Part shown: positions 1-64,000 of the stretch, in pieces | How positions within the stretch are numbered: the stretch's first letter is position 1 | How the letters are laid out: every line of letters begins with the position of its first letter | Notes under the pieces: generated by a model | The model's input: only the letters and a program-made list of their open reading frames with translations | What the model was told of the DNA's origin: nothing | Databases searched by the model: none | Source: Hahella chejuensis KCTC 2396 | Lineage (GTDB): Bacteria > Pseudomonadota > Gammaproteobacteria > Pseudomonadales > Oleiphilaceae | Reading direction: 5' to 3' | Assembly (NCBI RefSeq): GCF_000012985.1 | Contig: NC_007645.1 | Span: forward strand, 124,001-188,000 | Length of the DNA: 64,000 nt | Translations under genes and position numbers: made by a program

Positions 1-54
1 CACCGCAGTTTGGCTAACGCTGTCAGATTGTTGGACGAAACTGGCGAGCCTTGA
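1..54 (+). CDS. C-terminal tail of an upstream gene (partial)
   Basis: Frame 1 is open from the window edge to TGA at 52-54 and would encode the last 17 residues of a protein entering from the left. A hairpin that could be its terminator follows at 89-110. The tail is too short to assign a family, and the other two frames cannot be excluded. Confidence 0.3.
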   Translation, partial: HRSLANAVRLLDETGEP

Positions 55-88
55 ACATAAAGCAGTCAATTCAGGTGAGACGCCAGCG

Positions 89-110
89 CGCCCGACGACT
101 GTGTCGGGCG
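89..110 (+). terminator. Possible terminator hairpin
   Basis: An 8-bp perfect stem, CGCCCGAC / GTCGGGCG, with a 6-nt loop. The T-rich stretch after it is poor (TTTT only some 20 nt later), so this may be a weak or Rho-assisted terminator for the gene entering from the left. Confidence 0.4.
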
Positions 111-404
111 TGGGTTGATTACAACCTTTTAAGTGGCCGCTATGGCGATGACGTGAAGGTTCGCGCTATATTGGCCGCATTGTAAGTCAAGTCCGGGACC
201 TCTTCTCAAGCTTACAAAAATCAACGAATTGGTTTGTATGGTTCGAGTAAGCGTAGAGTAAGCTTACCTATACTGAAGGACTTTTGGGGATACGCCGCAC
301 TGCTCTGTGCGCAGGCGGGTTAAATCGGATGTTACACGGAAGACGGCTGTCGGCGCCCGCTCACCAGCGGCGCGGCGGTTTGCTTTGCTCAGTACGTAAG
401 AACT
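111..404. other. Intergenic region before the kinase
   Basis: About 290 bases with no convincing gene. It holds the presumed promoter of the kinase at 405, but no clear -35/-10 pair or operator stands out. Confidence 0.4.
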
Positions 405-1838
405 ATGTCGACGAAACCACCATTTGACGTAATCGGAAAATATAGCGTTGAGTCCACCATCGGCCAGGGCGCAATGGGCGTGGTGTACAAAGGTCATGAC
501 CCGGATATTGATCGCCCGGTCGCTATCAAAATGCTACACGCCCACCTGATGGTGGATCAGTCCGACGGAGGCCTGCTTGCCCGTTTCCGTCAGGAAGCCC
601 AGGCGGCGGCCCGCTGTCTGCACACCAATATTGTTACTGTCTTCGATTTTGGCGTTTTCAAGAACTCGCCTTATATGGTGATGGAGTTCGTCGACGGCAT
701 CGACCTGCGTTCTTTCCTGCGGGAAAACATGCAGCTTTCCGTGCGTCAGATCGGCGATTTGGTGATTCAGGTGCTGGAAGCCCTGGACTACGCGCATCTG
801 AAAGGGGTGGTGCACCGCGACGTTAAACCCGCCAACATTCTTTTGCTGGAGTCCGGCCATGTGAAAGTGACGGATTTCGGCGTCGCTAAACTGGATACTT
901 CAGAGCTGACCAACGTCGGCGACGTGATCGGCACACCCAGTTACATGTCCCCTGAAGCGTTGCGCGGCGACAGAGTGGATGGGCGCAGCGACTTGTTTTC
1001 CGCTGGCATCGTATTGCTTGAATTGATCGCCGGCAAACGTCCGCAAAAGGGCGGCTTGCCCTGGACGGAAAAAGAAATCCTGCAGTTCATCGCCGACAGT
1101 CCCACGCTGCCGGTGCAATTGGATCGCGCTTTCTCCAGCTTGTTGGCGAAAGCGTTGACCGCAGATCCAAGTGATCGTTATGAAACCGGGCAGGAATTCG
1201 CTATCGCGCTGAAGACGCTGCTGGCGCCTAATCAGGTGTACGTGCCGGATCTCAACGATCTCGCCGCTACGGTGATCCAAAGCAAGGTCACTTTCGCCGG
1301 CCGTCAGTCGGATCAACCTTCTACATACAGTTCGTCTTCAAGCTCCCAGATCGCGTTGTCGCCGGAAGTTTCTCTGATCCTGAGTCAGACGCTGGCGCCG
1401 TTTCTGGGGCCGGTTGCGCACCATATGATCCGCAACGCCGCCGCATCCTCTACGACATTACAGGAGATGATTGAGAAACTATCTCGCCATATTCCCAATG
1501 AAGTCGAGCGACGTAATTTCCTCAATACGTTGAATCGCACCGGGATTCGCTCTATGCCCAGCGAAACCACCGGTAGCGGCGCGTCGCGCATCACCACCAT
1601 TGGTTCGCGCTCGTCCATCAGGCCCGGACAAGCTGGTCCGCTGACGCTGAGCGGAGAAACATTGCAGAAGCTGACCCAGTTGCTGGCTCATCATGTTGGC
1701 CCGCTGGCTTCTCGGCTGGTGCGTAAGTCGGTGAAAAGCTCATCGGATATGGAGACGTTGTTCAAGGATTTGGCTAACAGCATTCCAGACGAATCGGAAC
1801 GCACCCAGTTTATCTCCAAGGCGCGTAAATCCATCTAA
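405..1838 (+). CDS. Serine/threonine protein kinase with duplicated C-terminal module
   Basis: A 477-residue Hanks-type kinase. The glycine loop GQGAMG is at residues 20-25, the ATP-binding Lys is K42 in VAIK, the catalytic loop HRDVKPAN is at 137-144 (D139), DFG is at 157-159, and GTPSYMSPE follows in the activation segment. All catalytic residues are present, so it should be active. No membrane helix is seen, so it is probably cytosolic. After a Ser-rich linker (about 300-315) come two related modules of about 60 residues each (about 318-380 and 412-475), both with a GP[VL]A.. core and an IP.E.ER.. ending. The substrate is unknown and no phosphatase or FHA partner is adjacent. The gene is monocistronic, followed by a strong hairpin. 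Confidence 0.93.
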   Translation: MSTKPPFDVIGKYSVESTIGQGAMGVVYKGHDPDIDRPVAIKMLHAHLMVDQSDGGLLARFRQEAQAAARCLHTNIVTVFDFGVFKNSPYMVMEFVDGIDLRSFLRENMQLSVRQIGDLVIQVLEALDYAHLKGVVHRDVKPANILLLESGHVKVTDFGVAKLDTSELTNVGDVIGTPSYMSPEALRGDRVDGRSDLFSAGIVLLELIAGKRPQKGGLPWTEKEILQFIADSPTLPVQLDRAFSSLLAKALTADPSDRYETGQEFAIALKTLLAPNQVYVPDLNDLAATVIQSKVTFAGRQSDQPSTYSSSSSSQIALSPEVSLILSQTLAPFLGPVAHHMIRNAAASSTTLQEMIEKLSRHIPNEVERRNFLNTLNRTGIRSMPSETTGSGASRITTIGSRSSIRPGQAGPLTLSGETLQKLTQLLAHHVGPLASRLVRKSVKSSSDMETLFKDLANSIPDESERTQFISKARKSI

Positions 1839-1863
1839 CGCGGACCCTATCTAAAAAGACAGC

Positions 1864-1889
1864 ATCGCCGCTAGTGAGCCAGCGGCGAT
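1864..1889. terminator. Bidirectional terminator between kinase and pstS-like gene
   Basis: A 9-bp perfect stem, ATCGCCGCT / AGCGGCGAT, with an 8-nt loop lies between two convergent genes. Flanking A-rich and T-rich bases give partial terminator character on both strands. Confidence 0.6.
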
Positions 1890-1895
1890 CGATTG

Positions 1896-3278
1896 TTATT
1901 TCGCGTCTTTACGCACCCAGACTTCCACCCGTCCATTACGGCTCGCGCCATGTTCGCCGCCGGTGGCGCCCACAGTCTTGTATTGGCCGTAGCCGGTAAC
2001 GGCCTTAACCTCTGCACCGCGCTCTTTCAACGCACGACTGACTGCGGTAGCGCGGAGTTCAGACACCATTTGCGCGCGCAGCTCATCCCCGCTTTTATCT
2101 GCGAAACCAATCAGCATCAGATCCGTTGGCGAGCGACTGCTTTCACGCAAATACTCCAGTAAACGCTCCAGATCGCGGTGGGCCTTGTTATCGAGCTTGC
2201 TGCGTCCCGCGGCGAAACGGAAGTTAACCGTCAACCGGTTGTAATTACGGGTTAACTGGCGGAAAGACTCTGGAACGCTGTTATCCAGCTTGGGGGCGAC
2301 TTCCATAATGTTTTGAGAAACAAAGCCGCTGTTCGCGACAATATCCTGACCCGTCGCGGAGTGAGTGAAGTGGATGAACCCGTCAATGGCGGACTTATCC
2401 GGACGACCACTGGTGTAAAAGAACAAGCGACGCGCCAGGGGGTAATCTTCCGTAGCCAGGCTGAGCTGGTCGGGAGCGATGGCGGGGCCGTTCGCCTCAG
2501 CGACCGCCAGGGCTTTGCTGCTGCGTACTGAAGCAAAGCCGCTGAAACCAATAGCGCCGCGGTCTTTGCTGACGTCATCGGATAGCTGATCATTGGATTC
2601 ATAGCGCCTGGCGGCTTTCACCAGCTTGTAGTCGTCACCGAGCACCAGGTTGGAGAAGGTATCCCAGGTGCCTGAACTTTCGTCACGGGCGTAAACGGTA
2701 ACCGCCATGTCTGGGCCGCCGACCTGCTTCCAATTGCTGATTTTGCCGGAAAACAGCTCCGCCACCTGAGTGGTGGTAAGCGATTTCACCGGATTGCGCG
2801 GATGCGCCAGAATGGCCAGGCCGTCAACGGCGATGACATGTTCCGATTCCAGCGCTTTCAGGTCTGCGCGTTTCTGATGCTCCTTCGCTTCGGAGTCTTT
2901 GACGGGACGTGATGACGCCCAGACACCCGCCTCTCCGGATTTTAATGCTTTATAACCGGTGCTGGAGCCATGAGCGGCGACTTTGACGGCGATGGGTTGG
3001 CCTTGCACGGTTCCGCTGACGACGGCTTCATTTTCTTTGCCAGCGCTTTTCACCGTGACGTTCTGCGCTCCGCGTTCTTCCAAGTAGCGCTTCACCAGGG
3101 CTGGGGCCAAGGCGGCGCCAATGGTGTTGGAGCCATGAACCTCGAATAAATATCCTTTTGTGGGAATGTCTTCCTGACTGAATGGGGTTAACGCATAGAC
3201 ACGCAGGCTGGCGAAGATAAGCGCCAGGCTTATGAAAGCAGTGAACCGACGTGCGCGCACAATTTTTATATCTCTCAT
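1896..3278 (-). CDS. Phosphate-type (PstS-like) binding protein fused to an OmpA domain
   Basis: A 460-residue exported protein. An N-terminal hydrophobic segment (about 12-30) serves as signal peptide. Residues about 40-310 form a PstS-like periplasmic binding fold, with VHGSNTIG, the HGSSTGY loop and DESSGTWDTF phosphate-pocket-like motifs. Residues about 345-458 form an OmpA-like peptidoglycan-binding domain (NFRFAAGRSKLD, LIGFADKSGD, NGRVEVWV). The fusion suggests a phosphate-binding protein tethered to the cell wall rather than a free ABC component, and no pst permease or ATPase is adjacent. A Pho-box-like repeat 55 bases upstream supports phosphate-starvation control. The exact ligand is an inference. 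Confidence 0.88.
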   Translation of the reverse strand: MRDIKIVRARRFTAFISLALIFASLRVYALTPFSQEDIPTKGYLFEVHGSNTIGAALAPALVKRYLEERGAQNVTVKSAGKENEAVVSGTVQGQPIAVKVAAHGSSTGYKALKSGEAGVWASSRPVKDSEAKEHQKRADLKALESEHVIAVDGLAILAHPRNPVKSLTTTQVAELFSGKISNWKQVGGPDMAVTVYARDESSGTWDTFSNLVLGDDYKLVKAARRYESNDQLSDDVSKDRGAIGFSGFASVRSSKALAVAEANGPAIAPDQLSLATEDYPLARRLFFYTSGRPDKSAIDGFIHFTHSATGQDIVANSGFVSQNIMEVAPKLDNSVPESFRQLTRNYNRLTVNFRFAAGRSKLDNKAHRDLERLLEYLRESSRSPTDLMLIGFADKSGDELRAQMVSELRATAVSRALKERGAEVKAVTGYGQYKTVGATGGEHGASRNGRVEVWVRKDAK

Positions 3279-3332
3279 TTGAAAAGAATAGTGTGTCAGG
3301 TTGGAAATGAGCGTTGATGCTATTAAGTATTT

Positions 3333-3350
3333 ATGACAGAAATATGACAG
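3333..3350 (-). promoter_or_regulatory. Pho box (PhoB-binding site)
   Basis: Read on the minus strand the sequence is CTGTCAT-ATTT-CTGTCAT, two exact 7-mer half-sites with a 4-nt spacer, matching the PhoB consensus. A third, weaker half-site (GTTACAG) lies just upstream at 3353-3359. It sits 55 bases before the PstS-OmpA start, and an AT-rich -10-like TTAATA follows at a suitable distance. Confidence 0.82.
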
Positions 3351-3546
3351 AACTGTAACAAAAGGTTCCAGGTTGAAAGCCTCATTGTTTCAGCTTCGGC
3401 ACGAGTGCGTGAAAAAGCATAGCCTCGCTAAATGAATAAAATATGATAGATAAGAGGCGTTGTTTTCCTGAGAGTCCATAATAATTTGGATAGAGGCTAT
3501 CCTCAGAGCCGAATCTTCCGCTTTCTGATAACGAGTTGAGCCTGCT

Positions 3547-4299
3547 ATGCGTCGATCCGTTGCCTGGGCCACATTCCTGGAAGTGCTATGTGCGATTCTG
3601 CTGATGGCGGCGTTGATCGCCGCGTTGTTGTATATCTTCAATACGCCTGAAGCATCCGTGCAGGAAGAGACGTTAGCGCTTGATCAGGGCAGTCCGGAAC
3701 TACCCAATAGTGTAAGCGGCTCAGGAGAGCGGGATCAGCCTCTTGTCAGCATGGAGGAAGGCCCCCGATTCGTTAAAATTGACGCCGGCGGCGTAGAGTT
3801 GGCGCCGGAGGCGGGGGATTGGTCCTGCGTACTCGATCGCAGCACTGGACTGTTGTGGGAAGTGAAGCGGGTTGACGGCGGTTTGCAGGATGCGGAGCAC
3901 ACCTACTCGTGGGCGCGGGAAGGCGACCTGCCGGCTGATGCGGAGCCGGACGCGCCACCGCCGGGAGGCAGCGTCTATAACCGTGGCCTGTGTCTGTATT
4001 CTGAGTGCGATACGGCAGCGTATGTGCGGGAAGTACGTGAATTAGGTCTGTGCGGCGCTTCCGACTGGCGTCTGCCTGAGGCGGCGGAGCTGCGTACTTT
4101 GGAGCACCCCACCCGTTATTATCCGGATATCGATACGGACTTCTTCCCCAACACGATCTCCGGCAATTACTGGACCTCGACGGAAGTGGAAAAGGCGAGG
4201 ACGCTGGCTTGGTCCGTGGACTTTAACAATGGCTTCCCCTACATCGCTGAAAAGCGTCTGGCCCATCACCTTCGGTTAACCTCAGGACCTGTTCGCTAA
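3547..4299 (+). CDS. Membrane-anchored DUF1566 (Lcl C-terminal) domain protein
   Basis: A 250-residue protein with one N-terminal membrane helix (about residues 9-30), a short acidic linker and a C-terminal DUF1566 domain (about 95-247). Family hallmarks visible are the dry start DRSTGLLWEV, a Cys pair around GLCLYSECDT and GLCGASDWRLP, and the ending NYWTSTEV...WSVDFNNG. DUF1566 proteins are extracytoplasmic, often found with surface adhesins and pili, but their function is unknown. The helix topology suggests the domain faces the periplasm. No partner gene is adjacent. Confidence 0.8.
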   Translation: MRRSVAWATFLEVLCAILLMAALIAALLYIFNTPEASVQEETLALDQGSPELPNSVSGSGERDQPLVSMEEGPRFVKIDAGGVELAPEAGDWSCVLDRSTGLLWEVKRVDGGLQDAEHTYSWAREGDLPADAEPDAPPPGGSVYNRGLCLYSECDTAAYVREVRELGLCGASDWRLPEAAELRTLEHPTRYYPDIDTDFFPNTISGNYWTSTEVEKARTLAWSVDFNNGFPYIAEKRLAHHLRLTSGPVR

Positions 4300-4392
4300 G
4301 GACGTTATCGCGTTTCTATGTGGGTAAGGTTCACTATCGCTGAACCGGCTCAGATCTGCTATGTTGGGCGCACTTGGATACAGGATCTCAAC

Positions 4393-5397
4393 ATGACTGC
4401 GCCGAACACACATCCCTTCGATGCTTTAACCCCCGAATTTATCATGGACGCCGTCGAGAGCCAGGGCTATTTGTGCGATGGACGTATTTTCGCTCTCAAT
4501 AGCTACGAAAACCGCGTCTATCAGGTCGGCATAGAAGGCGCCGATCCCTTGATCGCTAAATTTTACCGGCCGAATCGCTGGAGTCGGGAGCAAATCCTCG
4601 AAGAACATGAGTTCTGCTACGAACTGGTCGAGGCGGAGCTGCCCGTGGTGGCGCCGCTAAGAATGAATGATGGGGAAACGCTGCCGCAAGCTGGCGAATT
4701 CCACTTCTCTCTGTTCCCTCGCAAAGGCGGCCACGCGCCGGAACTGGATAACTTCGACAGCCTGCTGACGCTGGGCCGCCTGCTGGCCCGTATTCATGCG
4801 GTGGGAGCGGTCAAGCCCTTTCAGCACCGCCCGCGCATCGATACGCAAAGCTTTGGCCGCGACGCGGTAGCGTTGGTCAGGGAACAATTCGTCCCCAGTG
4901 AGTTACGCGCTTCCTATGACTCATTGACGCGCGATCTATTACAGGCGCTGGAAGAAATCATCGGTGACGGCGGCGACTATGTTTATATCCGCACTCATGG
5001 CGATTGTCACGTAGGCAACATTCTGTGGCGCGATGATGCGGCGCATTTTGTCGACTTTGACGATACCCGCATGGCTCCGGCCATACAGGACCTTTGGATG
5101 TTGCTCTCCGGCGACCGTCCCAACCGCACTGCGCAGTTGGTGGAGATCGTCGAGGGTTATAACGAATTCTATGATTTCCGCCCTTCTGAACTGAGACTGG
5201 TTGAAGCGTTGCGGACGTTACGCATGTTGAACTATTGCGCATGGCTGGCCAGCCGTTGGAGCGATCCCGCGTTTCCGCGCAATTTCCCCTGGTTCAACTC
5301 CGCCCGTTACTGGGGGGATCACATCCTGGAGTTACGTGAGCAACTTGCGGCGTTAAACGAAGAGCCTTTGCGACTCCCTTCCTACCAAGTTCGCTAA
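4393..5397 (+). CDS. srkA: SrkA/RdoA-type stress-response kinase
   Basis: A 334-residue protein of the YihE/SrkA family, with an aminoglycoside-phosphotransferase-like kinase fold. Visible motifs are the family start NSYENRVYQVG (about 38-48), the catalytic HGDCHVGNILW (about 220-230) and the metal-binding FVDFDD (about 237-242). In Escherichia coli SrkA opposes stress-induced cell death and is linked to Cpx and DsbA, but no dsbA lies here. The ATG at 4393 is preferred over an upstream one at 4318 because AGGA lies 7 bases before it and the family begins near this point. Confidence 0.92.
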   Translation: MTAPNTHPFDALTPEFIMDAVESQGYLCDGRIFALNSYENRVYQVGIEGADPLIAKFYRPNRWSREQILEEHEFCYELVEAELPVVAPLRMNDGETLPQAGEFHFSLFPRKGGHAPELDNFDSLLTLGRLLARIHAVGAVKPFQHRPRIDTQSFGRDAVALVREQFVPSELRASYDSLTRDLLQALEEIIGDGGDYVYIRTHGDCHVGNILWRDDAAHFVDFDDTRMAPAIQDLWMLLSGDRPNRTAQLVEIVEGYNEFYDFRPSELRLVEALRTLRMLNYCAWLASRWSDPAFPRNFPWFNSARYWGDHILELREQLAALNEEPLRLPSYQVR

Positions 5398-5420
5398 AAC
5401 GCGATTCAATGAGATTGTAT

Positions 5421-5458
5421 CGCCATGTAGGTATTGAAAACCGATACCTTACATGGCG
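5421..5458. repeat. Long intergenic hairpin
   Basis: An imperfect inverted repeat: CGCCATGTAGGTAT at 5421-5434 pairs with ATACC-T-TACATGGCG at 5444-5458, giving 14 bp with a one-base bulge and a 9-nt loop. No T-tract follows, so it is not a standard intrinsic terminator. It may stabilise the srkA 3' end or be a protein site. Confidence 0.55.
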
Positions 5459-5633
5459 GATTCCAACACTTCCCAGTTGCAGCTTCCGCTTTGCACAAAG
5501 CTCTTACATGTTGAGAGATGGCTGAAATCAGTTCTACCGTTAATAATTTCCTGCGTAGATGCGATGTGCCGGCGGTGAGTTCACATCGGTGATTCAGCTT
5601 TGGTCGTAAAACTATTCAAGGTGCGTGGTCAGC

Positions 5634-8600
5634 ATGGACATTCTTATTCTTCTGGTAGTCGGCGCGGTGGTCGGCGGAGCCGCTTTGCAGTCCTTTGGCG
5701 GCGCGCTGATGGGCGCTGCGTTGGGCGCTTTGGCGGCCAGCTTTCATCGCCTGCAGATCAAAGTTCAAAAGCTGGAGAAAAAAGTCAGCGCATTTGAAAA
5801 AGCGCGTTCTGAGCCTGTCGCCGCACCGCCGCCAACGGTGGATCTCCCTCTTGCCTCAAACATGGAAATAGCGCCGTCACCGCAGCCTATGGCGACAACC
5901 TCGACAACTGTGACGGAAAGCGTGACGGTGTTGGGTGAGGTTGACGAGGTTAGGGAGAAGGTGGAGGACGCTTCTCTTGATATCAGCGACCTGCAGTTGG
6001 ATCTGGAGCCGCCTTCAGCGCAGGCAGCCGAGATGGGGCAAACGTCCGACACCACATCGACAATGCCTGAGACAGAGCCGTCCCTGGAAGAACCCGCTAT
6101 TACGCAAGCGCCGCCGGCTAAGGTTGTTCAGCCCGACTCCCTACGCGCCGCGTCAGCTGAACCGCCAGCTCCCAATATTGCCGACAAAGTAATGGCTTGG
6201 GTGACCAATTACTTCACCGGCGGCAATATTGTGGTGCGAGTGGGCGTGATTATCCTGTTTTTCGGCGTGGCGTTTTTATTGAAGTACGCGTCGCAAAAAG
6301 TCGTTATTCCCCTAGAGCTACGTTACCTGGGTGTGGCGGCGGGCGCCGCCGCCATGTTCGCTATCGGCTGGCGTTTACGCCGTAAAAATCAAAGCTATGG
6401 CCTCATTATGCAGGGCGGCGCGATTGGCCTTTTGTACATCATTATCTTCGCCGCATTCCGCCTGCATGGTTTGCTGTCTTCACTGACCAGCTTCTCATTG
6501 ATGGTGGCGGTGGTGTGTTGCGGCATATTGATCGCCGTTTTGCAGAACGCCCATGCGCTGGCGGCGGTGAGCGTCATCGGCGGCTTCGCTGCGCCCATTC
6601 TCGCCTCTACCGGGCAGGGCTCGCATGTGGAGTTGTTTACTTACTATTTGCTTCTCAATCTGGGCGTTACCGCCATCGCCTGGTTTAAGTCCTGGCGCAC
6701 GCTGAACTGGTTGGGGTTTGTTTTCACTTTCGGCATCGGCATGATCTGGGGCGCGCAGTATTACACCCCCATGTTCTTCCATTCTACTGAACCCTTCCTG
6801 ATCGCCTTTGCGGTGATGTATAGCTTGATCGCCCTGCTGTTCGCCTTGCGTCAACCTCCCAACTTGAAGGGCCTGGTGGATGGCACCCTGGTGTTCGGGA
6901 CGCCTACGGTCTTTATCGCCCTGCAATCGTTGATGGTTAAAGACACGCAATACGCCATGGCCTGGAGCAGCGCAGGCGTTGGCGTTTTCTATCTGACCCT
7001 GAGCTTGCTGGTGCGCGCACGTCCCCAGATGCGCTTGTTGTACGAATGCTATCTGGCGTTGACGGTGGCGTTTCTCACTCTGGCGATTCCTCTCGCCTTT
7101 GACGGCCGCGTTACTTCTGCGCTGTGGGCGGTGGAAGGCGTCGCCCTGTTTTGGGTGGGCGCGCGCCAACAGCGGCTGCTGCCGCGCTTTTCCGGACTGG
7201 GGTTGATGCTCTTCGGCGGCGGGATGTATCTCACTGAGCCGCCATCCCAGGAACCGCAATGGTTTGTGTTGAATGCGGACTTTATTGGAACTTTGCTGGT
7301 GGCCATCGCAGGTGGGCTCGCCGCCCGCATCGCGATGCGTTATCAGGATCGCCTGTTGCGTCAGGAAGTGCAGTGGGCTCCGATTATTCTGTCTTTGTGG
7401 GCCTATGCATGGTGGATGGCGGGCGGTCTGTTTGAGATTCATCGACACATTGCAGATACGCACCTGCCGATAGCCGGCAGTCTGTTCACTGTGCTGACCG
7501 CGGCGGCCTGTCAGTTCTTTGCGGGAAGATGGCGCTCGCCGCACTTGCCCTGGTTGGCGATGGCGAGTTTTGTGATCGGGGTGATCCACCTGTTTATGCA
7601 CTATCAGGTAGACGCCCGCGCTATCGCGTGGCTGAACGCAGATTTCCTGGCGTCCATGACGTTGGTGTCGTATGCCTTAGGAGCGGGGATATTCGCCTGG
7701 CGCGGCGAGCAAAGCCGGTATTTTGCGCCGGCGGAAATGGTCAACGCGCTGGTGCTGGGCGTGGCGGTGGCGTTAGGCTCTTTGGCCGGCGGGGTCGAAG
7801 CTGCGGAGCAGTATCCGTCAGCGATGGAGGCGTCGGCGTTTTTACTGTTCTACACGTTCTTCATCGGCGTCTTTGCGCTTTCATACCTGCGCTTGCAATG
7901 GGCGACAGCGGCTTACCCCGCGTTATTGCTGGCTCCGGCGATATTACTTGTTTTGTTCATTTATGTGCTGGAATACCGGGCGTTATACGCCAACGCCGGC
8001 TGGTTAGCGTTCCCAGTGGCGTGGGCGGCGCATTTCGGATATCTGCGCCTGATACAGGATCGCGTACGCGCGCCAGTAGGTCTGTTTCACTGCGTAATGC
8101 TCTTAGCTCTGATTTTCGCAATCACTTGGCAGATTCATTTTGAAATCACCGGCGAATATGATCCTGAAACCATGGCCGGGCAGGCGATATGGGGATTGGT
8201 TCCCGCTCTGGCGTTGCTGGCTCTGCGGCGCGGCATGTCCTCGGTCTGGCCCTTTAGGCGCTATCCGAACGAGCTGCTGCAGTGGCTTCCACGCGCAATA
8301 ATGGCGAGCGTTGGATTGTGGATGTTGTGGAGTAACATGGTTGCGCCGGCGAACAAGGGGCTGGCGCTGTTGAACCCGCTTGATCTGGTGAACCTACTGG
8401 CTTTGTGGGTGCTGTGGACGGAGGTGCGCCGCCATGGCGCGCTGGATGCGCTTAAGCAACGAGTCGCTTCATATGGCGTGGTGGCGGCGTTTTGCTTCCT
8501 GTGGCTCAACGCAGCCCTGTTTCGCGCATTTCATTTTAGTCTGGCGATACCTTATCGCTTCGACGATATGGTGTCGTCCATTGTGGTGCAGAGCGGCATG

Positions 8601-8873
8601 AGTCTGCTGTGGAGCATTGCGGGCATGCTGTGCATGCTGGTCGGCGCGCGCAGGGCGCATCGCTCTGTATGGATGATCGGCGGCGGACTGATGGTGGCGG
8701 TGGTGGCCAAACTGTTTCTTTTCGACCTCTCCGGTACGGGCACCGTGGCCCGTATTGTGGCCTTTATCAGTGTTGGCGTGGTGTTGTTGCTGGTGGGTTA
8801 CTTCGCGCCGGTCCCGCCCCGGGAGGGCGCTGAGAAAGCGCCCTCGTCGGAAGCGGAAAGTGGTGTGGAGTAA
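5634..8873 (+). CDS. DUF2339 multi-pass membrane protein
   Basis: About 1080 residues with an N-terminal helix, a coiled-coil stretch (LQIKVQKLEKKV, about 40-60), an Ala/Pro/acidic-rich linker (about 65-185) and then more than 20 predicted membrane segments to the end. This is the architecture of DUF2339 (COG5373) proteins, whose function is unknown. A family signature, GGNIVVRVGVIILFFGVAFLLKY in shortened form GGNIVVRVGV, is present near residue 200. A GTG at 5625 is an alternative start. The gene is monocistronic and meets the minus-strand gene at 8877 three bases after its stop. A GC-rich hairpin at 8823-8845, inside the last codons, may act as the terminator. Confidence 0.85.
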   Translation: MDILILLVVGAVVGGAALQSFGGALMGAALGALAASFHRLQIKVQKLEKKVSAFEKARSEPVAAPPPTVDLPLASNMEIAPSPQPMATTSTTVTESVTVLGEVDEVREKVEDASLDISDLQLDLEPPSAQAAEMGQTSDTTSTMPETEPSLEEPAITQAPPAKVVQPDSLRAASAEPPAPNIADKVMAWVTNYFTGGNIVVRVGVIILFFGVAFLLKYASQKVVIPLELRYLGVAAGAAAMFAIGWRLRRKNQSYGLIMQGGAIGLLYIIIFAAFRLHGLLSSLTSFSLMVAVVCCGILIAVLQNAHALAAVSVIGGFAAPILASTGQGSHVELFTYYLLLNLGVTAIAWFKSWRTLNWLGFVFTFGIGMIWGAQYYTPMFFHSTEPFLIAFAVMYSLIALLFALRQPPNLKGLVDGTLVFGTPTVFIALQSLMVKDTQYAMAWSSAGVGVFYLTLSLLVRARPQMRLLYECYLALTVAFLTLAIPLAFDGRVTSALWAVEGVALFWVGARQQRLLPRFSGLGLMLFGGGMYLTEPPSQEPQWFVLNADFIGTLLVAIAGGLAARIAMRYQDRLLRQEVQWAPIILSLWAYAWWMAGGLFEIHRHIADTHLPIAGSLFTVLTAAACQFFAGRWRSPHLPWLAMASFVIGVIHLFMHYQVDARAIAWLNADFLASMTLVSYALGAGIFAWRGEQSRYFAPAEMVNALVLGVAVALGSLAGGVEAAEQYPSAMEASAFLLFYTFFIGVFALSYLRLQWATAAYPALLLAPAILLVLFIYVLEYRALYANAGWLAFPVAWAAHFGYLRLIQDRVRAPVGLFHCVMLLALIFAITWQIHFEITGEYDPETMAGQAIWGLVPALALLALRRGMSSVWPFRRYPNELLQWLPRAIMASVGLWMLWSNMVAPANKGLALLNPLDLVNLLALWVLWTEVRRHGALDALKQRVASYGVVAAFCFLWLNAALFRAFHFSLAIPYRFDDMVSSIVVQSGMSLLWSIAGMLCMLVGARRAHRSVWMIGGGLMVAVVAKLFLFDLSGTGTVARIVAFISVGVVLLLVGYFAPVPPREGAEKAPSSEAESGVE

Positions 8874-8876
8874 GCG

Positions 8877-9737
8877 TCAGGCCAAGGCTTGTTTAAGGAA
8901 GGCGATGGTGCGCTCCCAGGCTAACTGAGCGGCTTTCGCGTCATAACGGGAGGCGTTGGCGTCATTGTGAAAGGCGTGATTGACGCCTTCGTACATGTGC
9001 AGTTCATAGCGCGCGCCAGCGGCGTCCAGGGCTTCACGGTAGTCGGGAATGCCCTGGTTAATACGGTCATCCAAACCCGCATAGTGGAGTTGTAGCGGGA
9101 CTTTGATCCTGGCTGCGTCAGCAGCGCTTGCCTGCCTGCCGTAAAAGGCCACGGCGGCGCTGAGATCCTGAGAGTGAGCCGCCAACTGATTGGCCATGGC
9201 GCCGCCCCAACAGAAACCAACGCAGCCTACCTTGCCATTGCAGTCCTCGCGTTTTTTGACGTAGGAGACCGCCGCCTCAAAGTCGCGGCGAGCCTTGTCG
9301 CCGTCCAATTGCGCAATCATGCCGCGGGCTTTGTCCTGATCGCCCGGCGTGCCTCCCAGAGGGGACAACCCATCCGGAGCAAGGGCGATGAAGCCCGCCA
9401 GCGCCGCGCGTCTCGCCACGTCTTCAATGTGTGGATGCAGTCCTTTATTCTCATGAATGATCACTACGCCAGGCAGCGGTGCGGATGTGTCTTTGGGTTT
9501 GGCGAGATAAGCGCGGATGACGCTCTCGCCGCCGGGATACTCCACATAATCGCTGGATAAACGGGAGTCGTCCTTAGCGATGGTTTCCGCCCGTGCGTAG
9601 TTGTTTTCCAGTAGTGGGAGAAGGGCCATGGCCGCCGTGGTCCCGCCAGCAAGTCTGGTCAGGCGCTCAATGAAGGTTCTGCGACTCATGGTGGAGTGCG
9701 TGTATTCGTCGTAAAGCTGGATGTACTTTTGTTCCAT
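8877..9737 (-). CDS. Tat-exported dienelactone hydrolase family protein
   Basis: A 286-residue alpha/beta hydrolase. A Tat signal (SRRTFIERL, about 18-26, then a hydrophobic stretch) predicts folded export. The dienelactone hydrolase core has the nucleophile motif GFCWGG with Cys (about residue 172), GLDDRI for the Asp and the late His in EGVNHAFHND. Family members hydrolyse dienelactone or other small esters. The actual substrate is not known here and there is no aromatic-degradation cluster nearby. The start is supported by GGAG about 8 bases upstream. Confidence 0.9.
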   Translation of the reverse strand: MEQKYIQLYDEYTHSTMSRRTFIERLTRLAGGTTAAMALLPLLENNYARAETIAKDDSRLSSDYVEYPGGESVIRAYLAKPKDTSAPLPGVVIIHENKGLHPHIEDVARRAALAGFIALAPDGLSPLGGTPGDQDKARGMIAQLDGDKARRDFEAAVSYVKKREDCNGKVGCVGFCWGGAMANQLAAHSQDLSAAVAFYGRQASAADAARIKVPLQLHYAGLDDRINQGIPDYREALDAAGARYELHMYEGVNHAFHNDANASRYDAKAAQLAWERTIAFLKQALA

Positions 9738-9773
9738 GGAAAGCTCCTTCTCTTGTTGATCCGCTATTGATCA

Positions 9774-9800
9774 GCGGCTTGTCGCCGCGCAGGCGCATTC
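9774..9800. repeat. Fragment of dispersed intergenic repeat (copy C)
   Basis: This 27-base stretch matches positions 35278-35304 with three mismatches (shared core GTCGCCGCGCAGGCGCAT-like). It lies just upstream of the hydrolase start, as does the fuller copy upstream of the ABC exporter. It carries only the third hairpin module of the repeat. Confidence 0.5.
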
Positions 9801-9917
9801 TTGTTTTTGGGTACTGCTTAACTAACGAAAATCTTTAGCCGTAACCGCTCAGTTCACGAAACTGTCATTTACTTGCAGTAAAAGAGCTGTCGGATCAACG
9901 CTGTTAAGGTTTAAAAA

Positions 9918-11834
9918 ATGACTGTACAACATCCTCAATATGGTTGGGAAATCAAAGACTCTGATGACATTCCCTCCAGTCCTGAGCAGGGCCGGAGCTT
10001 CTTTGACATCCTGCAGGCGCGGACTTCCCGTCGCAGCGTACTGCGCGGTTTCGCTGCGGGCGCGGCGGCCTCCGGCGTTTCACTGACCGGCTGCAGCGCA
10101 ATCATGGCTGGCTCGGACAAGGGAGAGCTGACTTTCACGGAGTTGCCTCACGGCCAGGATGAAACATTCCATGTGGCGCCCGGTTATGAGCACGACGTCC
10201 TGATCAGCTGGGGCGATAAAGTGTTAGCGGATGCGCCGGCGTTTGATCCCCATAACCAGAGCGCGCAAGCGCAATCCAAACAGTTCGGTTACAACAACGA
10301 TTTTGTCGGCTTTCTGTCTTTACCGTTGGGCTCCGACAATTCAGATCACGGTCTGCTGGCTGTGAACCACGAATACACTATCTCTGAGCTGATGTTCCCA
10401 GGTTCGCCGAAAACGGACCAGATGAGCAAGGCGCAGGCGGATATCGACATGATGGCGCACGGTCTCAGCATCATCGAAATCAAGAAAACCGACGGCAAGT
10501 GGGCGGTTGTGCAAGGCTCAAAATACAACCGTCGCATCACGCCGGTAACGGAAATGCGCATGACCGGCCCGGCCGCCGGCAGCGACCGCTTGCGCACCGC
10601 GATTTCCCAGGATGGAGTAAGAACCCTGGGCACCTACGGCAACTGCGCCGGCGGCGTCACGCCCTGGGGTACGGTATTGACCGCTGAAGAAAATGTGCAG
10701 AACTACTTCAAAGGCGATCCGACCAAGACCAAAGAAGCGGAAAACTACAGGCGCTTTGGCTTATCCGGCGAACATGAATACGCCTGGGCCAATTACTATG
10801 ACCGCTGGAACCTGGCGAAAAGCCCCAACGAACCGCTGCATGTGGGCTGGATCGTGGAGATCGACCCGTTTGATCCCGAATCCAGGCCGCAAAAGCGCAC
10901 TGCCCTGGGTCGTTGCAAGCATGAAGGCTGTAATGTCTATGTGAACAAGGACAACCGCGTGGTGGCCTACACCGGCGACGATCAACGCTTCGAGTATGTC
11001 TACAAGTTTGTGAGCAAGAACAAATACGATCCCAGCAACCGCGCCGCCAATATGCGCCTGCTGGAGGAAGGAACGCTGTACGTGGCGGAGTTCACGGACG
11101 GCGGTCTGGTGACCTGGCGTCCGCTGGTATTCGGCCAGGGCCCGCTGACGGCGGCCAACGGCTTCCGTAATCAGGGCGATGTCATGATTGACGTGCGTAA
11201 GGCGGCGGATCTGCTCGGCGCCACCCGCATGGATCGCCCTGAAGATGTGGAAGTGAACCCACAAACCGGTTCAGTGTTTGTGATGCTGACTAACAACAGC
11301 AAGCGTAAGGAAGGCGACACCAACGCCGCCAACCCTCGCGCCAAAAACCAGTCCGGCCATATTATCGAAATGACGCCGCCGGATGGCGACCACACAGCGG
11401 ATCGCTTTATGTGGGATATGTTCATTATCGCCGGCAATCCGCAGACGGAAGGCGCTAAATATCACCCGGATATTTCCGCCAACGGCTGGTTCGCCGACCC
11501 GGACAACTGCGCCTTCGACAATCACGGCAACCTCTGGATCGCGACCGACGGCGCCTACAAAGACGGCGTCGCCGATGGCGTCTGGGCCTGTGCGGTATCC
11601 GGCGAAGCGCGTGCGTTGACCAAACATTTCCTGCGCACGCCGTTGCAGGCGGAGCTGTGCGGGCCGTTCTTCACCCCGGACAATCAGTCTTTCTTCTGCT
11701 CGGTGCAGCATCCCGGCGAAGAAGGTACTTATGATCAACCCACCACGCGCTGGCCGGATTTCCGCAACGACCTGCCGCCGCGTCCTTCCGTAGTGGCGAT
11801 CAATAAGACCGGCGGCGGCCGCATCGGTAGCTGA
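9918..11834 (+). CDS. phoX: PhoX family alkaline phosphatase
   Basis: A 638-residue protein of the PhoX/DUF839 family, Ca2+/Fe-dependent phosphomonoesterases that release phosphate from organic esters in the periplasm. The Tat motif SRRSVLRGF lies unusually far in (about 38-46), followed by a short Ala/Gly hydrophobic region and a lipobox-like TGCS. Family motifs seen include NHEYT, GTYGNCAGGVTPWGTVLTAEE in shortened form CAGGVTPWGT, RCKHEGC, YTGDDQRFEYVYKFV in part, RPEDVEVNP and DNHGNLWIATDG. A single Pho-like half-site, CTGTCAT, lies at 9862-9868. It is monocistronic with a strong terminator. Confidence 0.92.
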   Translation: MTVQHPQYGWEIKDSDDIPSSPEQGRSFFDILQARTSRRSVLRGFAAGAAASGVSLTGCSAIMAGSDKGELTFTELPHGQDETFHVAPGYEHDVLISWGDKVLADAPAFDPHNQSAQAQSKQFGYNNDFVGFLSLPLGSDNSDHGLLAVNHEYTISELMFPGSPKTDQMSKAQADIDMMAHGLSIIEIKKTDGKWAVVQGSKYNRRITPVTEMRMTGPAAGSDRLRTAISQDGVRTLGTYGNCAGGVTPWGTVLTAEENVQNYFKGDPTKTKEAENYRRFGLSGEHEYAWANYYDRWNLAKSPNEPLHVGWIVEIDPFDPESRPQKRTALGRCKHEGCNVYVNKDNRVVAYTGDDQRFEYVYKFVSKNKYDPSNRAANMRLLEEGTLYVAEFTDGGLVTWRPLVFGQGPLTAANGFRNQGDVMIDVRKAADLLGATRMDRPEDVEVNPQTGSVFVMLTNNSKRKEGDTNAANPRAKNQSGHIIEMTPPDGDHTADRFMWDMFIIAGNPQTEGAKYHPDISANGWFADPDNCAFDNHGNLWIATDGAYKDGVADGVWACAVSGEARALTKHFLRTPLQAELCGPFFTPDNQSFFCSVQHPGEEGTYDQPTTRWPDFRNDLPPRPSVVAINKTGGGRIGS

Positions 11835-11868
11835 CGCATTATCGATCGCATAATCTGAAGGTAACGAG

Positions 11869-11902
11869 AAAACCGGTGCTGGAAACAGCGCCGGTTTTTT
11901 TT
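11869..11902 (+). terminator. Intrinsic terminator of phoX
   Basis: A 12-bp stem with one G-T pair (AAAACCGGTGCT / AGCGCCGGTTTT), a 6-nt loop and a run of eight T bases: a textbook Rho-independent terminator 34 bases after the phoX stop. Confidence 0.92.
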
Positions 11903-12004
11903 ATGCGTGAATGTTTATTGAGCGTTTTCGCCAATGGTTTGGAAGATTACGCCATTCTCCGACGCTGGCGATCTTAATAGTATGAATTTGCGTTCACACT
12001 TTAG

Positions 12005-12973
12005 ATGACAGCTATGAAACTCGACAGCTATCTCTCCAAACAAGAACAACAAGAATTAAGACAGGGCTCCAATTTTCGGGGCATGATAGGCTTCGTGACT
12101 ACTTGGGGGCTGATCGTCGGTGTGAGCGCGCTTTTTGCTCTCTATCCTAATGTTTTCACTCTGATTCTGGCGCTCGTCGTGCTCGCCAATCGGCAGCTGG
12201 CGTTGGGGATTTTATTGCATGACTGTTCCCATCGCTCCTGGTTCCGTAGCCAATGGCTGAACGATCAGCTGGGACACTGGCTGGCTGGCGTTCCGGTGCT
12301 GGTTCCGTTGCCTTTCTATCGCAAATATCACTTTATTCATCACGTTAAGACCGGCGCGGACGAAGATCCGGACGTGGGCAATATCCGCAGCTATCCGGTC
12401 AGTAAAACCAGTATGCGACGTAAGGTTTTTCGTGACTTCACCGGGCAGTCCGGGCTGAAGAATGCGTTGGCGCTGCTGCTGTATGTGAATACCGGCAGAC
12501 CCGGCAACGCAGTGTCCATGGGGGTGCAGACCCGGCAGGTCGATAAGGCGGAAGTGCGTCGCACCACGCTGCGTAACTTCAGCCATCTGTTGCTGATGCA
12601 CGGCGGTTTCCTGGGTCTGTGTGTGGCGTTGGGCCACTGGGAAGTCTATCTGTTGTGGTGGGTCGCCTATATCTTCACGTACCCCTTTATCATCCGCGTG
12701 CGCCAGGTCGCCGAACATGGGGCTATGCCGGCGTTATCCTCCGATGACGTGCGCGACACCACGCGCACCACGCTGGCGCGCTGGTGGGAGCGTCTCTTGT
12801 TTGCGCCACATTATGTGAACTATCACTGCGAGCATCATGCTTTGCCCACTGTCCCCGGTTATAACCTGCCGCGCATGCATCAGATGCTGCGCGACCGCGG
12901 CTTCTATCAGGATAAGCCCGCAGCCTTGGTTGTCGGCTATCCAGAGATCATCCGTAAAGCCGCTTCCGCCTAA
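12005..12973 (+). CDS. Membrane fatty acid desaturase
   Basis: A 322-residue di-iron membrane desaturase/hydroxylase. The three His clusters are visible: HDCSH (about 76-80), HFIHH (about 112-116) and the late YHCEHHALP (about 273-281). Four or so membrane segments surround them, e.g. about 25-60 and 195-225. It inserts a double bond or hydroxyl into a lipid acyl chain using O2 and reduced electron carriers. Substrate and position cannot be read from sequence. ATG at 12014 is an alternative start. No adjacent electron-transfer gene. Confidence 0.88.
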   Translation: MTAMKLDSYLSKQEQQELRQGSNFRGMIGFVTTWGLIVGVSALFALYPNVFTLILALVVLANRQLALGILLHDCSHRSWFRSQWLNDQLGHWLAGVPVLVPLPFYRKYHFIHHVKTGADEDPDVGNIRSYPVSKTSMRRKVFRDFTGQSGLKNALALLLYVNTGRPGNAVSMGVQTRQVDKAEVRRTTLRNFSHLLLMHGGFLGLCVALGHWEVYLLWWVAYIFTYPFIIRVRQVAEHGAMPALSSDDVRDTTRTTLARWWERLLFAPHYVNYHCEHHALPTVPGYNLPRMHQMLRDRGFYQDKPAALVVGYPEIIRKAASA

Positions 12974-13159
12974 ATCTTTCTTACCTTCATATCCGTCTTT
13001 TCTGCCTTTTTTGTTTTTCTGACTTTGCGCATTCCTGCGCGCTTTTTGCGTGCGCGTAATCCGCTCGTAACTCCCTGTTGTAGCGGTCTTAGTCCATATA
13101 ACGTCTACCATTTCACCTGTACGGCCTATTCTTTGCTGACCAGAAACCGGCTATCAATA

Positions 13160-13188
13160 TCGTCACAAAAATAACCATAAGCTGTCAT
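13160..13188 (+). promoter_or_regulatory. Weak Pho-type half-sites before the endonuclease
   Basis: TCGTCAC (13160-13166) and CTGTCAT (13182-13188) lie two 11-base turns apart, with a poor match between them. Phosphate control of a secreted nuclease would make sense, but the match is weak. Confidence 0.25.
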
Positions 13189-13247
13189 AGCGGCCACGTA
13201 GGGTATTCCAGTTGTACGCCCGGCATTACTAACCTGGAGCCAGTTAA

Positions 13248-14867
13248 ATGAATAAGAACCTATGGATGATCCTGCTGGGGGCGATGGGGCAAATGATCTG
13301 CCCGTCTTCTCATGGGGAATTGTTGATCAGTGAAGTGTTGTACGACGCGCCTGATAACGACGCGTCGCAAGAGTGGGTGGAAATTTTCAATCCGTCCTGC
13401 CAGAGCGTGAGTCTGGCGGACTACAGTTTGCAGGACAACGGCGGCGCTTATCCATTGAGCGGTGTGATCGGCGCGGGTTCTTATGTCAGCGTGGCGAAGA
13501 ACACGGCTGGATTCCAAGGTCTGTTCGGGGCCAACCCGACGCTTTCAGGAATGTCCTTAAGTCTCGGTAACTCCGGTGATTTCGTCAAGCTGATGAAAGG
13601 GACTCAGGAAGTGGACATGGTGGCCTGGGAAGGGGCGGTGTCCCAGTGGTATTTGAATGCGCAAAATGTGTCTCTGATGCGCTTCGCCAGCGACGACACG
13701 GACACCCAGCAGGACTGGATCGTCGCCGCGACGGCGGGCGCGCCGGGCGTGGGCGATCTTGACGCCGGCTGCGGCGGGTCTGACCAGGGACCCGGCGACG
13801 ACTCGCCGACCACAGGCGCCCTCGTCAACGGCGTCGCCAAGACAGGACTGGCGGGCGCAGCAGGCTCGCAGACGTTCTATGTCGGCGAGGTTCCCGCCGG
13901 CGCGGTCAGCCTTAAGTTCGAGCAGTACGACGGCAAAGGCGATGCGGACTTATTCGTGCGTTTCGGCGCGGCGCCCACTTCCTCTGTCTACGACTGTCGC
14001 CCCTATGCGGGAGGCAACAACGAAACCTGCGAATTTAAAGGCCCGGCAGCGGGGGATTATCACGTCATGGTGAGCGGCTATAGCGATTACAGCGGGCTCA
14101 GCCTGCGTATGAGCTACAGCGTCGACAGCGGAGGCGATGATGGATACGACGACGTTGACGGCTATTACTCTTCCGCGATGGGGAAAACCGGGGCGGCGCT
14201 GAAATCAGCGCTCAATGGCATTTTGCGTGACCATGCGGCAATGAGTTACTCCCAGGTTTGGGACGCCCTCAAGTACACGGATGAAGACCCTGACGACAGC
14301 GGGAATGTGATGTTGTTGTATTCCGGCCGCTCTATCGACAAAGACGATAACGCCGGACAGTCCAATTCCGGCGACGCCTGGAATCGGGAACATGTATGGC
14401 CCAAGAGTCATGGCTTCAGCAGTAGTAGTCAGCATGCCCACACCGACATCCATCACCTGCGTCCGGCGGATGTTTCTATCAATGGCGATCGCGGCAATAA
14501 AGACTTCGATCTGGGCGGAAGTCCGATCAGCGAGGCTCCGGAGAACAAGACGGACGCTGACAGCTTTGAACCCAGAAATGCGGTGAAAGGCGATGTGGCG
14601 CGCATGATTTTCTACATGGATGTGCGCTATGAAGGCGGCGATGACAGCGGCACCCCGAATCTGCAGCTCGTCAACTATTCCGGCACCGGGACCAACGATC
14701 CCAAACTGGGCAAGCTATGCCAGCTGTTGCAATGGCATAACCAGGACCCGGTGGACGCCTGGGAGAAACGTCGCAACCAGCGTATTTATGAACGCCAGGG
14801 TAATCGCAATCCGTTTATTGATAATCCGGGATGGGCGCAGGAAATCTACGCGGCTTCTTGCCAGTAG
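13248..14867 (+). CDS. Secreted endonuclease I with LTD and PPC domains
   Basis: A 539-residue exported nuclease. Signal peptide about 1-24; a lamin-tail (LTD) domain about 25-150 (LLISEVLYD, EWVEIFNPS); a PPC bacterial pre-peptidase domain about 190-290 (DADLFVRFG, ETCEFKGPAAGDYHVMV in part); and an endonuclease I (EndA/Dns) domain about 305-535 with NREHVWPKS, DIHHLRPAD and RGNKDF, which carry the Mg-binding and catalytic His residues. Likely an extracellular nuclease for DNA nutrients or biofilm turnover. GGAG lies 9 bases before the ATG. Monocistronic. Confidence 0.93.
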   Translation: MNKNLWMILLGAMGQMICPSSHGELLISEVLYDAPDNDASQEWVEIFNPSCQSVSLADYSLQDNGGAYPLSGVIGAGSYVSVAKNTAGFQGLFGANPTLSGMSLSLGNSGDFVKLMKGTQEVDMVAWEGAVSQWYLNAQNVSLMRFASDDTDTQQDWIVAATAGAPGVGDLDAGCGGSDQGPGDDSPTTGALVNGVAKTGLAGAAGSQTFYVGEVPAGAVSLKFEQYDGKGDADLFVRFGAAPTSSVYDCRPYAGGNNETCEFKGPAAGDYHVMVSGYSDYSGLSLRMSYSVDSGGDDGYDDVDGYYSSAMGKTGAALKSALNGILRDHAAMSYSQVWDALKYTDEDPDDSGNVMLLYSGRSIDKDDNAGQSNSGDAWNREHVWPKSHGFSSSSQHAHTDIHHLRPADVSINGDRGNKDFDLGGSPISEAPENKTDADSFEPRNAVKGDVARMIFYMDVRYEGGDDSGTPNLQLVNYSGTGTNDPKLGKLCQLLQWHNQDPVDAWEKRRNQRIYERQGNRNPFIDNPGWAQEIYAASCQ

Positions 14868-15044
14868 CGCTCATCGCGTTTATTAAAAGCGCAAAGGCGC
14901 GCCGCGGTCGTGGGGATCGCGGCGGTTTATCTATTCGCTATATTCGTCATAGTCGAAGCGGGAACTTTCCTGTTATAAACGTGGGTTTATGCTTTTGTAC
15001 TTCGAATTCAGGCGAGCACTCGCGAAGGGGGAGGCGGCGTTATC

Positions 15045-15737
15045 ATGGCGGAATTTTCTGGATTTTCCCCAGCGTTTTTTGAATTTTTCCAGCAATTGCA
15101 GGCAAATAACAACAAGGAATGGTTTGAAGAGAACAAAGCGCGCTTCAAACAGGACGTGCAGCAGCCGCTGGTGCGCTTTATTGAGGCCATGGCGCCGGAG
15201 CTGATGAAAGTCTCTCCTTATTTTGTGGCGGACCCGCGCTTGAACGGCGGCTCAATCTTTCGCATCTACCGGGACACCCGTTTCTCCAAGGACAAGACGC
15301 CTTACAAAACCCACGCCGCCGCGCAATTCCGGCATCAACAATATAAGAACGTGCATACGCCTGGCTTTTATGTGCATCTGGCGACGGATGAAATCTTCTT
15401 CGGCGGCGGTATCTGGATGCCGGAGTCGCAAGAGCTGTTGAAGATTCGTGAGCGTATTCGCGATAAGCCAAGCGCCTGGGAGAAGGTGTTGGCGGATAAG
15501 AAACTGAAGAAGGCGCATGGCGGCGTAACCGGAGATGGGCTCACGCGACCGCCGAAAGGCTTCGACGCGGACACGCCTCATATTGACGACATCAAGCGCA
15601 AGAGTTTCTTCGCCATGACGCAATGTCCTTTGGACGCGGCCATGGATAAAGATTTCCATAAACAGGTCGCCGCCGGCTTTGCGGCGGCGGGACCTTTGGT
15701 GGCGTTTTTGTGCGGCGCGATGAACGTACAGTTCTAA
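15045..15737 (+). CDS. DUF2461 (TIGR02453) family protein
   Basis: A 230-residue protein of the TIGR02453 family. Hallmarks are the start FLxxLxxNNNKEWFEENK, the central IFRIYRDTRFSKDKTPYKTH motif (seen in part as RIYRDTRFSKDKTPYKT) and GGGIWMPE. The family is widespread and cytosolic with no established biochemical role. The length is typical. Neighbours give no functional hint. Confidence 0.88.
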   Translation: MAEFSGFSPAFFEFFQQLQANNNKEWFEENKARFKQDVQQPLVRFIEAMAPELMKVSPYFVADPRLNGGSIFRIYRDTRFSKDKTPYKTHAAAQFRHQQYKNVHTPGFYVHLATDEIFFGGGIWMPESQELLKIRERIRDKPSAWEKVLADKKLKKAHGGVTGDGLTRPPKGFDADTPHIDDIKRKSFFAMTQCPLDAAMDKDFHKQVAAGFAAAGPLVAFLCGAMNVQF

Positions 15738-15757
15738 CCGCGGCTTCGAGATAGACG

Positions 15758-16549
15758 CTAGAACAGCGTCTTCATGGTTCCCCCATCCACCACCAATGAC
15801 GCCCCGGTGATGTAGCTGGCGGCGTCGGACAACAGAAATACCGCCGCATTGGCGAATTCCTCCGGGCTGCCGTATCGACCCAGGGGGATGCTGGATGCGG
15901 AGGCGTCGCGCTGTTGCTCAACCGATACGCCTTTTTTCGCTGCTGCGGTGGCGTCCAGAGACTGAACCCGAGGCGTGTCGATGCGCCCGGGAATCAGATT
16001 ATTGACGCGAATACCTTCGCTTGCCAGGCTCCGCGACAGACTCTTCATCAGGCTGGTCACCCCAGAGCGCATGACGTTGGACAGCAACAGCATGTCGATG
16101 GGTTCTTTCACTGAGGAAGAGGTGATGCTGAGAATGCTGCCTTTCCCCTGTCCGCGCATGGCGGGCAATACCGCGCGCACCATGCGTACGCTGCTCATTA
16201 AGGTGAGTTCGAAAGCCCCGATCCAGGCGGCGTCGTCAAAATCGTCAAATTGTCCCGCTGGAGGTCCGCCGGCGTTCACCACCAGCCCCTGAGGGACTCC
16301 CAACTCATCGACGGTTCGTTGCGCCCAGGCGCTGATGGCGGAGGCGTCCCTGGCGTCCACGGACATCGCCAGCACCTTGGCTCCTGTGGCGGCGCGGATT
16401 TTTTCCGCCGCTGCGTCAATGCCTTCCTGGGATCGGCTCATAATGGATAAACGGGCGCCCTGACGCGCGCATTCAATGGCGATCGCGAAGCCCAGGCCGG
16501 AGCTGGCGGCGGCCACCATGACGGTCTTATCCTGCAATCCAAATTCCAT
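15758..16549 (-). CDS. Divergent SDR oxidoreductase, catalytic Tyr/Lys not conserved
   Basis: A 263-residue Rossmann protein of the short-chain dehydrogenase family: nucleotide loop AAASSGLG (13-20), NAGG (92-95) and SITSSSV (141-147) with the structural Ser. Where YxxxK is expected the sequence reads SNVMR (157-161), so both the catalytic Tyr and Lys are replaced. This is known from a divergent FabG-like subgroup whose reaction is not defined. It is probably co-transcribed after the LysE-type exporter (39-base gap). Confidence 0.85.
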   Translation of the reverse strand: MEFGLQDKTVMVAAASSGLGFAIAIECARQGARLSIMSRSQEGIDAAAEKIRAATGAKVLAMSVDARDASAISAWAQRTVDELGVPQGLVVNAGGPPAGQFDDFDDAAWIGAFELTLMSSVRMVRAVLPAMRGQGKGSILSITSSSVKEPIDMLLLSNVMRSGVTSLMKSLSRSLASEGIRVNNLIPGRIDTPRVQSLDATAAAKKGVSVEQQRDASASSIPLGRYGSPEEFANAAVFLLSDAASYITGASLVVDGGTMKTLF

Positions 16550-16588
16550 CGTCGCTTACCTCTTTGAAGTGATAGGGACTGGCTGGCG

Positions 16589-17212
16589 TCAGCGGCTGGA
16601 GCCGGCCATCACCAGACCGAAACTGATGAATACGCCGCCGGTGACTTTGTTAAAGCGGTTCATGATTTTCTCTTTGCGCAAATAGGCGCGCAGGCGGGTG
16701 GACAAGGCGGCGTAAAAAGACAGGAAACCAAATGAACACACTGCGAAAGTCAGCGCCAAAGGCGGGAACTGTTGAAGAAAGGGTTTGGATACGTCAATGA
16801 ACTGGGGAAACAAGGCGGTGAAAAAGGCGATGGCCTTGGGGTTGCTGATGCCGGTCAGAAAGCCTTCCCGGTACAGTTCCCAACGGCTGTAAGCCAGCGT
16901 GGAAACCTCGCCGTCCGCGTCAATGGGAAGCGCGCCCTTGCTGCGCCAGGCTTTGACGCCGAGATAAATCAGATAAAGCCCGCCCAGCACTTTGATGATA
17001 GTGAACAAAGTAGCGGACGCCAGAATCGCGGAGCCTAAGCCCAGTGCGGAGACCGCCGCCAGCAGCAAAACGGCGGTGACGTTGCCGGCGATGCTGACGC
17101 TGGCGCCTTTAAGACCATACTTGGCCCCATTCTTCACCGCCAGAAATACGGCGGGTCCGGGACTGGCGATAGCGGTGGCGACAATGGCCAGGAATATCAG
17201 GTACTCCGTCAT
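16589..17212 (-). CDS. LysE/RhtB family amino-acid exporter
   Basis: A 207-residue inner-membrane protein with about six helices. The family start, AIASPGPAVFLAVKNGAKYG with its conserved SPGP and G residues, is at about 15-34, and the GLYLIYLGVKAWR motif at about 96-108. RhtB-type carriers export amino acids such as homoserine, threonine or leucine by proton antiport. The substrate is unknown here. It is probably first in a two-gene unit with the SDR at 15758. Confidence 0.9.
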   Translation of the reverse strand: MTEYLIFLAIVATAIASPGPAVFLAVKNGAKYGLKGASVSIAGNVTAVLLLAAVSALGLGSAILASATLFTIIKVLGGLYLIYLGVKAWRSKGALPIDADGEVSTLAYSRWELYREGFLTGISNPKAIAFFTALFPQFIDVSKPFLQQFPPLALTFAVCSFGFLSFYAALSTRLRAYLRKEKIMNRFNKVTGGVFISFGLVMAGSSR

Positions 17213-17348
17213 GCTTTATTCTCCTTGTTGTCTATGGCGCGCCAGCGTTTATCTGTGATTGCTTCGTTTTTTCCGCGCCGTTGTCCAGCTCACCCCACGC
17301 AGGGCAACTATACTGAGAGGGTCTGACGGCAATTAAAGGCGGCCGGAA

Positions 17349-18089
17349 ATGGAACCAATTAAAATCGGATATCGGTTCAAGCTCGATAAGTCGCGCAGCG
17401 AAAATTTTGAAATCACGCTCGATGAGAACAATGTAGAAGTTCTTGATCGAAATATAAAAGACTTTCCAGAGTGGACACAACTGGATTGTCATAAATGCCC
17501 TCATTGTCCACTCGACTCCATGTACCATCCTCACTGCCCGGCGGCTTTAAGCCTAGTGGAGGTGGTGCAGCGCTGCCAGGATATTATGTCTTACGAGCAG
17601 GTAGATCTTGAGGTGGCGATTGGGGACAAGAAAATCTGCCAGCATACCTCGGCGCAAAAAGCGTTGAGCGCGTTGATAGGGTTGCTGATGTCCACCAGCG
17701 GCTGTCCGCACCTGGATTTTTTCCGTCCTATGGCGCGCCTGCATCTGCCGATGGCGACGGAGCAGGACACTGTGTTCCGCGCCGCCGGCATGTACCTGCT
17801 GGCGCAGTATTTCCGGGCGGCGGAAGGTCGGGATATCGATTTGACTCTGCGTGGGCTGAAGACCATTTATCGTAATCTGCATCAACTCAATTTGTGCATC
17901 TCCAAGCGACTGCGCACTGCGTCGGAAGCGGACTCTTCTGTAAACGCGGTCATTTTGTTGGATCTGTTCAGCACCGTGATTCCCATCATTATCGAAGACA
18001 ATCTGGAAGATATACGCGACTGGTTCGATCCCTACATGTCGGAGCTGTTCGACAGGGTATTGGAGCAGGCGGATAAAGAACAGGACTAG
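17349..18089 (+). CDS. Cys-rich conserved protein (DUF6901-like)
   Basis: A 246-residue soluble protein without signal peptide. The N-terminal part (about 1-45) looks like a beta-rich module; then comes a Cys cluster [17 protein letters not shown] (about 48-64) that could bind a metal; then a mostly helical region with a second [16 protein letters not shown] motif. I recognise it as resembling DUF6901 proteins of marine gammaproteobacteria, whose function is unknown. Its stop overlaps that of kptA on the other strand through a shared CTAG. Confidence 0.75.
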
Positions 18090-18646
18090 CCCTGCGGCGA
18101 TGTGTCCAGCAGGCTGAGATACTGTGGCGGTACGGCGTCGGTAAGCCATACCTGATTGGCGGAGAGATAGAAAGCGTGTCCCGCCAGGGTTAACGCTTTG
18201 GCGTCGATGCGGAAGATCACAGGCTTGCCATGTCGGCTTCCCACCTTATGGGCGGTCTCCACATCCGCGCTCAAGTGGACATGGCGACGTTGACCGGGTT
18301 GTAAGCCTGTAGCGAGGATGGCGTCCGTGAATCGCGTGGCGGAGCCGTGATACAGCTCATCCGGCGGCGTCACCGGCGTCAATTGCAGGTCCACGTCAAT
18401 AGAATGTCCCTGGCTGGCGCGAATGCGACGTTTGTCCCCGGACAGGGCGAAGCGCTGTTTGTCATTGGTGGCGACGATCTCCAGCACGTCCTGCAAACTG
18501 ATATTCACGCCCTGACGGGCGGCGCCCGCCAGTAACACCTCGATATCGGCCCAGCCGTTGGCGTCCAGAGGAAGCTGGATCAGTTCCGGCTGATGACGCA
18601 GCACCAGGCTGAGAAACTTGCTTTTTGATTTCAGCTTCTTATCCAT
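18086..18646 (-). CDS. kptA: RNA 2'-phosphotransferase (Tpt1/KptA)
   Basis: A 186-residue enzyme that removes a 2'-phosphate from RNA by transfer to NAD+, giving ADP-ribose cyclic phosphate. Motifs that carry the catalytic Arg-His-Arg-Arg set are visible: SLVLRHQP (about 13-20), RIRASQGHS (about 75-83), YHGSA (about 99-103) and RRHVHLS (about 119-125). In eukaryotes the 2'-phosphate arises in tRNA splicing. Bacterial KptA has no firm substrate, but the rtc and rlaP genes elsewhere in this window make RNA repair a reasonable context. It may be co-transcribed with pdxJ upstream (19-base gap). Confidence 0.95.
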
Positions 18647-18665
18647 GGACGCCAGACCTGCGGAG

Positions 18666-19394
18666 TTAGGAAAGAATCTCGACGTATTTTTGAATCACCT
18701 GATCAAAGCCCATTTCCAACGCCTCCACTGTTAACGCATGGCCGATGGACACTTCCGCGATCGTGCCTTCCGCCACCAGCGGCGCCAGATTCTCCAGGTT
18801 AAGATCGTGTCCGGCGTTCACTGTCAGGCCCAGAGACACGGCGTAGCGAGCGCAGGCCAGATACTTGGCGGCGATGGCGTCGAATTGCGGGGCTCCATAA
18901 GCGTGGGCGTATTCTTCCGTGTACAGTTCGATGCGCTTGGCGCCGGTTTCCTGGGCCAGTTTGATCTGGGCTTCATCGGGGTCCATAAACAGACTGACGC
19001 GTACGCCGGCGGCCTGTACTTTACGTACGATATCGGTGACGAATTCGCCGTCCTGGTTTAAATCCCAGCCGTGATCGGAAGTGATCTGGTCGGGCTTGTC
19101 CGGCACCAGCGTGAATTGATGAGGCTTGTAACGCAGCACCTGCTCGATCAGCTCTTCTTCCGGGTAACCTTCGATGTTCAGCTCGGCGTCGGCGAACTCC
19201 TTCACCAGCTCGCTCAGGTCGGCGATGTCGCTGTAACGGGCGTGACGCTGATCAGGACGCGGGTGAATGGTGACCCCACCGGCGCCCGCCTGCAACGCGC
19301 GGCGTCCGAACGCCTTCACGCTGGGATAATCGCGCCCTCTCGAATTGCGGATCAGGGCGATCTTGTTGAGGTTTACGCTCAGAACGGTCTTCAT
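18666..19394 (-). CDS. pdxJ: Pyridoxine 5'-phosphate synthase
   Basis: A 242-residue TIM-barrel enzyme condensing 1-deoxyxylulose 5-phosphate and aminoacetone 3-phosphate to pyridoxine 5'-phosphate, the last step of the DXP-dependent vitamin B6 route. Family motifs visible are [15 protein letters not shown] at the start, [30 protein letters not shown] in part, [15 protein letters not shown] and [11 protein letters not shown], with catalytic Glu and His residues in place. In E. coli it follows recO; that context is absent here. The length is typical. Confidence 0.97.
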
Positions 19395-19563
19395 ATCTGC
19401 TGGGTCCTTATAAAACTGTCACGCGATGTTGCAGGATCATAGCACCCCGCAGCGGACAAACCCACTGCGACGCCGCGCAGCCAAGGGTTTTCCCCAGAAG
19501 TTTGTAAGTGCTTATTATGCTTAAATAAAGCACCCAATAACCGGTATTGAGGTCGCCTTTCTG

Positions 19564-21324
19564 ATGACTCAACGACTTTGCCCCCTACGGATATCGCGCG
19601 TCATAAGACGTAGCGCTGCGCTGATTATGCTCCTGCTGTCCTTTTCCGCCCTGGCCGTCCCGGAGGGATGGAAAGTGTTGATGGATAACGGCGAAGAGCT
19701 GTTTATTCCCGGAGACCTGAAAGCGGACGAAGAATACCGCATGTTTATTTCCGTGGCGGAAGACGTTCCGCAAAGTGGATATCGGGATTGGTTTGAACGT
19801 GTGCTGAAAGAAGACGGCGGCAAGCTGGGCGAGGTTATCGACACGCTGGCGGTCAAAGAAAATAAAGGCGGCGTACTTAGCTCTACAGTGATGATGCAGA
19901 CCGAGGGTAAGGCGCGATTCGTCCACTATATGGCGTTTTACGGTAAGGGGAAGGCGGTATACATGCGCATTTTCGCTTCAGACGGCGCTAAATTAGTTGC
20001 CCGCTACGGCGCAGGCATGCAGCAGATAATGAAGGAAACCCTGCCGTTACGGCTCAAGGGCGTCGCCAGTCAGTTAGGCGCTGCGACTCCGGCTCAGCCT
20101 GCGACGCAGAAATCTGCGCCGAGCCTTCCTGCATCAACCCAAAGTACAGGTGTAACCAGAAAAACGGATATCCAAAAAGTCGATAATGGCTCTCTTCCAA
20201 AGTATTCCTTGCCTTCGCATTACGAAGCGCTGGTGTGCGATTACACAACGGGCATCTCCAACTCCAACTACAAAGTGGATAACTTTGTTTATCTGTTATT
20301 TAAGGACGGTAGCGCTTACAAGCGCTTGACGGTTCCCCCTGAAGATTTCGACATCGCCAAAGCACGCAAAGAAAATCCGAAAAACTGGGGCGTCTGGAAG
20401 AAGAACGGCGACGGATACCGGGTTAAGGTCGGCGGCGACTGGCGTGAGCTTAAGCACAGCGACCTTCTGGAGCCTGCGCGGATCGGGGAACGACTGAACC
20501 GTTACATCTACATCATGAACGCGTATGGTATGGCGGGCATTTCCAGCACCTCCAGCGTGTACACCAACAGTTGGACCTTTCTCGGCTCAGGGCGCTTCAC
20601 CAAAGGTTCCTCCAGCCTGCATGGCTCGGGGGGGGCGGCGTCAGCCCTGACCGGAACCAGTGTATACGCCTCCAGCAAAAGCGATGAGCACGGAGACAGC
20701 TCGGTGGCTGGCGGGATGGCGCCGGGTGTGGTGACCTCCACAACCAGAGAGAACAACGACGGCGCTAAAAACCGGGGCGCATATCAACTGAACGGCTACG
20801 CCATGAATCTGAGTTTCGATAACGGCGAAAAACAGCGCATGCTGTTTGGATTTTGCCACGGCGACCGTACAGATCCTTTTCTCGGCGGAACCCAGTATTG
20901 GATGAAGGAGTCTGACGCTGAGCGTGATCTGCCGACCGACTGGAAAATGGTGATCACTGAAAATGAGGACCAGTTTTATATTCCCGGCGATCTCAAGGAA
21001 GGGGAAGTCTATCGTCTGGTGATCTCTCCGAAAGTGGAATTAAACGGACGCTCGATGGAGGACTGGTTTAAGCAGACGGTGACGGAAAACCTGTCGTATC
21101 TCGGTGAACCGCTCTTGGCCCAAAACTGGACAGGCCAGCAGGGGCTTTATCAGTACTACAATGCGTTCAAGGAAAATGGCAGAGACCTGTATGTGGTGTA
21201 TTACGGCATGAAGACACGAGGTCGATTCGGGCGCTTCGTTCGTCTCGTAATCTCCGATTCCGCTATGGCTAAGCGTTATACCAAGGAGTTACAACCGGCT
21301 TTTAAAGAAGCTTTCCGACAATAA
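19564..21324 (+). CDS. Exported protein of unknown function, first of a tandem pair
   Basis: A 586-residue protein with an N-terminal signal-like helix (about 15-32, ending ALA-VPEGW). Residues about 34-155 and about 452-585 are repeats of one domain: both begin W[K]..I/L..NG/E[D].[LF].IPGDLK..E.YR..IS and contain an aromatic W-F pair and a LGE. The centre (about 215-440) is Gly/Ser-rich with CDY, GSGRFTKG and a closing LNGYAMNLSFDNGEKQR-LFGF pattern. No family recognised. The following gene is a full-length paralog 20 bases downstream, so they form an operon. Likely periplasmic or surface-exposed. Confidence 0.75.
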   Translation: MTQRLCPLRISRVIRRSAALIMLLLSFSALAVPEGWKVLMDNGEELFIPGDLKADEEYRMFISVAEDVPQSGYRDWFERVLKEDGGKLGEVIDTLAVKENKGGVLSSTVMMQTEGKARFVHYMAFYGKGKAVYMRIFASDGAKLVARYGAGMQQIMKETLPLRLKGVASQLGAATPAQPATQKSAPSLPASTQSTGVTRKTDIQKVDNGSLPKYSLPSHYEALVCDYTTGISNSNYKVDNFVYLLFKDGSAYKRLTVPPEDFDIAKARKENPKNWGVWKKNGDGYRVKVGGDWRELKHSDLLEPARIGERLNRYIYIMNAYGMAGISSTSSVYTNSWTFLGSGRFTKGSSSLHGSGGAASALTGTSVYASSKSDEHGDSSVAGGMAPGVVTSTTRENNDGAKNRGAYQLNGYAMNLSFDNGEKQRMLFGFCHGDRTDPFLGGTQYWMKESDAERDLPTDWKMVITENEDQFYIPGDLKEGEVYRLVISPKVELNGRSMEDWFKQTVTENLSYLGEPLLAQNWTGQQGLYQYYNAFKENGRDLYVVYYGMKTRGRFGRFVRLVISDSAMAKRYTKELQPAFKEAFRQ

Positions 21325-21344
21325 CGTCGCCAGAGGTTTGAAAG

Positions 21345-23120
21345 TTGCCATCGTCACGCTTTGCTAGAACTCTACACAGACTGCGGGTCTTTATCGCCAC
21401 GCTACCTTTTGTGCTTTATACATCGGTGGTCCTCGCCGCCCCGGATGGCTGGTCAGTCCTGGTCGAAAACGGGGAAGAGATATTTATACCCGGTGATTTG
21501 GCTGGCGGGGAAGAATATCGGCTCTTCGTTTCCCCGGCTGTGACGCTTCCGCAAAACGGCTATTCGCAGTGGTTCAAAGAACGCATCGACCAGGACGCCG
21601 GCAAGTGGGGCGAGGTGTTGTCTGCGCCGCAGCCCCAGCAAAATGATGGCGGCGTAATGACGGCGACTTATGCGCTGCAGAGGCGGGACGGCGTCCGCCG
21701 TTACGCGCATTTCATGGGATTCTATGGGCAAGGCAAAGCAGTCTATCTGCGCATCATATCCTCGGATGTGACGACTCTGGTGGCGCGATACGCCAGCGGC
21801 ATGCAGCAGGTTATGAAAGAGACCATGCCGCAACGCTTGCAGGGGGTAGCCGTTTCCCAGACGGCGTCCGACGCGCCTGTTGAAAAGTCAGCGCCGGACT
21901 CCACCACTGCCGTCGCCACTGCAACCAAGCAAACTTCCAACGCGGCTTCATCGGAGTTAAAACGAATCGATAATGTTTCCGCCCCTGAATATTCTCTACC
22001 TGAACCATATCAGGCGCTGGTGTGCGACTTCACTGAGAACAGGGTGAATAACACCTACTACGATTATGTTGTGCTGTTGCTTAAAGACGGGACCGCCTAC
22101 AAAGGTCTGACGGCGCCGCCTGAAGATCTGAACATTGAGGTATCTCGTCGGCAAGAACCTGACCGCTGGGGAATCTGGGAAGAGGATGACGATAAGCGTT
22201 ACAGAATAAAGATTCCCGCCAGCGCGGAGAAATGGCGCCCGCTATCCAAAAGCCGGCGTTTGGCTCCTGCGCGGATGGGCGAACAGCTCAACCGTTACAT
22301 TTATAAATCCACTGCGGACAATATGGGCATGGTCGGCGGCGGTGGGTCATTCACCAACAGTTGGACTTTTCTCGGCTCCGGACGCTTCACCCGAGGTCGC
22401 TCCAGCCTGTTCAACAGCGGCATGATGGCTTCCGTCACGGCGGGGACCAGCGTTTACGCCGCATCATACAGCGACGAAGCCGGGGATAGCTCTTTTGTCA
22501 GCGGAAATTCTCCTGGCGTAGGCGTCACCTCCCAGAAAAAACACAATGACGGTTCTAATAACCGCGGTTGGTATAGCTTGAACGGATACGCCATGGAGCT
22601 GGCCTACGATAATGGCGAGACGGATAGGCGTCTATTCGGCTTTTGTTATGACGACCGCACACAGCCTTTCTTCGGCGGAACGCTGTTTTGGATGAGTAAA
22701 TCAGGTCCGGCGGATAAGCTGCCTTCTAAATGGCGTATGCAGATCAGTCTCAATGAAGAACGTTACTACGTGCCGAAAGAGCTAAAAGAGGGAGAGGTCT
22801 TCAGGGTGGTATTCTCGCCAAGAGCCGAGCTGGACGCCGCGCCGCTGAATGAGTGGTTTAAAAAAGCGGTGACGCAGAACTTTTCTTATCTTGGCCAACC
22901 CCAGATGAAGAGAGAATGGGGCAATATGAAAACGGGCTTGATGACTTATTTCAATAGCTATGTGGACGCGCAAGGCAAGCTGCTGGCTGTGCTGTATTAC
23001 GGCGCCAAAACTCAGGGAGAATATGGTCGCTTTGTACGTATTACTATGTCAGATGCAAGCTTGAACAAGCAGTACCATGAGCAACTAAAGCCCGCCATTT
23101 TAAATGCGTTCCGACCTTGA
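21345..23120 (+). CDS. Exported protein of unknown function, second of a tandem pair
   Basis: A 591-residue paralog of the preceding gene, colinear over its whole length: signal helix about 10-30, a repeated IPGDL..GEEYR.F.S domain at both ends (about 33-155 and 455-590), and the same Gly/Ser-rich core (GSGRFTRGRSS, LNGYAMELAYDNGETDRRLFGF in part). The start appears to be TTG at 21345, inside a short 20-base gap, which fits translational coupling to the first gene. The pair arose by duplication after the internal duplication. Confidence 0.75.
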   Translation: MPSSRFARTLHRLRVFIATLPFVLYTSVVLAAPDGWSVLVENGEEIFIPGDLAGGEEYRLFVSPAVTLPQNGYSQWFKERIDQDAGKWGEVLSAPQPQQNDGGVMTATYALQRRDGVRRYAHFMGFYGQGKAVYLRIISSDVTTLVARYASGMQQVMKETMPQRLQGVAVSQTASDAPVEKSAPDSTTAVATATKQTSNAASSELKRIDNVSAPEYSLPEPYQALVCDFTENRVNNTYYDYVVLLLKDGTAYKGLTAPPEDLNIEVSRRQEPDRWGIWEEDDDKRYRIKIPASAEKWRPLSKSRRLAPARMGEQLNRYIYKSTADNMGMVGGGGSFTNSWTFLGSGRFTRGRSSLFNSGMMASVTAGTSVYAASYSDEAGDSSFVSGNSPGVGVTSQKKHNDGSNNRGWYSLNGYAMELAYDNGETDRRLFGFCYDDRTQPFFGGTLFWMSKSGPADKLPSKWRMQISLNEERYYVPKELKEGEVFRVVFSPRAELDAAPLNEWFKKAVTQNFSYLGQPQMKREWGNMKTGLMTYFNSYVDAQGKLLAVLYYGAKTQGEYGRFVRITMSDASLNKQYHEQLKPAILNAFRP

Positions 23121-23259
23121 TTTGCAGAGGGCGGAGCGTATCTGACGGCCGCTCTGTTCCTTGCGCCATAATTCGCCATAATCCCACCTCTCGAAAGACA
23201 GGATTACTGTGTATGCTGGCGCTTTATCTAGATTCTGATTTTATTTAGCAGTGGACACT

Positions 23260-25026
23260 ATGACCCCTCAAGAAACCCGTTTTCCCTTTTTCTCCACTTT
23301 GCTCGCTGGTATAGCGACGGGCGTGGCCGCCTGGCTGGGTACTGAGTATTGGCCGAATGATCTTATGGCTCAGAAGGCTGCGGCTGTCGCGATCACTTTT
23401 ATTTTTGTCTTCGCCGGCGCATTTTTGTTTACCGGCAGAACGCGCAGGAGCGCTTCGAATTGGGCGCTGGCGGCGGGCATCGCCATTGTAATTGGCTTAT
23501 CCGCGGTCTGGTTAATCACCAACACGTTCAAACCAGAGGGCGGTAGCTACGAGGGCTCCTCAGATCTGGTGACCTCATGGTGGGTGACAATCGTGCCGCT
23601 GCTATTTGCGCTGCTGCCCTTTGTTCAATGTGATTTTCAAAAGAATCAGAGTTTTATGAGCGATATTCTCAATGTAGAGCTGTATCGCAAGTATTGGGAA
23701 AACCTGTTTATTCTGGCGTTTGCCGGCCTGTTAGTTGGGTTGTACTGGCTGGTCGCGACGTTATGCGCGGCTTTGTTCGATATCCTGAAGATTGTTGAGC
23801 TGGGGCGGTTTATTGAATACGAGCCTGTAGGTTGGACTGCGTCAGCGATCATTTTCGCCTTGGGAATCAGCCTGGGATGTCGCTACCCCAACTTGTTGAA
23901 TATGCTGACCGGACTTATCGCTACGATATGTCGTGCGATTCTGCCGCCAGTGGCGGTGTTCATGATCGCCTTTGCAGTCGCCTTGTCTATCGTAGGTTTG
24001 GATATGATCTGGAGCACTGGTCGCTCCACTCCGATGTTGTTGGCGATGATTCTGGTGGCGGTCATATCGTTGAACGGCGCAGCCCAGTGTGGCGGTGAGG
24101 GCGGTAATCCATATCCACAATGGCTACGCGGCGTCATCTATGTTTTGTTGGCGTTATTGCCTGTCTTCGCCATACTGGCGGGGTACTCGTTATATCAACG
24201 TATAGACCAGTACGGCCTGACTCCGGATCGTTATTACCCAGCTTTATTGGTCGTGTTGGCGCTGGCGCTGACTTTGAGCTATTGCGTCATGTTTATTATG
24301 AAACGCGCGTCTTGGCTGACGACGCTGAATACGGTAAATATCCCGGTTGTTCTGGCGGCGGCGCTGATGGCGATGTTGACGCTTACCCCTTGGCTGAACT
24401 CCCAGGAAGTCAGTGCAAGCAACCAGTTTGCAAGACTGGAGGCGGGAAAAAGCACCGCGGAAAATGTCGATCTGGGCTTGTTCCGTTTTCAGTTAGGGCG
24501 CTCCGGCCAAGAGCGCTTAACGCAGATCAAAGCGATGGTGGAGGGCGAAAGCTCTCTGCCTCAAGCCCAGGCGCAAGTACTCTCTCAACGTCTTGAAGTA
24601 CTAAAAACCGCTAATTATTACTATGACTGGAAAGAGAAAGAGCGTCTGGCTGAGTTGTACTCAAAGCCAATAGGGCTGGAGTGGCTGGATGAAGGCGTCG
24701 CCGATGTTGCAGCATTTGAAGGCGCTGTGGAGTTGGAAATGTGTCGGGAGAGATTGTGTTTCGCTTTCACGGTAGATCTCGATCAGGACGGCGATAAAGA
24801 AGTATTGGTGGCGGAAGAGATCGAGTACGTGTATGACCTCAAAGTCTACGATGCTGACGATGCTGGTGTGTGGCGCAAGATGGGCCAACTGGACTTATCT
24901 AGAGCGTCGTCGTGTTGCAATAGGGATATCGTCGAGCTATTGAAGAGCAGAGACTTTGAGTTGCAGCAACCGCGCTACCAATCTTTGCGTCTCGGCGACA
25001 CTCTATTTTCCTTCTCGCCTGATTAG
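23260..25026 (+). CDS. DUF4153-like multi-pass membrane protein
   Basis: A 588-residue protein with about eleven predicted membrane segments over residues about 10-390, and a soluble C-terminal region (about 395-588) with two Cys pairs (MCRERLCF and SSCCN). The membrane part resembles DUF4153 proteins, of unknown function. The C-terminal stretch VDLDQDGDKEVLVAEE looks like an FG-GAP-type Ca-binding Asp motif and may face the periplasm. GTG at 23251 is an alternative start. A structured repeat lies downstream. Confidence 0.75.
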   Translation: MTPQETRFPFFSTLLAGIATGVAAWLGTEYWPNDLMAQKAAAVAITFIFVFAGAFLFTGRTRRSASNWALAAGIAIVIGLSAVWLITNTFKPEGGSYEGSSDLVTSWWVTIVPLLFALLPFVQCDFQKNQSFMSDILNVELYRKYWENLFILAFAGLLVGLYWLVATLCAALFDILKIVELGRFIEYEPVGWTASAIIFALGISLGCRYPNLLNMLTGLIATICRAILPPVAVFMIAFAVALSIVGLDMIWSTGRSTPMLLAMILVAVISLNGAAQCGGEGGNPYPQWLRGVIYVLLALLPVFAILAGYSLYQRIDQYGLTPDRYYPALLVVLALALTLSYCVMFIMKRASWLTTLNTVNIPVVLAAALMAMLTLTPWLNSQEVSASNQFARLEAGKSTAENVDLGLFRFQLGRSGQERLTQIKAMVEGESSLPQAQAQVLSQRLEVLKTANYYYDWKEKERLAELYSKPIGLEWLDEGVADVAAFEGAVELEMCRERLCFAFTVDLDQDGDKEVLVAEEIEYVYDLKVYDADDAGVWRKMGQLDLSRASSCCNRDIVELLKSRDFELQQPRYQSLRLGDTLFSFSPD

Positions 25027-25071
25027 ATCAAGCAATAATGGTACGTTCGCCTGCTTGCAATGGGCTTTATT

Positions 25072-25180
25072 AATCCAGCAGGCAATTAGCGCCTTTCTAC
25101 TTGCCTGAAACGATAGGGCCTGCGTATGTCAGGTCCTATCTTCCATGGCGAGTCGTCCCGCAGACGTCAGCATGCGTCGG
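25072..25180. repeat. Structured intergenic repeat (copy A)
   Basis: Three consecutive hairpins: CAGGCAA / TTGCCTG (25079-25107), GATAGGGCCTG / CAGGTCCTATC (25112-25140), and CAGACG / CGTCGG (25161-25180). The copy at 35206-35316 has the same three hairpins in the same order, with compensatory base changes in the stems, so the RNA or cruciform shape appears selected. It lies between convergent genes. Confidence 0.7.
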
Positions 25181-25236
25181 TCGTCGCCATGTCAATAAAG
25201 CAAAGAGAGGCCCGCGTTGCAGAGGTCCTTTTCGTC

Positions 25237-25677
25237 TTAGCCTTTTGCGTCCACTCGCGTTTCTTCAGGGCATTTGGCGGCGGCGCTGAATGCCTGTTCC
25301 GGCTCCAGAAACACCACATTCACGTCATCAATCAGCCATTCGGCGCCTTCCTGTACATACGCCAGATAAAACGTTAGCGGTTCACCGCCGATGCCGTAGC
25401 CATTGACCGTCAGGCAGCCGCTATCCTCTCCAACTGCGGCGGAATGGGAGTGCTCCCGCAGCATGTAGGCTTTGAACCCCAGCTGTGCGAACGCCGCCTG
25501 ATCGCCCGTCACTTGGTCCACAACCCGGCGCGAAAAATACAGCGGATAGTCCGCGCTCAAGGCGTTGGCGTCAACGGCTTCCGCGTACAGGCGGTAATTC
25601 GGATACAAGGGATCGAGCGGGCCAACGGATGCGCATCCTGTTGCAAGCAGACAGAGAATCAGTCCCCAGATTTTCAT
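25237..25677 (-). CDS. Lipoprotein with its own internal start
   Basis: 146 residues from the ATG at 25677, which is preceded at 7 bases by GGGGGA. The start MKIWGLILCLLATGC is a complete lipoprotein signal peptide with lipobox and acylated Cys. The remainder is a small unknown domain ending in KCPEETRVDAKG. The frame is open upstream into the preceding domain, so in-frame initiation here would give a membrane-attached form besides the long product. Confidence 0.55.
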   Translation of the reverse strand: MKIWGLILCLLATGCASVGPLDPLYPNYRLYAEAVDANALSADYPLYFSRRVVDQVTGDQAAFAQLGFKAYMLREHSHSAAVGEDSGCLTVNGYGIGGEPLTFYLAYVQEGAEWLIDDVNVVFLEPEQAFSAAAKCPEETRVDAKG

Positions 25678-26109
25678 GCTCAGTTCCCCCATGATATTCC
25701 GTAATTGTTCGTCGTAGGCGTGATTGCGTTGCTGCATGGCTTTGGCGGCGCGGCACAACAGGCCGGAGCAGGAAGTAATCAACTCCTCAATATCAAAACT
25801 GCCGCCCACGCTAAGACTGATAAGCCCGATGGAAAACGTGGCGTTGTACTTGATCAGATTGCCTTCGCCGTTGGCGAACGTAATGCTCACCCACTTCACC
25901 CTGGCTCCAATCGCCTTCAATGCGGGATCGCCGCTAAAAGTCAGCACCCCCGCCGAACCGGACAGCGTCGCCTTACCATCCTGATCCACCGCCAGCTTAA
26001 ACGACCCCTTACTACGCACAATCTTCGCCGTCAGTCCCTTGTCCGTCGAATAAGCCGTTTCAATCAACCTGGCGACAGAAATCTTCAACTCAGCCCGCGT
26101 CGGATTCAT
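25237..26109 (-). CDS. In-frame fusion of a soluble domain with a lipoprotein
   Basis: A 290-residue open frame from ATG 26109 (GAGG 9 bases upstream; a TTG at 26154 is a weaker start). Residues 1-144 look cytosolic and mildly helical-beta, with no signal, and no family is recognised. Then a complete lipoprotein begins without any stop between: a methionine, a hydrophobic stretch and the lipobox LLATGC, about residues 145-160. A lipobox in the middle of a protein cannot work as a signal peptide, so this is either a lost stop codon or two overlapping translation units in one frame. See the separate entry for the lipoprotein. Confidence 0.55.
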   Translation of the reverse strand: MNPTRAELKISVARLIETAYSTDKGLTAKIVRSKGSFKLAVDQDGKATLSGSAGVLTFSGDPALKAIGARVKWVSITFANGEGNLIKYNATFSIGLISLSVGGSFDIEELITSCSGLLCRAAKAMQQRNHAYDEQLRNIMGELSMKIWGLILCLLATGCASVGPLDPLYPNYRLYAEAVDANALSADYPLYFSRRVVDQVTGDQAAFAQLGFKAYMLREHSHSAAVGEDSGCLTVNGYGIGGEPLTFYLAYVQEGAEWLIDDVNVVFLEPEQAFSAAAKCPEETRVDAKG

Positions 26110-26154
26110 CTCATGTTTCCTCAAAAGCCTGTTAAATTCAATTTTTATTGGCAA

Positions 26155-26503
26155 TAAACATTGCTTTTAAGAAAATAGAGCAGAAAAAAGCACAAGAGAA
26201 TCGGTGTTTTGGTTTAAGGAAAAGCGACTAACCGGAAATGCCGAAAAGCTGGCTTGGTAAACAAAGGAACTTTCAGGAAGGAGTGTTTGTCATGAAAATG
26301 TTAATAAATATAGGCAAAAGCTCCTATCATCCTGAAAATTGTCTTATTTTGTCGTAAATGGATATACGCTTATAACGAGGATTTGATACGGAATCCGCCT
26401 GATACTCGCTTTATCCGCAAGAGATATAAAATACACTAGTAATTGTATATCGCGTCCACTTGCCATCCACCCGCGACCAAGCCTAAACTAATCGGCACAT
26501 CTT
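26155..26503. other. AT-rich intergenic region before the thiamine riboswitch
   Basis: About 350 bases, AT-rich, holding the thiC operon promoter. The only coding candidate is a 21-codon ORF at 26292-26357 with GGAAGGAG upstream. No other structure is seen. Confidence 0.4.
26292..26357 (+). CDS. Tiny ORF with strong ribosome-binding site
   Basis: ATG at 26292, a 21-residue product with the sequence start MKMLINIGKSSYHP, preceded by AGGAAGGAG with a good spacing. It has no recognised homology and the promoter for thiC probably lies beyond it, so it may be chance. Confidence 0.2.
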   Translation: MKMLINIGKSSYHPENCLILS

Positions 26504-26590
26504 GTCGGGGTGCCTGGAGTAACAGGCTGAGACCACAACAGTGGGGCCCGTAGAACCTGATCTGGTTAGTACCAGCGTAGGAAACAAGTA
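26504..26590 (+). ncRNA. TPP riboswitch (THI element)
   Basis: The thi-box landmarks are in order: GGGGUGCC near 26507, CUGAGA at 26527-26532, the ACCUGAUCUGGUUA element near 26555-26569, and GCGUAGGAA near 26575-26583. It binds thiamine pyrophosphate and represses the thiC operon, about 120 bases upstream of the thiC start, so control is probably at translation initiation or termination. Confidence 0.95.
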
Positions 26591-26699
26591 GTTCATCAAA
26601 CGTTCACCGCGGCGCGCCATCCTCAGGATGCAGCCGAGTCACACAGCAAGACGTTGATGCCCTCTCTCCTAACTGGTGCTACCCCATACAACCAACTAG

Positions 26700-29683
<2,984 letters not shown>

Positions 29684-29694
<11 letters not shown>

Positions 29695-29893
29695 CATTGA
29701 AATTACGCTGAATGGCGAACCCAGGCATGTGCGCGACGCCGCGTTGAGCAAGGTGCTGGAAACATGCGGTTATCAGGGCGTCGGTTTCGCCGTGGCGATC
29801 AATGGCGAATTTGTGCCCCGTTCCGCCTATACGCAAACCGCCGTGAACCCGGGCGACATGATCGATGTCGTGGCCCCGGTGGCGGGCGGCTGA
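29684..29893 (+). CDS. thiS: Sulfur-carrier protein ThiS
   Basis: A 69-residue ubiquitin-like protein ending in the required GG, which becomes a thiocarboxylate and hands sulfur to ThiG. The ATG at 29684, with GAGG close upstream and overlapping the thiO stop by 11 bases, is preferred over GTG at 29672. Typical length is about 65-70. No ThiF adenylyltransferase is in this operon, so another adenylating enzyme must act elsewhere. Confidence 0.95.
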
Positions 29894-29940
29894 CGCGCGG
29901 TGAAATAAATACAGGTGGTCGACGCCACCGGAGGTAAATC

Positions 29941-30729
29941 GTGGATAAGCTGTCTCTGTATGGAGAAACCTTTACGAGCCGACTGCTGATTGGCTCGGCT
30001 TTGTATCCGTCGCCGGCCATCATGCTGGATTCGGTGCGGGCCAGCGGCGCGGAAATCATCACTTTATCCCTGCGGCGGCAGAATCCGGCCCAGCAGGACG
30101 GCAAGGCGATCTGGGATTACATTCGCTCCAGCGGCTGCAAACTGCTGCCGAACACCGCAGGCTGCAAGTCTGCGAAAGAAGCGGTGACGCTGGCGGAAAT
30201 GTCCCGGGAGATCTTCCAGACGGACTGGCTGAAACTGGAAGTCATTGGCGATGATTACACCCTGCAACCGGACCCCTATGGACTGGTCGAAGCGGCGAAG
30301 GAACTGAGCAAGCGCGGCTTCAAAGTGCTGCCCTATTGCACGGAAGATCTGGTGCTGTGCCGACGCTTACTGGACGCAGGCTGTGAGGCGCTGATGCCCT
30401 GGGGCGCGCCGATTGGCACCGGTCAGGGGTTATTAAACAAATACAATCTGGGCATGCTGCGGGAGCGGTTGCCGGATACGCCGATGATCATCGACGCCGG
30501 GCTGGGCGCGCCCTCCCACGCGACGGAAGCGATGGAAATGGGCTTTGACGCCGTTTTGTTGAATACGGCGATCGCTAAAGCGCATGATCCCGTCGGCATG
30601 GGCGTCGCGTTCAAGCTGGCGGTGGAGGCCGGTCGCGCCGGATACAACGCTGGCCTGATGCTGAAGCGGCAAACCGCCAGTCCCAGCACGCCGACCATCG
30701 GAATGCCTTTCTGGCGTCGCCATGACTAA
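29941..30729 (+). CDS. thiG: Thiazole synthase ThiG
   Basis: A 262-residue TIM-barrel protein that builds the thiazole phosphate from deoxyxylulose phosphate, dehydroglycine and ThiS thiocarboxylate. The Schiff-base lysine is in [10 protein letters not shown] (about residue 100), the family GGxCxPxx-type residues follow, and [11 protein letters not shown] and [10 protein letters not shown] are conserved. GTG start with GGAGGT 5 bases upstream. The stop overlaps the start of thiDE. Confidence 0.96.
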
Positions 30730-32185
30730 CCACACGCCCAAAGTATGGATTATCGCAGCGTCCGACAGCGCTGGCGCTTCCGGGATACAGGCGGACCTCG
30801 CCACGTTGCGCGGATTGGAAGTCCATGGCGGCGTGGCCCTGACCGCCGTCACCGCGCAAAACTCGCAGGAAGTCCTCAGCATTAACCCTGTCGCCACCGC
30901 GGTCTTGCGGGACCAGCTGAGGGCTTTACGTGCTGACGGCGACGCCGTGGCGATCAAGATTGGATTGCTGACCGATGCGGAGCAGGTCGATGTCCTGCGG
31001 GAGTTCCTGTGCGCATACTCCGGCCTGGTGGTGCTTGACCCTGTGCTGGGCAGCTCCACCGGCGCGGGCTTCGGTATGTCCGTGGCGGCGTTGAAAAGCC
31101 TGCTTCCTTATGTCGATGTAGTGACGCCGAATATCCCGGAAGCGGAGCAACTGGCGGATAGGCGCATCAGCAGCCCGGCGGATATGCTGTCCGCCGCCGT
31201 CCGGTTGCGTGAGCTTGGCGCCAAAGGCGTCTGGTTGAAAGGCGGCCATTTGGGCCTGGGCGAGCAATGCCTGGATTTGGTCTGGCTCTCGGAGCAGCCA
31301 TATTGGTTTGCGCAACCCCGTCTCTCCGTCCGCCATCATCGCGGCACCGGCTGTACGCTCGCCAGCGCCTTGGCCGCTTTTGTCGCCAGAGGAGAGAGCC
31401 TTCTTGATGCGGCGGCGCTCGCCAACGCTTATGTGAAGCAAGGGCTGCGTCAGGGATACGCCATCGGTCCCGGACCCGGGCCCATCGCGCGCCAAGGCTG
31501 GCCCTCTCTGATGACGGACTTCCCCCGGATCACCGATCGTCTGGATTGGCTGGACTATGCCGCTTTCCCAGATTGCGGCGCATCGTCCCTGGGACTGTAT
31601 CCAGTGGTGGATTCGGTGGAGTGGTTGCGCAAGTTATTGCCTCTGGGCATAGATACCTGCCAGTTGCGTATTAAAAGCAATGACCTGACGCTGTTGGAGG
31701 GCGCAATCAGCGAGGCGGCGAAATTAGGTCGTCAATATGGCTGCCGCCTGTTTATCAACGACCACTGGCGACTCGCGATCAAGCATGGCGCTTACGGCGT
31801 GCATTTAGGTCAGGAAGACATTGCAGACGCAGATCTGAACGCCATCCGCGACGCAGGGTTGCGCCTGGGCGTCAGCACCCATGGCGACTTTGAGTGGGCC
31901 CGCGCGGCGACAATCCAACCAAGCTATATCGCCATTGGCGCGATTTTCCCAACGCAGACCAAAGAAGTGCGTATCGTCGGCCTGGAGAAGCTGGCGCGCT
32001 GGGTTGCGCTATTGCAAGATCACTATCCTCTCACCGCCATCGGCGGCATTAATCTCAGCAATATGGACGTTATTCTGAAAACAGGCGTTGATTCAGTCGC
32101 AGTAGTGTCCGCCATTACTCAGGCGCCGGACTTACGCGACGCTGTGACGAACCTGAGCCGTAAACTTTTGAAAGGATGGGAATAA
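30722..32185 (+). CDS. thiDE: Bifunctional HMP-phosphate kinase / thiamine phosphate synthase
   Basis: A 487-residue fusion. Residues about 1-262 are ThiD, the HMP/HMP-phosphate kinase ([42 protein letters not shown] in part). Residues about 285-485 are ThiE, joining HMP-PP with thiazole phosphate ([44 protein letters not shown]). The start overlaps the thiG stop by 8 bases, a typical coupling. With ThiC, O, S and G this completes thiamine phosphate synthesis; ThiL is needed elsewhere. Confidence 0.95.
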
Positions 32186-32252
32186 CCCGGCATTATGCCG
32201 CCCCAGTGTGATACAGGTCGACGGAACCCTCTGATTTAAAGGAGAAAAATAG

Positions 32253-32363
32253 ATGGCCGCGATTAATTATGACTGGGAAAAACTCGTCAATCTCATGGCT
32301 TGGGGGCGGCCGAATCCGCTGAAATTACGCAACATCGCCGTTACAGCGTGTGCGTCGCGATGA
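32253..32363 (+). CDS. Possible 36-residue ORF or decayed gene remnant
   Basis: ATG at 32253 with AGGAG 8 bases upstream, ending at TGA 32361-32363. The product begins MAAINYDWEKLVNLM and is Trp/Arg-rich. No family recognised. It could be a leader, a small protein, or the start of a truncated gene; downstream sequence reads as non-coding. Confidence 0.3.
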   Translation: MAAINYDWEKLVNLMAWGRPNPLKLRNIAVTACASR

Positions 32364-32462
32364 AATTACAGTGGTTGCCTGGAGAGAAATTGAACAATTT
32401 GTGTTCAGGGTCAATACTGATAGCTCCTGAAATGGAAAACCACAACATTCGGGATCAACGCA

Positions 32463-33260
32463 ATGGCCCATTCTAAAAGCGAATACGGTCAGAGAACTGG
32501 CGTTCTCGGCGTCTTGTTATGCTTGGCGCTGGCCGGTCCGGCCTTCGCCGATTGCGAACGTCCGCTGTCGGTCGGCTGGGAGTCATGGCGTCCTTACATG
32601 TACAAGAACGAGGAAGGGCGTTTGAGCGGCTTGGATATTGAGTTGATTCAGGCGGTTGCTGACCGGATGGGGTGTCAGCTGGAATTTTCCGAGACGCCTT
32701 TCAAGCGGCACCTGTTGCAATTACGTCAGGGTAAAATTGATCTCGCCACCTCGGTGCAGAAAACCGCCGACCGTGAAGAATACGCCTGGTTTTCCCAGAC
32801 CTATCGCTCTTCCGCCTCCAATCTGATTATCCGACGGGAAGACGCTGAGCGATACCATTTCAAATCCTTCAAAGAAATGACGCAAAGCCAGTTTCGCTTA
32901 GGTGTGACGCGGGGCTACTTCTACGGCAATGACGTTAACGAATATATCGAGAAGGATGACGGGAAGCTGCATGTGGAAGACGTGGTGTCTGATGAGCTGA
33001 ATTTGATGAAGTTGCTGGCCAAACGTGTGGACGGCATTTTTGCAGACCCCATCGTGATCTACAGTATGGCGGGAGATATTGGAAGGAAGGATGAGATTGC
33101 GATGCACCCCTTGGGTCTTGTCTCGTCCACGTTTTACATCATGGGCAGTAAAGCTTCCGTGTCGCCCAAAACCATGGATAACCTGAATCAGGCGTTGCAG
33201 GATCTGCAACAGAGCGGCGAGTTCGACGCCATCGTTAATCGCTATCTGGATGGCGGCTGA
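32463..33260 (+). CDS. Periplasmic solute-binding protein (SBP_bac_3 family)
   Basis: A 265-residue amino-acid-type binding protein. Signal peptide about 10-28 ending AFA, then the family start SVGWESWRPYMYKNEEGRLSG-type (short form GWESWRPYMY) and LDIELIQAVADRMGC with the two Gly/Asp contacts. No permease or ATPase is adjacent, so either a partner lies elsewhere or it senses a ligand. Ligand unknown. Confidence 0.85.
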   Translation: MAHSKSEYGQRTGVLGVLLCLALAGPAFADCERPLSVGWESWRPYMYKNEEGRLSGLDIELIQAVADRMGCQLEFSETPFKRHLLQLRQGKIDLATSVQKTADREEYAWFSQTYRSSASNLIIRREDAERYHFKSFKEMTQSQFRLGVTRGYFYGNDVNEYIEKDDGKLHVEDVVSDELNLMKLLAKRVDGIFADPIVIYSMAGDIGRKDEIAMHPLGLVSSTFYIMGSKASVSPKTMDNLNQALQDLQQSGEFDAIVNRYLDGG

Positions 33261-33295
33261 GGCGCCGCAACAAGGACGCCCCAGCCCGTTTCCGA

Positions 33296-35101
33296 TCAGG
33301 AAAATACCGTTTCCACTTCCGCTTCGCCGCCGGTCTGCACCTGCCATTGCGACCAGTACATGCCTTTGCGTTCCAGCAGCTGGCGGTGGTCGCCTTGCTC
33401 CACCACCTTGCCGTGATCGACCACTACGATGTTGTCCGCGTGAACGATCGTCGAAAGACGGTGCGCGATCATCACCACGGTGCGGCCGTGAGCGATATGC
33501 TTCAGCGAGCGCTGGATGGCGGCTTCGGTTTCGTTATCGACGGCGCTGGTGGCTTCGTCGAGCACCAGAATTGGCGGATCTTTCAACAGCGCGCGTGCTA
33601 GAGACAAGCGCTGGCGCTGGCCGCCGGACAGTTTGACGCCGCGCTCGCCGACGGGCGTATCCAGTCCTTCCGGCAGACGTGCGATAAACTCCCAGGCTTC
33701 TGCGGTTCTGGCGGCGGCGATGATCTCCTCTTCGCTGGCCGTGGGACGGCCATAGGCGATGTTTTCACGAATGCTGCCTTCAAACAGGAACACATCCTGG
33801 CTGACCAGACCGATAGCGCCGCGCAGCTCCTTAAGCGGCAATTGCTCAATAGGAACGCCGTCCACCAGTATCGAGCCCTGCCTGGGTCTATAAAAGCGCA
33901 GCAACAGCTTGATAAGCGTCGATTTACCGGAGCCTGTGGCGCCGACCAGAGCCAGCGTGGAGCCGGCTTTGACCTGCAGGTTGACGTTTTCCACCCCACC
34001 CGCGCCGGCGGCGTACTCGAAGCTGACGTTCTGGAAGTCGACTTCACCGCGAACGGGCTGCGGTAGCGAATGAGAGCCTTCGTCACGCACGTCGATGGGC
34101 GTTTCTATCACGCCCAGGATGCGCCGGGTGCTGGCCATGGCGCGTTCGAACAGATCCACGGTTTGCGCCAGATTTGTCAACGGCCACAGCAGACGCTGGG
34201 TCAGAAACACCAGTACGCCGTAAGCGCCGGCGTTGAGTTCACCGGACAGGGCCTGCAGACCGCCCACGGTGAAAGTGGCGAGAAAGCCCGCCAGAATCGC
34301 CATCCGGATAACCGGAATGAAGGCGGAGCTGACTGCGATCGCCTTGCGGTTGGCCTGAACATAAGCGTCGCTGGCCTCGCGCAGACGCTCGGATTCCTGC
34401 GCTTCCGCAGTGAAGCTCTTGATGGTGGCGATGCCGCCAATGTTGTTGGCCAGACGAGAAGCAAGTCCGCCCACTTTCTCACGCACGTCCGCGTATAGAG
34501 GATTGGCCCGCTTCAGGAAGAAAAACGCGCCCCAGACGATGATGGGTATAGGGGTGAACGCCAGTAGTGCGATAAAGGGCGAAATCGCCAGGAAGACGCC
34601 GCCGACGGCGACCACGGTGACGAACACCTGAATCAGGTTATTGGCGCCGCCGTCGAGAAAGCGCTCCAACTGGTTCACATCGTCATTGATGATGGAGACG
34701 AGTTGCCCGGAACTGCGCGACTCGAAAAACGCCATATCCAGCCGCTGGACATGGTCATAGGCGTCCTGGCGAAGGTCCGCCTGCAACACCTGGCCAAGAT
34801 TACGCCACATAATCAGGTGGAGGTACTCAAAAATGGACTCGCCGGCCCAAATGAAAAACGTCAAAACCCCTAACGCGAGGATTTGCTGCTGCGGGGTGTT
34901 GAATCCCATGGCGGCGACGAAACTTTGCTCTTTGTTCACCACCACGTCGATGGCGATGCCGATGAGAATTTCCGGGGCGATGTCGAAGAGTTTATTGATG
35001 ATGGAACAGGAACCGGCGGCGATGATGCGTCGACGGTAGCCACGAGCGTAACGCAGCAGGCTCAGCAGCGCCTGAAAGCTGGACTGGGATTGCGAGGCCA
35101 T
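33296..35101 (-). CDS. ABC exporter, fused membrane and ATPase (MsbA/multidrug type)
   Basis: A 601-residue half-transporter. Six membrane helices span about 20-320. The ATPase domain (about 350-590) has Walker A GATGSGKST, the signature LSGGQRQRLSLARAL, Walker B ILVLDEAT and a switch His in IAHRLST. It acts as a homodimer or with another half. It may export lipid or drug; the exact substrate cannot be read. ATG at 35101 (AAGGA at 5 bases) is preferred over an ATG at 35158. A structured repeat lies upstream. Confidence 0.93.
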   Translation of the reverse strand: MASQSQSSFQALLSLLRYARGYRRRIIAAGSCSIINKLFDIAPEILIGIAIDVVVNKEQSFVAAMGFNTPQQQILALGVLTFFIWAGESIFEYLHLIMWRNLGQVLQADLRQDAYDHVQRLDMAFFESRSSGQLVSIINDDVNQLERFLDGGANNLIQVFVTVVAVGGVFLAISPFIALLAFTPIPIIVWGAFFFLKRANPLYADVREKVGGLASRLANNIGGIATIKSFTAEAQESERLREASDAYVQANRKAIAVSSAFIPVIRMAILAGFLATFTVGGLQALSGELNAGAYGVLVFLTQRLLWPLTNLAQTVDLFERAMASTRRILGVIETPIDVRDEGSHSLPQPVRGEVDFQNVSFEYAAGAGGVENVNLQVKAGSTLALVGATGSGKSTLIKLLLRFYRPRQGSILVDGVPIEQLPLKELRGAIGLVSQDVFLFEGSIRENIAYGRPTASEEEIIAAARTAEAWEFIARLPEGLDTPVGERGVKLSGGQRQRLSLARALLKDPPILVLDEATSAVDNETEAAIQRSLKHIAHGRTVVMIAHRLSTIVHADNIVVVDHGKVVEQGDHRQLLERKGMYWSQWQVQTGGEAEVETVFS

Positions 35102-35205
35102 AGGATTCCTTGTGTACAGACTGGGAGGGACGCGCCGCGTGCGGTGCGACAGACACATCAGCCTATCCTGTGACGGCGTAAATGCAAGTGGTAATTATTC
35201 TACTA

Positions 35206-35316
35206 ATCAGGCAGACAAATAGCTTCCTTCTATTTGTCTGCAACGACAAGGCCTGCACATGTCAGGCCTTGTCTCCCGCGGCTCGCCGCCGCGCAGGCGC
35301 ATCCATGCGCCTGATT
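35206..35316. repeat. Structured intergenic repeat (copy B)
   Basis: Three hairpins: a 12-bp stem, GCAGACAAATAG / CTATTTGTCTGC (35211-35241), an 11-bp stem GACAAGGCCTG / CAGGCCTTGTC (35245-35273) and a 9-bp stem CAGGCGCAT / ATGCGCCTG (35294-35313). It aligns along its length with copy A at 25072, with paired changes in each stem. Confidence 0.7.
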
Positions 35317-35359
35317 ATTAGACGGCGCGTAACGCCAAGGAGGGAATGACGGACAAAAA

Positions 35360-35385
35360 AAAACCGGAGTCAATGCTCCGGTTTT
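35360..35385 (-). terminator. Intrinsic terminator of the PEP-CTERM gene
   Basis: A 10-bp perfect stem, AAAACCGGAG / CTCCGGTTTT. Read on the minus strand it ends in a run of nine T bases (35355-35363), just after the stop at 35404. Confidence 0.88.
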
Positions 35386-35403
35386 CGTACGCCGTGACCG
35401 ATA

Positions 35404-36078
35404 TCAGGCTTTGGCGGCGGAGGCTCTGCGGTTCAGAATGAAGGCGCAGAAAGCGATCGCCAGCAGGGCGGGTACGCCAGGTTCGCTCACCGGTACAGAC
35501 TCAGTTTCCAGCTTCAGCTTGATATTGCCGCCGTTATAGCCTTTGTCGGAGTAGCCGAACAGGAAGTCGATGCCGTCGTTGGCGGTGATCAGACTGCCGC
35601 CCAGAGCGAACAGGTCGTTGGCGGCATTCAAGGCAGTCAGCGCAGCGCTGTTGAGTACGATATCGATATAGCTGTAGTTGCTGCTCCACGACACGCGGGT
35701 AGCGCCGAACAGTTCGCCTGAGCCCAGATCGTTGTATGCATTAACGCCGCCAAAACCGGACAGCAATGTGCTGATGTCGGTGTTGACGTCAAACAGCGCG
35801 AACCACTCGGAATAATCGTTGGATTCGTAGCCGTTGCAGGGGTTGAAGATGCTCAATGTGGCGGAAACGATGGAGCCTTCCACGTCGCTCATGTCAAAGG
35901 CGAAGAAGTTGTTGTGCTTCTTGCCTGTGTAGTAATTAGTGTTGCTCGGCGAGTGATAGCCGTTGGATTTATACCAGCCGGAGTCGTAAGCGTTCAAAAC
36001 GACAGGCGTGGCCTGAGCGGCGCTGCTCAGGAAAGCGGTCAGCAAAAGCGAACAGAGAGCGGCGTACAACTTGGACAT
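35404..36078 (-). CDS. Secreted protein with PEP-CTERM-like sorting signal
   Basis: A 224-residue protein with a signal peptide (about 1-23, ending AQA) and a C-terminal triad: SEPG (about 197-200), a hydrophobic helix (PALLAIAFCAFIL) and a basic end (NRRASAAKA). This is the PEP-CTERM pattern recognised by exosortase/EpsH systems of exopolysaccharide producers. The mature part is a small beta-rich domain of unknown role with two Asn-rich motifs. No exosortase is seen in this window. Confidence 0.8.
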   Translation of the reverse strand: MSKLYAALCSLLLTAFLSSAAQATPVVLNAYDSGWYKSNGYHSPSNTNYYTGKKHNNFFAFDMSDVEGSIVSATLSIFNPCNGYESNDYSEWFALFDVNTDISTLLSGFGGVNAYNDLGSGELFGATRVSWSSNYSYIDIVLNSAALTALNAANDLFALGGSLITANDGIDFLFGYSDKGYNGGNIKLKLETESVPVSEPGVPALLAIAFCAFILNRRASAAKA

Positions 36079-36241
36079 GCGTTACCTTTACAAAAACAGT
36101 TAGAAAGTCACGTTATAAAACTGTCGGCAATTGTACGCGTTAGTTATTTAAATGTAGGTAAAACAATGTCAAACGCAGTTACTGAGTGTAACTGCGTTTT
36201 GCAGAGGGAAATCAGAAAGAAGTCAGGAGGAAAGCGCTTAC

Positions 36242-37498
36242 TCAGCGCAGTCGGATATCCACCCAGACCAGTCGGTGGTCGGAGCTGACGGCGCCGCCAT
36301 CGCCGACCAATCGATACAGCTCATCGTCAGCGCTGGGCCAGAACACGCCGGAGTCGATGATCGTCAGGTCGGAGGAAGGCAGTACATAGTCGGTGCGCAG
36401 GTTGCCCGGGTTGGCGTCATTAAAGTCTCCGGTGTCCTGCGCCCGATTGCCGATCTGCAGGGCGTTGGCCTCACCCTGTCTGAACGCGGCGTCCGCAGAG
36501 CCGGCGCTGAGAGGCGTATGCTTTACATTGACCCGAGGATGCTCCAACAATTGCGTCATGGGATTCTGCGTGGCGTCGCCGTCAAAGGGGTCGGCGTTTT
36601 GGTCACCCATGATCACAAAACTTTCTCTATCGCCGAGCCCGCCGCGGCGTCCTTCATCATCCACGATGTAACGGCTGATGCGACAGCCGGAAATGTAGTC
36701 CGCCCAAAAACGGATTTCATCATGATTGCGGGTTCCGTTGCGGTCTTCCGGACCGTCGAAGACAGGAGGCGTGGGGTGGCTGACCAACGCGTGAATACGA
36801 CGTCCGCGAATGTTGATCGGCGCGTCCCAATGACTCTTGGATGACAGTCGCACCACCTCCAGCTCCTCGGCGCTGAACCAGTCTGCGGGGGCATCGGTGT
36901 CGGGGTTATCCGGCAGTAAGGCGTTGGGCATATCGCGCCAGAGAAAATTTTGGAAAGTACGAGTTCGTTGCTCCTGAATGGGGTATTTGGACAACAGCAG
37001 CATGCCATACTGGCCTTCGAATACGCCAAAGCCGAAAGCATCGTTGGCCAGCTCGAATCCTGACTCACCGACGACGCCGTCGTTATTGAGGTCAAAACCG
37101 GAGGCCACGCCGGTGTTGGAAGGCGCGGAGTAAACATAAGGGTAGATCGCTGGCGCAGCGCCATTCTGGCTGAGCGACAGATAATTCTGCTGGAACAGTC
37201 GAGCGGCCTCTCCTGCGGCGTCATAGTCAAATTCATTGATCAGCAGCACATCGGGTTGGGTGCGCTGAATAATCTCCGCTACCGCTTGGATCTGGGCGTT
37301 GTCGCCGCTGTTCAGATCTGCGATGAGTTCTCCCGGCGCCGAACGGTTCAGCGATGCATTGAAAGTGGCGAATCGCACCGTCTCCGTGGAGTGGCGGTCG
37401 CGCCAGTGAGATTCTGCGGAAGCCAGGAAGGGGTGAGCCGCCAGTGCGCCGCCCAATAAAAAGCGGGCTGCTGTCCCAAGCAGTTTGGACGCATTCAT
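36242..37498 (-). CDS. Secreted endonuclease/exonuclease/phosphatase family protein
   Basis: A 418-residue protein with a signal peptide (about 5-25) and an EEP-fold nuclease domain. Motifs: FATFNASL (Mg-binding Asn), LLINEFD (Glu), GDQNADPFDGD (Asp/Asn pair) and the final SDHRLVWVDI (Asp-His). The DNase I or sphingomyelinase superfamily is meant; the actual substrate is unknown. ATG at 37498 is chosen because AGAGGA lies at 5 bases and the signal peptide follows. It probably acts outside the cell, as does the endonuclease at 13248. Confidence 0.88.
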   Translation of the reverse strand: MNASKLLGTAARFLLGGALAAHPFLASAESHWRDRHSTETVRFATFNASLNRSAPGELIADLNSGDNAQIQAVAEIIQRTQPDVLLINEFDYDAAGEAARLFQQNYLSLSQNGAAPAIYPYVYSAPSNTGVASGFDLNNDGVVGESGFELANDAFGFGVFEGQYGMLLLSKYPIQEQRTRTFQNFLWRDMPNALLPDNPDTDAPADWFSAEELEVVRLSSKSHWDAPINIRGRRIHALVSHPTPPVFDGPEDRNGTRNHDEIRFWADYISGCRISRYIVDDEGRRGGLGDRESFVIMGDQNADPFDGDATQNPMTQLLEHPRVNVKHTPLSAGSADAAFRQGEANALQIGNRAQDTGDFNDANPGNLRTDYVLPSSDLTIIDSGVFWPSADDELYRLVGDGGAVSSDHRLVWVDIRLR

Positions 37499-37765
37499 GA
37501 TAATCCTCTTTATGCAGCAATATTTGACGTGTACGAAATGCGAACGGCGCGTCGCGCTTTGGTCAAGCCAGATTAGAGCGGGGGTGGAATTGAGCCGTTG
37601 CGGGAAGACAACCAATGTCAAAGAGCCGCCGGACCTGTTTACAGCTCGAATGACAGGCCGGCGTTCATTTCTAAGGGGCGTCGTCTCCAGTTATAGAGAC
37701 GTATTATTAAGAAAAGATGATAGCGGTAAGTCTATCGCTCCGTTTTCTTAATAGCGATTACGCCC

Positions 37766-38188
37766 TTATTTCACCGTGATAGTGATTTTCTCAGACACCA
37801 CCGGATGTGCGTGAGGCTGATGCAGATGGTCGCCCAGAATCAGTTGCAGGGTGTGCTGACCGGGCGGCAGCTCCAGTGTGGTTTCAGTCTGGCCGCCGCC
37901 AAAGTGTTTGACGTCCGAGCCCAGAGGCATATTCATGTCCGGCATCTTCTCGCCGTCGATGAGCAGGTGATGATGGCCGGTATTCTCGCGCTCAACGCCG
38001 GCCGGCGCCACGCCCATGCCTTCCAGACCGAAGCGCACCACGAATTTGCTGGATACGGTTTCGCCGTCAGTGGGTGAAATGATATAGGCTTTGGCGCTTT
38101 CAGGATTGTCGGTTTTGGGAAGGCCGGCGGCCATAGCGACGCTGCTGAGGCCGAGCAAGGATACGGAAATCAAATAACGAATATTCAC
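37766..38188 (-). CDS. DUF4399 domain exported protein
   Basis: A 140-residue protein with signal peptide (about 1-20, ending AMA) and a DUF4399 domain. Characteristic pieces are ISPTDGETVSSKFVVRFGL, the cluster NTGHHHLLID and the late GDHLHQPHAHPVVSE. The many His residues suggest metal binding but this is unproven. No operon partner. Confidence 0.9.
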   Translation of the reverse strand: MNIRYLISVSLLGLSSVAMAAGLPKTDNPESAKAYIISPTDGETVSSKFVVRFGLEGMGVAPAGVERENTGHHHLLIDGEKMPDMNMPLGSDVKHFGGGQTETTLELPPGQHTLQLILGDHLHQPHAHPVVSEKITITVK

Positions 38189-38465
38189 GGATTGTCTCCA
38201 TTATGAGTTATTGAGGCTGTTGCAGAAACTGTCGTCGGCCTGGTTATGATTTTGAATGCTTGGCCGATCTTCTTTTATGTCGCACGCGTTAACGCGCGGG
38301 CTTTACACCGAAGCGACATGATATCGTTTTCCCCGTCAGTGCAGGTAGAAATAGTATAGGCCCGGAGTCTCGACTTTCACTGTCAGCCGGCGGATTTGCA
38401 GCGCCAGAGGTCAGCGCCTACAATCCCGGGGCGCATTGTTATGAAACCAGGATAAGGATCTTGCT

Positions 38466-39122
38466 ATGTCTTCTCTGTTATTCCGCCTTCCATTGCTGCT
38501 ATGTCTGCTGCTGGGACTGTCCGCCTGTCAGAGCGCCTACTACAGCGCCATGGAAAAAGTGGGCGTGCATAAGCGCGACATTATGGTGGATCGCGTTGGC
38601 GCCGCCCGTGACGCTCAGGAGGAGGCCAAAGAGGAGTTCAAGTCTGCGCTGGACCGGTTCCAAAACATGTTTGGCAAAAAAGATTCCACCTTGCAGAAGC
38701 AATACGATCAGCTAAGCGCAGCGTTTGAAGATAGTGAAGATGCGGCGGAAGAGGTGAGCAAGCGCATCGATGCGGTGGAGGATGTGTCCGAAGCCTTGTT
38801 CGAAGAATGGGAAGAGGAGCTGGAGCTTTACACCAGTCCTAAGCTAAAGCAGGACAGCGCCGCCAAACTGGCCGCCACCAAGAAGAAATATCAGCGACTC
38901 ATTACCGCCATGCGGGCGGCGGAAAACCGCATGCAGCCGGTGCTTAACGCACTGCGCGATCAGGTGTTGTACCTCAAGCACAATCTTAACGCGTCCGCAA
39001 TCGATGGCCTGAAAGGCGAACTGCGCTCGGTGGAGAGCAATGTGTCCAGACTGGTGGCGGATATGGAGAAATCCATCGCCGAGGCGGAGTCGTTTATCGC
39101 TACGTTGAGCGATAAGGGTTAA
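38466..39122 (+). CDS. DUF2959 lipoprotein
   Basis: A 218-residue protein. N-terminal helix and lipobox GLSACQS (about 16-22) predict lipid anchoring. The rest is a helical coiled-coil region typical of DUF2959 (YYSAMEKVGVHKRDIMVDRV in the start, here shortened as EKVGVHKRDIMVDRV). DUF2959 is common in marine gammaproteobacteria and has no known function. Monocistronic. Confidence 0.9.
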   Translation: MSSLLFRLPLLLCLLLGLSACQSAYYSAMEKVGVHKRDIMVDRVGAARDAQEEAKEEFKSALDRFQNMFGKKDSTLQKQYDQLSAAFEDSEDAAEEVSKRIDAVEDVSEALFEEWEEELELYTSPKLKQDSAAKLAATKKKYQRLITAMRAAENRMQPVLNALRDQVLYLKHNLNASAIDGLKGELRSVESNVSRLVADMEKSIAEAESFIATLSDKG

Positions 39123-39257
39123 AGGGTTATCGTGGGCTGACGATCAGAGAAGAAGCGTGACTGCAGTGAGACGACAGGGTTGACGCTCTGCCGGGCCAGC
39201 TGCAGGCTTGCGCTGAAGGGACAATTCCTATTGTCACCCGGCGGACGGAGAGAAAGC

Positions 39258-39590
39258 TCACGCTGTGGCGCGCCCCGGCAAGACTTTCAAATGGGCTTCC
39301 CGACTGGCTTCCACGCGACCGCGAATGGATTCTCCGTGAAAATTCGCAGGCAGGTGCGCGGCGGGGTGATTGTCGCGCCCTTCCAACTCCACCCGGCTGA
39401 CATGGGCGCCTGTCATCTTCAACAGCGTATGCGCCATATCCTTGGTCATGCTGACATCGGAAAGTTTGGCGAACTCGACGACGTTCTGTAAAACATCGGG
39501 ATCAGTGAGACGCAAGGTTCCCAGATTTTCTTCTTTGAAACGGCGACGCAGGGTCTTCAGAATATTAAACATTTCATTGGTGTATAACAT
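39258..39590 (-). CDS. Small conserved-looking protein, unknown function
   Basis: 110 residues, soluble, with no signal peptide. The start codon is preceded at 7 bases by AGGAG, so it is probably real. The sequence is helical, with LRRRFKEENLG near the start, and is basic at the end. No family is recognised. It lies opposite a non-coding stretch downstream of the DUF2959 gene. Confidence 0.6.
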   Translation of the reverse strand: MLYTNEMFNILKTLRRRFKEENLGTLRLTDPDVLQNVVEFAKLSDVSMTKDMAHTLLKMTGAHVSRVELEGRDNHPAAHLPANFHGESIRGRVEASREAHLKVLPGRATA

Positions 39591-39844
39591 TGCCCGCTCC
39601 TTGTATCGGGCGGCTCGGCGCCCGCAGTTGAGTTCTTTACTGTCCCGTACTCCCTAAGCCGCCGGGAGCGTTCCTGCAAATAAACTCGGGTTGATGTCAT
39701 CTCAGGACTGCAAAAGACCCTGAGTCACTATGCAGTGTAGACAGCGGCAAGTCCCTATTTCCGTTGTGTTTTTGCTTCAAAAATCTGAAAAACGTAATCT
39801 TGTTGGATGAGTTCACATAAATCCCGTTTGCGTTAATCTAAAAG
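39591..39844. other. Intergenic region between two divergent genes
   Basis: About 250 bases carrying presumed promoters of the divergent small protein and the thioesterase. No clear binding site is seen. Confidence 0.4.
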
Positions 39845-39880
39845 GGCTGCTACCGGTCCCCATACCCGGTGGCGGCAGCC
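39845..39880 (+). promoter_or_regulatory. Two-part stable hairpin in thioesterase leader
   Basis: GGCTGC / GCAGCC (39845-39880) encloses ACCGG / CCGGT with a 9-nt loop. It ends 32 bases before the thioesterase start and lacks a T-tract, so it is a structured leader rather than a terminator. Confidence 0.45.
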
Positions 39881-39912
39881 TGCAAACCAACAAGAAACGG
39901 AAATAACGTGAA

Positions 39913-40386
39913 ATGACCTATGTCGATGCAATCAGTTGGGACATGCTTAACCCCTTCATCATGCCCATCAAAGTCCTAGAGCCGCACACAGACCGGCTGG
40001 GACACACCAACAACACGACTTACCTTAATTGGATGGAGGAAGTCAGCTGGCGTCATATCGACCCGCTCGGGATGAGCTGGGCCGCCCATGAAAAACTGGG
40101 CAAAGCCATGGCGATCACCCGTACGGAAGTGGATTATCTTGCTGCTTCCCATGCCGACGATGAGCTGTATATCGGCACCTGGATTACCGCGTGCGACGGA
40201 CGCCTGCAGTCCAGTCGTCACTTTCAGATATTTCGCCCTGCGGACGGCAAAACCATTGTCCGCGCCAACAGTCATTACGCTTGCATCGATATGAAGAGCG
40301 GCAAGCCGACCCGGATGCCGAAAGAGTTTGTCGAAGCGCATCGCAAAGCCATGGAAGCCCATGGCCTTACGCCGGCGCCGGATTGA
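39913..40386 (+). CDS. Hot-dog fold acyl-CoA thioesterase
   Basis: A 157-residue thioesterase of the 4-hydroxybenzoyl-CoA thioesterase group. HTDRLGHTNNTTYLNWMEEV carries the family D/H-x-N motif (shown here at residues about 25-44). ATG at 39961 is a shorter alternative. It hydrolyses acyl-CoA, chain length unknown. The gene is single and convergent with the CBS protein, 19 bases apart. Confidence 0.88.
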   Translation: MTYVDAISWDMLNPFIMPIKVLEPHTDRLGHTNNTTYLNWMEEVSWRHIDPLGMSWAAHEKLGKAMAITRTEVDYLAASHADDELYIGTWITACDGRLQSSRHFQIFRPADGKTIVRANSHYACIDMKSGKPTRMPKEFVEAHRKAMEAHGLTPAPD

Positions 40387-40405
40387 CCGATGACGCAGGG
40401 ACGCG

Positions 40406-40822
40406 TCAGGAATGTTGACTGCACTGTAACTGTTTTTGTTTGAGCGCCATCAGTACGTGAGTGCGGCTGATGACCCCGACAAGCTTGCCGTCGTCCACCA
40501 CCGGGTAGACTTTGGGGCGATGGTCGTCCATGTAGTTGGCCAGATCGACGATGCTCGCCTCAGGGTCCACCGTCACAGTCGCCTTATGCATGACCTCGCC
40601 CACAGTGGCGGGCGCGTCGCAATGATAGCTGCTCAGCAGCAGTTTCTTGATGCAGTCCTTCTCGGATATGAAGCCGATGACGTGCTTGTGTTCATTCACC
40701 ACTGGCGCGCCGGATATCCCTTTTTTCAGAAGGATGTCCACCGCCTCAATGATCGAAGCGTCGGCGGCGACGAACGCGGGGTGCGTGTCCATAAAGTCGC
40801 TGATTTTGATATCTGCGTTCAT
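40406..40822 (-). CDS. CBS-domain pair protein
   Basis: A 138-residue protein made of two CBS domains (about 10-65 and 75-130), typical for sensing adenine nucleotides. VADASIIEAVDILLKKGISGAPV and HRPKVYPVVDDGKLVGVISRT are the recognisable strands. AGGAGG 6 bases before ATG 40822 supports this start over 40870. Last gene of a redox operon with the flavoprotein disulfide reductase upstream; it may regulate it. Confidence 0.9.
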   Translation of the reverse strand: MNADIKISDFMDTHPAFVAADASIIEAVDILLKKGISGAPVVNEHKHVIGFISEKDCIKKLLLSSYHCDAPATVGEVMHKATVTVDPEASIVDLANYMDDHRPKVYPVVDDGKLVGVISRTHVLMALKQKQLQCSQHS

Positions 40823-40847
40823 AGCTTTCCTCCTGCGGGTTGGTGAT

Positions 40848-42290
40848 TTAGGCGCCAGGTCCGCAATCAAGACAACGCTCGATGACGTCCGGCCCTAAAT
40901 GGAGTTTGCTGTTCAGATCGCGTAGCGCCGTGCGCACGCCTTCCTCGATCACCGGATGATAAAAGGGCATCTCCAGAATCTGACTGACCGTCAGGCGTTG
41001 CTGCACGCACCAGCTCAGCAGGTGAGCGATATGTTCCGCCGCCGGGCCAAACATTTCCGCGCCCAGAAACAAGCCCGTGCCTTGCTCGCCATACACTTTC
41101 AGCAGACCCAGATTTTTACCCATCACCCGACTGCGTCCCTGATCTTCAAAAGACACTACACCTTCAGCATAGCAACTGCGGCAGCGTTCTTTCACCTGAT
41201 TAATATTCAGTCCAAGAAACGCAATCTGCGGATCGCTGAACACTACGCCAATGGGCGTGCGGCGTTTGCCAGCGCGAATATCCGGATAGCGGCCGGCGTT
41301 ATCCCCTGCAATGCGGCCTTCGTCAGCGGCTTCATGCAATAGCGGCAGATCATTATTGGCGTCGCCAGCGATGAAAATATGGCTATCGCCGCATTGCATG
41401 GTGTAACGATCAAACACCGGCATGCCTCTGGCGTCCATTTGCAGCTCCGCCTTTTCGATATTCAGATTATCGACGTTGGGACGGCGTCCGGTAGCGGCGA
41501 GAACATACTCGAATGTTTCCGTGATCTCTCCCTGTTCCTTGTCCTGGAAGGTGATCGCCACACCCTGTTCGGTGCGCTTGACGCTGCTGACTTTGGCGTC
41601 GGGGTCCAGAGGAAACTCACGATTAAAGATCCTCTCCGCATAGGCGCGAATATCCGGGTCCTGAATCGGCCCAATGGCGCCGCCGACGCCGAACATGCGT
41701 ACTCGCACGCCGAGACGGCTCAAGGCCTGACCTAATTCGAGACCAATGACGCCGGGACCGAACACCGCGACGCTGGAGGGGAGATCGCGCCATTCGAACA
41801 GATCGTCGTTGATGATCAGACGGTCGCCCGCATTTTTCAAAAAAGGCGGCGTATTCGGACGTGACCCCGTGGCGATAACGATGCGCTGCGCTTCAACGAT
41901 AAGGTCGTCATCCACCTGTAATCGATGTGGCGAAATGAACTTCGCTTTACCACGAACCTTATGCTCGGCGGGAAATCCTTCTACGGAATCGACGACAAAT
42001 CCGGCGAAACGATCCCGCTCATTGCGCACCCGCTCCATGACCTTGCGGCCGTCTATATGAGGGTTGTTGGAAGCAACGCCAAACAGATCGGAATGGCGGT
42101 GGTGATAGGCGGCCTCCGCTGCAGCGATCAACAGCTTGCTGGGCATGCATCCGACGCGGGCGCAAGTGGTGCCGTAGGGGCCGCTTTCAATCAATAGCAC
42201 ATTTTGCGTGTGCTCGCGCGCGGCGCGGTATGCGCCCAAGCCTGCAGTGCCGGCTCCAATAATAGCTACGTCCACTTTGCGTGTTTGCAC
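40848..42290 (-). CDS. Pyridine nucleotide-disulfide reductase (dihydrolipoamide-dehydrogenase-like)
   Basis: A 480-residue class I flavoprotein: FAD motif [11 protein letters not shown] (10-20), the redox pair C43-C48 in [12 protein letters not shown], the NAD motif [17 protein letters not shown], and the second FAD motif IFIAGDAND. The C-terminal His-Glu dyad is in [12 protein letters not shown]. It resembles dihydrolipoamide dehydrogenase and mercuric-reductase-like proteins. Next to a peroxiredoxin-glutaredoxin, it may supply its electrons, though Prx5-Grx hybrids usually use glutathione. Substrate unresolved. Confidence 0.9.
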
Positions 42291-42382
42291 TGGGTCATCT
42301 CCCCTGCTTGCTGTATTCCTAATAATTCTGGTTAGTCGGTCCGGTTGTGGTTATACGCAGGACCGACGCTGGCTTGCGCGCA

Positions 42383-43117
42383 TTAGACGCCGAAGTGGGC
42401 TTCCAGATCATCGGCCCCGCCGATGCGCTGTCCGTCAATGTATATTTGCGGCGTAGTGCCTTGCCCCGTCACAGCCTGTAGTGTGCTGTAGCTAAGACCG
42501 TTGGCGCCTAGAACGATGTTCTCAAAGCTGATGCCGCGATCATTCAGCAGTTTGTGCGCACGAGCGCAGTGGGGACACCCTGGCTTGCTGAATACGGTTA
42601 CCCGGTTGGGCAGTACCGCTTCTTTATTAATGTAGTTGAGCATGGTGTCGGCGTCGCTTACTTTGAAAGGGTCGCCCGGCAGTTCAGGCTCGATGAACAT
42701 TTTCTCAATCACGCCGTCCCGCACCAGCATACTGTAACGCCAGGAGCGCTTGCCGAAGCCCAGCTCGCTTTTCTCCACCAGCATGCCCATGCCTGCGGAA
42801 AACTCACCGTTGCCATCCGCGAGGAAGTAGATATTTTCTGCTTTCTGGTCTGCTTTCCAGGAGTTCATGACGAACGTGTCGTTAACGGACAGACAGATAA
42901 TCGCGTCTATGCCGTTTTGTTTGAACACGGGAGCCAGCTCGTTGTAACGCGGCAAATGCGTGCTTGAACAAGTGGGGGTGAAGGCGCCTGGCAGTGCGAA
43001 TACGATGACGTTTTTGCCTTTGAATAGGTCGTCGGTGGTCACCTGAACCCATTTTTCTCCTTCACGCAGATTGAAAGTAACGCTGGGTACGGTTTGTCCT
43101 TCTCTACTCTGTAACAT
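42383..43117 (-). CDS. Hybrid peroxiredoxin-glutaredoxin
   Basis: A 244-residue fusion. The N-terminal Prx5-type domain (about 1-160) has peroxidatic C50 in PGAFTPTCSS. The C-terminal glutaredoxin (about 170-244) has the dithiol CPHC. It reduces hydrogen peroxide and organic peroxides with glutathione, all in one chain. First gene of a redox operon with the disulfide reductase and CBS protein. Confidence 0.95.
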   Translation of the reverse strand: MLQSREGQTVPSVTFNLREGEKWVQVTTDDLFKGKNVIVFALPGAFTPTCSSTHLPRYNELAPVFKQNGIDAIICLSVNDTFVMNSWKADQKAENIYFLADGNGEFSAGMGMLVEKSELGFGKRSWRYSMLVRDGVIEKMFIEPELPGDPFKVSDADTMLNYINKEAVLPNRVTVFSKPGCPHCARAHKLLNDRGISFENIVLGANGLSYSTLQAVTGQGTTPQIYIDGQRIGGADDLEAHFGV

Positions 43118-43380
43118 TCATTGGTCCTCTATATTTCGTTTTTCATCCACTTGAGCGGGGAGCTAAGTGCTTAATCTTTAAGACGAGGAGCAGTGTCGCA
43201 GAGATTTATGATTGAATAAATTTATAAAAAAATATCAATTTAATTGTTAATTGCTATCGAAAGGGTTTGTTGATAGTCAGGCGCTAATGGTTTTTAAGGG
43301 GGGGGAAGAGGTTGAAGACGTTAAGTTAAACGACGAGGAGATTTGAAAGAGAGAAAAATGGGAGAGGGGAATTCAGAATC
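43118..43380. other. AT-rich intergenic region before the peroxiredoxin
   Basis: About 260 bases containing the promoter for the minus-strand redox operon. CTATC / GATAG at 43256-43278 form an inverted pair, but its spacing does not match the OxyR pattern. A run of eight G lies near 43300. Nothing else is seen. Confidence 0.35.
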
Positions 43381-43410
43381 TTAAAAATAAAACGGGCGCC
43401 GAAGCGCCCG
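43381..43410 (-). terminator. Intrinsic terminator of the RRM gene
   Basis: On the minus strand: CGGGCGC-TTCG-GCGCCCG, a 7-bp stem with UUCG tetraloop, followed by TTTTATTTTTAA. Directly downstream of the RNA-binding gene. Confidence 0.92.
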
Positions 43411-43452
43411 CCTTGTCAGTCTGCCGAAACTGCGCAGACCGCAGTAAACTGC

Positions 43453-43725
43453 TTAGTAACGTGGTCTGCGAGCTGGACGCTCTTCACGTGGCTTAGCTTG
43501 GTTTACTTTGATATTGCGGCCTTTCAACGCTGTGTCGTTCAGACCCTTGATAGCGGCGTCCGCTTCAGAGTTGTTCGACATCTCGACAAACGCGAAACCT
43601 TTGGACTGGCCGGTATTACGGTCAATGATCAGGTTAGCGCTGGTAACTTCTCCAAAAGAGGAAAAAGCTTCTCTCAATTCTTCTTCAGTGACGCCGTAGG
43701 CCAGATTTCCAACGTAAATATTCAT
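43453..43725 (-). CDS. RRM RNA-binding protein
   Basis: A 90-residue protein with one RNA recognition motif. RNP2 is IYVGNL (3-8) and RNP1 KGFAFVEM (about 42-49); a short Arg/Pro-rich tail follows. Bacterial RRM proteins of this size bind RNA and are often cold-induced; targets are unknown. ATG 43725 matches the family start. The long AT-rich leader upstream would suit cold regulation, but this is not shown. Confidence 0.95.
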   Translation of the reverse strand: MNIYVGNLAYGVTEEELREAFSSFGEVTSANLIIDRNTGQSKGFAFVEMSNNSEADAAIKGLNDTALKGRNIKVNQAKPREERPARRPRY

Positions 43726-43972
43726 ATCGATCTCGTGTGATTTATGCGTTTTCCACAAATAAAGTGACGCCGCAAGCAAACGCACAAATTCGCGGAGTCG
43801 CCATCAGCTGATTAAGCTAACAGAAAGCAGTCTAGCAGTAATCTTTAAGGTTGTATGCATTTTATTCAGGTTTTTATTAAAAAAGTTTGATGTGCTTGAT
43901 AACTTTATGATTATTAACAAATTAATACGATTTTTTTGGCTCTTTTTTAGCGTCAAATGCGTCCATTTAATC

Positions 43973-43998
43973 AAAAAAAGGGCCGCTCAGAGCGACCC
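43973..43998 (-). terminator. Orphan intrinsic terminator, minus strand
   Basis: Read on the minus strand: GGGTCGCT-CTG-AGCGGCCC followed by seven T. The stem holds a G-T wobble on this strand but a C-A mismatch on the other, which fixes the orientation. No recognised minus-strand gene ends here. Confidence 0.8.
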
Positions 43999-44103
43999 GG
44001 AAAATAACTCCAACTGGAGTTTTAGCATTCGTTGCTTCCGCAGAGCGCAACCGGCGGATGTGATAGCGCCGATTGCAGAAAATTCAAGGGCGAACATTGT
44101 TGC
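43973..44103 (-). ncRNA. Candidate small RNA of about 130 nt
   Basis: A good promoter (44110-44137, see next entry) and an orphan terminator (43973-43998) frame about 130 bases on the minus strand. The transcript would contain a hairpin AACTCC-AACT-GGAGTT near 44006-44021. A 36-codon ORF (44097 to 43987) exists but would begin only about six bases after the start and end inside the terminator stem, so non-coding RNA is preferred. Confidence 0.4.
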
Positions 44104-44109
44104 AGCATA

Positions 44110-44137
44110 TAAATAGCATCTTTTTTATTCAGATCAA
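44110..44137 (-). promoter_or_regulatory. Sigma-70-type promoter of the candidate sRNA
   Basis: On the minus strand: TTGATC (44137-44132), 16 bases, then TATTTA (44115-44110). Predicted start near 44103. Confidence 0.45.
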
Positions 44138-44388
44138 TTTTTCAGCGATTCATCCTGAAAAAGACCTGTTACGGATACCCCGTCATGTCTGGCCAATCGG
44201 GGAGCATTAAGACGGAACTATGTTAAGGAATGATGACGCCGAGACGGCGTTGGGGCCGGGAAACAGGCCGTATTTGTTAGCCCGAGGCGTAAGAGACTAG
44301 GCCCTATTGTCGTTTCGCGAGGTTGTTTCTTCACCTAAAATTAAGGTTTTTTCATACTTGCCAAATACTTAATTCCGGGATGACCGCG
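44138..44388 (+). other. Structured leader before the lectin-like lipoprotein
   Basis: About 250 bases without a gene. Three hairpins: CCCCG / CGGGG (44178-44202), ACGCC / GGCGT (44236-44250) and GGCC / GGCC (44254-44269). They do not match a riboswitch class that I recognise. Confidence 0.35.
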
Positions 44389-46533
44389 ATGACCACGCTC
44401 AGAAGGACGCTTACGCTAACTCTGCTTACAACTCTGCTCGCCGCCTGTAGCGACGGCCCCAAGGTGTCTCAGGACGCCAAGGTGATCGAAGATGCAGGCG
44501 CGCTGCGACCGGAAACGGTGGGAACCTCTGAGATGGTGTTTGAGTCGAAACAGGCCGTCGCCGACGTGAAGCCCGGTTCAGTGATTGTATCCGGCGCTTC
44601 GGACAATGCGCCTTATGGCTTTCTAAAGCGGGTCAAGAGTAAGACGGAAGTGGATGGCGATACGGTCTTATCGGTAGAAGACGCGCAACTTACGGATGTG
44701 GTGGAGGAAGCCGAGGTTTCTCTGAGCGGCGCGTTGCATCCCAACGCGTCACCAGCGCCGCGTTTAGCCGCCAAGGGGATGGATCTATCAGCGCGTGGCA
44801 TCACCGTATATTCTCCTGGCGAGTCGGCGGATTTACCTGACGCCTGTGCGGATAAAGATTTCCGCGTTGCTTTTGAGGCTACTGAGGCCGCTCCTTATGT
44901 CACCGTCACCGGGTGTGTGGGCTTCAGCAGCAACTTCATTTTTGATCTGGAAATCGAACACTTTCAGGCGACGCGCGCAGAGTTTGTTGTGGACAGCAAA
45001 ATCGGCAGCGCCCTGGCTTTGAAGTCTGATGTCGAGTTGGCCAGCATCAATCAGAAAACTGAGCTGGCGCGTTTTGACGTAGAGCCGATCAATTTCCAGA
45101 TCGGGCCGATACCTGTGGTAGTCGTGCCGGAAATCGTGCTGGTCATGGGAGTGGACGGTAAAGTCGACGTCAACGTGGATATCAGCGCAAGCCACGAGTT
45201 AAGCGCCCAGGTGGGTTTGCTGTACGCGGATAACCGCTGGTCCACCGTCAACGAAAGCCAACAGAAATTCGATATGCCTTTGCCTCAGGGCGATGGCTCC
45301 GCCAACGCCCGCGTATACGCCGGCCCGGAAATGGAGTTCATGTTCTACGGCGTCGCGGGCCCAGGCGCCAATATTTACGTTTTCTCCCGCATGAACGCTG
45401 ATGTGGACGCCGTTAACCCGACCAAATCCAACTATGAGTTGTGGGCGGGCGCTCAGGCCGGAGCTTCCTTCCGCGTGGAAGTGTTTGATAAGACGCTGTT
45501 CAAGATTCATGAGTCCAACCTGATTGGCTACGAGGGCTTGATCGCCTCTTCTGAATATGACGGTTTGGCGCCGCCAGGGACAGGTAAAGTGATTGGCGTT
45601 ATTGGCGACGCCATGCAGGGCAAGCTGGTCAGCGGAGACGATATTATTCGCGACAATTTATCCGGGGAGCTTGTGGACTTATTGAAAGGGCTCGCCGCAA
45701 ACGAAGATGATTCCGACGGCGGTTACACGGTGGCGGAAGCCAATGCCCGTCCCCGCTGGCGGGAACTGAAAATCGCCGGCCGTTGCCTGCAGCCGGATTA
45801 CGTCGGCCATCTTGCGATGATTCGTCCGGTTGCCTGCGATGGCGGCGATAAGCAGAAATGGTGGTGGGACACCAATGGCGCAGTGCATCCCAAAGCCAAC
45901 GCCAAACTGTGCATCGATGGTCTCGGTGTCACGGCAGGCGTCAATCTGGCGCTTTGGGGGTGCCATGGCGGCGACAATCAGGAGTGGGTCTTTGAAGATG
46001 GCCGTATGCGCAATAAGCGCAGTGAGTCCCTGTTCGTCACTTACGAAAAAGATATTTTCAACTGGCTCGACTACGCCCAGTTGAAAAGTCTTAAAGAAAA
46101 CACCGATAAACAGTTCGCTCAGTGGGGCCAGGAAGAGCGCGTCAACGGCGTCGCCGCTTCGCATTTCCGTCCGCTGAAGAATGCCCGCACCGGACTGTGT
46201 TTGGGCGTACAAACGGGGAGCGCCTCCCCGGAGTTGCAGGCATGCGGAAAGGCTTCGCGACAGCTTTGGTTCTACGACAGCGTGGCGCGAACGCTTTACA
46301 ACGCGGCGGGAGACTGCCTGAGCCACCATAGCGAGAACTACAACGGAGCCACATTATTCGTGGAGACGTGCTCGACATCTACAAATCAGACGTTTGACTT
46401 CGCCGATGGCGCTATCAGAACGACCGCGGATACGGCGATTGTCGTCGACGCATATGGCTCGGAGGAAGGCGCGATGGTTGGTCAGTGGATGTTCCATGGC
46501 GGCGCCAATCAACTCTGGTTGTGGGGCGAGTGA
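44389..46533 (+). CDS. Lipoprotein with C-terminal ricin-type lectin repeats
   Basis: A 714-residue protein with a lipobox LLAACSD (about residues 15-21). The first about 440 residues are a beta-rich region of unknown family. From about 450 to the end come repeating Q-x-W-like motifs (KQKWWW, NQEWVF, RQLWFY, NQTFDF, NQLWLW), as in ricin B-type beta-trefoil domains, probably two. This suggests surface sugar binding. ATG 44389 gives the best signal peptide; ATG 44380 and 44323 are alternatives. No partner gene. Confidence 0.8.
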   Translation: MTTLRRTLTLTLLTTLLAACSDGPKVSQDAKVIEDAGALRPETVGTSEMVFESKQAVADVKPGSVIVSGASDNAPYGFLKRVKSKTEVDGDTVLSVEDAQLTDVVEEAEVSLSGALHPNASPAPRLAAKGMDLSARGITVYSPGESADLPDACADKDFRVAFEATEAAPYVTVTGCVGFSSNFIFDLEIEHFQATRAEFVVDSKIGSALALKSDVELASINQKTELARFDVEPINFQIGPIPVVVVPEIVLVMGVDGKVDVNVDISASHELSAQVGLLYADNRWSTVNESQQKFDMPLPQGDGSANARVYAGPEMEFMFYGVAGPGANIYVFSRMNADVDAVNPTKSNYELWAGAQAGASFRVEVFDKTLFKIHESNLIGYEGLIASSEYDGLAPPGTGKVIGVIGDAMQGKLVSGDDIIRDNLSGELVDLLKGLAANEDDSDGGYTVAEANARPRWRELKIAGRCLQPDYVGHLAMIRPVACDGGDKQKWWWDTNGAVHPKANAKLCIDGLGVTAGVNLALWGCHGGDNQEWVFEDGRMRNKRSESLFVTYEKDIFNWLDYAQLKSLKENTDKQFAQWGQEERVNGVAASHFRPLKNARTGLCLGVQTGSASPELQACGKASRQLWFYDSVARTLYNAAGDCLSHHSENYNGATLFVETCSTSTNQTFDFADGAIRTTADTAIVVDAYGSEEGAMVGQWMFHGGANQLWLWGE

Positions 46534-46674
46534 GACTTTATTGATACGCTTTTCCTGACTTTGGTTGTTGACTGCCCAGCTATTGCGACCATGTTCTATG
46601 GATGAGAAAAGGAGGTAGCCCGCCAGGGTTATCTCTACTGTGAGCCCAGGCTGCAACCTGTATAATGCGCGGCT

Positions 46675-48486
46675 ATGAATCGCATATCATCTTCTCTTCA
46701 ATCGCCACTGCAGGCTTTGCAGACTTTATTCGGGTACGACGCTTTTCGTGGCCCGCAGGAAGCCGTCATCGGGGAACTGATGGCTGGTCGGGACGCCCTG
46801 GTTTTGATGCCTACCGGCGGCGGTAAATCGCTGTGTTATCAAATTCCCGCTATCTTGCGTGATGGCGTGGGGGTGGTGATTTCCCCTTTGATCGCATTGA
46901 TGCAGGACCAGGTGGACGCGCTGAGACAGGTCGGCGTTAACGCGGGTTTCCTGAATTCCAGTCTCAGCCTGGCGGAGTTGCGGGATATGGAGCGCGCGCT
47001 GTTGGACCAGGAGCTGGACATGCTCTATATCGCGCCAGAGCGTTTGACCCAGGAGCGCACGCTGGAGTTGCTGCAACGCACGCCAATCTCTCTATTCGCC
47101 ATTGACGAAGCGCACTGTGTGTCGCAATGGGGGCATGATTTCCGCGCCGATTATCTCCAGCTTAACTTGTTGCAGGAGCGATTCCCTCATGTGCCCCGGG
47201 TGGCGTTGACCGCCACCGCCGACGAACGCACCAGAAAAGAAATCGCCGAACGCCTGGGGCTGACGGAAGCGCAGCATTTTATCAGCGGCTTTGACCGTCC
47301 CAATATTCAATATCGCATCACCCAGAAACAAAACGCACGGCAGCAGTTATTGCGTTTTTTACGGGCTGAACACGCCAACGATGCAGGCATTGTTTACTGC
47401 TTATCCCGCAATAAAGTCGAGCAAGTGGCGGAATGGCTGCGCAAGGAAGGCTTCAACGCATTGCCTTATCACGCGGGCTTGCCGGCGGATGTGCGACAGG
47501 AACATCAGCAGCGATTTTTAAGGGAAGACGGCGTTATTGTAGTGGCCACCATCGCTTTCGGTATGGGGATTGATAAGCCGGATGTGCGCTTTGTCGCCCA
47601 CCTGGATCTCCCCAAAAGCATTGAATCCTATTATCAGGAAACCGGACGCGCAGGCCGTGACGGGCTACCGTCCACCGCCTGGATGGCTTACGGGCTGCAG
47701 GATGTAATCAAACTGCGGCAAATGATGGAAGGCTCTCCCGGCGCAGAGCAATTCAAACGAGCGGAGAGGCAGAAGCTCGACGCCATGCTGGGACTCTGTG
47801 AGATTGTCAGCTGCCGTCGCCGGGCGCTGTTACGCTATTTTGGCGAGACGGCGCCTGAGCAATGCGGCAACTGCGACGCTTGTCTGAACCCAGCGGAAAC
47901 CTGGGATGCGACGGTGGCGGCGCAGAAAGTTCTGTCCTGTATTTATCGCACGGGGCAGCGCTTTGGCGTCAATCATCTTATTGATGTAGTGCGAGGCGAA
48001 CTGACCGACAAGGTGAAACAATTCGGTCATGAGCGCCTTCCTACCTTCGGCGTTGGCGAAGACCTGGATGTGGCGCAATGGCGTTCGGTACTGCGCCAGT
48101 TGACCGCGCGGGGGCTGTTGAATGTGGATCTGGATGGCTTTGGCGCCCTGAAGCTTACGGAGGCCTGTCGGCCCATATTACGGGGCGAACAGGAAGTGCG
48201 GTTACGGCGAGACGTTAAAGAAGTTATGACTAAGGCGCCGAAACGCAGCGGCGAATCTTTGCGTGAGGAAGATCTGCCTCTATGGGATGCTTTACGTATC
48301 CGCCGCAAAGAGTTGGCGGAGGAGCAGGGCGTGGCGCCTTATATGATTTTCCATGACGCCACGCTGATGGAAATCCTGCGCCATCGTCCTCAGAACGACA
48401 TGGAGTTTCTGGCTCTCAACGGCGTCGGTAAGAGCAAGCTGGAGCGCTATGGTGAAGACTTCATGGAAATTGTCCGCAACGCTTGA
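46675..48486 (+). CDS. recQ: ATP-dependent DNA helicase RecQ
   Basis: A 603-residue helicase. Walker [13 protein letters not shown]-box [15 protein letters not shown] in part, ALTATAD and the [10 protein letters not shown] motif VI are present. Then comes the RQC Zn-binding region (four Cys in [10 protein letters not shown]...CGNCDAC) and an HRDC domain at about 520-600. It unwinds DNA with 3'-5' polarity in recombination repair. It stops five bases before the convergent osmoprotectant gene. Confidence 0.97.
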
Positions 48487-48491
48487 ACCTG

Positions 48492-49235
48492 TCAGGCGGA
48501 GGCGTTTTCTATACGTTCGAAAATGGCGTCCGCCGCCACAGCCAGCAAAGCCACCAGAATAGCGCCCTGTAGCACATAGGCGGTATTGCCGTTGATCAAG
48601 CCCGCCACAATAGGGTCGCCGAGAGTTTTGGCTCCGATGGTGGAGCCGATAGCGGCGGTGGCGATGTTAATGGTCACAGAAGTGCGTACGCCCGCCATGA
48701 TCACTTTGAAGGCGAGGGGCAGCTCCACCTTCCACAACACTTGCGACGGCGACATGCCCATGCCGCGCGCCGCCTCCAGCACTGCGCCGGAGACGCCTTC
48801 CAGACCCGCAATCGTGTTACGCACCACAGGCAGCAGTCCGTAAAGCGTCAGGGCGACGACGGTGGGCGCGCCGCCGAAGCCGGTCATGGGAACCGCCAGC
48901 GCGAGCACGGCGACGGGAGGAAAAGTCTGACCAATGGAGGCGACGTTGTTCACCAGAGGCAGGAAATCCCGTCCGGATTCCCGAGTCACCAATATGCCGG
49001 AAACGACGCCAACCACCGTGGCGATAGCCCCGGACAGCAATACCAGACCGGCATGGCTCAGTAGTAACCGCCAAAAGCTGTCGCGGTCATAAATCACCTG
49101 GGCGGAGTCTGGCTGCAGCCAGCGAAACAGCACTTCCATATGGGGGAACAAACTGGCGCACAGGATTAATAGCAGGACGGGCGCCAATGCCCTCCAGGGC
49201 AAATAAGTGGCGGTGGCTCGCCACATCAGGCGCAA
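48492..49235 (-). CDS. yehW: Osmoprotectant ABC transporter permease (YehW-like)
   Basis: A 247-residue permease with about five helices. The EAA-type loop GLEGVSGAVLEAARGMGMSPSQVLWKVELP (about 140-170, here represented by EAARGMGMS) contacts the ATPase. It forms the membrane part of a YehZYXW-like glycine-betaine or choline transporter together with the permease at 50290. Start overlaps the ATPase gene by ten bases. Last gene of the operon. Confidence 0.9.
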   Translation of the reverse strand: MRLMWRATATYLPWRALAPVLLLILCASLFPHMEVLFRWLQPDSAQVIYDRDSFWRLLLSHAGLVLLSGAIATVVGVVSGILVTRESGRDFLPLVNNVASIGQTFPPVAVLALAVPMTGFGGAPTVVALTLYGLLPVVRNTIAGLEGVSGAVLEAARGMGMSPSQVLWKVELPLAFKVIMAGVRTSVTINIATAAIGSTIGAKTLGDPIVAGLINGNTAYVLQGAILVALLAVAADAIFERIENASA

Positions 49236-50293
49236 CCTCCCACCAGGTCCGCCATACGAACTTCCGCCAATAGCGCCCCGTCAGGCGACAGGACCGGCAG
49301 TGCGCCTACTTTTCGCCACAGCATTTTGGAGATCGCCAGTTTGACGCTGTCTTCCGCCTGCAGACCCATGTCCGGCGTAACGTCGATTTCCCGCCAACGA
49401 TAGCTGGCGTCGCCGTCCACGGTTGCCTGCAGTAATCGCACCGGCGCGTTCGCGCCATCAACGGCCCACAGTCTGCCTGCGCCCTGGCATGGGGGCGCTA
49501 CGCCTTGTATACGGGGCGGATCGGGGCGCATGATTTCGCGCACCTGCTTGCAGGACGCCGCTTTCAGGCCCCGGTCCTGGCTGCCGATAATATTCTCGAC
49601 GAAGGGGTTCGCGGGGCGGTGCAGAATATTTTCCGGTGTGTCGTACTGGACTATCTGACCTGCGTCCATCACCACAATACGGGTGGCGAGCTTCAATGCT
49701 TCTTCAATATCGTGGGTAACGAATACGATGGTTTTTTTAATCTGCGATTGAATCCGCAGCATCTCTTCCTGCAGGCTTTCCCGGGTGATAGGGTCGAGGG
49801 CGCCGAAGGGTTCGTCCATGAGCAGAATGTCCGGGTCCGCCGCCAGCGCGCGCGCGACGCCAACCCGCTGCGCTTGTCCTCCTGACAATTCATGAGGCAT
49901 TTTTTCGGCGAAAATGGCGGGATCGAGGGCGAAAAGCTCCAGTAATTCATTAACCCGATTTTGTATGCGTTGCGGTTCCCATTTAAGTAGGCGAGGGACC
50001 ACGGCGATATTTTTCGCTACGTTCCAGTGTGGAAACAGACCGATGCTTTGAATGGCGTAGCCAATCCGTCGGCGCAGCGTGTTGATCTCGAAGCTGGCGA
50101 TTTCCTGGTTATTGATCAGAATGCGGCCTTTGCTATGCTCCGCCAGTCGGTTGATCATTTTTAGCGTGGTGGACTTGCCACAGCCAGAGGTGCCTACCAG
50201 CACGCAAAAGTCGCCGCTGGCGATATCTAAAGAGAGGTTGCGTACGGCGTAATGCTCGCCGTATTGCATGGATACGTTGTCCAGTCGGATCAT
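49226..50293 (-). CDS. yehX: Osmoprotectant ABC ATP-binding protein with CBS-like tail (YehX-like)
   Basis: A 355-residue ATPase: Walker A GTSGCGKST, signature LSGGQAQRVGVARAL, Walker B ILLMDEPFGALD, H-loop FVTHDIEEAL. After the ATPase core (about 1-240) a C-terminal region (about 255-350) resembles two CBS repeats, which in OpuA-type transporters sense ionic strength. Start overlaps the yehY stop by four bases (ATGA). Confidence 0.92.
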   Translation of the reverse strand: MIRLDNVSMQYGEHYAVRNLSLDIASGDFCVLVGTSGCGKSTTLKMINRLAEHSKGRILINNQEIASFEINTLRRRIGYAIQSIGLFPHWNVAKNIAVVPRLLKWEPQRIQNRVNELLELFALDPAIFAEKMPHELSGGQAQRVGVARALAADPDILLMDEPFGALDPITRESLQEEMLRIQSQIKKTIVFVTHDIEEALKLATRIVVMDAGQIVQYDTPENILHRPANPFVENIIGSQDRGLKAASCKQVREIMRPDPPRIQGVAPPCQGAGRLWAVDGANAPVRLLQATVDGDASYRWREIDVTPDMGLQAEDSVKLAISKMLWRKVGALPVLSPDGALLAEVRMADLVGGCA

Positions 50294-51423
50294 GGGGCGC
50301 CTCGGGTTGTGGCGGTCAAAAATGCGAATAGAGCGTCTGCGGTAAGCGCGAACAAAATGGTGGGAATGGCGCCTAACAGCACCAGATCCATCGCCGCCTG
50401 TCCCAAGCCCTGAAAAATGAAGGTTCCCATACCGCCGGCGCCGATTAACGCGGCGACGGCGGTAAGGCCGATGGTTTGCACGGTCATGATGCGCAGTCCT
50501 TCCAGAATCACGGGAGCCGCCAATGGCAGGCGCACCTGCAGGAATACCTGGCTTTCACTCATGCCCATGCCGCGCGCAGCCTCCAGAACGGGTTCAGGGG
50601 TTCCGGTGAGAGCGACGTAAGCGTTACGGGTCATAGGTAATAGACTGTAGCCAATCAGTGCGATCAAGGCCGGGGTGAAGCCAATGCCCTGAACGCCGAT
50701 AGCGCGCAGCCACTCAAACTCGTTGGCGAGGTAACTCAGAGGCGCGATCAATAGTCCGAAAAGCGCCAGGCTCGGGATGGTCTGCAGCACGCTTAGCACG
50801 CCGAATAATCCGCGCCGGGCCTTTTCCGAACGCGTCGCCCAGATGGCGAGCGCCATGCCCATCAGTGCGCTGGGCAGCATTGACCAGAAAACCAAGCTGA
50901 AATGCGCGCCCATCTCCGTGACAAACTGCCGTTGTCTGACATGAAACTCCTGCGCCAGGGATAACTTTTCCAGTGCGCCATAGTGATAGGCGATAGCAAT
51001 GGCCCCGCCCACGACTATGACGCTGGCCAGTTTCAGCCAGACGCCAGCCTGTAACTTATGACAGGCTTCAACCACGATCAGCGCCATAAAAAAGCCAGCG
51101 AGCCAGAAGCCGCCACCCAGCGCTGCACGGCCATGGCGCAGGCCTTCGGCTGCGCGTTCCAGGCCGAATACGCCCGCCATCACCGGCAATAAGGCGATCA
51201 CTGTAGTCGCCGTCAACAACATGACGAGATAAGCGTTGTATGTGGGGCGCCAAGATAAAAAGGCGATGGCGACGGCTCCGCCGAAAATGGGGAGGCTCCA
51301 CTGCAGGGAAAGCGCATTCGTTAACGCAACGCCTTCGCCAGGAAGTATGCGATTAGGTTGAAAGGATGCGAAATCCAGAAACAGCAGCGCGACTATGGCC
51401 AGGACGGACATGGATAGCGTCAC
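50290..51423 (-). CDS. yehY: Osmoprotectant ABC transporter permease, long form (YehY-like)
   Basis: A 377-residue permease: extra N-terminal helices (about 1-160) precede the usual permease domain (about 170-375), which has the EAA loop PVLEAARGMGMSESQVFLQV. A long N-terminal part is characteristic of YehY. Second gene of the operon. Confidence 0.9.
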   Translation of the reverse strand: MTLSMSVLAIVALLFLDFASFQPNRILPGEGVALTNALSLQWSLPIFGGAVAIAFLSWRPTYNAYLVMLLTATTVIALLPVMAGVFGLERAAEGLRHGRAALGGGFWLAGFFMALIVVEACHKLQAGVWLKLASVIVVGGAIAIAYHYGALEKLSLAQEFHVRQRQFVTEMGAHFSLVFWSMLPSALMGMALAIWATRSEKARRGLFGVLSVLQTIPSLALFGLLIAPLSYLANEFEWLRAIGVQGIGFTPALIALIGYSLLPMTRNAYVALTGTPEPVLEAARGMGMSESQVFLQVRLPLAAPVILEGLRIMTVQTIGLTAVAALIGAGGMGTFIFQGLGQAAMDLVLLGAIPTILFALTADALFAFLTATTRGAP

Positions 51424-51473
51424 ACGGTTTGCGCCAGACAGCGCGCTGTTGTTTCTCGTCGGAGATGTGTGGG

Positions 51474-52397
51474 TCAGAGCAGTCCGGCGGATTGTAGAAA
51501 CTCCCGGGCGACTTCTTTGGGGTCCAGACCATTTACGGCGACGTCGGCGTTGAGGCGTTGTAGCGTAGTCAGGTCGAGCTTTTCGAATATCGCGTCAATC
51601 ATTGGACCGATGTCAGGATTTGCTTTCAGCACTTCGCCGCGGATCACCGCTGCGGGCTCATAGACCGGCTGCACATTGCGCGGGTCCTGCAACACCACCA
51701 TATCCAGAGCGCTCAGACCGCCATCAGTTCCATACGCCATCGCCGCATTGACGCCGTTGGTGCGCAGGGCGGCGGCGCGTATAGTCGCGGCGGTGTTGCC
51801 GCCGGATAATACCAACAACTGGTCGGCGCTCAGTTGAAAGCCATAGGCTTTCTGAAAGGCGGGCAGGGCGAACTCAGATTCCACAAACTCTGCGCTGGCG
51901 GCGAGCTTTATTTCTCCGCCATCTTTCAGAAAACGGGAAAGGTCATCCAGGGTCGCCAGTTTTTGTTCTCGAGCCAAATCGCCGCGTACGCTAATCGCCC
52001 AGGTGTTGTTGGCGTCAGCGGGATGCAGCCAGACTAAATTATTGGCGGCAAGGTCTTTTTCTTTTGCGGTGGCGTAGGCTTTGGCCGGGTCCTTCCAAAC
52101 CGGGCTGTCCGCCATATCGAAGAAGAAGGCCGCATTTCCCGTGTATTCCGGATAAACGTCTATCTGGCCATTGATCAGCGCGGTGCGGACGATTTTGGTG
52201 GCGCCCAATTGGATGCGGTCTTCTACCTCATAGCCGGCTTTTTCCAGCTGAAGCAGAATCATGTTGCCGAGCACGGAGCCTTCCGTGTCGATTTTAGAAG
52301 CGACGACAATCTTGTCTTTGGCCGCGACGTGAGTGGCGATGGACAGGCCCAGTACGAGGGCGGCGGCAAGTCGTCCAAGTCTGCTCTTGCGGTTCAC
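51474..52397 (-). CDS. osmF: Osmoprotectant-binding protein (OsmF/YehZ-like)
   Basis: A 307-residue periplasmic binding protein with signal peptide about 1-25 (ending AKA-like). It has KIVVASKIDTEGSVLGNMI, VYPEYTGNAAFF and Trp/Tyr-rich motifs typical of the glycine-betaine-binding family. First gene of the osmF-yehY-yehX-yehW operon; ligand is betaine-like by family. Confidence 0.93.
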   Translation of the reverse strand: MNRKSRLGRLAAALVLGLSIATHVAAKDKIVVASKIDTEGSVLGNMILLQLEKAGYEVEDRIQLGATKIVRTALINGQIDVYPEYTGNAAFFFDMADSPVWKDPAKAYATAKEKDLAANNLVWLHPADANNTWAISVRGDLAREQKLATLDDLSRFLKDGGEIKLAASAEFVESEFALPAFQKAYGFQLSADQLLVLSGGNTAATIRAAALRTNGVNAAMAYGTDGGLSALDMVVLQDPRNVQPVYEPAAVIRGEVLKANPDIGPMIDAIFEKLDLTTLQRLNADVAVNGLDPKEVAREFLQSAGLL

Positions 52398-52672
52398 GAT
52401 ATGTCTCCTGTCGGTCAGGTCGGTAATTCAATCAGGGAAGCGGCATGAGGATCTCATTCGTTTGATGCGCCCACTTTTTCCTGTCAGGAGGCAGCAGTGT
52501 CCCCCATGGCGCGTCTTGATTCAACCTTGGCCCGGCAATGCGGAATGGGATTGGTAGTTTGTGAGATGCAGTATGCGAAAACCGAGACTATGGATATAAG
52601 TGGTTGACATGGCGCAATAAAATGGAGTTTTATAGCCGCTCAGCACATGCGAAAAACGCGAGGGGGAGCCAC
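52398..52672. other. Intergenic region upstream of osmF and the small ORF
   Basis: About 275 bases. A TTGACA at 52604-52609 is not followed by a -10 at normal spacing (21 bases to TATAGC). No clear regulatory site. Confidence 0.35.
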
Positions 52673-52771
52673 ATGATGACTCAATCAACTCATCAAAAAA
52701 GAGCCAAGGATCTGCGATCTACTCAAGGTTGCTCTGTCTCCTTAGCTTTCCGTGTGCTGACGAACCACTAA
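52673..52771 (+). CDS. Possible 32-residue leader ORF before the DUF1127 gene
   Basis: ATG at 52673 (a second at 52676) with AGGGGGAG just upstream, ending at TAA 52769-52771. The product is Ser/Thr/Lys-rich with no family. It is followed by a strong hairpin and then the DUF1127 gene; a leader role is possible but unproven. Confidence 0.28.
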   Translation: MMTQSTHQKRAKDLRSTQGCSVSLAFRVLTNH

Positions 52772-52782
52772 ATACTATCTAT

Positions 52783-52806
52783 CAGCCGCGGAACTCATCG
52801 CGGCTG
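52783..52806 (+). promoter_or_regulatory. Strong hairpin between the small ORF and the DUF1127 gene
   Basis: CAGCCGCG / CGCGGCTG, an 8-bp perfect stem with an 8-nt loop. No T-run follows, so it may be a leader structure. Confidence 0.45.
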
Positions 52807-52887
52807 GTTGGATATGCATCTGAAGTACCCATACCCATAATACCCTTCCTTCCCGATGTGTTCCCGGCGATAACCGAGGAATACACG

Positions 52888-53124
52888 ATGAAAAAGTTTT
52901 TCGTTCGCATTAACGCTGCCGCACGTCGTATTTTTGTTGGAACTCCACGTATCGAAGGCCTGTATGGTATGAGCGACCACTTGCTGAGAGATATCGGAAT
53001 GGAGCGAATCAGCGGAAAAGGCCTGCAGCCAATGGTGAACCCAGAGTCCACTATCGAACGTAAGCGTCCTGCCCGTGAAAGGGCGGAGACGCCTCTTCCG
53101 ATACCTGAATTGACGAAGATATAG
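52888..53124 (+). CDS. DUF1127 domain small basic protein
   Basis: A 78-residue protein. DUF1127 (YjiS-like) is seen in RIEGLYGMSDHLLRDIGMERI. Members are small Arg-rich regulators of phosphate, carbon or RNA functions in other bacteria. ATG 52888 is chosen because GAGGA is 8 bases upstream and the family starts here. A terminator follows. Confidence 0.88.
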   Translation: MKKFFVRINAAARRIFVGTPRIEGLYGMSDHLLRDIGMERISGKGLQPMVNPESTIERKRPARERAETPLPIPELTKI

Positions 53125-53130
53125 ACCACC

Positions 53131-53157
53131 GCGCCGCAGCCAGAAAGGTTGCGGCGC
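53131..53157 (+). terminator. Terminator after the DUF1127 gene
   Basis: GCGCCGCA / TGCGGCGC, an 8-bp stem with an 11-nt loop, six bases after the stop. The T content afterwards is modest. Confidence 0.6.
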
Positions 53158-53442
53158 TATCTATATGTCCTCGCCTTCACTTTAATACTTATAGTACTTA
53201 GATCCCGTCTTTAGCTTTTCCTCTTCGTTCGCAACGCCTCTCTAAGCATGCCTATGCTTTTTCACTTTTAATGAACGACGTCACAGACCGCCCACCGTAA
53301 TTTTGAAGTAATTACGAACTCTTTTATTAAATATCGGTTAGAATGCGCGGAAATTTTTCACCCCCCACTTCAGGGAGAGCGCCGGTCAATCGCATTTCTT
53401 GCTAACGGCGTTTATAGGATTTAGATATCAAAGCGTTGGTTT
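53158..53442. other. Intergenic region
   Basis: About 285 bases, AT-rich. Holds the promoter of the small membrane protein. Nothing else recognised. Confidence 0.35.
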
Positions 53443-53787
53443 ATGCAAAAACTCACTTCATTTCTGTTTGCGTTTCTGGCGTGCGCCGGCATTTTCGTGC
53501 AGGTGTTTGTGTCCTGGTATTGGATGAATACTGATGCGCCGAAGCAATTCTTAGATTTTTTCAACTCCCTGTACGGCGCTGCGCCAGCCTGGTCCCAATG
53601 GGCGTTTGCATTTAAGCAAAGCTCCTGGTGGCCTCCTTTGCTGTGCGCCGCACTGTTGATTTTCGCCATAGTGAAAAGACCCACGCAGAGGCTGTTGGGC
53701 GCGGTGGCGGGAGTGTCCCTGTCAGTTGCAGGCGGCTTGGTTTACGCCATGTATCCCCTGCATCTGATGTTGCAATCGCCGGTTTAG
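53443..53787 (+). CDS. Small membrane protein, unknown function
   Basis: A 114-residue protein with three predicted helices (about 5-27, 61-78 and 84-105). No family recognised. Directly upstream of a membrane-anchored TPR protein. Confidence 0.7.
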   Translation: MQKLTSFLFAFLACAGIFVQVFVSWYWMNTDAPKQFLDFFNSLYGAAPAWSQWAFAFKQSSWWPPLLCAALLIFAIVKRPTQRLLGAVAGVSLSVAGGLVYAMYPLHLMLQSPV

Positions 53788-53858
53788 ACTGTCGTTTATT
53801 CGAAGCCAACCGTCTGAGCAATTCTATTTACCTGATGTTATAGAGTAAGAAGTTAGAA

Positions 53859-54596
53859 ATGCCTATTTTCGCCTTATCCATTATTTTTCAAGTCGCCCTG
53901 GTGGTGCACATTGTTAAGACAGGCCGTAGTACAACCTGGATCTGGATTGTGGTCATGTTGCCCTTCGCAGGTTCTGTCGCTTATTTACTGGTGGAAGTGC
54001 TGCCGGAACTGGCGGGAAGCCGCACGGGTAGAAACGCGCAGCGCAAGATGCAGTCTATTGTGAATCCCGACAAGGCGGTCAAACAGGCGGCCTTCAATTA
54101 CTCCATAACCGATAGCGTGGAAACGTCTATGCGGCTGGCGGAAGAGTGGTTGGCTAAGGGAATGTTCGGTGAAGCCAAAGCGATGTATGAAAAGTCCCTG
54201 AAGGGAATTCATCAGACTGATCCACACATCATGTACGGCCTGGCCCGTTCGGAGTTTGGTCTGAAAAACTTTGGCGCAGTCCGCTCTGTGATGGACGATC
54301 TGATCCGCCACAACCCTGATTTCAAAAACGCGGAAGCGCATCTACTTTACGCCCGGGCGTTGGCGGAACTGAACGAAACCTCGGCAGCGCAACATGAATT
54401 CGAGGCGCTGGAAGCATACTTCCCCGGCCCCGAAGCCAGTTATTGGTTCGGGATGTTCTTGAAAGCCCAAGGCAGGGAAAGAGATTCGCAGGAGCAGTTC
54501 AAAAAGATCCTGGAAAAAGCGAAGGTATCCGGCAGACACTACCACTCTTATCATAAGAAATGGTTGAAGCTGGCGAAGCAGGAGTATACGGGTTGA
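53859..54596 (+). CDS. Membrane-anchored TPR protein (PLDc_N-type start)
   Basis: A 245-residue protein. Two N-terminal helices (about 3-19 and 26-46) resemble the phospholipase D N-terminal (PLDc_N) membrane region; then TPR-like helices run from about 85 to 235. No catalytic domain of phospholipase D is present. Probably a scaffold. Similar two-helix TPR proteins occur in many proteobacteria without known function. Confidence 0.78.
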   Translation: MPIFALSIIFQVALVVHIVKTGRSTTWIWIVVMLPFAGSVAYLLVEVLPELAGSRTGRNAQRKMQSIVNPDKAVKQAAFNYSITDSVETSMRLAEEWLAKGMFGEAKAMYEKSLKGIHQTDPHIMYGLARSEFGLKNFGAVRSVMDDLIRHNPDFKNAEAHLLYARALAELNETSAAQHEFEALEAYFPGPEASYWFGMFLKAQGRERDSQEQFKKILEKAKVSGRHYHSYHKKWLKLAKQEYTG

Positions 54597-54605
54597 TAGA
54601 TTCGC

Positions 54606-54959
54606 GTGATTGAGTTTTCTGAACATACTCGGAACGCACAAGTTCTGGCGCTGCATTATGCGCGGAGGTTGGGGGATGATTATGTGGTGGCGGTGATGTC
54701 TTCGCAGGCGGAGATTGCCACGTCTGAGGAGGCCTTACGGGTGGCGGCTTGCTTTTGGGAGATGACAGATCTGGCGGTTGAAGACGATAATGCGGGGCGC
54801 ACTGTTGTCGACATCGACGACCTGCAATTCTGGATGTATAGGTTGTTCAATCATGTTTATGGCTATCTAACCAAAGCGGGCTTTCTTGAAGAATGGAAAC
54901 AGGCATCCCGAGAGCAATATCAAGAAGATTCATACAAGAGTAAGCTGCAATCAAAATAA
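54606..54959 (+). CDS. Small soluble protein, unknown function
   Basis: 117 residues starting at GTG 54606, ten bases after the TPR gene, so likely in the same transcript. Helical, acidic, no signal peptide. No family recognised. Confidence 0.65.
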   Translation: MIEFSEHTRNAQVLALHYARRLGDDYVVAVMSSQAEIATSEEALRVAACFWEMTDLAVEDDNAGRTVVDIDDLQFWMYRLFNHVYGYLTKAGFLEEWKQASREQYQEDSYKSKLQSK

Positions 54960-54980
54960 GGAGAGGCGGGGCTCCTCTCC
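54960..54980. terminator. Terminator between convergent genes
   Basis: GGAGAGG / CCTCTCC, a 7-bp stem with a 7-nt loop, between the small protein and rtcA. Serves one or both directions. Confidence 0.55.
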
Positions 54981-54997
54981 ATTAGTTAATAGCTTCA

Positions 54998-55999
54998 TCA
55001 CTCCATCCACATGATGGCGCCGTCACACTCTATTTTGCGTGACGTGAACAGTTCGATCACTTCCGCATTGGTCTCCGCATGCAAAGACCACTCTGCGATG
55101 GAAAACCTGCCGCCACCCGCTATCAGCATTGGCAGCATCATTTGATCCGTTAGATGTTCATCCAGCACCGCCTTGCTGTCCAAATAGGACTTCACCTTCT
55201 GGCTGAGCAGCTTGGAAACCAGCTCCGCTCGACGCCGCACCTGACCCAATTCGGAAATACAAATACGATGGTCATCGAACTGCAGGTCCACCGCCAACAG
55301 GTTGCCGGCGCAGCCCGCTTCCGGTTTGCGCTGCCGTGATTCATGCACGGGATGTTCGCGCAACGAGAGATAAGCCTGTACTTCCCGCTCGCCGACCTTA
55401 CCGGGAATGTTGTAGCAATAGGCAGTCAAGCGGCTGTGGTTCAGCTCGCCCCGCTTAACGCGTTCAATCGGTCGTAACGCTGCGGGTTGTATGCGAATAC
55501 GCCATTTACCGCCGCCCGCGGGCATAAAGCCCCAGCGTTCTGCTTCTATTTCGATACGGGCGCCCATGTCCCGCAACAACGGTAGAAAGGAGCGCTCAAT
55601 TTCCGTAAGAGGCGGTGCGAAAGGGTTATGAGTGCCGCCGCCGAATTCGACAGTGGAAACCCCTTCCGCTTGTAACAGAGGCAATAATATTGTCTGGAAC
55701 ACCAGCGTCGTGCTGCCTGCACTGCCTACATCGAATTTGTAATTGCCGCCTTTTATCGGGCCGGGCTTGAACGTCAAGCGGGAGGAGCCCAGCTCCGCCC
55801 CGTCTACTTTTGCGTTGCATATCGTCTGGGCGGCCTTAACGCAAGTCAGATGTTGACGCATCAGACCCGGTTTGGGGCGCTTGCCGCGTATATGATTTAT
55901 TTCTATTTCTTTGCCGTACAACATGGCCAGGGTCAGGGACGATCTCAAAATCTGCCCTCCGCCTTCGCCCATGCGTCCGTCTATTACAACTTTATCCAT
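54998..55999 (-). CDS. rtcA: RNA 3'-terminal phosphate cyclase
   Basis: A 333-residue enzyme that converts a 3'-phosphate end of RNA to a 2',3'-cyclic phosphate using ATP, via a covalent enzyme-AMP. The N-terminal MGEGGGQILRSSL motif and, near the end, the catalytic His in HLTDQMMLPMLIAGGG are present. It follows rtcB on the same strand (49-base gap), giving an rtcBA operon like that of E. coli. Confidence 0.96.
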   Translation of the reverse strand: MDKVVIDGRMGEGGGQILRSSLTLAMLYGKEIEINHIRGKRPKPGLMRQHLTCVKAAQTICNAKVDGAELGSSRLTFKPGPIKGGNYKFDVGSAGSTTLVFQTILLPLLQAEGVSTVEFGGGTHNPFAPPLTEIERSFLPLLRDMGARIEIEAERWGFMPAGGGKWRIRIQPAALRPIERVKRGELNHSRLTAYCYNIPGKVGEREVQAYLSLREHPVHESRQRKPEAGCAGNLLAVDLQFDDHRICISELGQVRRRAELVSKLLSQKVKSYLDSKAVLDEHLTDQMMLPMLIAGGGRFSIAEWSLHAETNAEVIELFTSRKIECDGAIMWME

Positions 56000-56048
56000 T
56001 ATAAATACCGTACAACTAATAGCACCGGCGGCGTGAAGCCGCCTCTCT

Positions 56049-57287
56049 TCAACCTTTTACGCACACAACCTGTCTCAGGGTATGCACGACTTCAACCAGG
56101 TCGGACTGCGCCGCCATCACGGCGTCGATATCTTTGTAAGCGGAAGGCGTTTCGTCCACAACCGCCGCGTCTTTTCGGCATTCCACATGCGCTGTGGCGC
56201 GCGCGTGCTCTTCTACGGATACGCGCTTTTTCGCCTCGGTTCGAGACATCACTCTTCCTGCGCCGTGGCTACAGCTACAGAAGCTTTCCGCGTTGCCTTT
56301 TCCGCGCACTATGTAGGAGCGGGCTCCCATGCTGCCTGGGATAATCCCCAGTTGGCCTTCCTGCGCGCTTACCGCGCCCTTACGGGTCAACCACACGTTT
56401 TTCCCGTAGTGGTTTTCCTTTTGCACATAGTTATGGTGGCAGTTCACCGCTTCCAGCTCGGCGATAACCGGCTTGTTCAAGGTAGTCGCCAGGGCGTTCA
56501 GCGCCCGTTGCATCATCGCCTGACGGTTGATGCGCGCGAAATCCTGCGCCCAACCTACAGCCTGTACATAATCGTTGAAGTAATCGGTTCCCTCCGCCAG
56601 ATACGCCAGATCTTTATCTGGCAGGTTTACGAAGAAGCGCTCCATTTCCTTCTTCGCCAGCTTGATGAAGTGCTCGCCGATACGGTTCCCAACTCCGCGT
56701 GATCCGGAGTGCAGCATAATCCACACATCGTTGTTCTCATCCAGGCACACTTCGATGAAGTGGTTACCCGTTCCCAGGGTTCCCAGATGGTTCACGTTGT
56801 TGGTGTTTTTCAAAACCGGGTGCTTTTCGCACAGGATTTTGAAACGATCCGCCAGCTCGTGAGTCCAACGCGCGCCCACATCTTCCGGGATATCATGCCA
56901 GGAACCCCGATCGCGGCGTCCTGGTTGACGACCATGGGGTATCGCCGCTTCTATCGCGCTACGCAGCGGTCCCAGAGAGTCCGGCAATTGCGTTGCATGC
57001 ACGTTGGTTTTCACCGCCATCATACCGCAACCGATATCCACTCCCACGGCAGCGGGAATAATAGCGCCGGAAGTGGGAATAACAGAGCCGATGGTTGCGC
57101 CCTTACCTAAGTGTACGTCCGGCATCGCAGCCACCCACTTATGAATGAACGGCAGGGACGCAATGTTTTTCAATTGTTTGCGCGCTTCCGGCTCGAACGG
57201 AACGCCGATAGTCCAGCTTTTGATTGGAACGCCTTTTTCTACGTTAGTAACTTCATATGGCATTTGGGGTTTCGTGCTTTGCATCAT
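56049..57287 (-). CDS. rtcB: RNA-splicing ligase RtcB
   Basis: A 412-residue GTP- and Mn-dependent ligase joining 2',3'-cyclic phosphate or 3'-phosphate ends to 5'-OH RNA ends. Metal and active-site motifs are seen: MPDVHLGKGATIGSVIPT, GVDIGCGMMAV (Cys), TNNVNHLGTLGTGNHFIE in part, CHHNYV, and FCSCSHGAGRVMSR with the guanylylated His. It ends in the invariant LRQVVCVKG. ATG 57287 has AAGG at 7 bases and is preferred to TTG 57293. A sigma-54 promoter lies upstream. Confidence 0.97.
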   Translation of the reverse strand: MMQSTKPQMPYEVTNVEKGVPIKSWTIGVPFEPEARKQLKNIASLPFIHKWVAAMPDVHLGKGATIGSVIPTSGAIIPAAVGVDIGCGMMAVKTNVHATQLPDSLGPLRSAIEAAIPHGRQPGRRDRGSWHDIPEDVGARWTHELADRFKILCEKHPVLKNTNNVNHLGTLGTGNHFIEVCLDENNDVWIMLHSGSRGVGNRIGEHFIKLAKKEMERFFVNLPDKDLAYLAEGTDYFNDYVQAVGWAQDFARINRQAMMQRALNALATTLNKPVIAELEAVNCHHNYVQKENHYGKNVWLTRKGAVSAQEGQLGIIPGSMGARSYIVRGKGNAESFCSCSHGAGRVMSRTEAKKRVSVEEHARATAHVECRKDAAVVDETPSAYKDIDAVMAAQSDLVEVVHTLRQVVCVKG

Positions 57288-57378
57288 TCTCAAACCTTTT
57301 TGGTGGGACTCTCATGTCCCGGATCAGCTGTATTTGGGGAGACGCCTTTCAGCAGGTACATCTCGATGCCATTACTAT

Positions 57379-57394
57379 TACAAAACGCGGGCCA
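57379..57394 (-). promoter_or_regulatory. Sigma-54 promoter of rtcBA
   Basis: Read on the minus strand: TGGCCCG-CGTT-TTGTA. It has the invariant -24 GG and the -12 G at the right distance; the -12 is GT rather than GC. The predicted start is near 57367, about 80 bases before rtcB. The same element, with the same GT, stands before the tRNA-like RNA at 62401. Confidence 0.75.
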
Positions 57395-57469
57395 ACTTTT
57401 ATTTTATATATAAGTGTATGAAAATTAACGAAAATTATTTTTGTTATAAGATTCGGATTTTTAGTAAAT

Positions 57470-57487
57470 TATCTATTTTGATAGATA
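57470..57487. promoter_or_regulatory. Candidate RtcR enhancer site (UAS) for rtcBA
   Basis: TATCTA-N6-TAGATA, a perfect 6-bp inverted repeat, one base after the rtcR stop and about 110 bases upstream of the predicted rtcBA start. The same repeat with the same spacing occurs at 62274 before the tRNA-like RNA/rlaP unit, which strongly suggests one activator for both. Confidence 0.7.
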
Positions 57488-57488
57488 C

Positions 57489-59078
57489 TTATGATTTCAG
57501 ATTGTCAAACTCCAGGTCGAATTTGTTCAGATACTGCCGCAGCCGGTGGGAGTCGTTACTGGAGCTTTTACGCAATCGAGAGCGATTGAAGAGCTGGCGT
57601 CCCGCCTCTGACAAAGAGCGGCTGTTACGGCAAAGCGCAATCACGCTGCGTAATTGATATTGGTCGAAGGTATCGATTTCCGCCATTTGTCCTGGGGACA
57701 GATAATCCTCCAGTAACGGCAGGGACTCATGAGCGCCGCTACGCCGCCAAAAATGTTGCAGGCGTTCGCACTCTTCATCCACCAGCGTCTCGTTGATGCG
57801 GCCGCCTTCGGATAGCGTAGCCATGCGCTGTACACAGGCATTCAGGTCGCGGAAATTGCCCTGCCATAAGGAGTCCGGTTGTTGGGCGAAATGCAGAAAT
57901 CTCGCTCGCGCGGCTTTATTGAAGCTGACCTTATGTCCTAACTGCTGCTCGGCTTTTTGTAGCTCATAGTCCAGATTGGGCTCTATGTCTTCGCGTCGGT
58001 CTTTCAGCCCGGGCAGTTCATAACTCCACAAATTGATGCGGGCCAGCAGATCCTCCCGAAAGCTGCCGTTGTCGACCTGCTTCTGCAGGTCGCGATTGGT
58101 GCCGGCAATAAGCTGGAAGTCGCTGTGCGCAGGATTGTCGGAACCGACGGGGTAGAAGCGCTTCTCTTCAATGGCGTGCAGCAGCATCGCCTGTTCATCC
58201 AGGCCTAGCTCACCGATTTCATCCAGGAACAACAGTCCCTGATCGGCCTTGGCGAGCAGGCCCTTGCGTGCGGTTTGCGCGCCGGTGAATGCGCCCTTGT
58301 TATGACCGAACAGCGCCGACATGGCGCTGTCGCCACGTAGCGTGGCGCAGTTGATCGACACAAATTCGCCTTTCACGGAGCCGCGGATTTTCTTCAGCTC
58401 AAAAATCTTGCCAGCGAGCTGGGATTTGCCTGCTCCTGTAGGGCCGGTGATCAGAATCGGCGCCTGAGAGCGTATAGCCACTCTCTCGATCTGCTGGATC
58501 ATGGCGTTGAAGCGGGCGTTACGGGTAGCGATGCCTGACTTGAGAAACTCCGTTCCTTCCAGTTGCTGGCGCTTGAAGCGGGAGCTGATGGCGTCGTATT
58601 TGGAGAGGTCGAGATCTATCAGGTGATATTTGCCGGCGGCGACGCGCTCGCCCCGGTCTGGAGAAGTCTGCAAAATCTGCGCGGGGATATAATTCGCCTC
58701 ACATAGCAGGAACCAGCAAATCTGCGCAACATGGGTGCCGGTGGTGATATGCAGTAGATAACGCTCTTCATCTGGCTTGAAAGGATAGTTTTCGGCGAAA
58801 TCCAGCAGGGTGCTGTAAACCTGTTCGAAATCCCAGGGATCGCTGAAACTGATTTGGCGCAGGCTCACTTCTGTATCCGGCGATACAGTCTCGATATCCG
58901 CGCCCACGTTATTGGCCAGGCGTGAGTCTCTGGCGTCATGCAGCAGCTCGATGCGATCAATCAGCAGGTCCTGTTGCATGAATATGCCGACGGTCGGCCT
59001 CCATGTCTCCCAGCGCGCAGGCCCCTTGCCGCGTTTATCCATGGTGGCGCCCAACAGGCCGATGACTACGTTTTTCAT
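57489..59078 (-). CDS. rtcR: Sigma-54 activator RtcR (CARF-AAA+)
   Basis: A 529-residue activator. N-terminal CARF domain (about 1-180; HITTGTHVAQI at 110-120), which senses RNA ends in E. coli and Salmonella; AAA+ domain with Walker A GPTGAGKS (212-219), the sigma-54-contacting GAFTGA (262-267) and Walker B LLFLDE (282-287); and a C-terminal DNA-binding helix-turn-helix (about 475-520). Unlike E. coli, where rtcR is divergent from rtcBA, here it is upstream in the same direction. Confidence 0.96.
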   Translation of the reverse strand: MKNVVIGLLGATMDKRGKGPARWETWRPTVGIFMQQDLLIDRIELLHDARDSRLANNVGADIETVSPDTEVSLRQISFSDPWDFEQVYSTLLDFAENYPFKPDEERYLLHITTGTHVAQICWFLLCEANYIPAQILQTSPDRGERVAAGKYHLIDLDLSKYDAISSRFKRQQLEGTEFLKSGIATRNARFNAMIQQIERVAIRSQAPILITGPTGAGKSQLAGKIFELKKIRGSVKGEFVSINCATLRGDSAMSALFGHNKGAFTGAQTARKGLLAKADQGLLFLDEIGELGLDEQAMLLHAIEEKRFYPVGSDNPAHSDFQLIAGTNRDLQKQVDNGSFREDLLARINLWSYELPGLKDRREDIEPNLDYELQKAEQQLGHKVSFNKAARARFLHFAQQPDSLWQGNFRDLNACVQRMATLSEGGRINETLVDEECERLQHFWRRSGAHESLPLLEDYLSPGQMAEIDTFDQYQLRSVIALCRNSRSLSEAGRQLFNRSRLRKSSSNDSHRLRQYLNKFDLEFDNLKS

Positions 59079-59211
59079 ATGATCTTTTTCGATAAATGGT
59101 TACAGACAGCGATCATATTCTCCGAAGGCCGAGAGGAAGGCAACTTGATAGCTGGAGTGTATGTTTGTAGGGATTAAGTTGGAGAGGGGCGGGAAGTCTA
59201 TGGATGAGTAT

Positions 59212-59236
59212 AAAAAAAGGCCGCGCAAAGGCGGCC
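59212..59236 (-). terminator. Intrinsic terminator of the AGCS symporter gene
   Basis: On the minus strand GGCCGC-CTTTGC-GCGGCC followed by seven T, just downstream of the symporter stop. Confidence 0.9.
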
Positions 59237-59255
59237 ACAGGGGTTTATGAGATCG

Positions 59256-60620
59256 TTAAGATCTAACCGCCGCCATTTTGACGGTGGCGAAGTGCTCATT
59301 GGTCAACTTGACCAGAATGGGCGATAACAGCAATAGCGACAATAGATTGGGGATGGCCATGAAGGCGTTGAAGACATCGCCAATCAGCCAGACGAACTCC
59401 AACTGCGCCAAGGCGCCAATCATGACGCACAGGGTGCTCAGCAGGCGATAAGGAATAATCGCGGCGGAGCCCATCAGGTATTCCCAGCACTTTTCGCCGT
59501 AGTAGGCCCAACCCAGAATGGTGGTGAAGGCGAATACGATCAACTGGATCGCCAGCAAATATTCGCCGAACCCCGGCATCGCCGCTGCAAACGCGCTGGC
59601 GGTGAGCGCCGCGCCTGACACGCCGCTTTCCCAGACGCCGCTGGCGATCAACGCCAGGCCGGTCAGGGTGCAAACGATGATCGTGTCGATAAAAGTGCCC
59701 ATCATGCCAATCAGGCCCGAGGTGACCGGATCAGAGGTTTTTCCCGCCGCTTGCGCGATGCCTGCGGTGCCAAGGCCTGCCTCGTTGGAGAAGATGCCTC
59801 GGGCCACGCCGTAGCGAATCGCCATCATGACGGCGGCGCCGGCGAATCCGCCTGTTGCGGCGGTGGGAGAAAAGGCGTGTGTGAAAATCAGGTCGAAGGC
59901 GTGAGGGATGCGGTCAGAGAAAGTGAAAAGAATATAGAAGGCGCAGAGAATATAGGAAATACACATGGTGGGCACCAGCGCCTGAGCCACTGCGCCAATG
60001 CGTTTGATGCCGCCGAGCAGCACGAAGCCGATCAACACGGTCATCACGACGCCGGAAGCGGCGGCGGGAATGTCGAAGGAAGTGCTCATCACTTCCGCGA
60101 TGCTGTTGGACTGCACCATGTTGCCAGCGCCGAATCCCGCCAGACCGCCGAACAGTGCGAAAGCGCCGCCCAGCCAGGCCCATTTGGGGCCCAGGCCGTT
60201 TTTGATGGCGTACATGGGGCCGCCAACGTATTCGCCATTCTCGTCTTTTTCCCGGAAGCGCACCGCCAGCACCACTTCCGCGTACTTGGTCGCCATGCCG
60301 ACCAGGGCGGTGGCCCACATCCAGAACAGCGCTCCTGGTCCACCCAGGGCCAGAGCCGTCGCCACGCCGGCGATATTTCCGGTTCCGACAGTGGCGGCCA
60401 ATGCTGTCATCAGCGCGGCGAAAGGACTGATTTCTCCCGGATCGCGGGTATCCGGCTTACGACCTCTCCATACCAACTGCAGGCCCAGTTTGAGCGTGAA
60501 CAAGGGCATGAACTTCAAACGGAATTGCAAAAACAGCCCTACGCCCAGAATAAGAATGAGCATGGGGGGGCCCCATACGAAATCATTCAGGTCGGATACC
60601 AGGTTATGAATAGTTTCCAA
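59256..60620 (-). CDS. Alanine/glycine:cation symporter (AGCS family)
   Basis: A 454-residue inner-membrane carrier with about ten helices. The family motifs ATVGTGNIAGVATAL, GPGALFWMWATALVGMATKYAEVVLAV in part, and SNEAGLGTAGIAQAAG are present. It brings in alanine or glycine with Na+. With dadA next to it (same strand, 224-base gap) it fits D-/L-alanine use. Confidence 0.93.
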   Translation of the reverse strand: METIHNLVSDLNDFVWGPPMLILILGVGLFLQFRLKFMPLFTLKLGLQLVWRGRKPDTRDPGEISPFAALMTALAATVGTGNIAGVATALALGGPGALFWMWATALVGMATKYAEVVLAVRFREKDENGEYVGGPMYAIKNGLGPKWAWLGGAFALFGGLAGFGAGNMVQSNSIAEVMSTSFDIPAAASGVVMTVLIGFVLLGGIKRIGAVAQALVPTMCISYILCAFYILFTFSDRIPHAFDLIFTHAFSPTAATGGFAGAAVMMAIRYGVARGIFSNEAGLGTAGIAQAAGKTSDPVTSGLIGMMGTFIDTIIVCTLTGLALIASGVWESGVSGAALTASAFAAAMPGFGEYLLAIQLIVFAFTTILGWAYYGEKCWEYLMGSAAIIPYRLLSTLCVMIGALAQLEFVWLIGDVFNAFMAIPNLLSLLLLSPILVKLTNEHFATVKMAAVRS

Positions 60621-60844
60621 GGGATCTTCTCCTCTCTTTATTTGTCAGGCTGCGCTATGGGGGGCGCTGCGCTGCTTCCCATACGTTTTTTGTAAGACGC
60701 GGCGTCACGCCGGGTCACAGCTCCCGGCGCGCGCCAGACACAGGATGTGGATCAAGCGTGCGTCCAATGGTTCGCCGTTCATTGAGAACGGCGGCGAGGC
60801 GGAGCTCCATCCGCCAGCGACGGTCCCTCACATAGCAGTGGTTA

Positions 60845-62095
60845 TCAGTAGCGGTCTATTCCCAGTCCCTCAGTGTCAATCTCAGGTTGGCGTCCGGATA
60901 CAATATCCGCCATGACGCGTCCCGTTCCCGCCGCCATGGTCCAGCCCAAAGTGCCGTGGCCGCTGGCGACATAAAGTTTATTAATAGGCGTCGCCCCCAC
61001 GATGGGGGTTCCGTCTGGAGTCATGGGGCGCAGCCCGGTCCAGAATTCGGCTTCGCCATTGGCGTAACCGGTTCCGAACAGGTCGTCCGCCACAAACTCC
61101 AACGTGCTCTTTCTTGCCTGATGCAGGCGCAGGTCGTAACCGGCCAATTCCGCCGTTCCGCCGACCCGGATACGGTCGCCCAAGCGGGTGACGGCGACTT
61201 TGTAGGTTTCGTCCAGCAGCGTCGACTCTGGAGCCCGGTTTGGATTTTTGACCGGCAGGGTAATCGAATAACCTTTCACTGGAATGATGGGCGCTCTGAG
61301 CCCCAAAGGCTTCAATAGCAGAGGGGTATAGCTGCCGAGAGCGACGATATAGGCGTCCGCCTGCAGCGCGCCTTGACCCGTTTGTACGGACAGGATCGCA
61401 TCGCCGCTCTTCTCCAGCCCATGGATGGTAACGCCCTGTTTGAAAACGACGCCTTTTTCTTCCGCCAGTGCGGCTAAGGCTTGTGTGAATTTGAAGCAAT
61501 CCCCGGTTTCATCGCCAGGTAAACGCAGCCCGCCGCTGATTTTGTCTCTGACAGTGGCGAGTCCTGGTTCGTACTTAATGCAGCCATCGCGATCCAGCAG
61601 TTCATAAGGAACGCCAAAGGATTCCAGAATACGGGTGTCCGCCAGTGCGGCGTCGACTTGTTGCTGCTTGCGGAATAGTTGAATCGTGCCGCGACTGCGT
61701 TCGTCGTAACGGACGCCGGTCTCAACACGCAGTTGTTTGAGTACGTCGCGGCTGTATTCGGCCAGTCGCAACATCCGAGATTTATTCAGGTTGTAGCGGT
61801 GAGAATTGGCGTTAGCAAGAAATTGCGCTGTCCAGCGCCATAGATCGGGATTCAGGGTGGGGCGGACAACCAGAGGACGGTGCTTCATACACAGCCACTT
61901 AATTGCTTTCAAAGCAATCCCCGGGGCCGCCCAGGGCGCAGAGCAACCGGGTGAGATTTCGCCGGCGTTGCCGTAACTGGTTTCCAAGGCAGGACTGGAT
62001 TGTCGGTCGACAACAGTCACTTCATGCCCGAGCTGGGCCAGATGGTATGCGGTGGAAACGCCGATGACGCCGCTGCCCAGGATAATTACACGCAT
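60845..62095 (-). CDS. dadA: D-amino acid dehydrogenase DadA
   Basis: A 416-residue FAD enzyme that deaminates D-alanine and related D-amino acids into the quinone pool. The dinucleotide motif ILGSGVIGVSTAYHLAQLG is at residues 4-22. The ending YVASGHGTLGWTMAAGTG is typical for DadA. No dadX racemase is seen here. The AGCS symporter downstream supports alanine catabolism. Confidence 0.95.
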   Translation of the reverse strand: MRVIILGSGVIGVSTAYHLAQLGHEVTVVDRQSSPALETSYGNAGEISPGCSAPWAAPGIALKAIKWLCMKHRPLVVRPTLNPDLWRWTAQFLANANSHRYNLNKSRMLRLAEYSRDVLKQLRVETGVRYDERSRGTIQLFRKQQQVDAALADTRILESFGVPYELLDRDGCIKYEPGLATVRDKISGGLRLPGDETGDCFKFTQALAALAEEKGVVFKQGVTIHGLEKSGDAILSVQTGQGALQADAYIVALGSYTPLLLKPLGLRAPIIPVKGYSITLPVKNPNRAPESTLLDETYKVAVTRLGDRIRVGGTAELAGYDLRLHQARKSTLEFVADDLFGTGYANGEAEFWTGLRPMTPDGTPIVGATPINKLYVASGHGTLGWTMAAGTGRVMADIVSGRQPEIDTEGLGIDRY

Positions 62096-62129
62096 TTATT
62101 GTCCTTGTTGTCTCTGCTTTGACTTCGCT

Positions 62130-62159
62130 GCGTGGCTCGCTGCACGCGCAGGCTGCGCC
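62130..62159. repeat. Degenerate copy of intergenic repeat (copy D)
   Basis: This region resembles the third module of the structured repeat (core GGCTCGC-CG-CGCGCAGGC), with several mismatches to copy B. It lies upstream of dadA, as copy C does upstream of the hydrolase. Weak on its own. Confidence 0.35.
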
Positions 62160-62273
62160 ATTAAATAACAACCGTATATAAATCTGCATAAGTAATTCCC
62201 ATAGTTGTACATGGAAAATTTGGGGTTGCGCCAGCGGATTTGTATATAAAATGATCCGATCTAAAAAGATAAC

Positions 62274-62291
62274 TATCTATTCCATTAGATA
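62274..62291. promoter_or_regulatory. Candidate RtcR enhancer site (UAS) before the tRNA-like RNA
   Basis: TATCTA-N6-TAGATA, identical in arms and spacing to the site at 57470 before rtcBA, and about 145 bases upstream of the predicted transcription start. Confidence 0.7.
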
Positions 62292-62400
62292 GCTTGTTCT
62301 TGATACTTGGATTGCGTGAATAACTCTAATCTCAGCTTAACCGAAATTATATCCTTAAAAAACAATTGCTTAGAAAGTAATTCCTTTCTGTTGGAAAGAT

Positions 62401-62416
62401 TGGCGCGTTCTTTGTA
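62401..62416 (+). promoter_or_regulatory. Sigma-54 promoter of the tRNA-like RNA and rlaP
   Basis: TGGCGCG-TTCT-TTGTA: -24 GG and -12 G in register, with GT at the -12, as at the rtcBA promoter. Predicted start near 62426-62428, eight to ten bases before the tRNA-like acceptor stem. Confidence 0.78.
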
Positions 62417-62435
62417 ATTGACGGGGTCGAACAAA

Positions 62436-62561
62436 GGACGCGAAGGCGAAAAGGCGAGCCGCCGGCAAACGGGTTGCGCAGCCGGTGAAGGGTAATACCG
62501 AGACCATTCGGAGTAATGCCCGAAGTCATGGTTATTGTGGGTTCGAGTCCCACCGCGTCCA
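62436..62561 (+). ncRNA. tRNA-like RNA with expanded central region
   Basis: An RNA of about 126 nt. Acceptor stem GGACGCG (62436-62442) / CGCGTCC (62554-62560), 7 perfect pairs with A as discriminator; T-arm GTGGG-TTCGAGT-CCCAC (62537-62553), which fits the TpsiCRANY loop; a D-arm-like hairpin GGCG / CGCC (62445-62463) with GG in its 11-nt loop. Between D-like arm and T-arm are 73 nt, in place of an anticodon arm, with a GGG..CCGA / UCGG..CCC hairpin at 62490-62521. CCA is not encoded. There is no anticodon loop, so it cannot be a normal tRNA. It resembles tRNA-mimicking modules of bacterial Y RNAs (YrlA), but a Ro gene is absent here. Confidence 0.78.
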
Positions 62562-62594
62562 CTTATATCAGAAGTAAAAACAGGAGTGGCGACA

Positions 62595-63350
62595 ATGGAA
62601 AAGCGGATACAGGAAACTCTGGAGCGGATCGAGTGGGAGCACGATGTCAGAGTGCTCTACGCTTGTGAATCAGGCAGCCGGGCCTGGGGATTCGCTTCCC
62701 GGGATAGTGACTATGACGTTAGATTTATCTATCAACGTCCACTGTCTCATTATTTATCATTAGGCAAACGACGGGATGTAATTGAGCTTCCCATTGTGGA
62801 TGAACTGGACGTTAACGGCTGGGATATCAGCAAGGCGTTGACGCTATTACGCAGCGGTTCGGCGACGTTGCAGGAATGGCTGAATTCGCCAATTGTTTAT
62901 AGCCGGGACGTTGTGTTTCTCGCGCAGATGAAATATGTGGCGTCGCTTTCCGCGCGTCCCGTCACGTTGTTTCATCACTACTTCTCCATGGCGCGCAAGG
63001 AGCGTGAGAGATTGGCTGCGGGCGAGGTCAACGCCAAACGCTATGCCTATATGTTGCGGACGTTGCTGGCCGCGATGTGGGTGGCGGAGCATAGGACGCC
63101 TCCGCCGGTGCGCTTCTATGAATTGAAGGCGCGTATGTTGGGCGGCGGTTCGTTAGTGGCGGAAGTGGATGCATTGCTGGAGCGCAAGGCGAAGGGGAAT
63201 GAAAAGGAAGTCATCAAACCTGTCACAGCGATAGACTGCTTTGCGGATGGTCAGTTTGAGGCGCTGGAGGCAGTGCGTTTTGACGCTGTGGACAAACTCG
63301 ATCTGGAGACCATTGATCGAGTTTTCATGCAGATGCTAAACGCCGCATAG
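62595..63350 (+). CDS. rlaP: RlaP-type nucleotidyltransferase (RNA repair)
   Basis: A 251-residue protein of the COG3541/RlaP family (RNA repair pathway DNA polymerase beta family). The polymerase-beta motif is GSRAWGFASRDSDYD, with G27-S28 and the metal-binding pair D39/D41. It probably adds nucleotides to RNA ends. ATG 62595 is preceded by AGGAG at 8 bases; an upstream in-frame start at 62535 would overlap the tRNA-like RNA and is rejected. It lies 34 bases after that RNA and is probably on the same sigma-54 transcript. A terminator follows. Confidence 0.9.
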   Translation: MEKRIQETLERIEWEHDVRVLYACESGSRAWGFASRDSDYDVRFIYQRPLSHYLSLGKRRDVIELPIVDELDVNGWDISKALTLLRSGSATLQEWLNSPIVYSRDVVFLAQMKYVASLSARPVTLFHHYFSMARKERERLAAGEVNAKRYAYMLRTLLAAMWVAEHRTPPPVRFYELKARMLGGGSLVAEVDALLERKAKGNEKEVIKPVTAIDCFADGQFEALEAVRFDAVDKLDLETIDRVFMQMLNAA

Positions 63351-63361
63351 ACCCTGCAATC

Positions 63362-63383
63362 AGGGCCGGACTTTTCCGGCCCT
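63362..63383 (+). terminator. Intrinsic terminator of rlaP
   Basis: AGGGCCGGA-CTTT-TCCGGCCCT, a 9-bp stem with a 4-nt loop, followed by TCTCTTC. It lies 12 bases after the stop of rlaP. Confidence 0.85.
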
Positions 63384-63496
63384 TCTCTTCACATCCCCTT
63401 CTATTACTGCAAAGCATTGGCGCAGCGCGCATTTCGGCTATACTTTCATCAGAATTCTCTTTAAATCTGAGCCATTTAGCAGTTGAGAACCGGTGG

Positions 63497-64000
63497 GTGC
63501 AAACAGATAGCAATAACAAGAGGCAACTCAACAAGCTCGTGGTGGGAGGCGTCGTCCTGGCGTTGACGATTCTGACTGTCCTGGCGTATTGGTATCACCG
63601 GCGCTCAGCGGAAGTTGAATGGCTGGGACTCAATCCCGACCCAGACGCGCAGACGCTGGTCTCTCCCTCACAGCCTCAGGGGTTGCCGCCAGAGATATTC
63701 ACTGCCGAGCCGCAACACCGTGCGCTCGATGGCGACGTGGTCTACGTTACTCCCTTGCCGGGCGGTCAGCTTTGGCTGGTTCGTCGCAATCCCTCATCCA
63801 CATTTATGTTCACGGCGATTTTACGCACTATCCCCGTCTTGCTATTGCTGATGAGTCTTGTCGTGCTTGGATATTACATCTGGAAAACGCGCATTTTTGC
63901 AGAGCGGGTGAAAGAGCTGATTATGTATGACCCGGTCACCAAGGTGCTGAATTGGCGATTTGCTGAAGAACGGTGCACGCAAATGGTGAAGCATTGTCGC
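63497..64000 (+). CDS. Membrane-anchored GGDEF protein, N-terminal part
   Basis: Open from GTG 63497 to the window edge, 168 codons. A first helix about 14-34, a periplasmic stretch, a second helix about 111-132, then MYDPVTKVLNWRFAEERC (about 143-160), the start of a GGDEF diguanylate cyclase domain. The active site lies beyond the window. The GTG start is a guess, as there is no better codon in frame. Confidence 0.7.
   Translation, partial: MQTDSNNKRQLNKLVVGGVVLALTILTVLAYWYHRRSAEVEWLGLNPDPDAQTLVSPSQPQGLPPEIFTAEPQHRALDGDVVYVTPLPGGQLWLVRRNPSSTFMFTAILRTIPVLLLLMSLVVLGYYIWKTRIFAERVKELIMYDPVTKVLNWRFAEERCTQMVKHCR

Follow-up and report, generated by a model that had tools for sequence, protein, structure and literature searches.

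The RNA-repair genes of Hahella chejuensis KCTC 2396 stand in units on both sides of rtcR, with rtcBA on the one and a tRNA-like RNA followed by rlaP on the other. This raises the question of whether a single activator governs both units, and what such an RNA is doing in the company of repair genes. The window analysed, that is, the whole stretch of DNA examined, covers 64,000 nucleotides of contig NC_007645.1, and positions below are counted from its first letter unless they are given for the genome.

Genes and promoters of the two units

The names rtcB, rtcA, rtcR and rlaP, proposed in an earlier note on this DNA, were confirmed by Pfam profiles. The minus strand carries rtcA, the gene of the RNA 3'-terminal phosphate cyclase (54998..55999; PF01137, E 7e-78), the RNA ligase gene rtcB (56049..57293; PF01139, E 4e-133) and rtcR (57489..59078). 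The product of rtcR is a CARF-AAA+ activator in which both the CARF and the sigma-54 activator domains expected of the regulator of such a regulon are present (PF06956, E 5e-84; PF00158, E 9e-50), and the genome encodes two more proteins of the same family, three in total. The polymerase-beta-type nucleotidyltransferase gene rlaP is located on the plus strand (62595..63350; PF10127, E 2.4e-91). Its product belongs with RlaP, as the block G-S-R, W-G-F-A-S, S-D-Y-D-V-R is invariant in all five aligned sequences; the GS and SDYD residues are presumably the catalytic ones of the nucleotidyltransferase. No relatives of RlaP were found among solved structures at E 0.01.

A -24/-12 box precedes rtcBA, the RNA-rlaP unit and a distant Ro60 gene, as would be expected of members of one sigma-54 regulon. 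Both boxes of the window had been recognised in the earlier note and are exact matches to the pattern, which spans 57394-57379 on the minus strand and 62401-62416 on the plus strand. In the box of rtcBA, TTGGCCCGCGTTTTGTA (57379..57395, minus strand), Hahella sp. HN01 retains both the -24 and the -12 block; that of the RNA-rlaP unit, TTGGCGCGTTCTTTGTA (62400..62416, plus strand), is largely conserved there and ends 19 bases before the start of the RNA. The pattern was derived from these two sites themselves and, at up to two mismatches, is not commoner in the window than chance (15 matches against 18.96 expected).

Putative activator sites upstream of the boxes

An exact palindrome, TATCTA-N6-TAGATA, had been noticed earlier upstream of the box in both units. 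It is indeed found at 57470-57487 and 62274-62291, exact in each case, but the gap to the box is 75 bases for rtcB and 108 for the RNA unit instead of the 110-145 bases first given. Even when up to two mismatches are allowed, the window has no further site; 0.48 would be expected, and two sites were reached in 4 of 100 shuffles. The earlier note had reasoned that a repeat frequent in the genome away from such promoters would speak against it; the genome, a single contig of 7,215,267 bp, has the exact repeat at these two places and nowhere else, and allowing one mismatch brings the total to 7, against 6 for a reversed control. The genome of Hahella sp. HN01 does not contain the exact 18-mer, and for this reason it was rejected as the activator site in favour of a shorter motif, TATC-N6-GATA.

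This motif emerged from the comparison of 24 promoters and is enriched at RtcR-linked sigma-54 promoters. It is exact in 8 of the 24 (0.11 expected) and present with at most one mismatch in 17 (2.96 expected), with none of 100 shuffles reaching either count; after removal of the four promoters of the window and HN01, the respective figures are 6 and 13 out of 20. The set includes one locus without an rtcR found in its stretch (L093), omits the RtcR loci L118 (no upstream box seen) and L120-L122 (partial or weak matches), and contains boxes which were partly picked by eye. Tandem copies 20 bp apart are present in nine promoters, near -143/-123, the first copy being placed at -140 to -144. Seven promoters have no site within one mismatch (L111, L112, L115, L125, L099, L101 and L103). 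L112 is the RNA-bearing operon of SZUA-467, L125 belongs to one of the rtcR paralogues of H. chejuensis, and L099, L101 and L103 are also RNA-bearing.

Both window promoters are among the 17 and thus share the site. The tandem of rtcBA consists of AATCTGAAATCATA and TATCAAAATAGATA, 20 bp apart (57470..57503, minus strand; a genome-wide tandem match with two mismatches), and its exact TATC-N6-GATA site lies at -89 from the box. In the RNA-rlaP unit (62258..62291, plus strand), GATCTAAAAAGATA at -143 and TATTCCATTAGATA at -123 have one mismatch each, and both positions are kept in HN01.

When the tandem was searched in the H. chejuensis genome at up to two mismatches, five places were found and none with the reversed control. 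Four of them are promoters of RNA-repair or tRNA genes, namely those of rtcBA and the RNA-rlaP unit, of a Ro60 gene that precedes a YrlA Y RNA, and of an rtcR paralogue facing tRNA-Met-Cys-Glu. The fifth (genome position 1777853) falls inside a reading frame of 303 amino acids and was taken as chance. The Ro60-Y RNA locus is 1.4 Mb away from the window units. The genome had seemed to lack Ro60 with the TROVE model PF05731, which proved wrong, as vWA_Ro60 (PF25045) matches in both Hahella genomes.

Three loci outside the motif-defining set carry the tandem. The Ro60 gene has its sites at -143/-123, and an rtcB of another genome (G305), whose RtcR is on a different contig, at -120/-100; the third is the rtcR paralogue with tRNAs in HN01, which is the counterpart of one member of the set. 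In HN01 the tandem is found at three places, all of them rtcR-linked, with two for the reversed control. Ten rlaP loci which do not neighbour rtcR or rtcB were also scanned, and none had a tandem site near a box.

The tRNA-like RNA and its family

The RNA of the window (62436..62561, plus strand) is a short version of a family whose members are normally about 212 nt long. It scores 125.6 bits with the family model R1, which was built from 14 sequences including this one. An acceptor stem, a D arm and a T arm were recognised, without an anticodon arm. A search of the short stretch with the Rfam tRNA model gave 33.6 bits (E 1.2e-5) with a large insertion; in a gathering-mode Rfam scan of the whole window the RNA was not listed, and ARAGORN called no tRNA at this position. 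A canonical tRNA was consequently rejected, no anticodon arm being readable from ARAGORN or across the Rfam insertion. This copy has neither the central domain nor the encoded CCA, so that its function might be altered.

The 17 members of the family share acceptor, D and T arms, with a large structured insert replacing the anticodon arm. In the 14-member alignment, 34 of the 54 pairs show double compensatory changes, and paired cells amount to 94.8%, against 38.5-42.4% when the sequences are slid. The family is therefore a real structured one. CCA is encoded in 12 of the 13 aligned full-length members.

In the stretches examined around the 17 members, rtcB was found in 13, rtcR in 9 and rlaP in 7. 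Excluding the two seed members (the window and SZUA-467), the corresponding counts are 11, 7 and 5 out of 15. These 15 were detected solely through the sequence or structure of the RNA, SZUA-467 having been reached through rlaP. The four cases with no rtcB in the stretch include one at a contig end. In several other species the RNA and rlaP are located in an operon divergent from rtcR, often with rtcB. Among 369 genomes, 14 have rlaP and 15 have RtcR, and the two occur together in 8 (P = 2e-9); one of the eight (G001) rests on an RtcR match below the cut-off, and after removal of the two sub-threshold RtcR matches the overlap is 7 (P = 3e-8).

Model R1 matches in 364 of the 369 genomes, since it gives ordinary tRNAs scores of up to 40 bits. 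The count was therefore restricted to the five matches exceeding 90 bits; each of the 15 loci ranking next is a tRNA-Ser or tRNA-Leu. From 15 matches in the genome collection two were dropped before counting, namely L092, where ARAGORN called no tRNA and the remainder of the RNA could not be seen by eye, and L095, a tRNA-Arg. Viral contigs gave 53 matches to the RNA pattern, and in no case did a T-loop motif follow within the next 250 bases. No homologue was found in plasmids or E. coli genomes, and in phages there was only a 31-base T-arm match to a tRNA-Leu. An order-level DNA search of 145 genomes returned one match beyond the own genome, without tRNA-like context. Searches with Rfam 15 returned no family of its own for this RNA.

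The proposed regulon and its alternatives

The sites, boxes, gene content and RNA structure can be read directly from the DNA, and they suggest that the locus is probably part of a split RtcR/sigma-54 RNA-repair regulon with shared sites and an rtcB-associated, non-decoding tRNA-like RNA. That RtcR governs rtcBA and the RNA-rlaP unit jointly, as the earlier note had proposed, is well supported by four sequence lines which are not fully independent: sites enriched at RtcR-linked promoters are present at both units; the tandem otherwise marks, in the own genome, the Ro60/Y RNA and rtcR-paralogue/tRNA loci plus one in-frame place; all three HN01 places are rtcR-linked, though with a control of two; and in other species the RNA and rlaP are divergent from rtcR.

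According to the proposed mechanism, RtcR would sense the RNA ends of cut tRNAs, as it does in Salmonella, bind sites 20 bp apart and activate the sigma-54 promoters of the separate units, i.e., rtcBA, the presumably co-transcribed RNA and rlaP, and the Ro60-Y RNA locus. A paralogous RtcR would use the same type of site ahead of tRNA genes. The RNA keeps the tRNA body, and since a structured insert takes the place of the anticodon arm it should not decode; we infer that it most likely serves the repair enzymes that handle tRNAs as a non-coding cofactor or decoy. A wider reading, in which we place slightly less than even confidence, is that RtcR-family activators run a repair-and-replace programme on cut-tRNA signals. 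It would join ligation and end repair (RtcB, RtcA, RlaP), Ro60/Y RNA quality control, spare tRNA genes and a dedicated tRNA mimic of about 212 nt which, its anticodon arm being exchanged for a structured insert, would be immune to anticodon nucleases while it occupies or guides tRNA-handling enzymes. If this holds, the RNA would represent a new repair-RNA family, and the tandem would make the regulon recognisable in the DNA of other proteobacteria. A structured tRNA-like RNA is tied to RNA repair, mostly through RNA-only searches, and there is a concrete DNA signature for candidate RtcR targets, which picked out the Ro60/Y RNA locus here and an rtcB elsewhere. The targets of RNA repair in bacteria thus become amenable to direct tests.

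As regards the regulator, the RNA unit could instead be under another sigma-54 activator or an RtcR paralogue, the shared sites being a footprint of the RtcR family generally. The same tandem before tRNAs at one of the two further family members gives this some weight, and the three proteins could share or divide the sites among them. We consider it unlikely, given that the window rtcR sits between the two units and that in other species the operon of an adjoining rtcR contains the RNA.

As regards the RNA, an aminoacylated, tmRNA-like translation-rescue molecule, co-induced with repair genes by happenstance, would agree with the canonical T loop, the encoded CCA of most full-length members and the acceptor-stem G3-U70, the alanine identity pair, in 8 of the 14. 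This pair is not conserved, being A-U in the window copy and G-C in five others; an ordinary tmRNA exists at 5837081-5837434 of the genome (194.8 bits), and the window RNA reaches only 15.8 bits with Rfam RF00023 (cut-off 47), so that this identity is quite improbable. A bacterial Y RNA of YrlA type working with Ro60 is already disfavoured and very improbable, even though YrlA RNAs also carry a tRNA-like domain and occur in RtcR-linked operons, belonging to that of Salmonella (PMC7790460, PMC9879122), and Ro60 with a YrlA is present in this genome. Rfam YrlA (RF02553) matches the Y RNAs of two loci (L025 and L159) and not the window RNA up to E 10, and the SZUA-467 operon holds both an Rfam-matched YrlA and the tRNA-like RNA. 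By eye, the T arm precedes the D arm in the L025 Y RNAs, whereas the ends of the tRNA-like RNA pair as an acceptor stem. Finally, a decayed tRNA gene or chance fold has hardly any chance of being the answer: the failed ARAGORN call, the shortness of the window copy and a longer surrounding stretch folding no better than many shuffles (z -1.27, 25/200) point that way, but covariation over 14 members refutes it for the family. The window RNA alone folds better than shuffles (z -2.42, 3/200) and is highly conserved in HN01 outside the missing block, while the promoter DNA has drifted.

The proposed regulon and its RNA can be compared with several known systems. In the Salmonella rsr-yrlBA-rtcBA operon (PMC7790460, PMC9879122), RtcR and sigma-54 drive RtcB, RtcA and Ro60 together with Y RNAs, of which one has a tRNA-like domain, and the inducer of RtcR is RNA with cyclic phosphate ends. 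There a single operon is described, whereas in Hahella the members are distributed over separate promoters with matching sites. Hahella adds a non-YrlA tRNA-like RNA, an RtcR paralogue facing tRNA genes, and RlaP, an RNA-ligase-associated nucleotidyltransferase (PMC7824862). One regulator over rtcB and tRNA genes is likewise seen in Anabaena, where TrcR controls rtcB and an operon of 26 tRNA genes as well as a slipin and an HNH gene, and is released by translation inhibitors (PMC10272220). TrcR acts as a repressor, however, and belongs to a different family; the same paper states that Anabaena yielded no RtcR homologue, and the term 'tRNA-like' does not occur in its text.

Among the matches listed in open-licence literature, neither the tRNA-like RNA nor RtcR-linked tRNA arrays are mentioned. 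Burroughs and Aravind (NAR, 2016) reportedly described a 'novel tRNA-like molecule' in RtcB systems that also include SPFH/Band-7 proteins and RlaP, and the present family may be that molecule. Unlike those systems, the window has no SPFH gene beside the RNA, and the activator-site motif was derived in the present analysis. In two other loci of the family (L099 and L101), the RNA is located between an SPFH gene and rtcB.

A candidate activator site ahead of both units

The genome of H. chejuensis KCTC 2396 is a single contig of 7,215,267 bp, with the window at 124001-188000. The genes rtcR (57489-59078), rtcB (56049-57293) and rtcA (54998-55999) are located on the minus strand of the window, and the tRNA-like RNA (62436-62561) and rlaP (62595-63350) on its plus strand, about 5 kb from the rtc genes; the genes of a sodium/alanine symporter and a FAD-dependent oxidoreductase lie in between. 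Elsewhere, the window contains a TPP riboswitch at 26496-26600 (Rfam RF00059, 78.7 bits). Among the named relatives that turned up, Hahella sp. HN01 is the closest; its RtcR is 97% and its RlaP 91% identical.

The earlier note had placed a palindrome (TATCTA-N6-TAGATA) and a sigma-54 box of the -24/-12 type ahead of each unit, and all four elements are exact and in place. The spacing between palindrome and box was slightly misjudged there (110-145 bases); it is 75 bases for rtcB and 108 for the RNA unit. A search of the whole genome showed the exact palindrome to be confined to these two places; at one mismatch it is not special (seven places in all vs six for the reversed motif), and when mismatches are allowed the window has no excess of the box pattern (15 matches vs 18.96 expected). 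The alignment of the two Hahella genomes shows conservation of both palindromes and both boxes amid drifting promoter DNA, and a search of the HN01 genome did not find the exact palindrome.

The palindrome contains the downstream copy of a shorter site, TATC-N6-GATA, together with four flanking bases. In a set of 24 promoters (two of the window, two of HN01, 19 upstream of rtcR genes and one fronting the RNA in locus L093), this site is exact in eight vs 0.11 expected from shuffles, and present within one mismatch in 17 vs 2.96. When the four window and HN01 promoters are removed, the respective counts are six and 13 out of 20. When the spacing was varied from 2 to 12 bases, N6 alone was strongly prominent; N10 likewise exceeded its shuffles. 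Nine of the 24 carry the site twice, with a distance of exactly 20 bp between the copies and the first copy at -140 to -144 relative to the box. The RNA-rlaP unit carries GATCTAAAAAGATA at -143 and TATTCCATTAGATA at -123, both positions being kept in HN01, and the rtcBA promoter has an exact site at -89 and, 20 bp further upstream, a weaker one. Seven promoters of the set lack a site even when one mismatch is allowed, namely L111, L112 (SZUA-467, genome G240), L115, L125 (an rtcR paralogue of H. chejuensis), L099, L101 and L103. Outside the set, E. coli rtcBA shows a single site at -121, which has one mismatch and stands without a tandem partner.

Tandem sites across genomes

At a tolerance of two mismatches, the tandem pattern TATC-N6-GATA-N6-TATC-N6-GATA occurs at five places of the H. 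chejuensis genome, and its reversed control at none. These are rtcBA, the RNA-rlaP unit, an rtcR paralogue divergent from tRNA-Met, -Cys and -Glu, a Ro60 gene, and the interior of a reading frame. Three of the five belonged to the set from which the motif was derived; the Ro60 locus did not. This locus (L159, G000:C1:1574198-1576653) is remote from rtcBA and has the pair of sites at -143 and -123 ahead of the box TTGGCATTTAGGCTGCA; its protein is Ro60 (rsr) (PF25045, 61.2 bits) and a YrlA Y RNA (75.4 bits) follows downstream. The Ro60 gene of HN01 also has a sigma-54 box, at which the sequence examined begins, so that the upstream sites fall outside the view.

In HN01, the pattern is found at rtcBA, the RNA-rlaP unit and the rtcR paralogue with tRNA-Met-Cys-Glu, against two matches of the reversed control. 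The other 11 RtcR-bearing genomes searched contain it 13 times, six of them at rtc promoters, of which five were already in the motif set. The sixth precedes an rtcB of genome G305 (70% identical), on a contig other than that of its rtcR, with sites at -120 and -100 from a box reading TAGGCAC. In 11 genomes without an RtcR match the pattern occurs twice. Isolated matches elsewhere mean little, since over the 23 genomes together 18 places stand against nine for the reversed control.

The tRNA-like RNA and its neighbors

A pattern built from two members of the RNA (window and SZUA-467) gave 15 matches in a collection of 84,980 species, 13 of them real, including SZUA-467. A covariance model added three members from 369 genomes of the class (five of the 369 in all scored >90 bits), which brings the family to 17, the window copy counted. 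The consensus comprises an acceptor stem of 7 bp, a D arm whose loop contains an invariant GG, and a canonical T arm; hairpins whose loops are conserved (GGGTAAAACC, GAGTAATGCC) and a central domain (TTGAGGATGCAG ... GCGCGTTT) take the place of the anticodon arm. In the alignment of 14 members, from which the structure itself was predicted, 94.8% of cells pair vs 38.5-42.4% with the partner strand slid. Changes on both sides are seen in 34 of 54 pairs, counts which are not independent events because several rows are close relatives. The G3-U70 pair, the alanine identity element, is present in eight of the 14 (alignment A1, columns 3 and 223); in the window copy this pair is A-U.

Compared with the HN01 RNA (L126), the window RNA is shorter by 84 nt, through a clean loss at 62506-62507 of the whole central domain; the flanking helices remain. 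Of the 13 aligned full-length members, 12 end in CCA; the window copy has ACTT at this place. Its fold is better than that of shuffles when the RNA is taken alone (z -2.42), and not clearly so with flanks (z -1.27). At the gathering scores of Rfam release 15, neither the window nor any of the 13 member loci scanned gave a family for the RNA, and at relaxed scores the window copy matched the general tRNA model alone. An abstract of 2016 reportedly describes a novel nucleotidyltransferase and a tRNA-like molecule with SPFH systems, and given that molecule the family may be partly known already.

In the stretches examined around the RNA (with that of L102 extended as L126), rtcB neighbors 13 of 17 members, rtcR nine and rlaP seven; without the two seed members, these are 11, seven and five of 15. 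Loci L099 and L101 have rtcR and, divergent from it, a tRNA, an SPFH gene, the RNA, rtcB, rlaP and rtcA. By eye, L096 has the same order plus a gene of a Barstar-domain protein between rtcB and rlaP (L096:2444-2923, a Pseudomonadota MAG). SZUA-467 (L025/L100) has Ro60 first, then Y RNAs (one identified by Rfam and a further three by eye), the tRNA-like RNA, rtcB, rlaP and rtcA. In a Cellvibrionaceae MAG, the RNA is placed amid 14 tRNA genes, with no rtcB within 8 kb. Of the 369 genomes, 14 contain rlaP and 15 contain RtcR; the two coincide in eight (P = 2e-9), or in seven (P = 3e-8) without the two sub-threshold RtcR matches. Ten rlaP loci without adjoining rtcR and rtcB showed no tandem site near a box, so rlaP is not under RtcR control everywhere.

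Proposed regulon and the RtcR paralogues

According to work on Salmonella and E. coli (PMC7790460, PMC9879122, PMC9650030, PMC5175333), RtcR acts from an upstream site and drives rtcBA, and in Salmonella also rsr and Y RNAs; the signal for the Salmonella protein is RNA bearing cyclic phosphate ends, and full activation in E. coli requires RtcA and RtcB. RlaP is predicted to restore lost nucleotides ahead of ligation (PMC7824862). From this knowledge and the RlaP prediction we infer both the joint induction and the role of the RNA. Damage sensed by RtcR would very probably induce together rtcBA (ligase and cyclase), RlaP, the tRNA-like RNA and the Ro60/Y RNA unit. More tentatively, the RNA could be a non-decoding tRNA mimic that acts as cofactor, guide or decoy for tRNA-handling enzymes, a role we consider possible but somewhat doubtful.

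Two further RtcR-family genes are present in H. chejuensis, at G000:C1:1724852 (L127) and G000:C1:5637532 (L128), in each case divergent from a sigma-54-like box that precedes tRNA genes. Those of L127 are Met-Cys-Glu; those of L128 are Ser-Ser-Asp-Leu-Trp-Gln, together with an HNH-endonuclease gene, and the promoter of the L128 paralogue has no TATC-N6-GATA within one mismatch. HNH_5 genes adjoin the tRNA arrays in three such loci (L089:1983-2546, L128:5861-6421 and L150:4374-4946). The Anabaena TrcR regulon likewise includes an HNH gene (PMC10272220).
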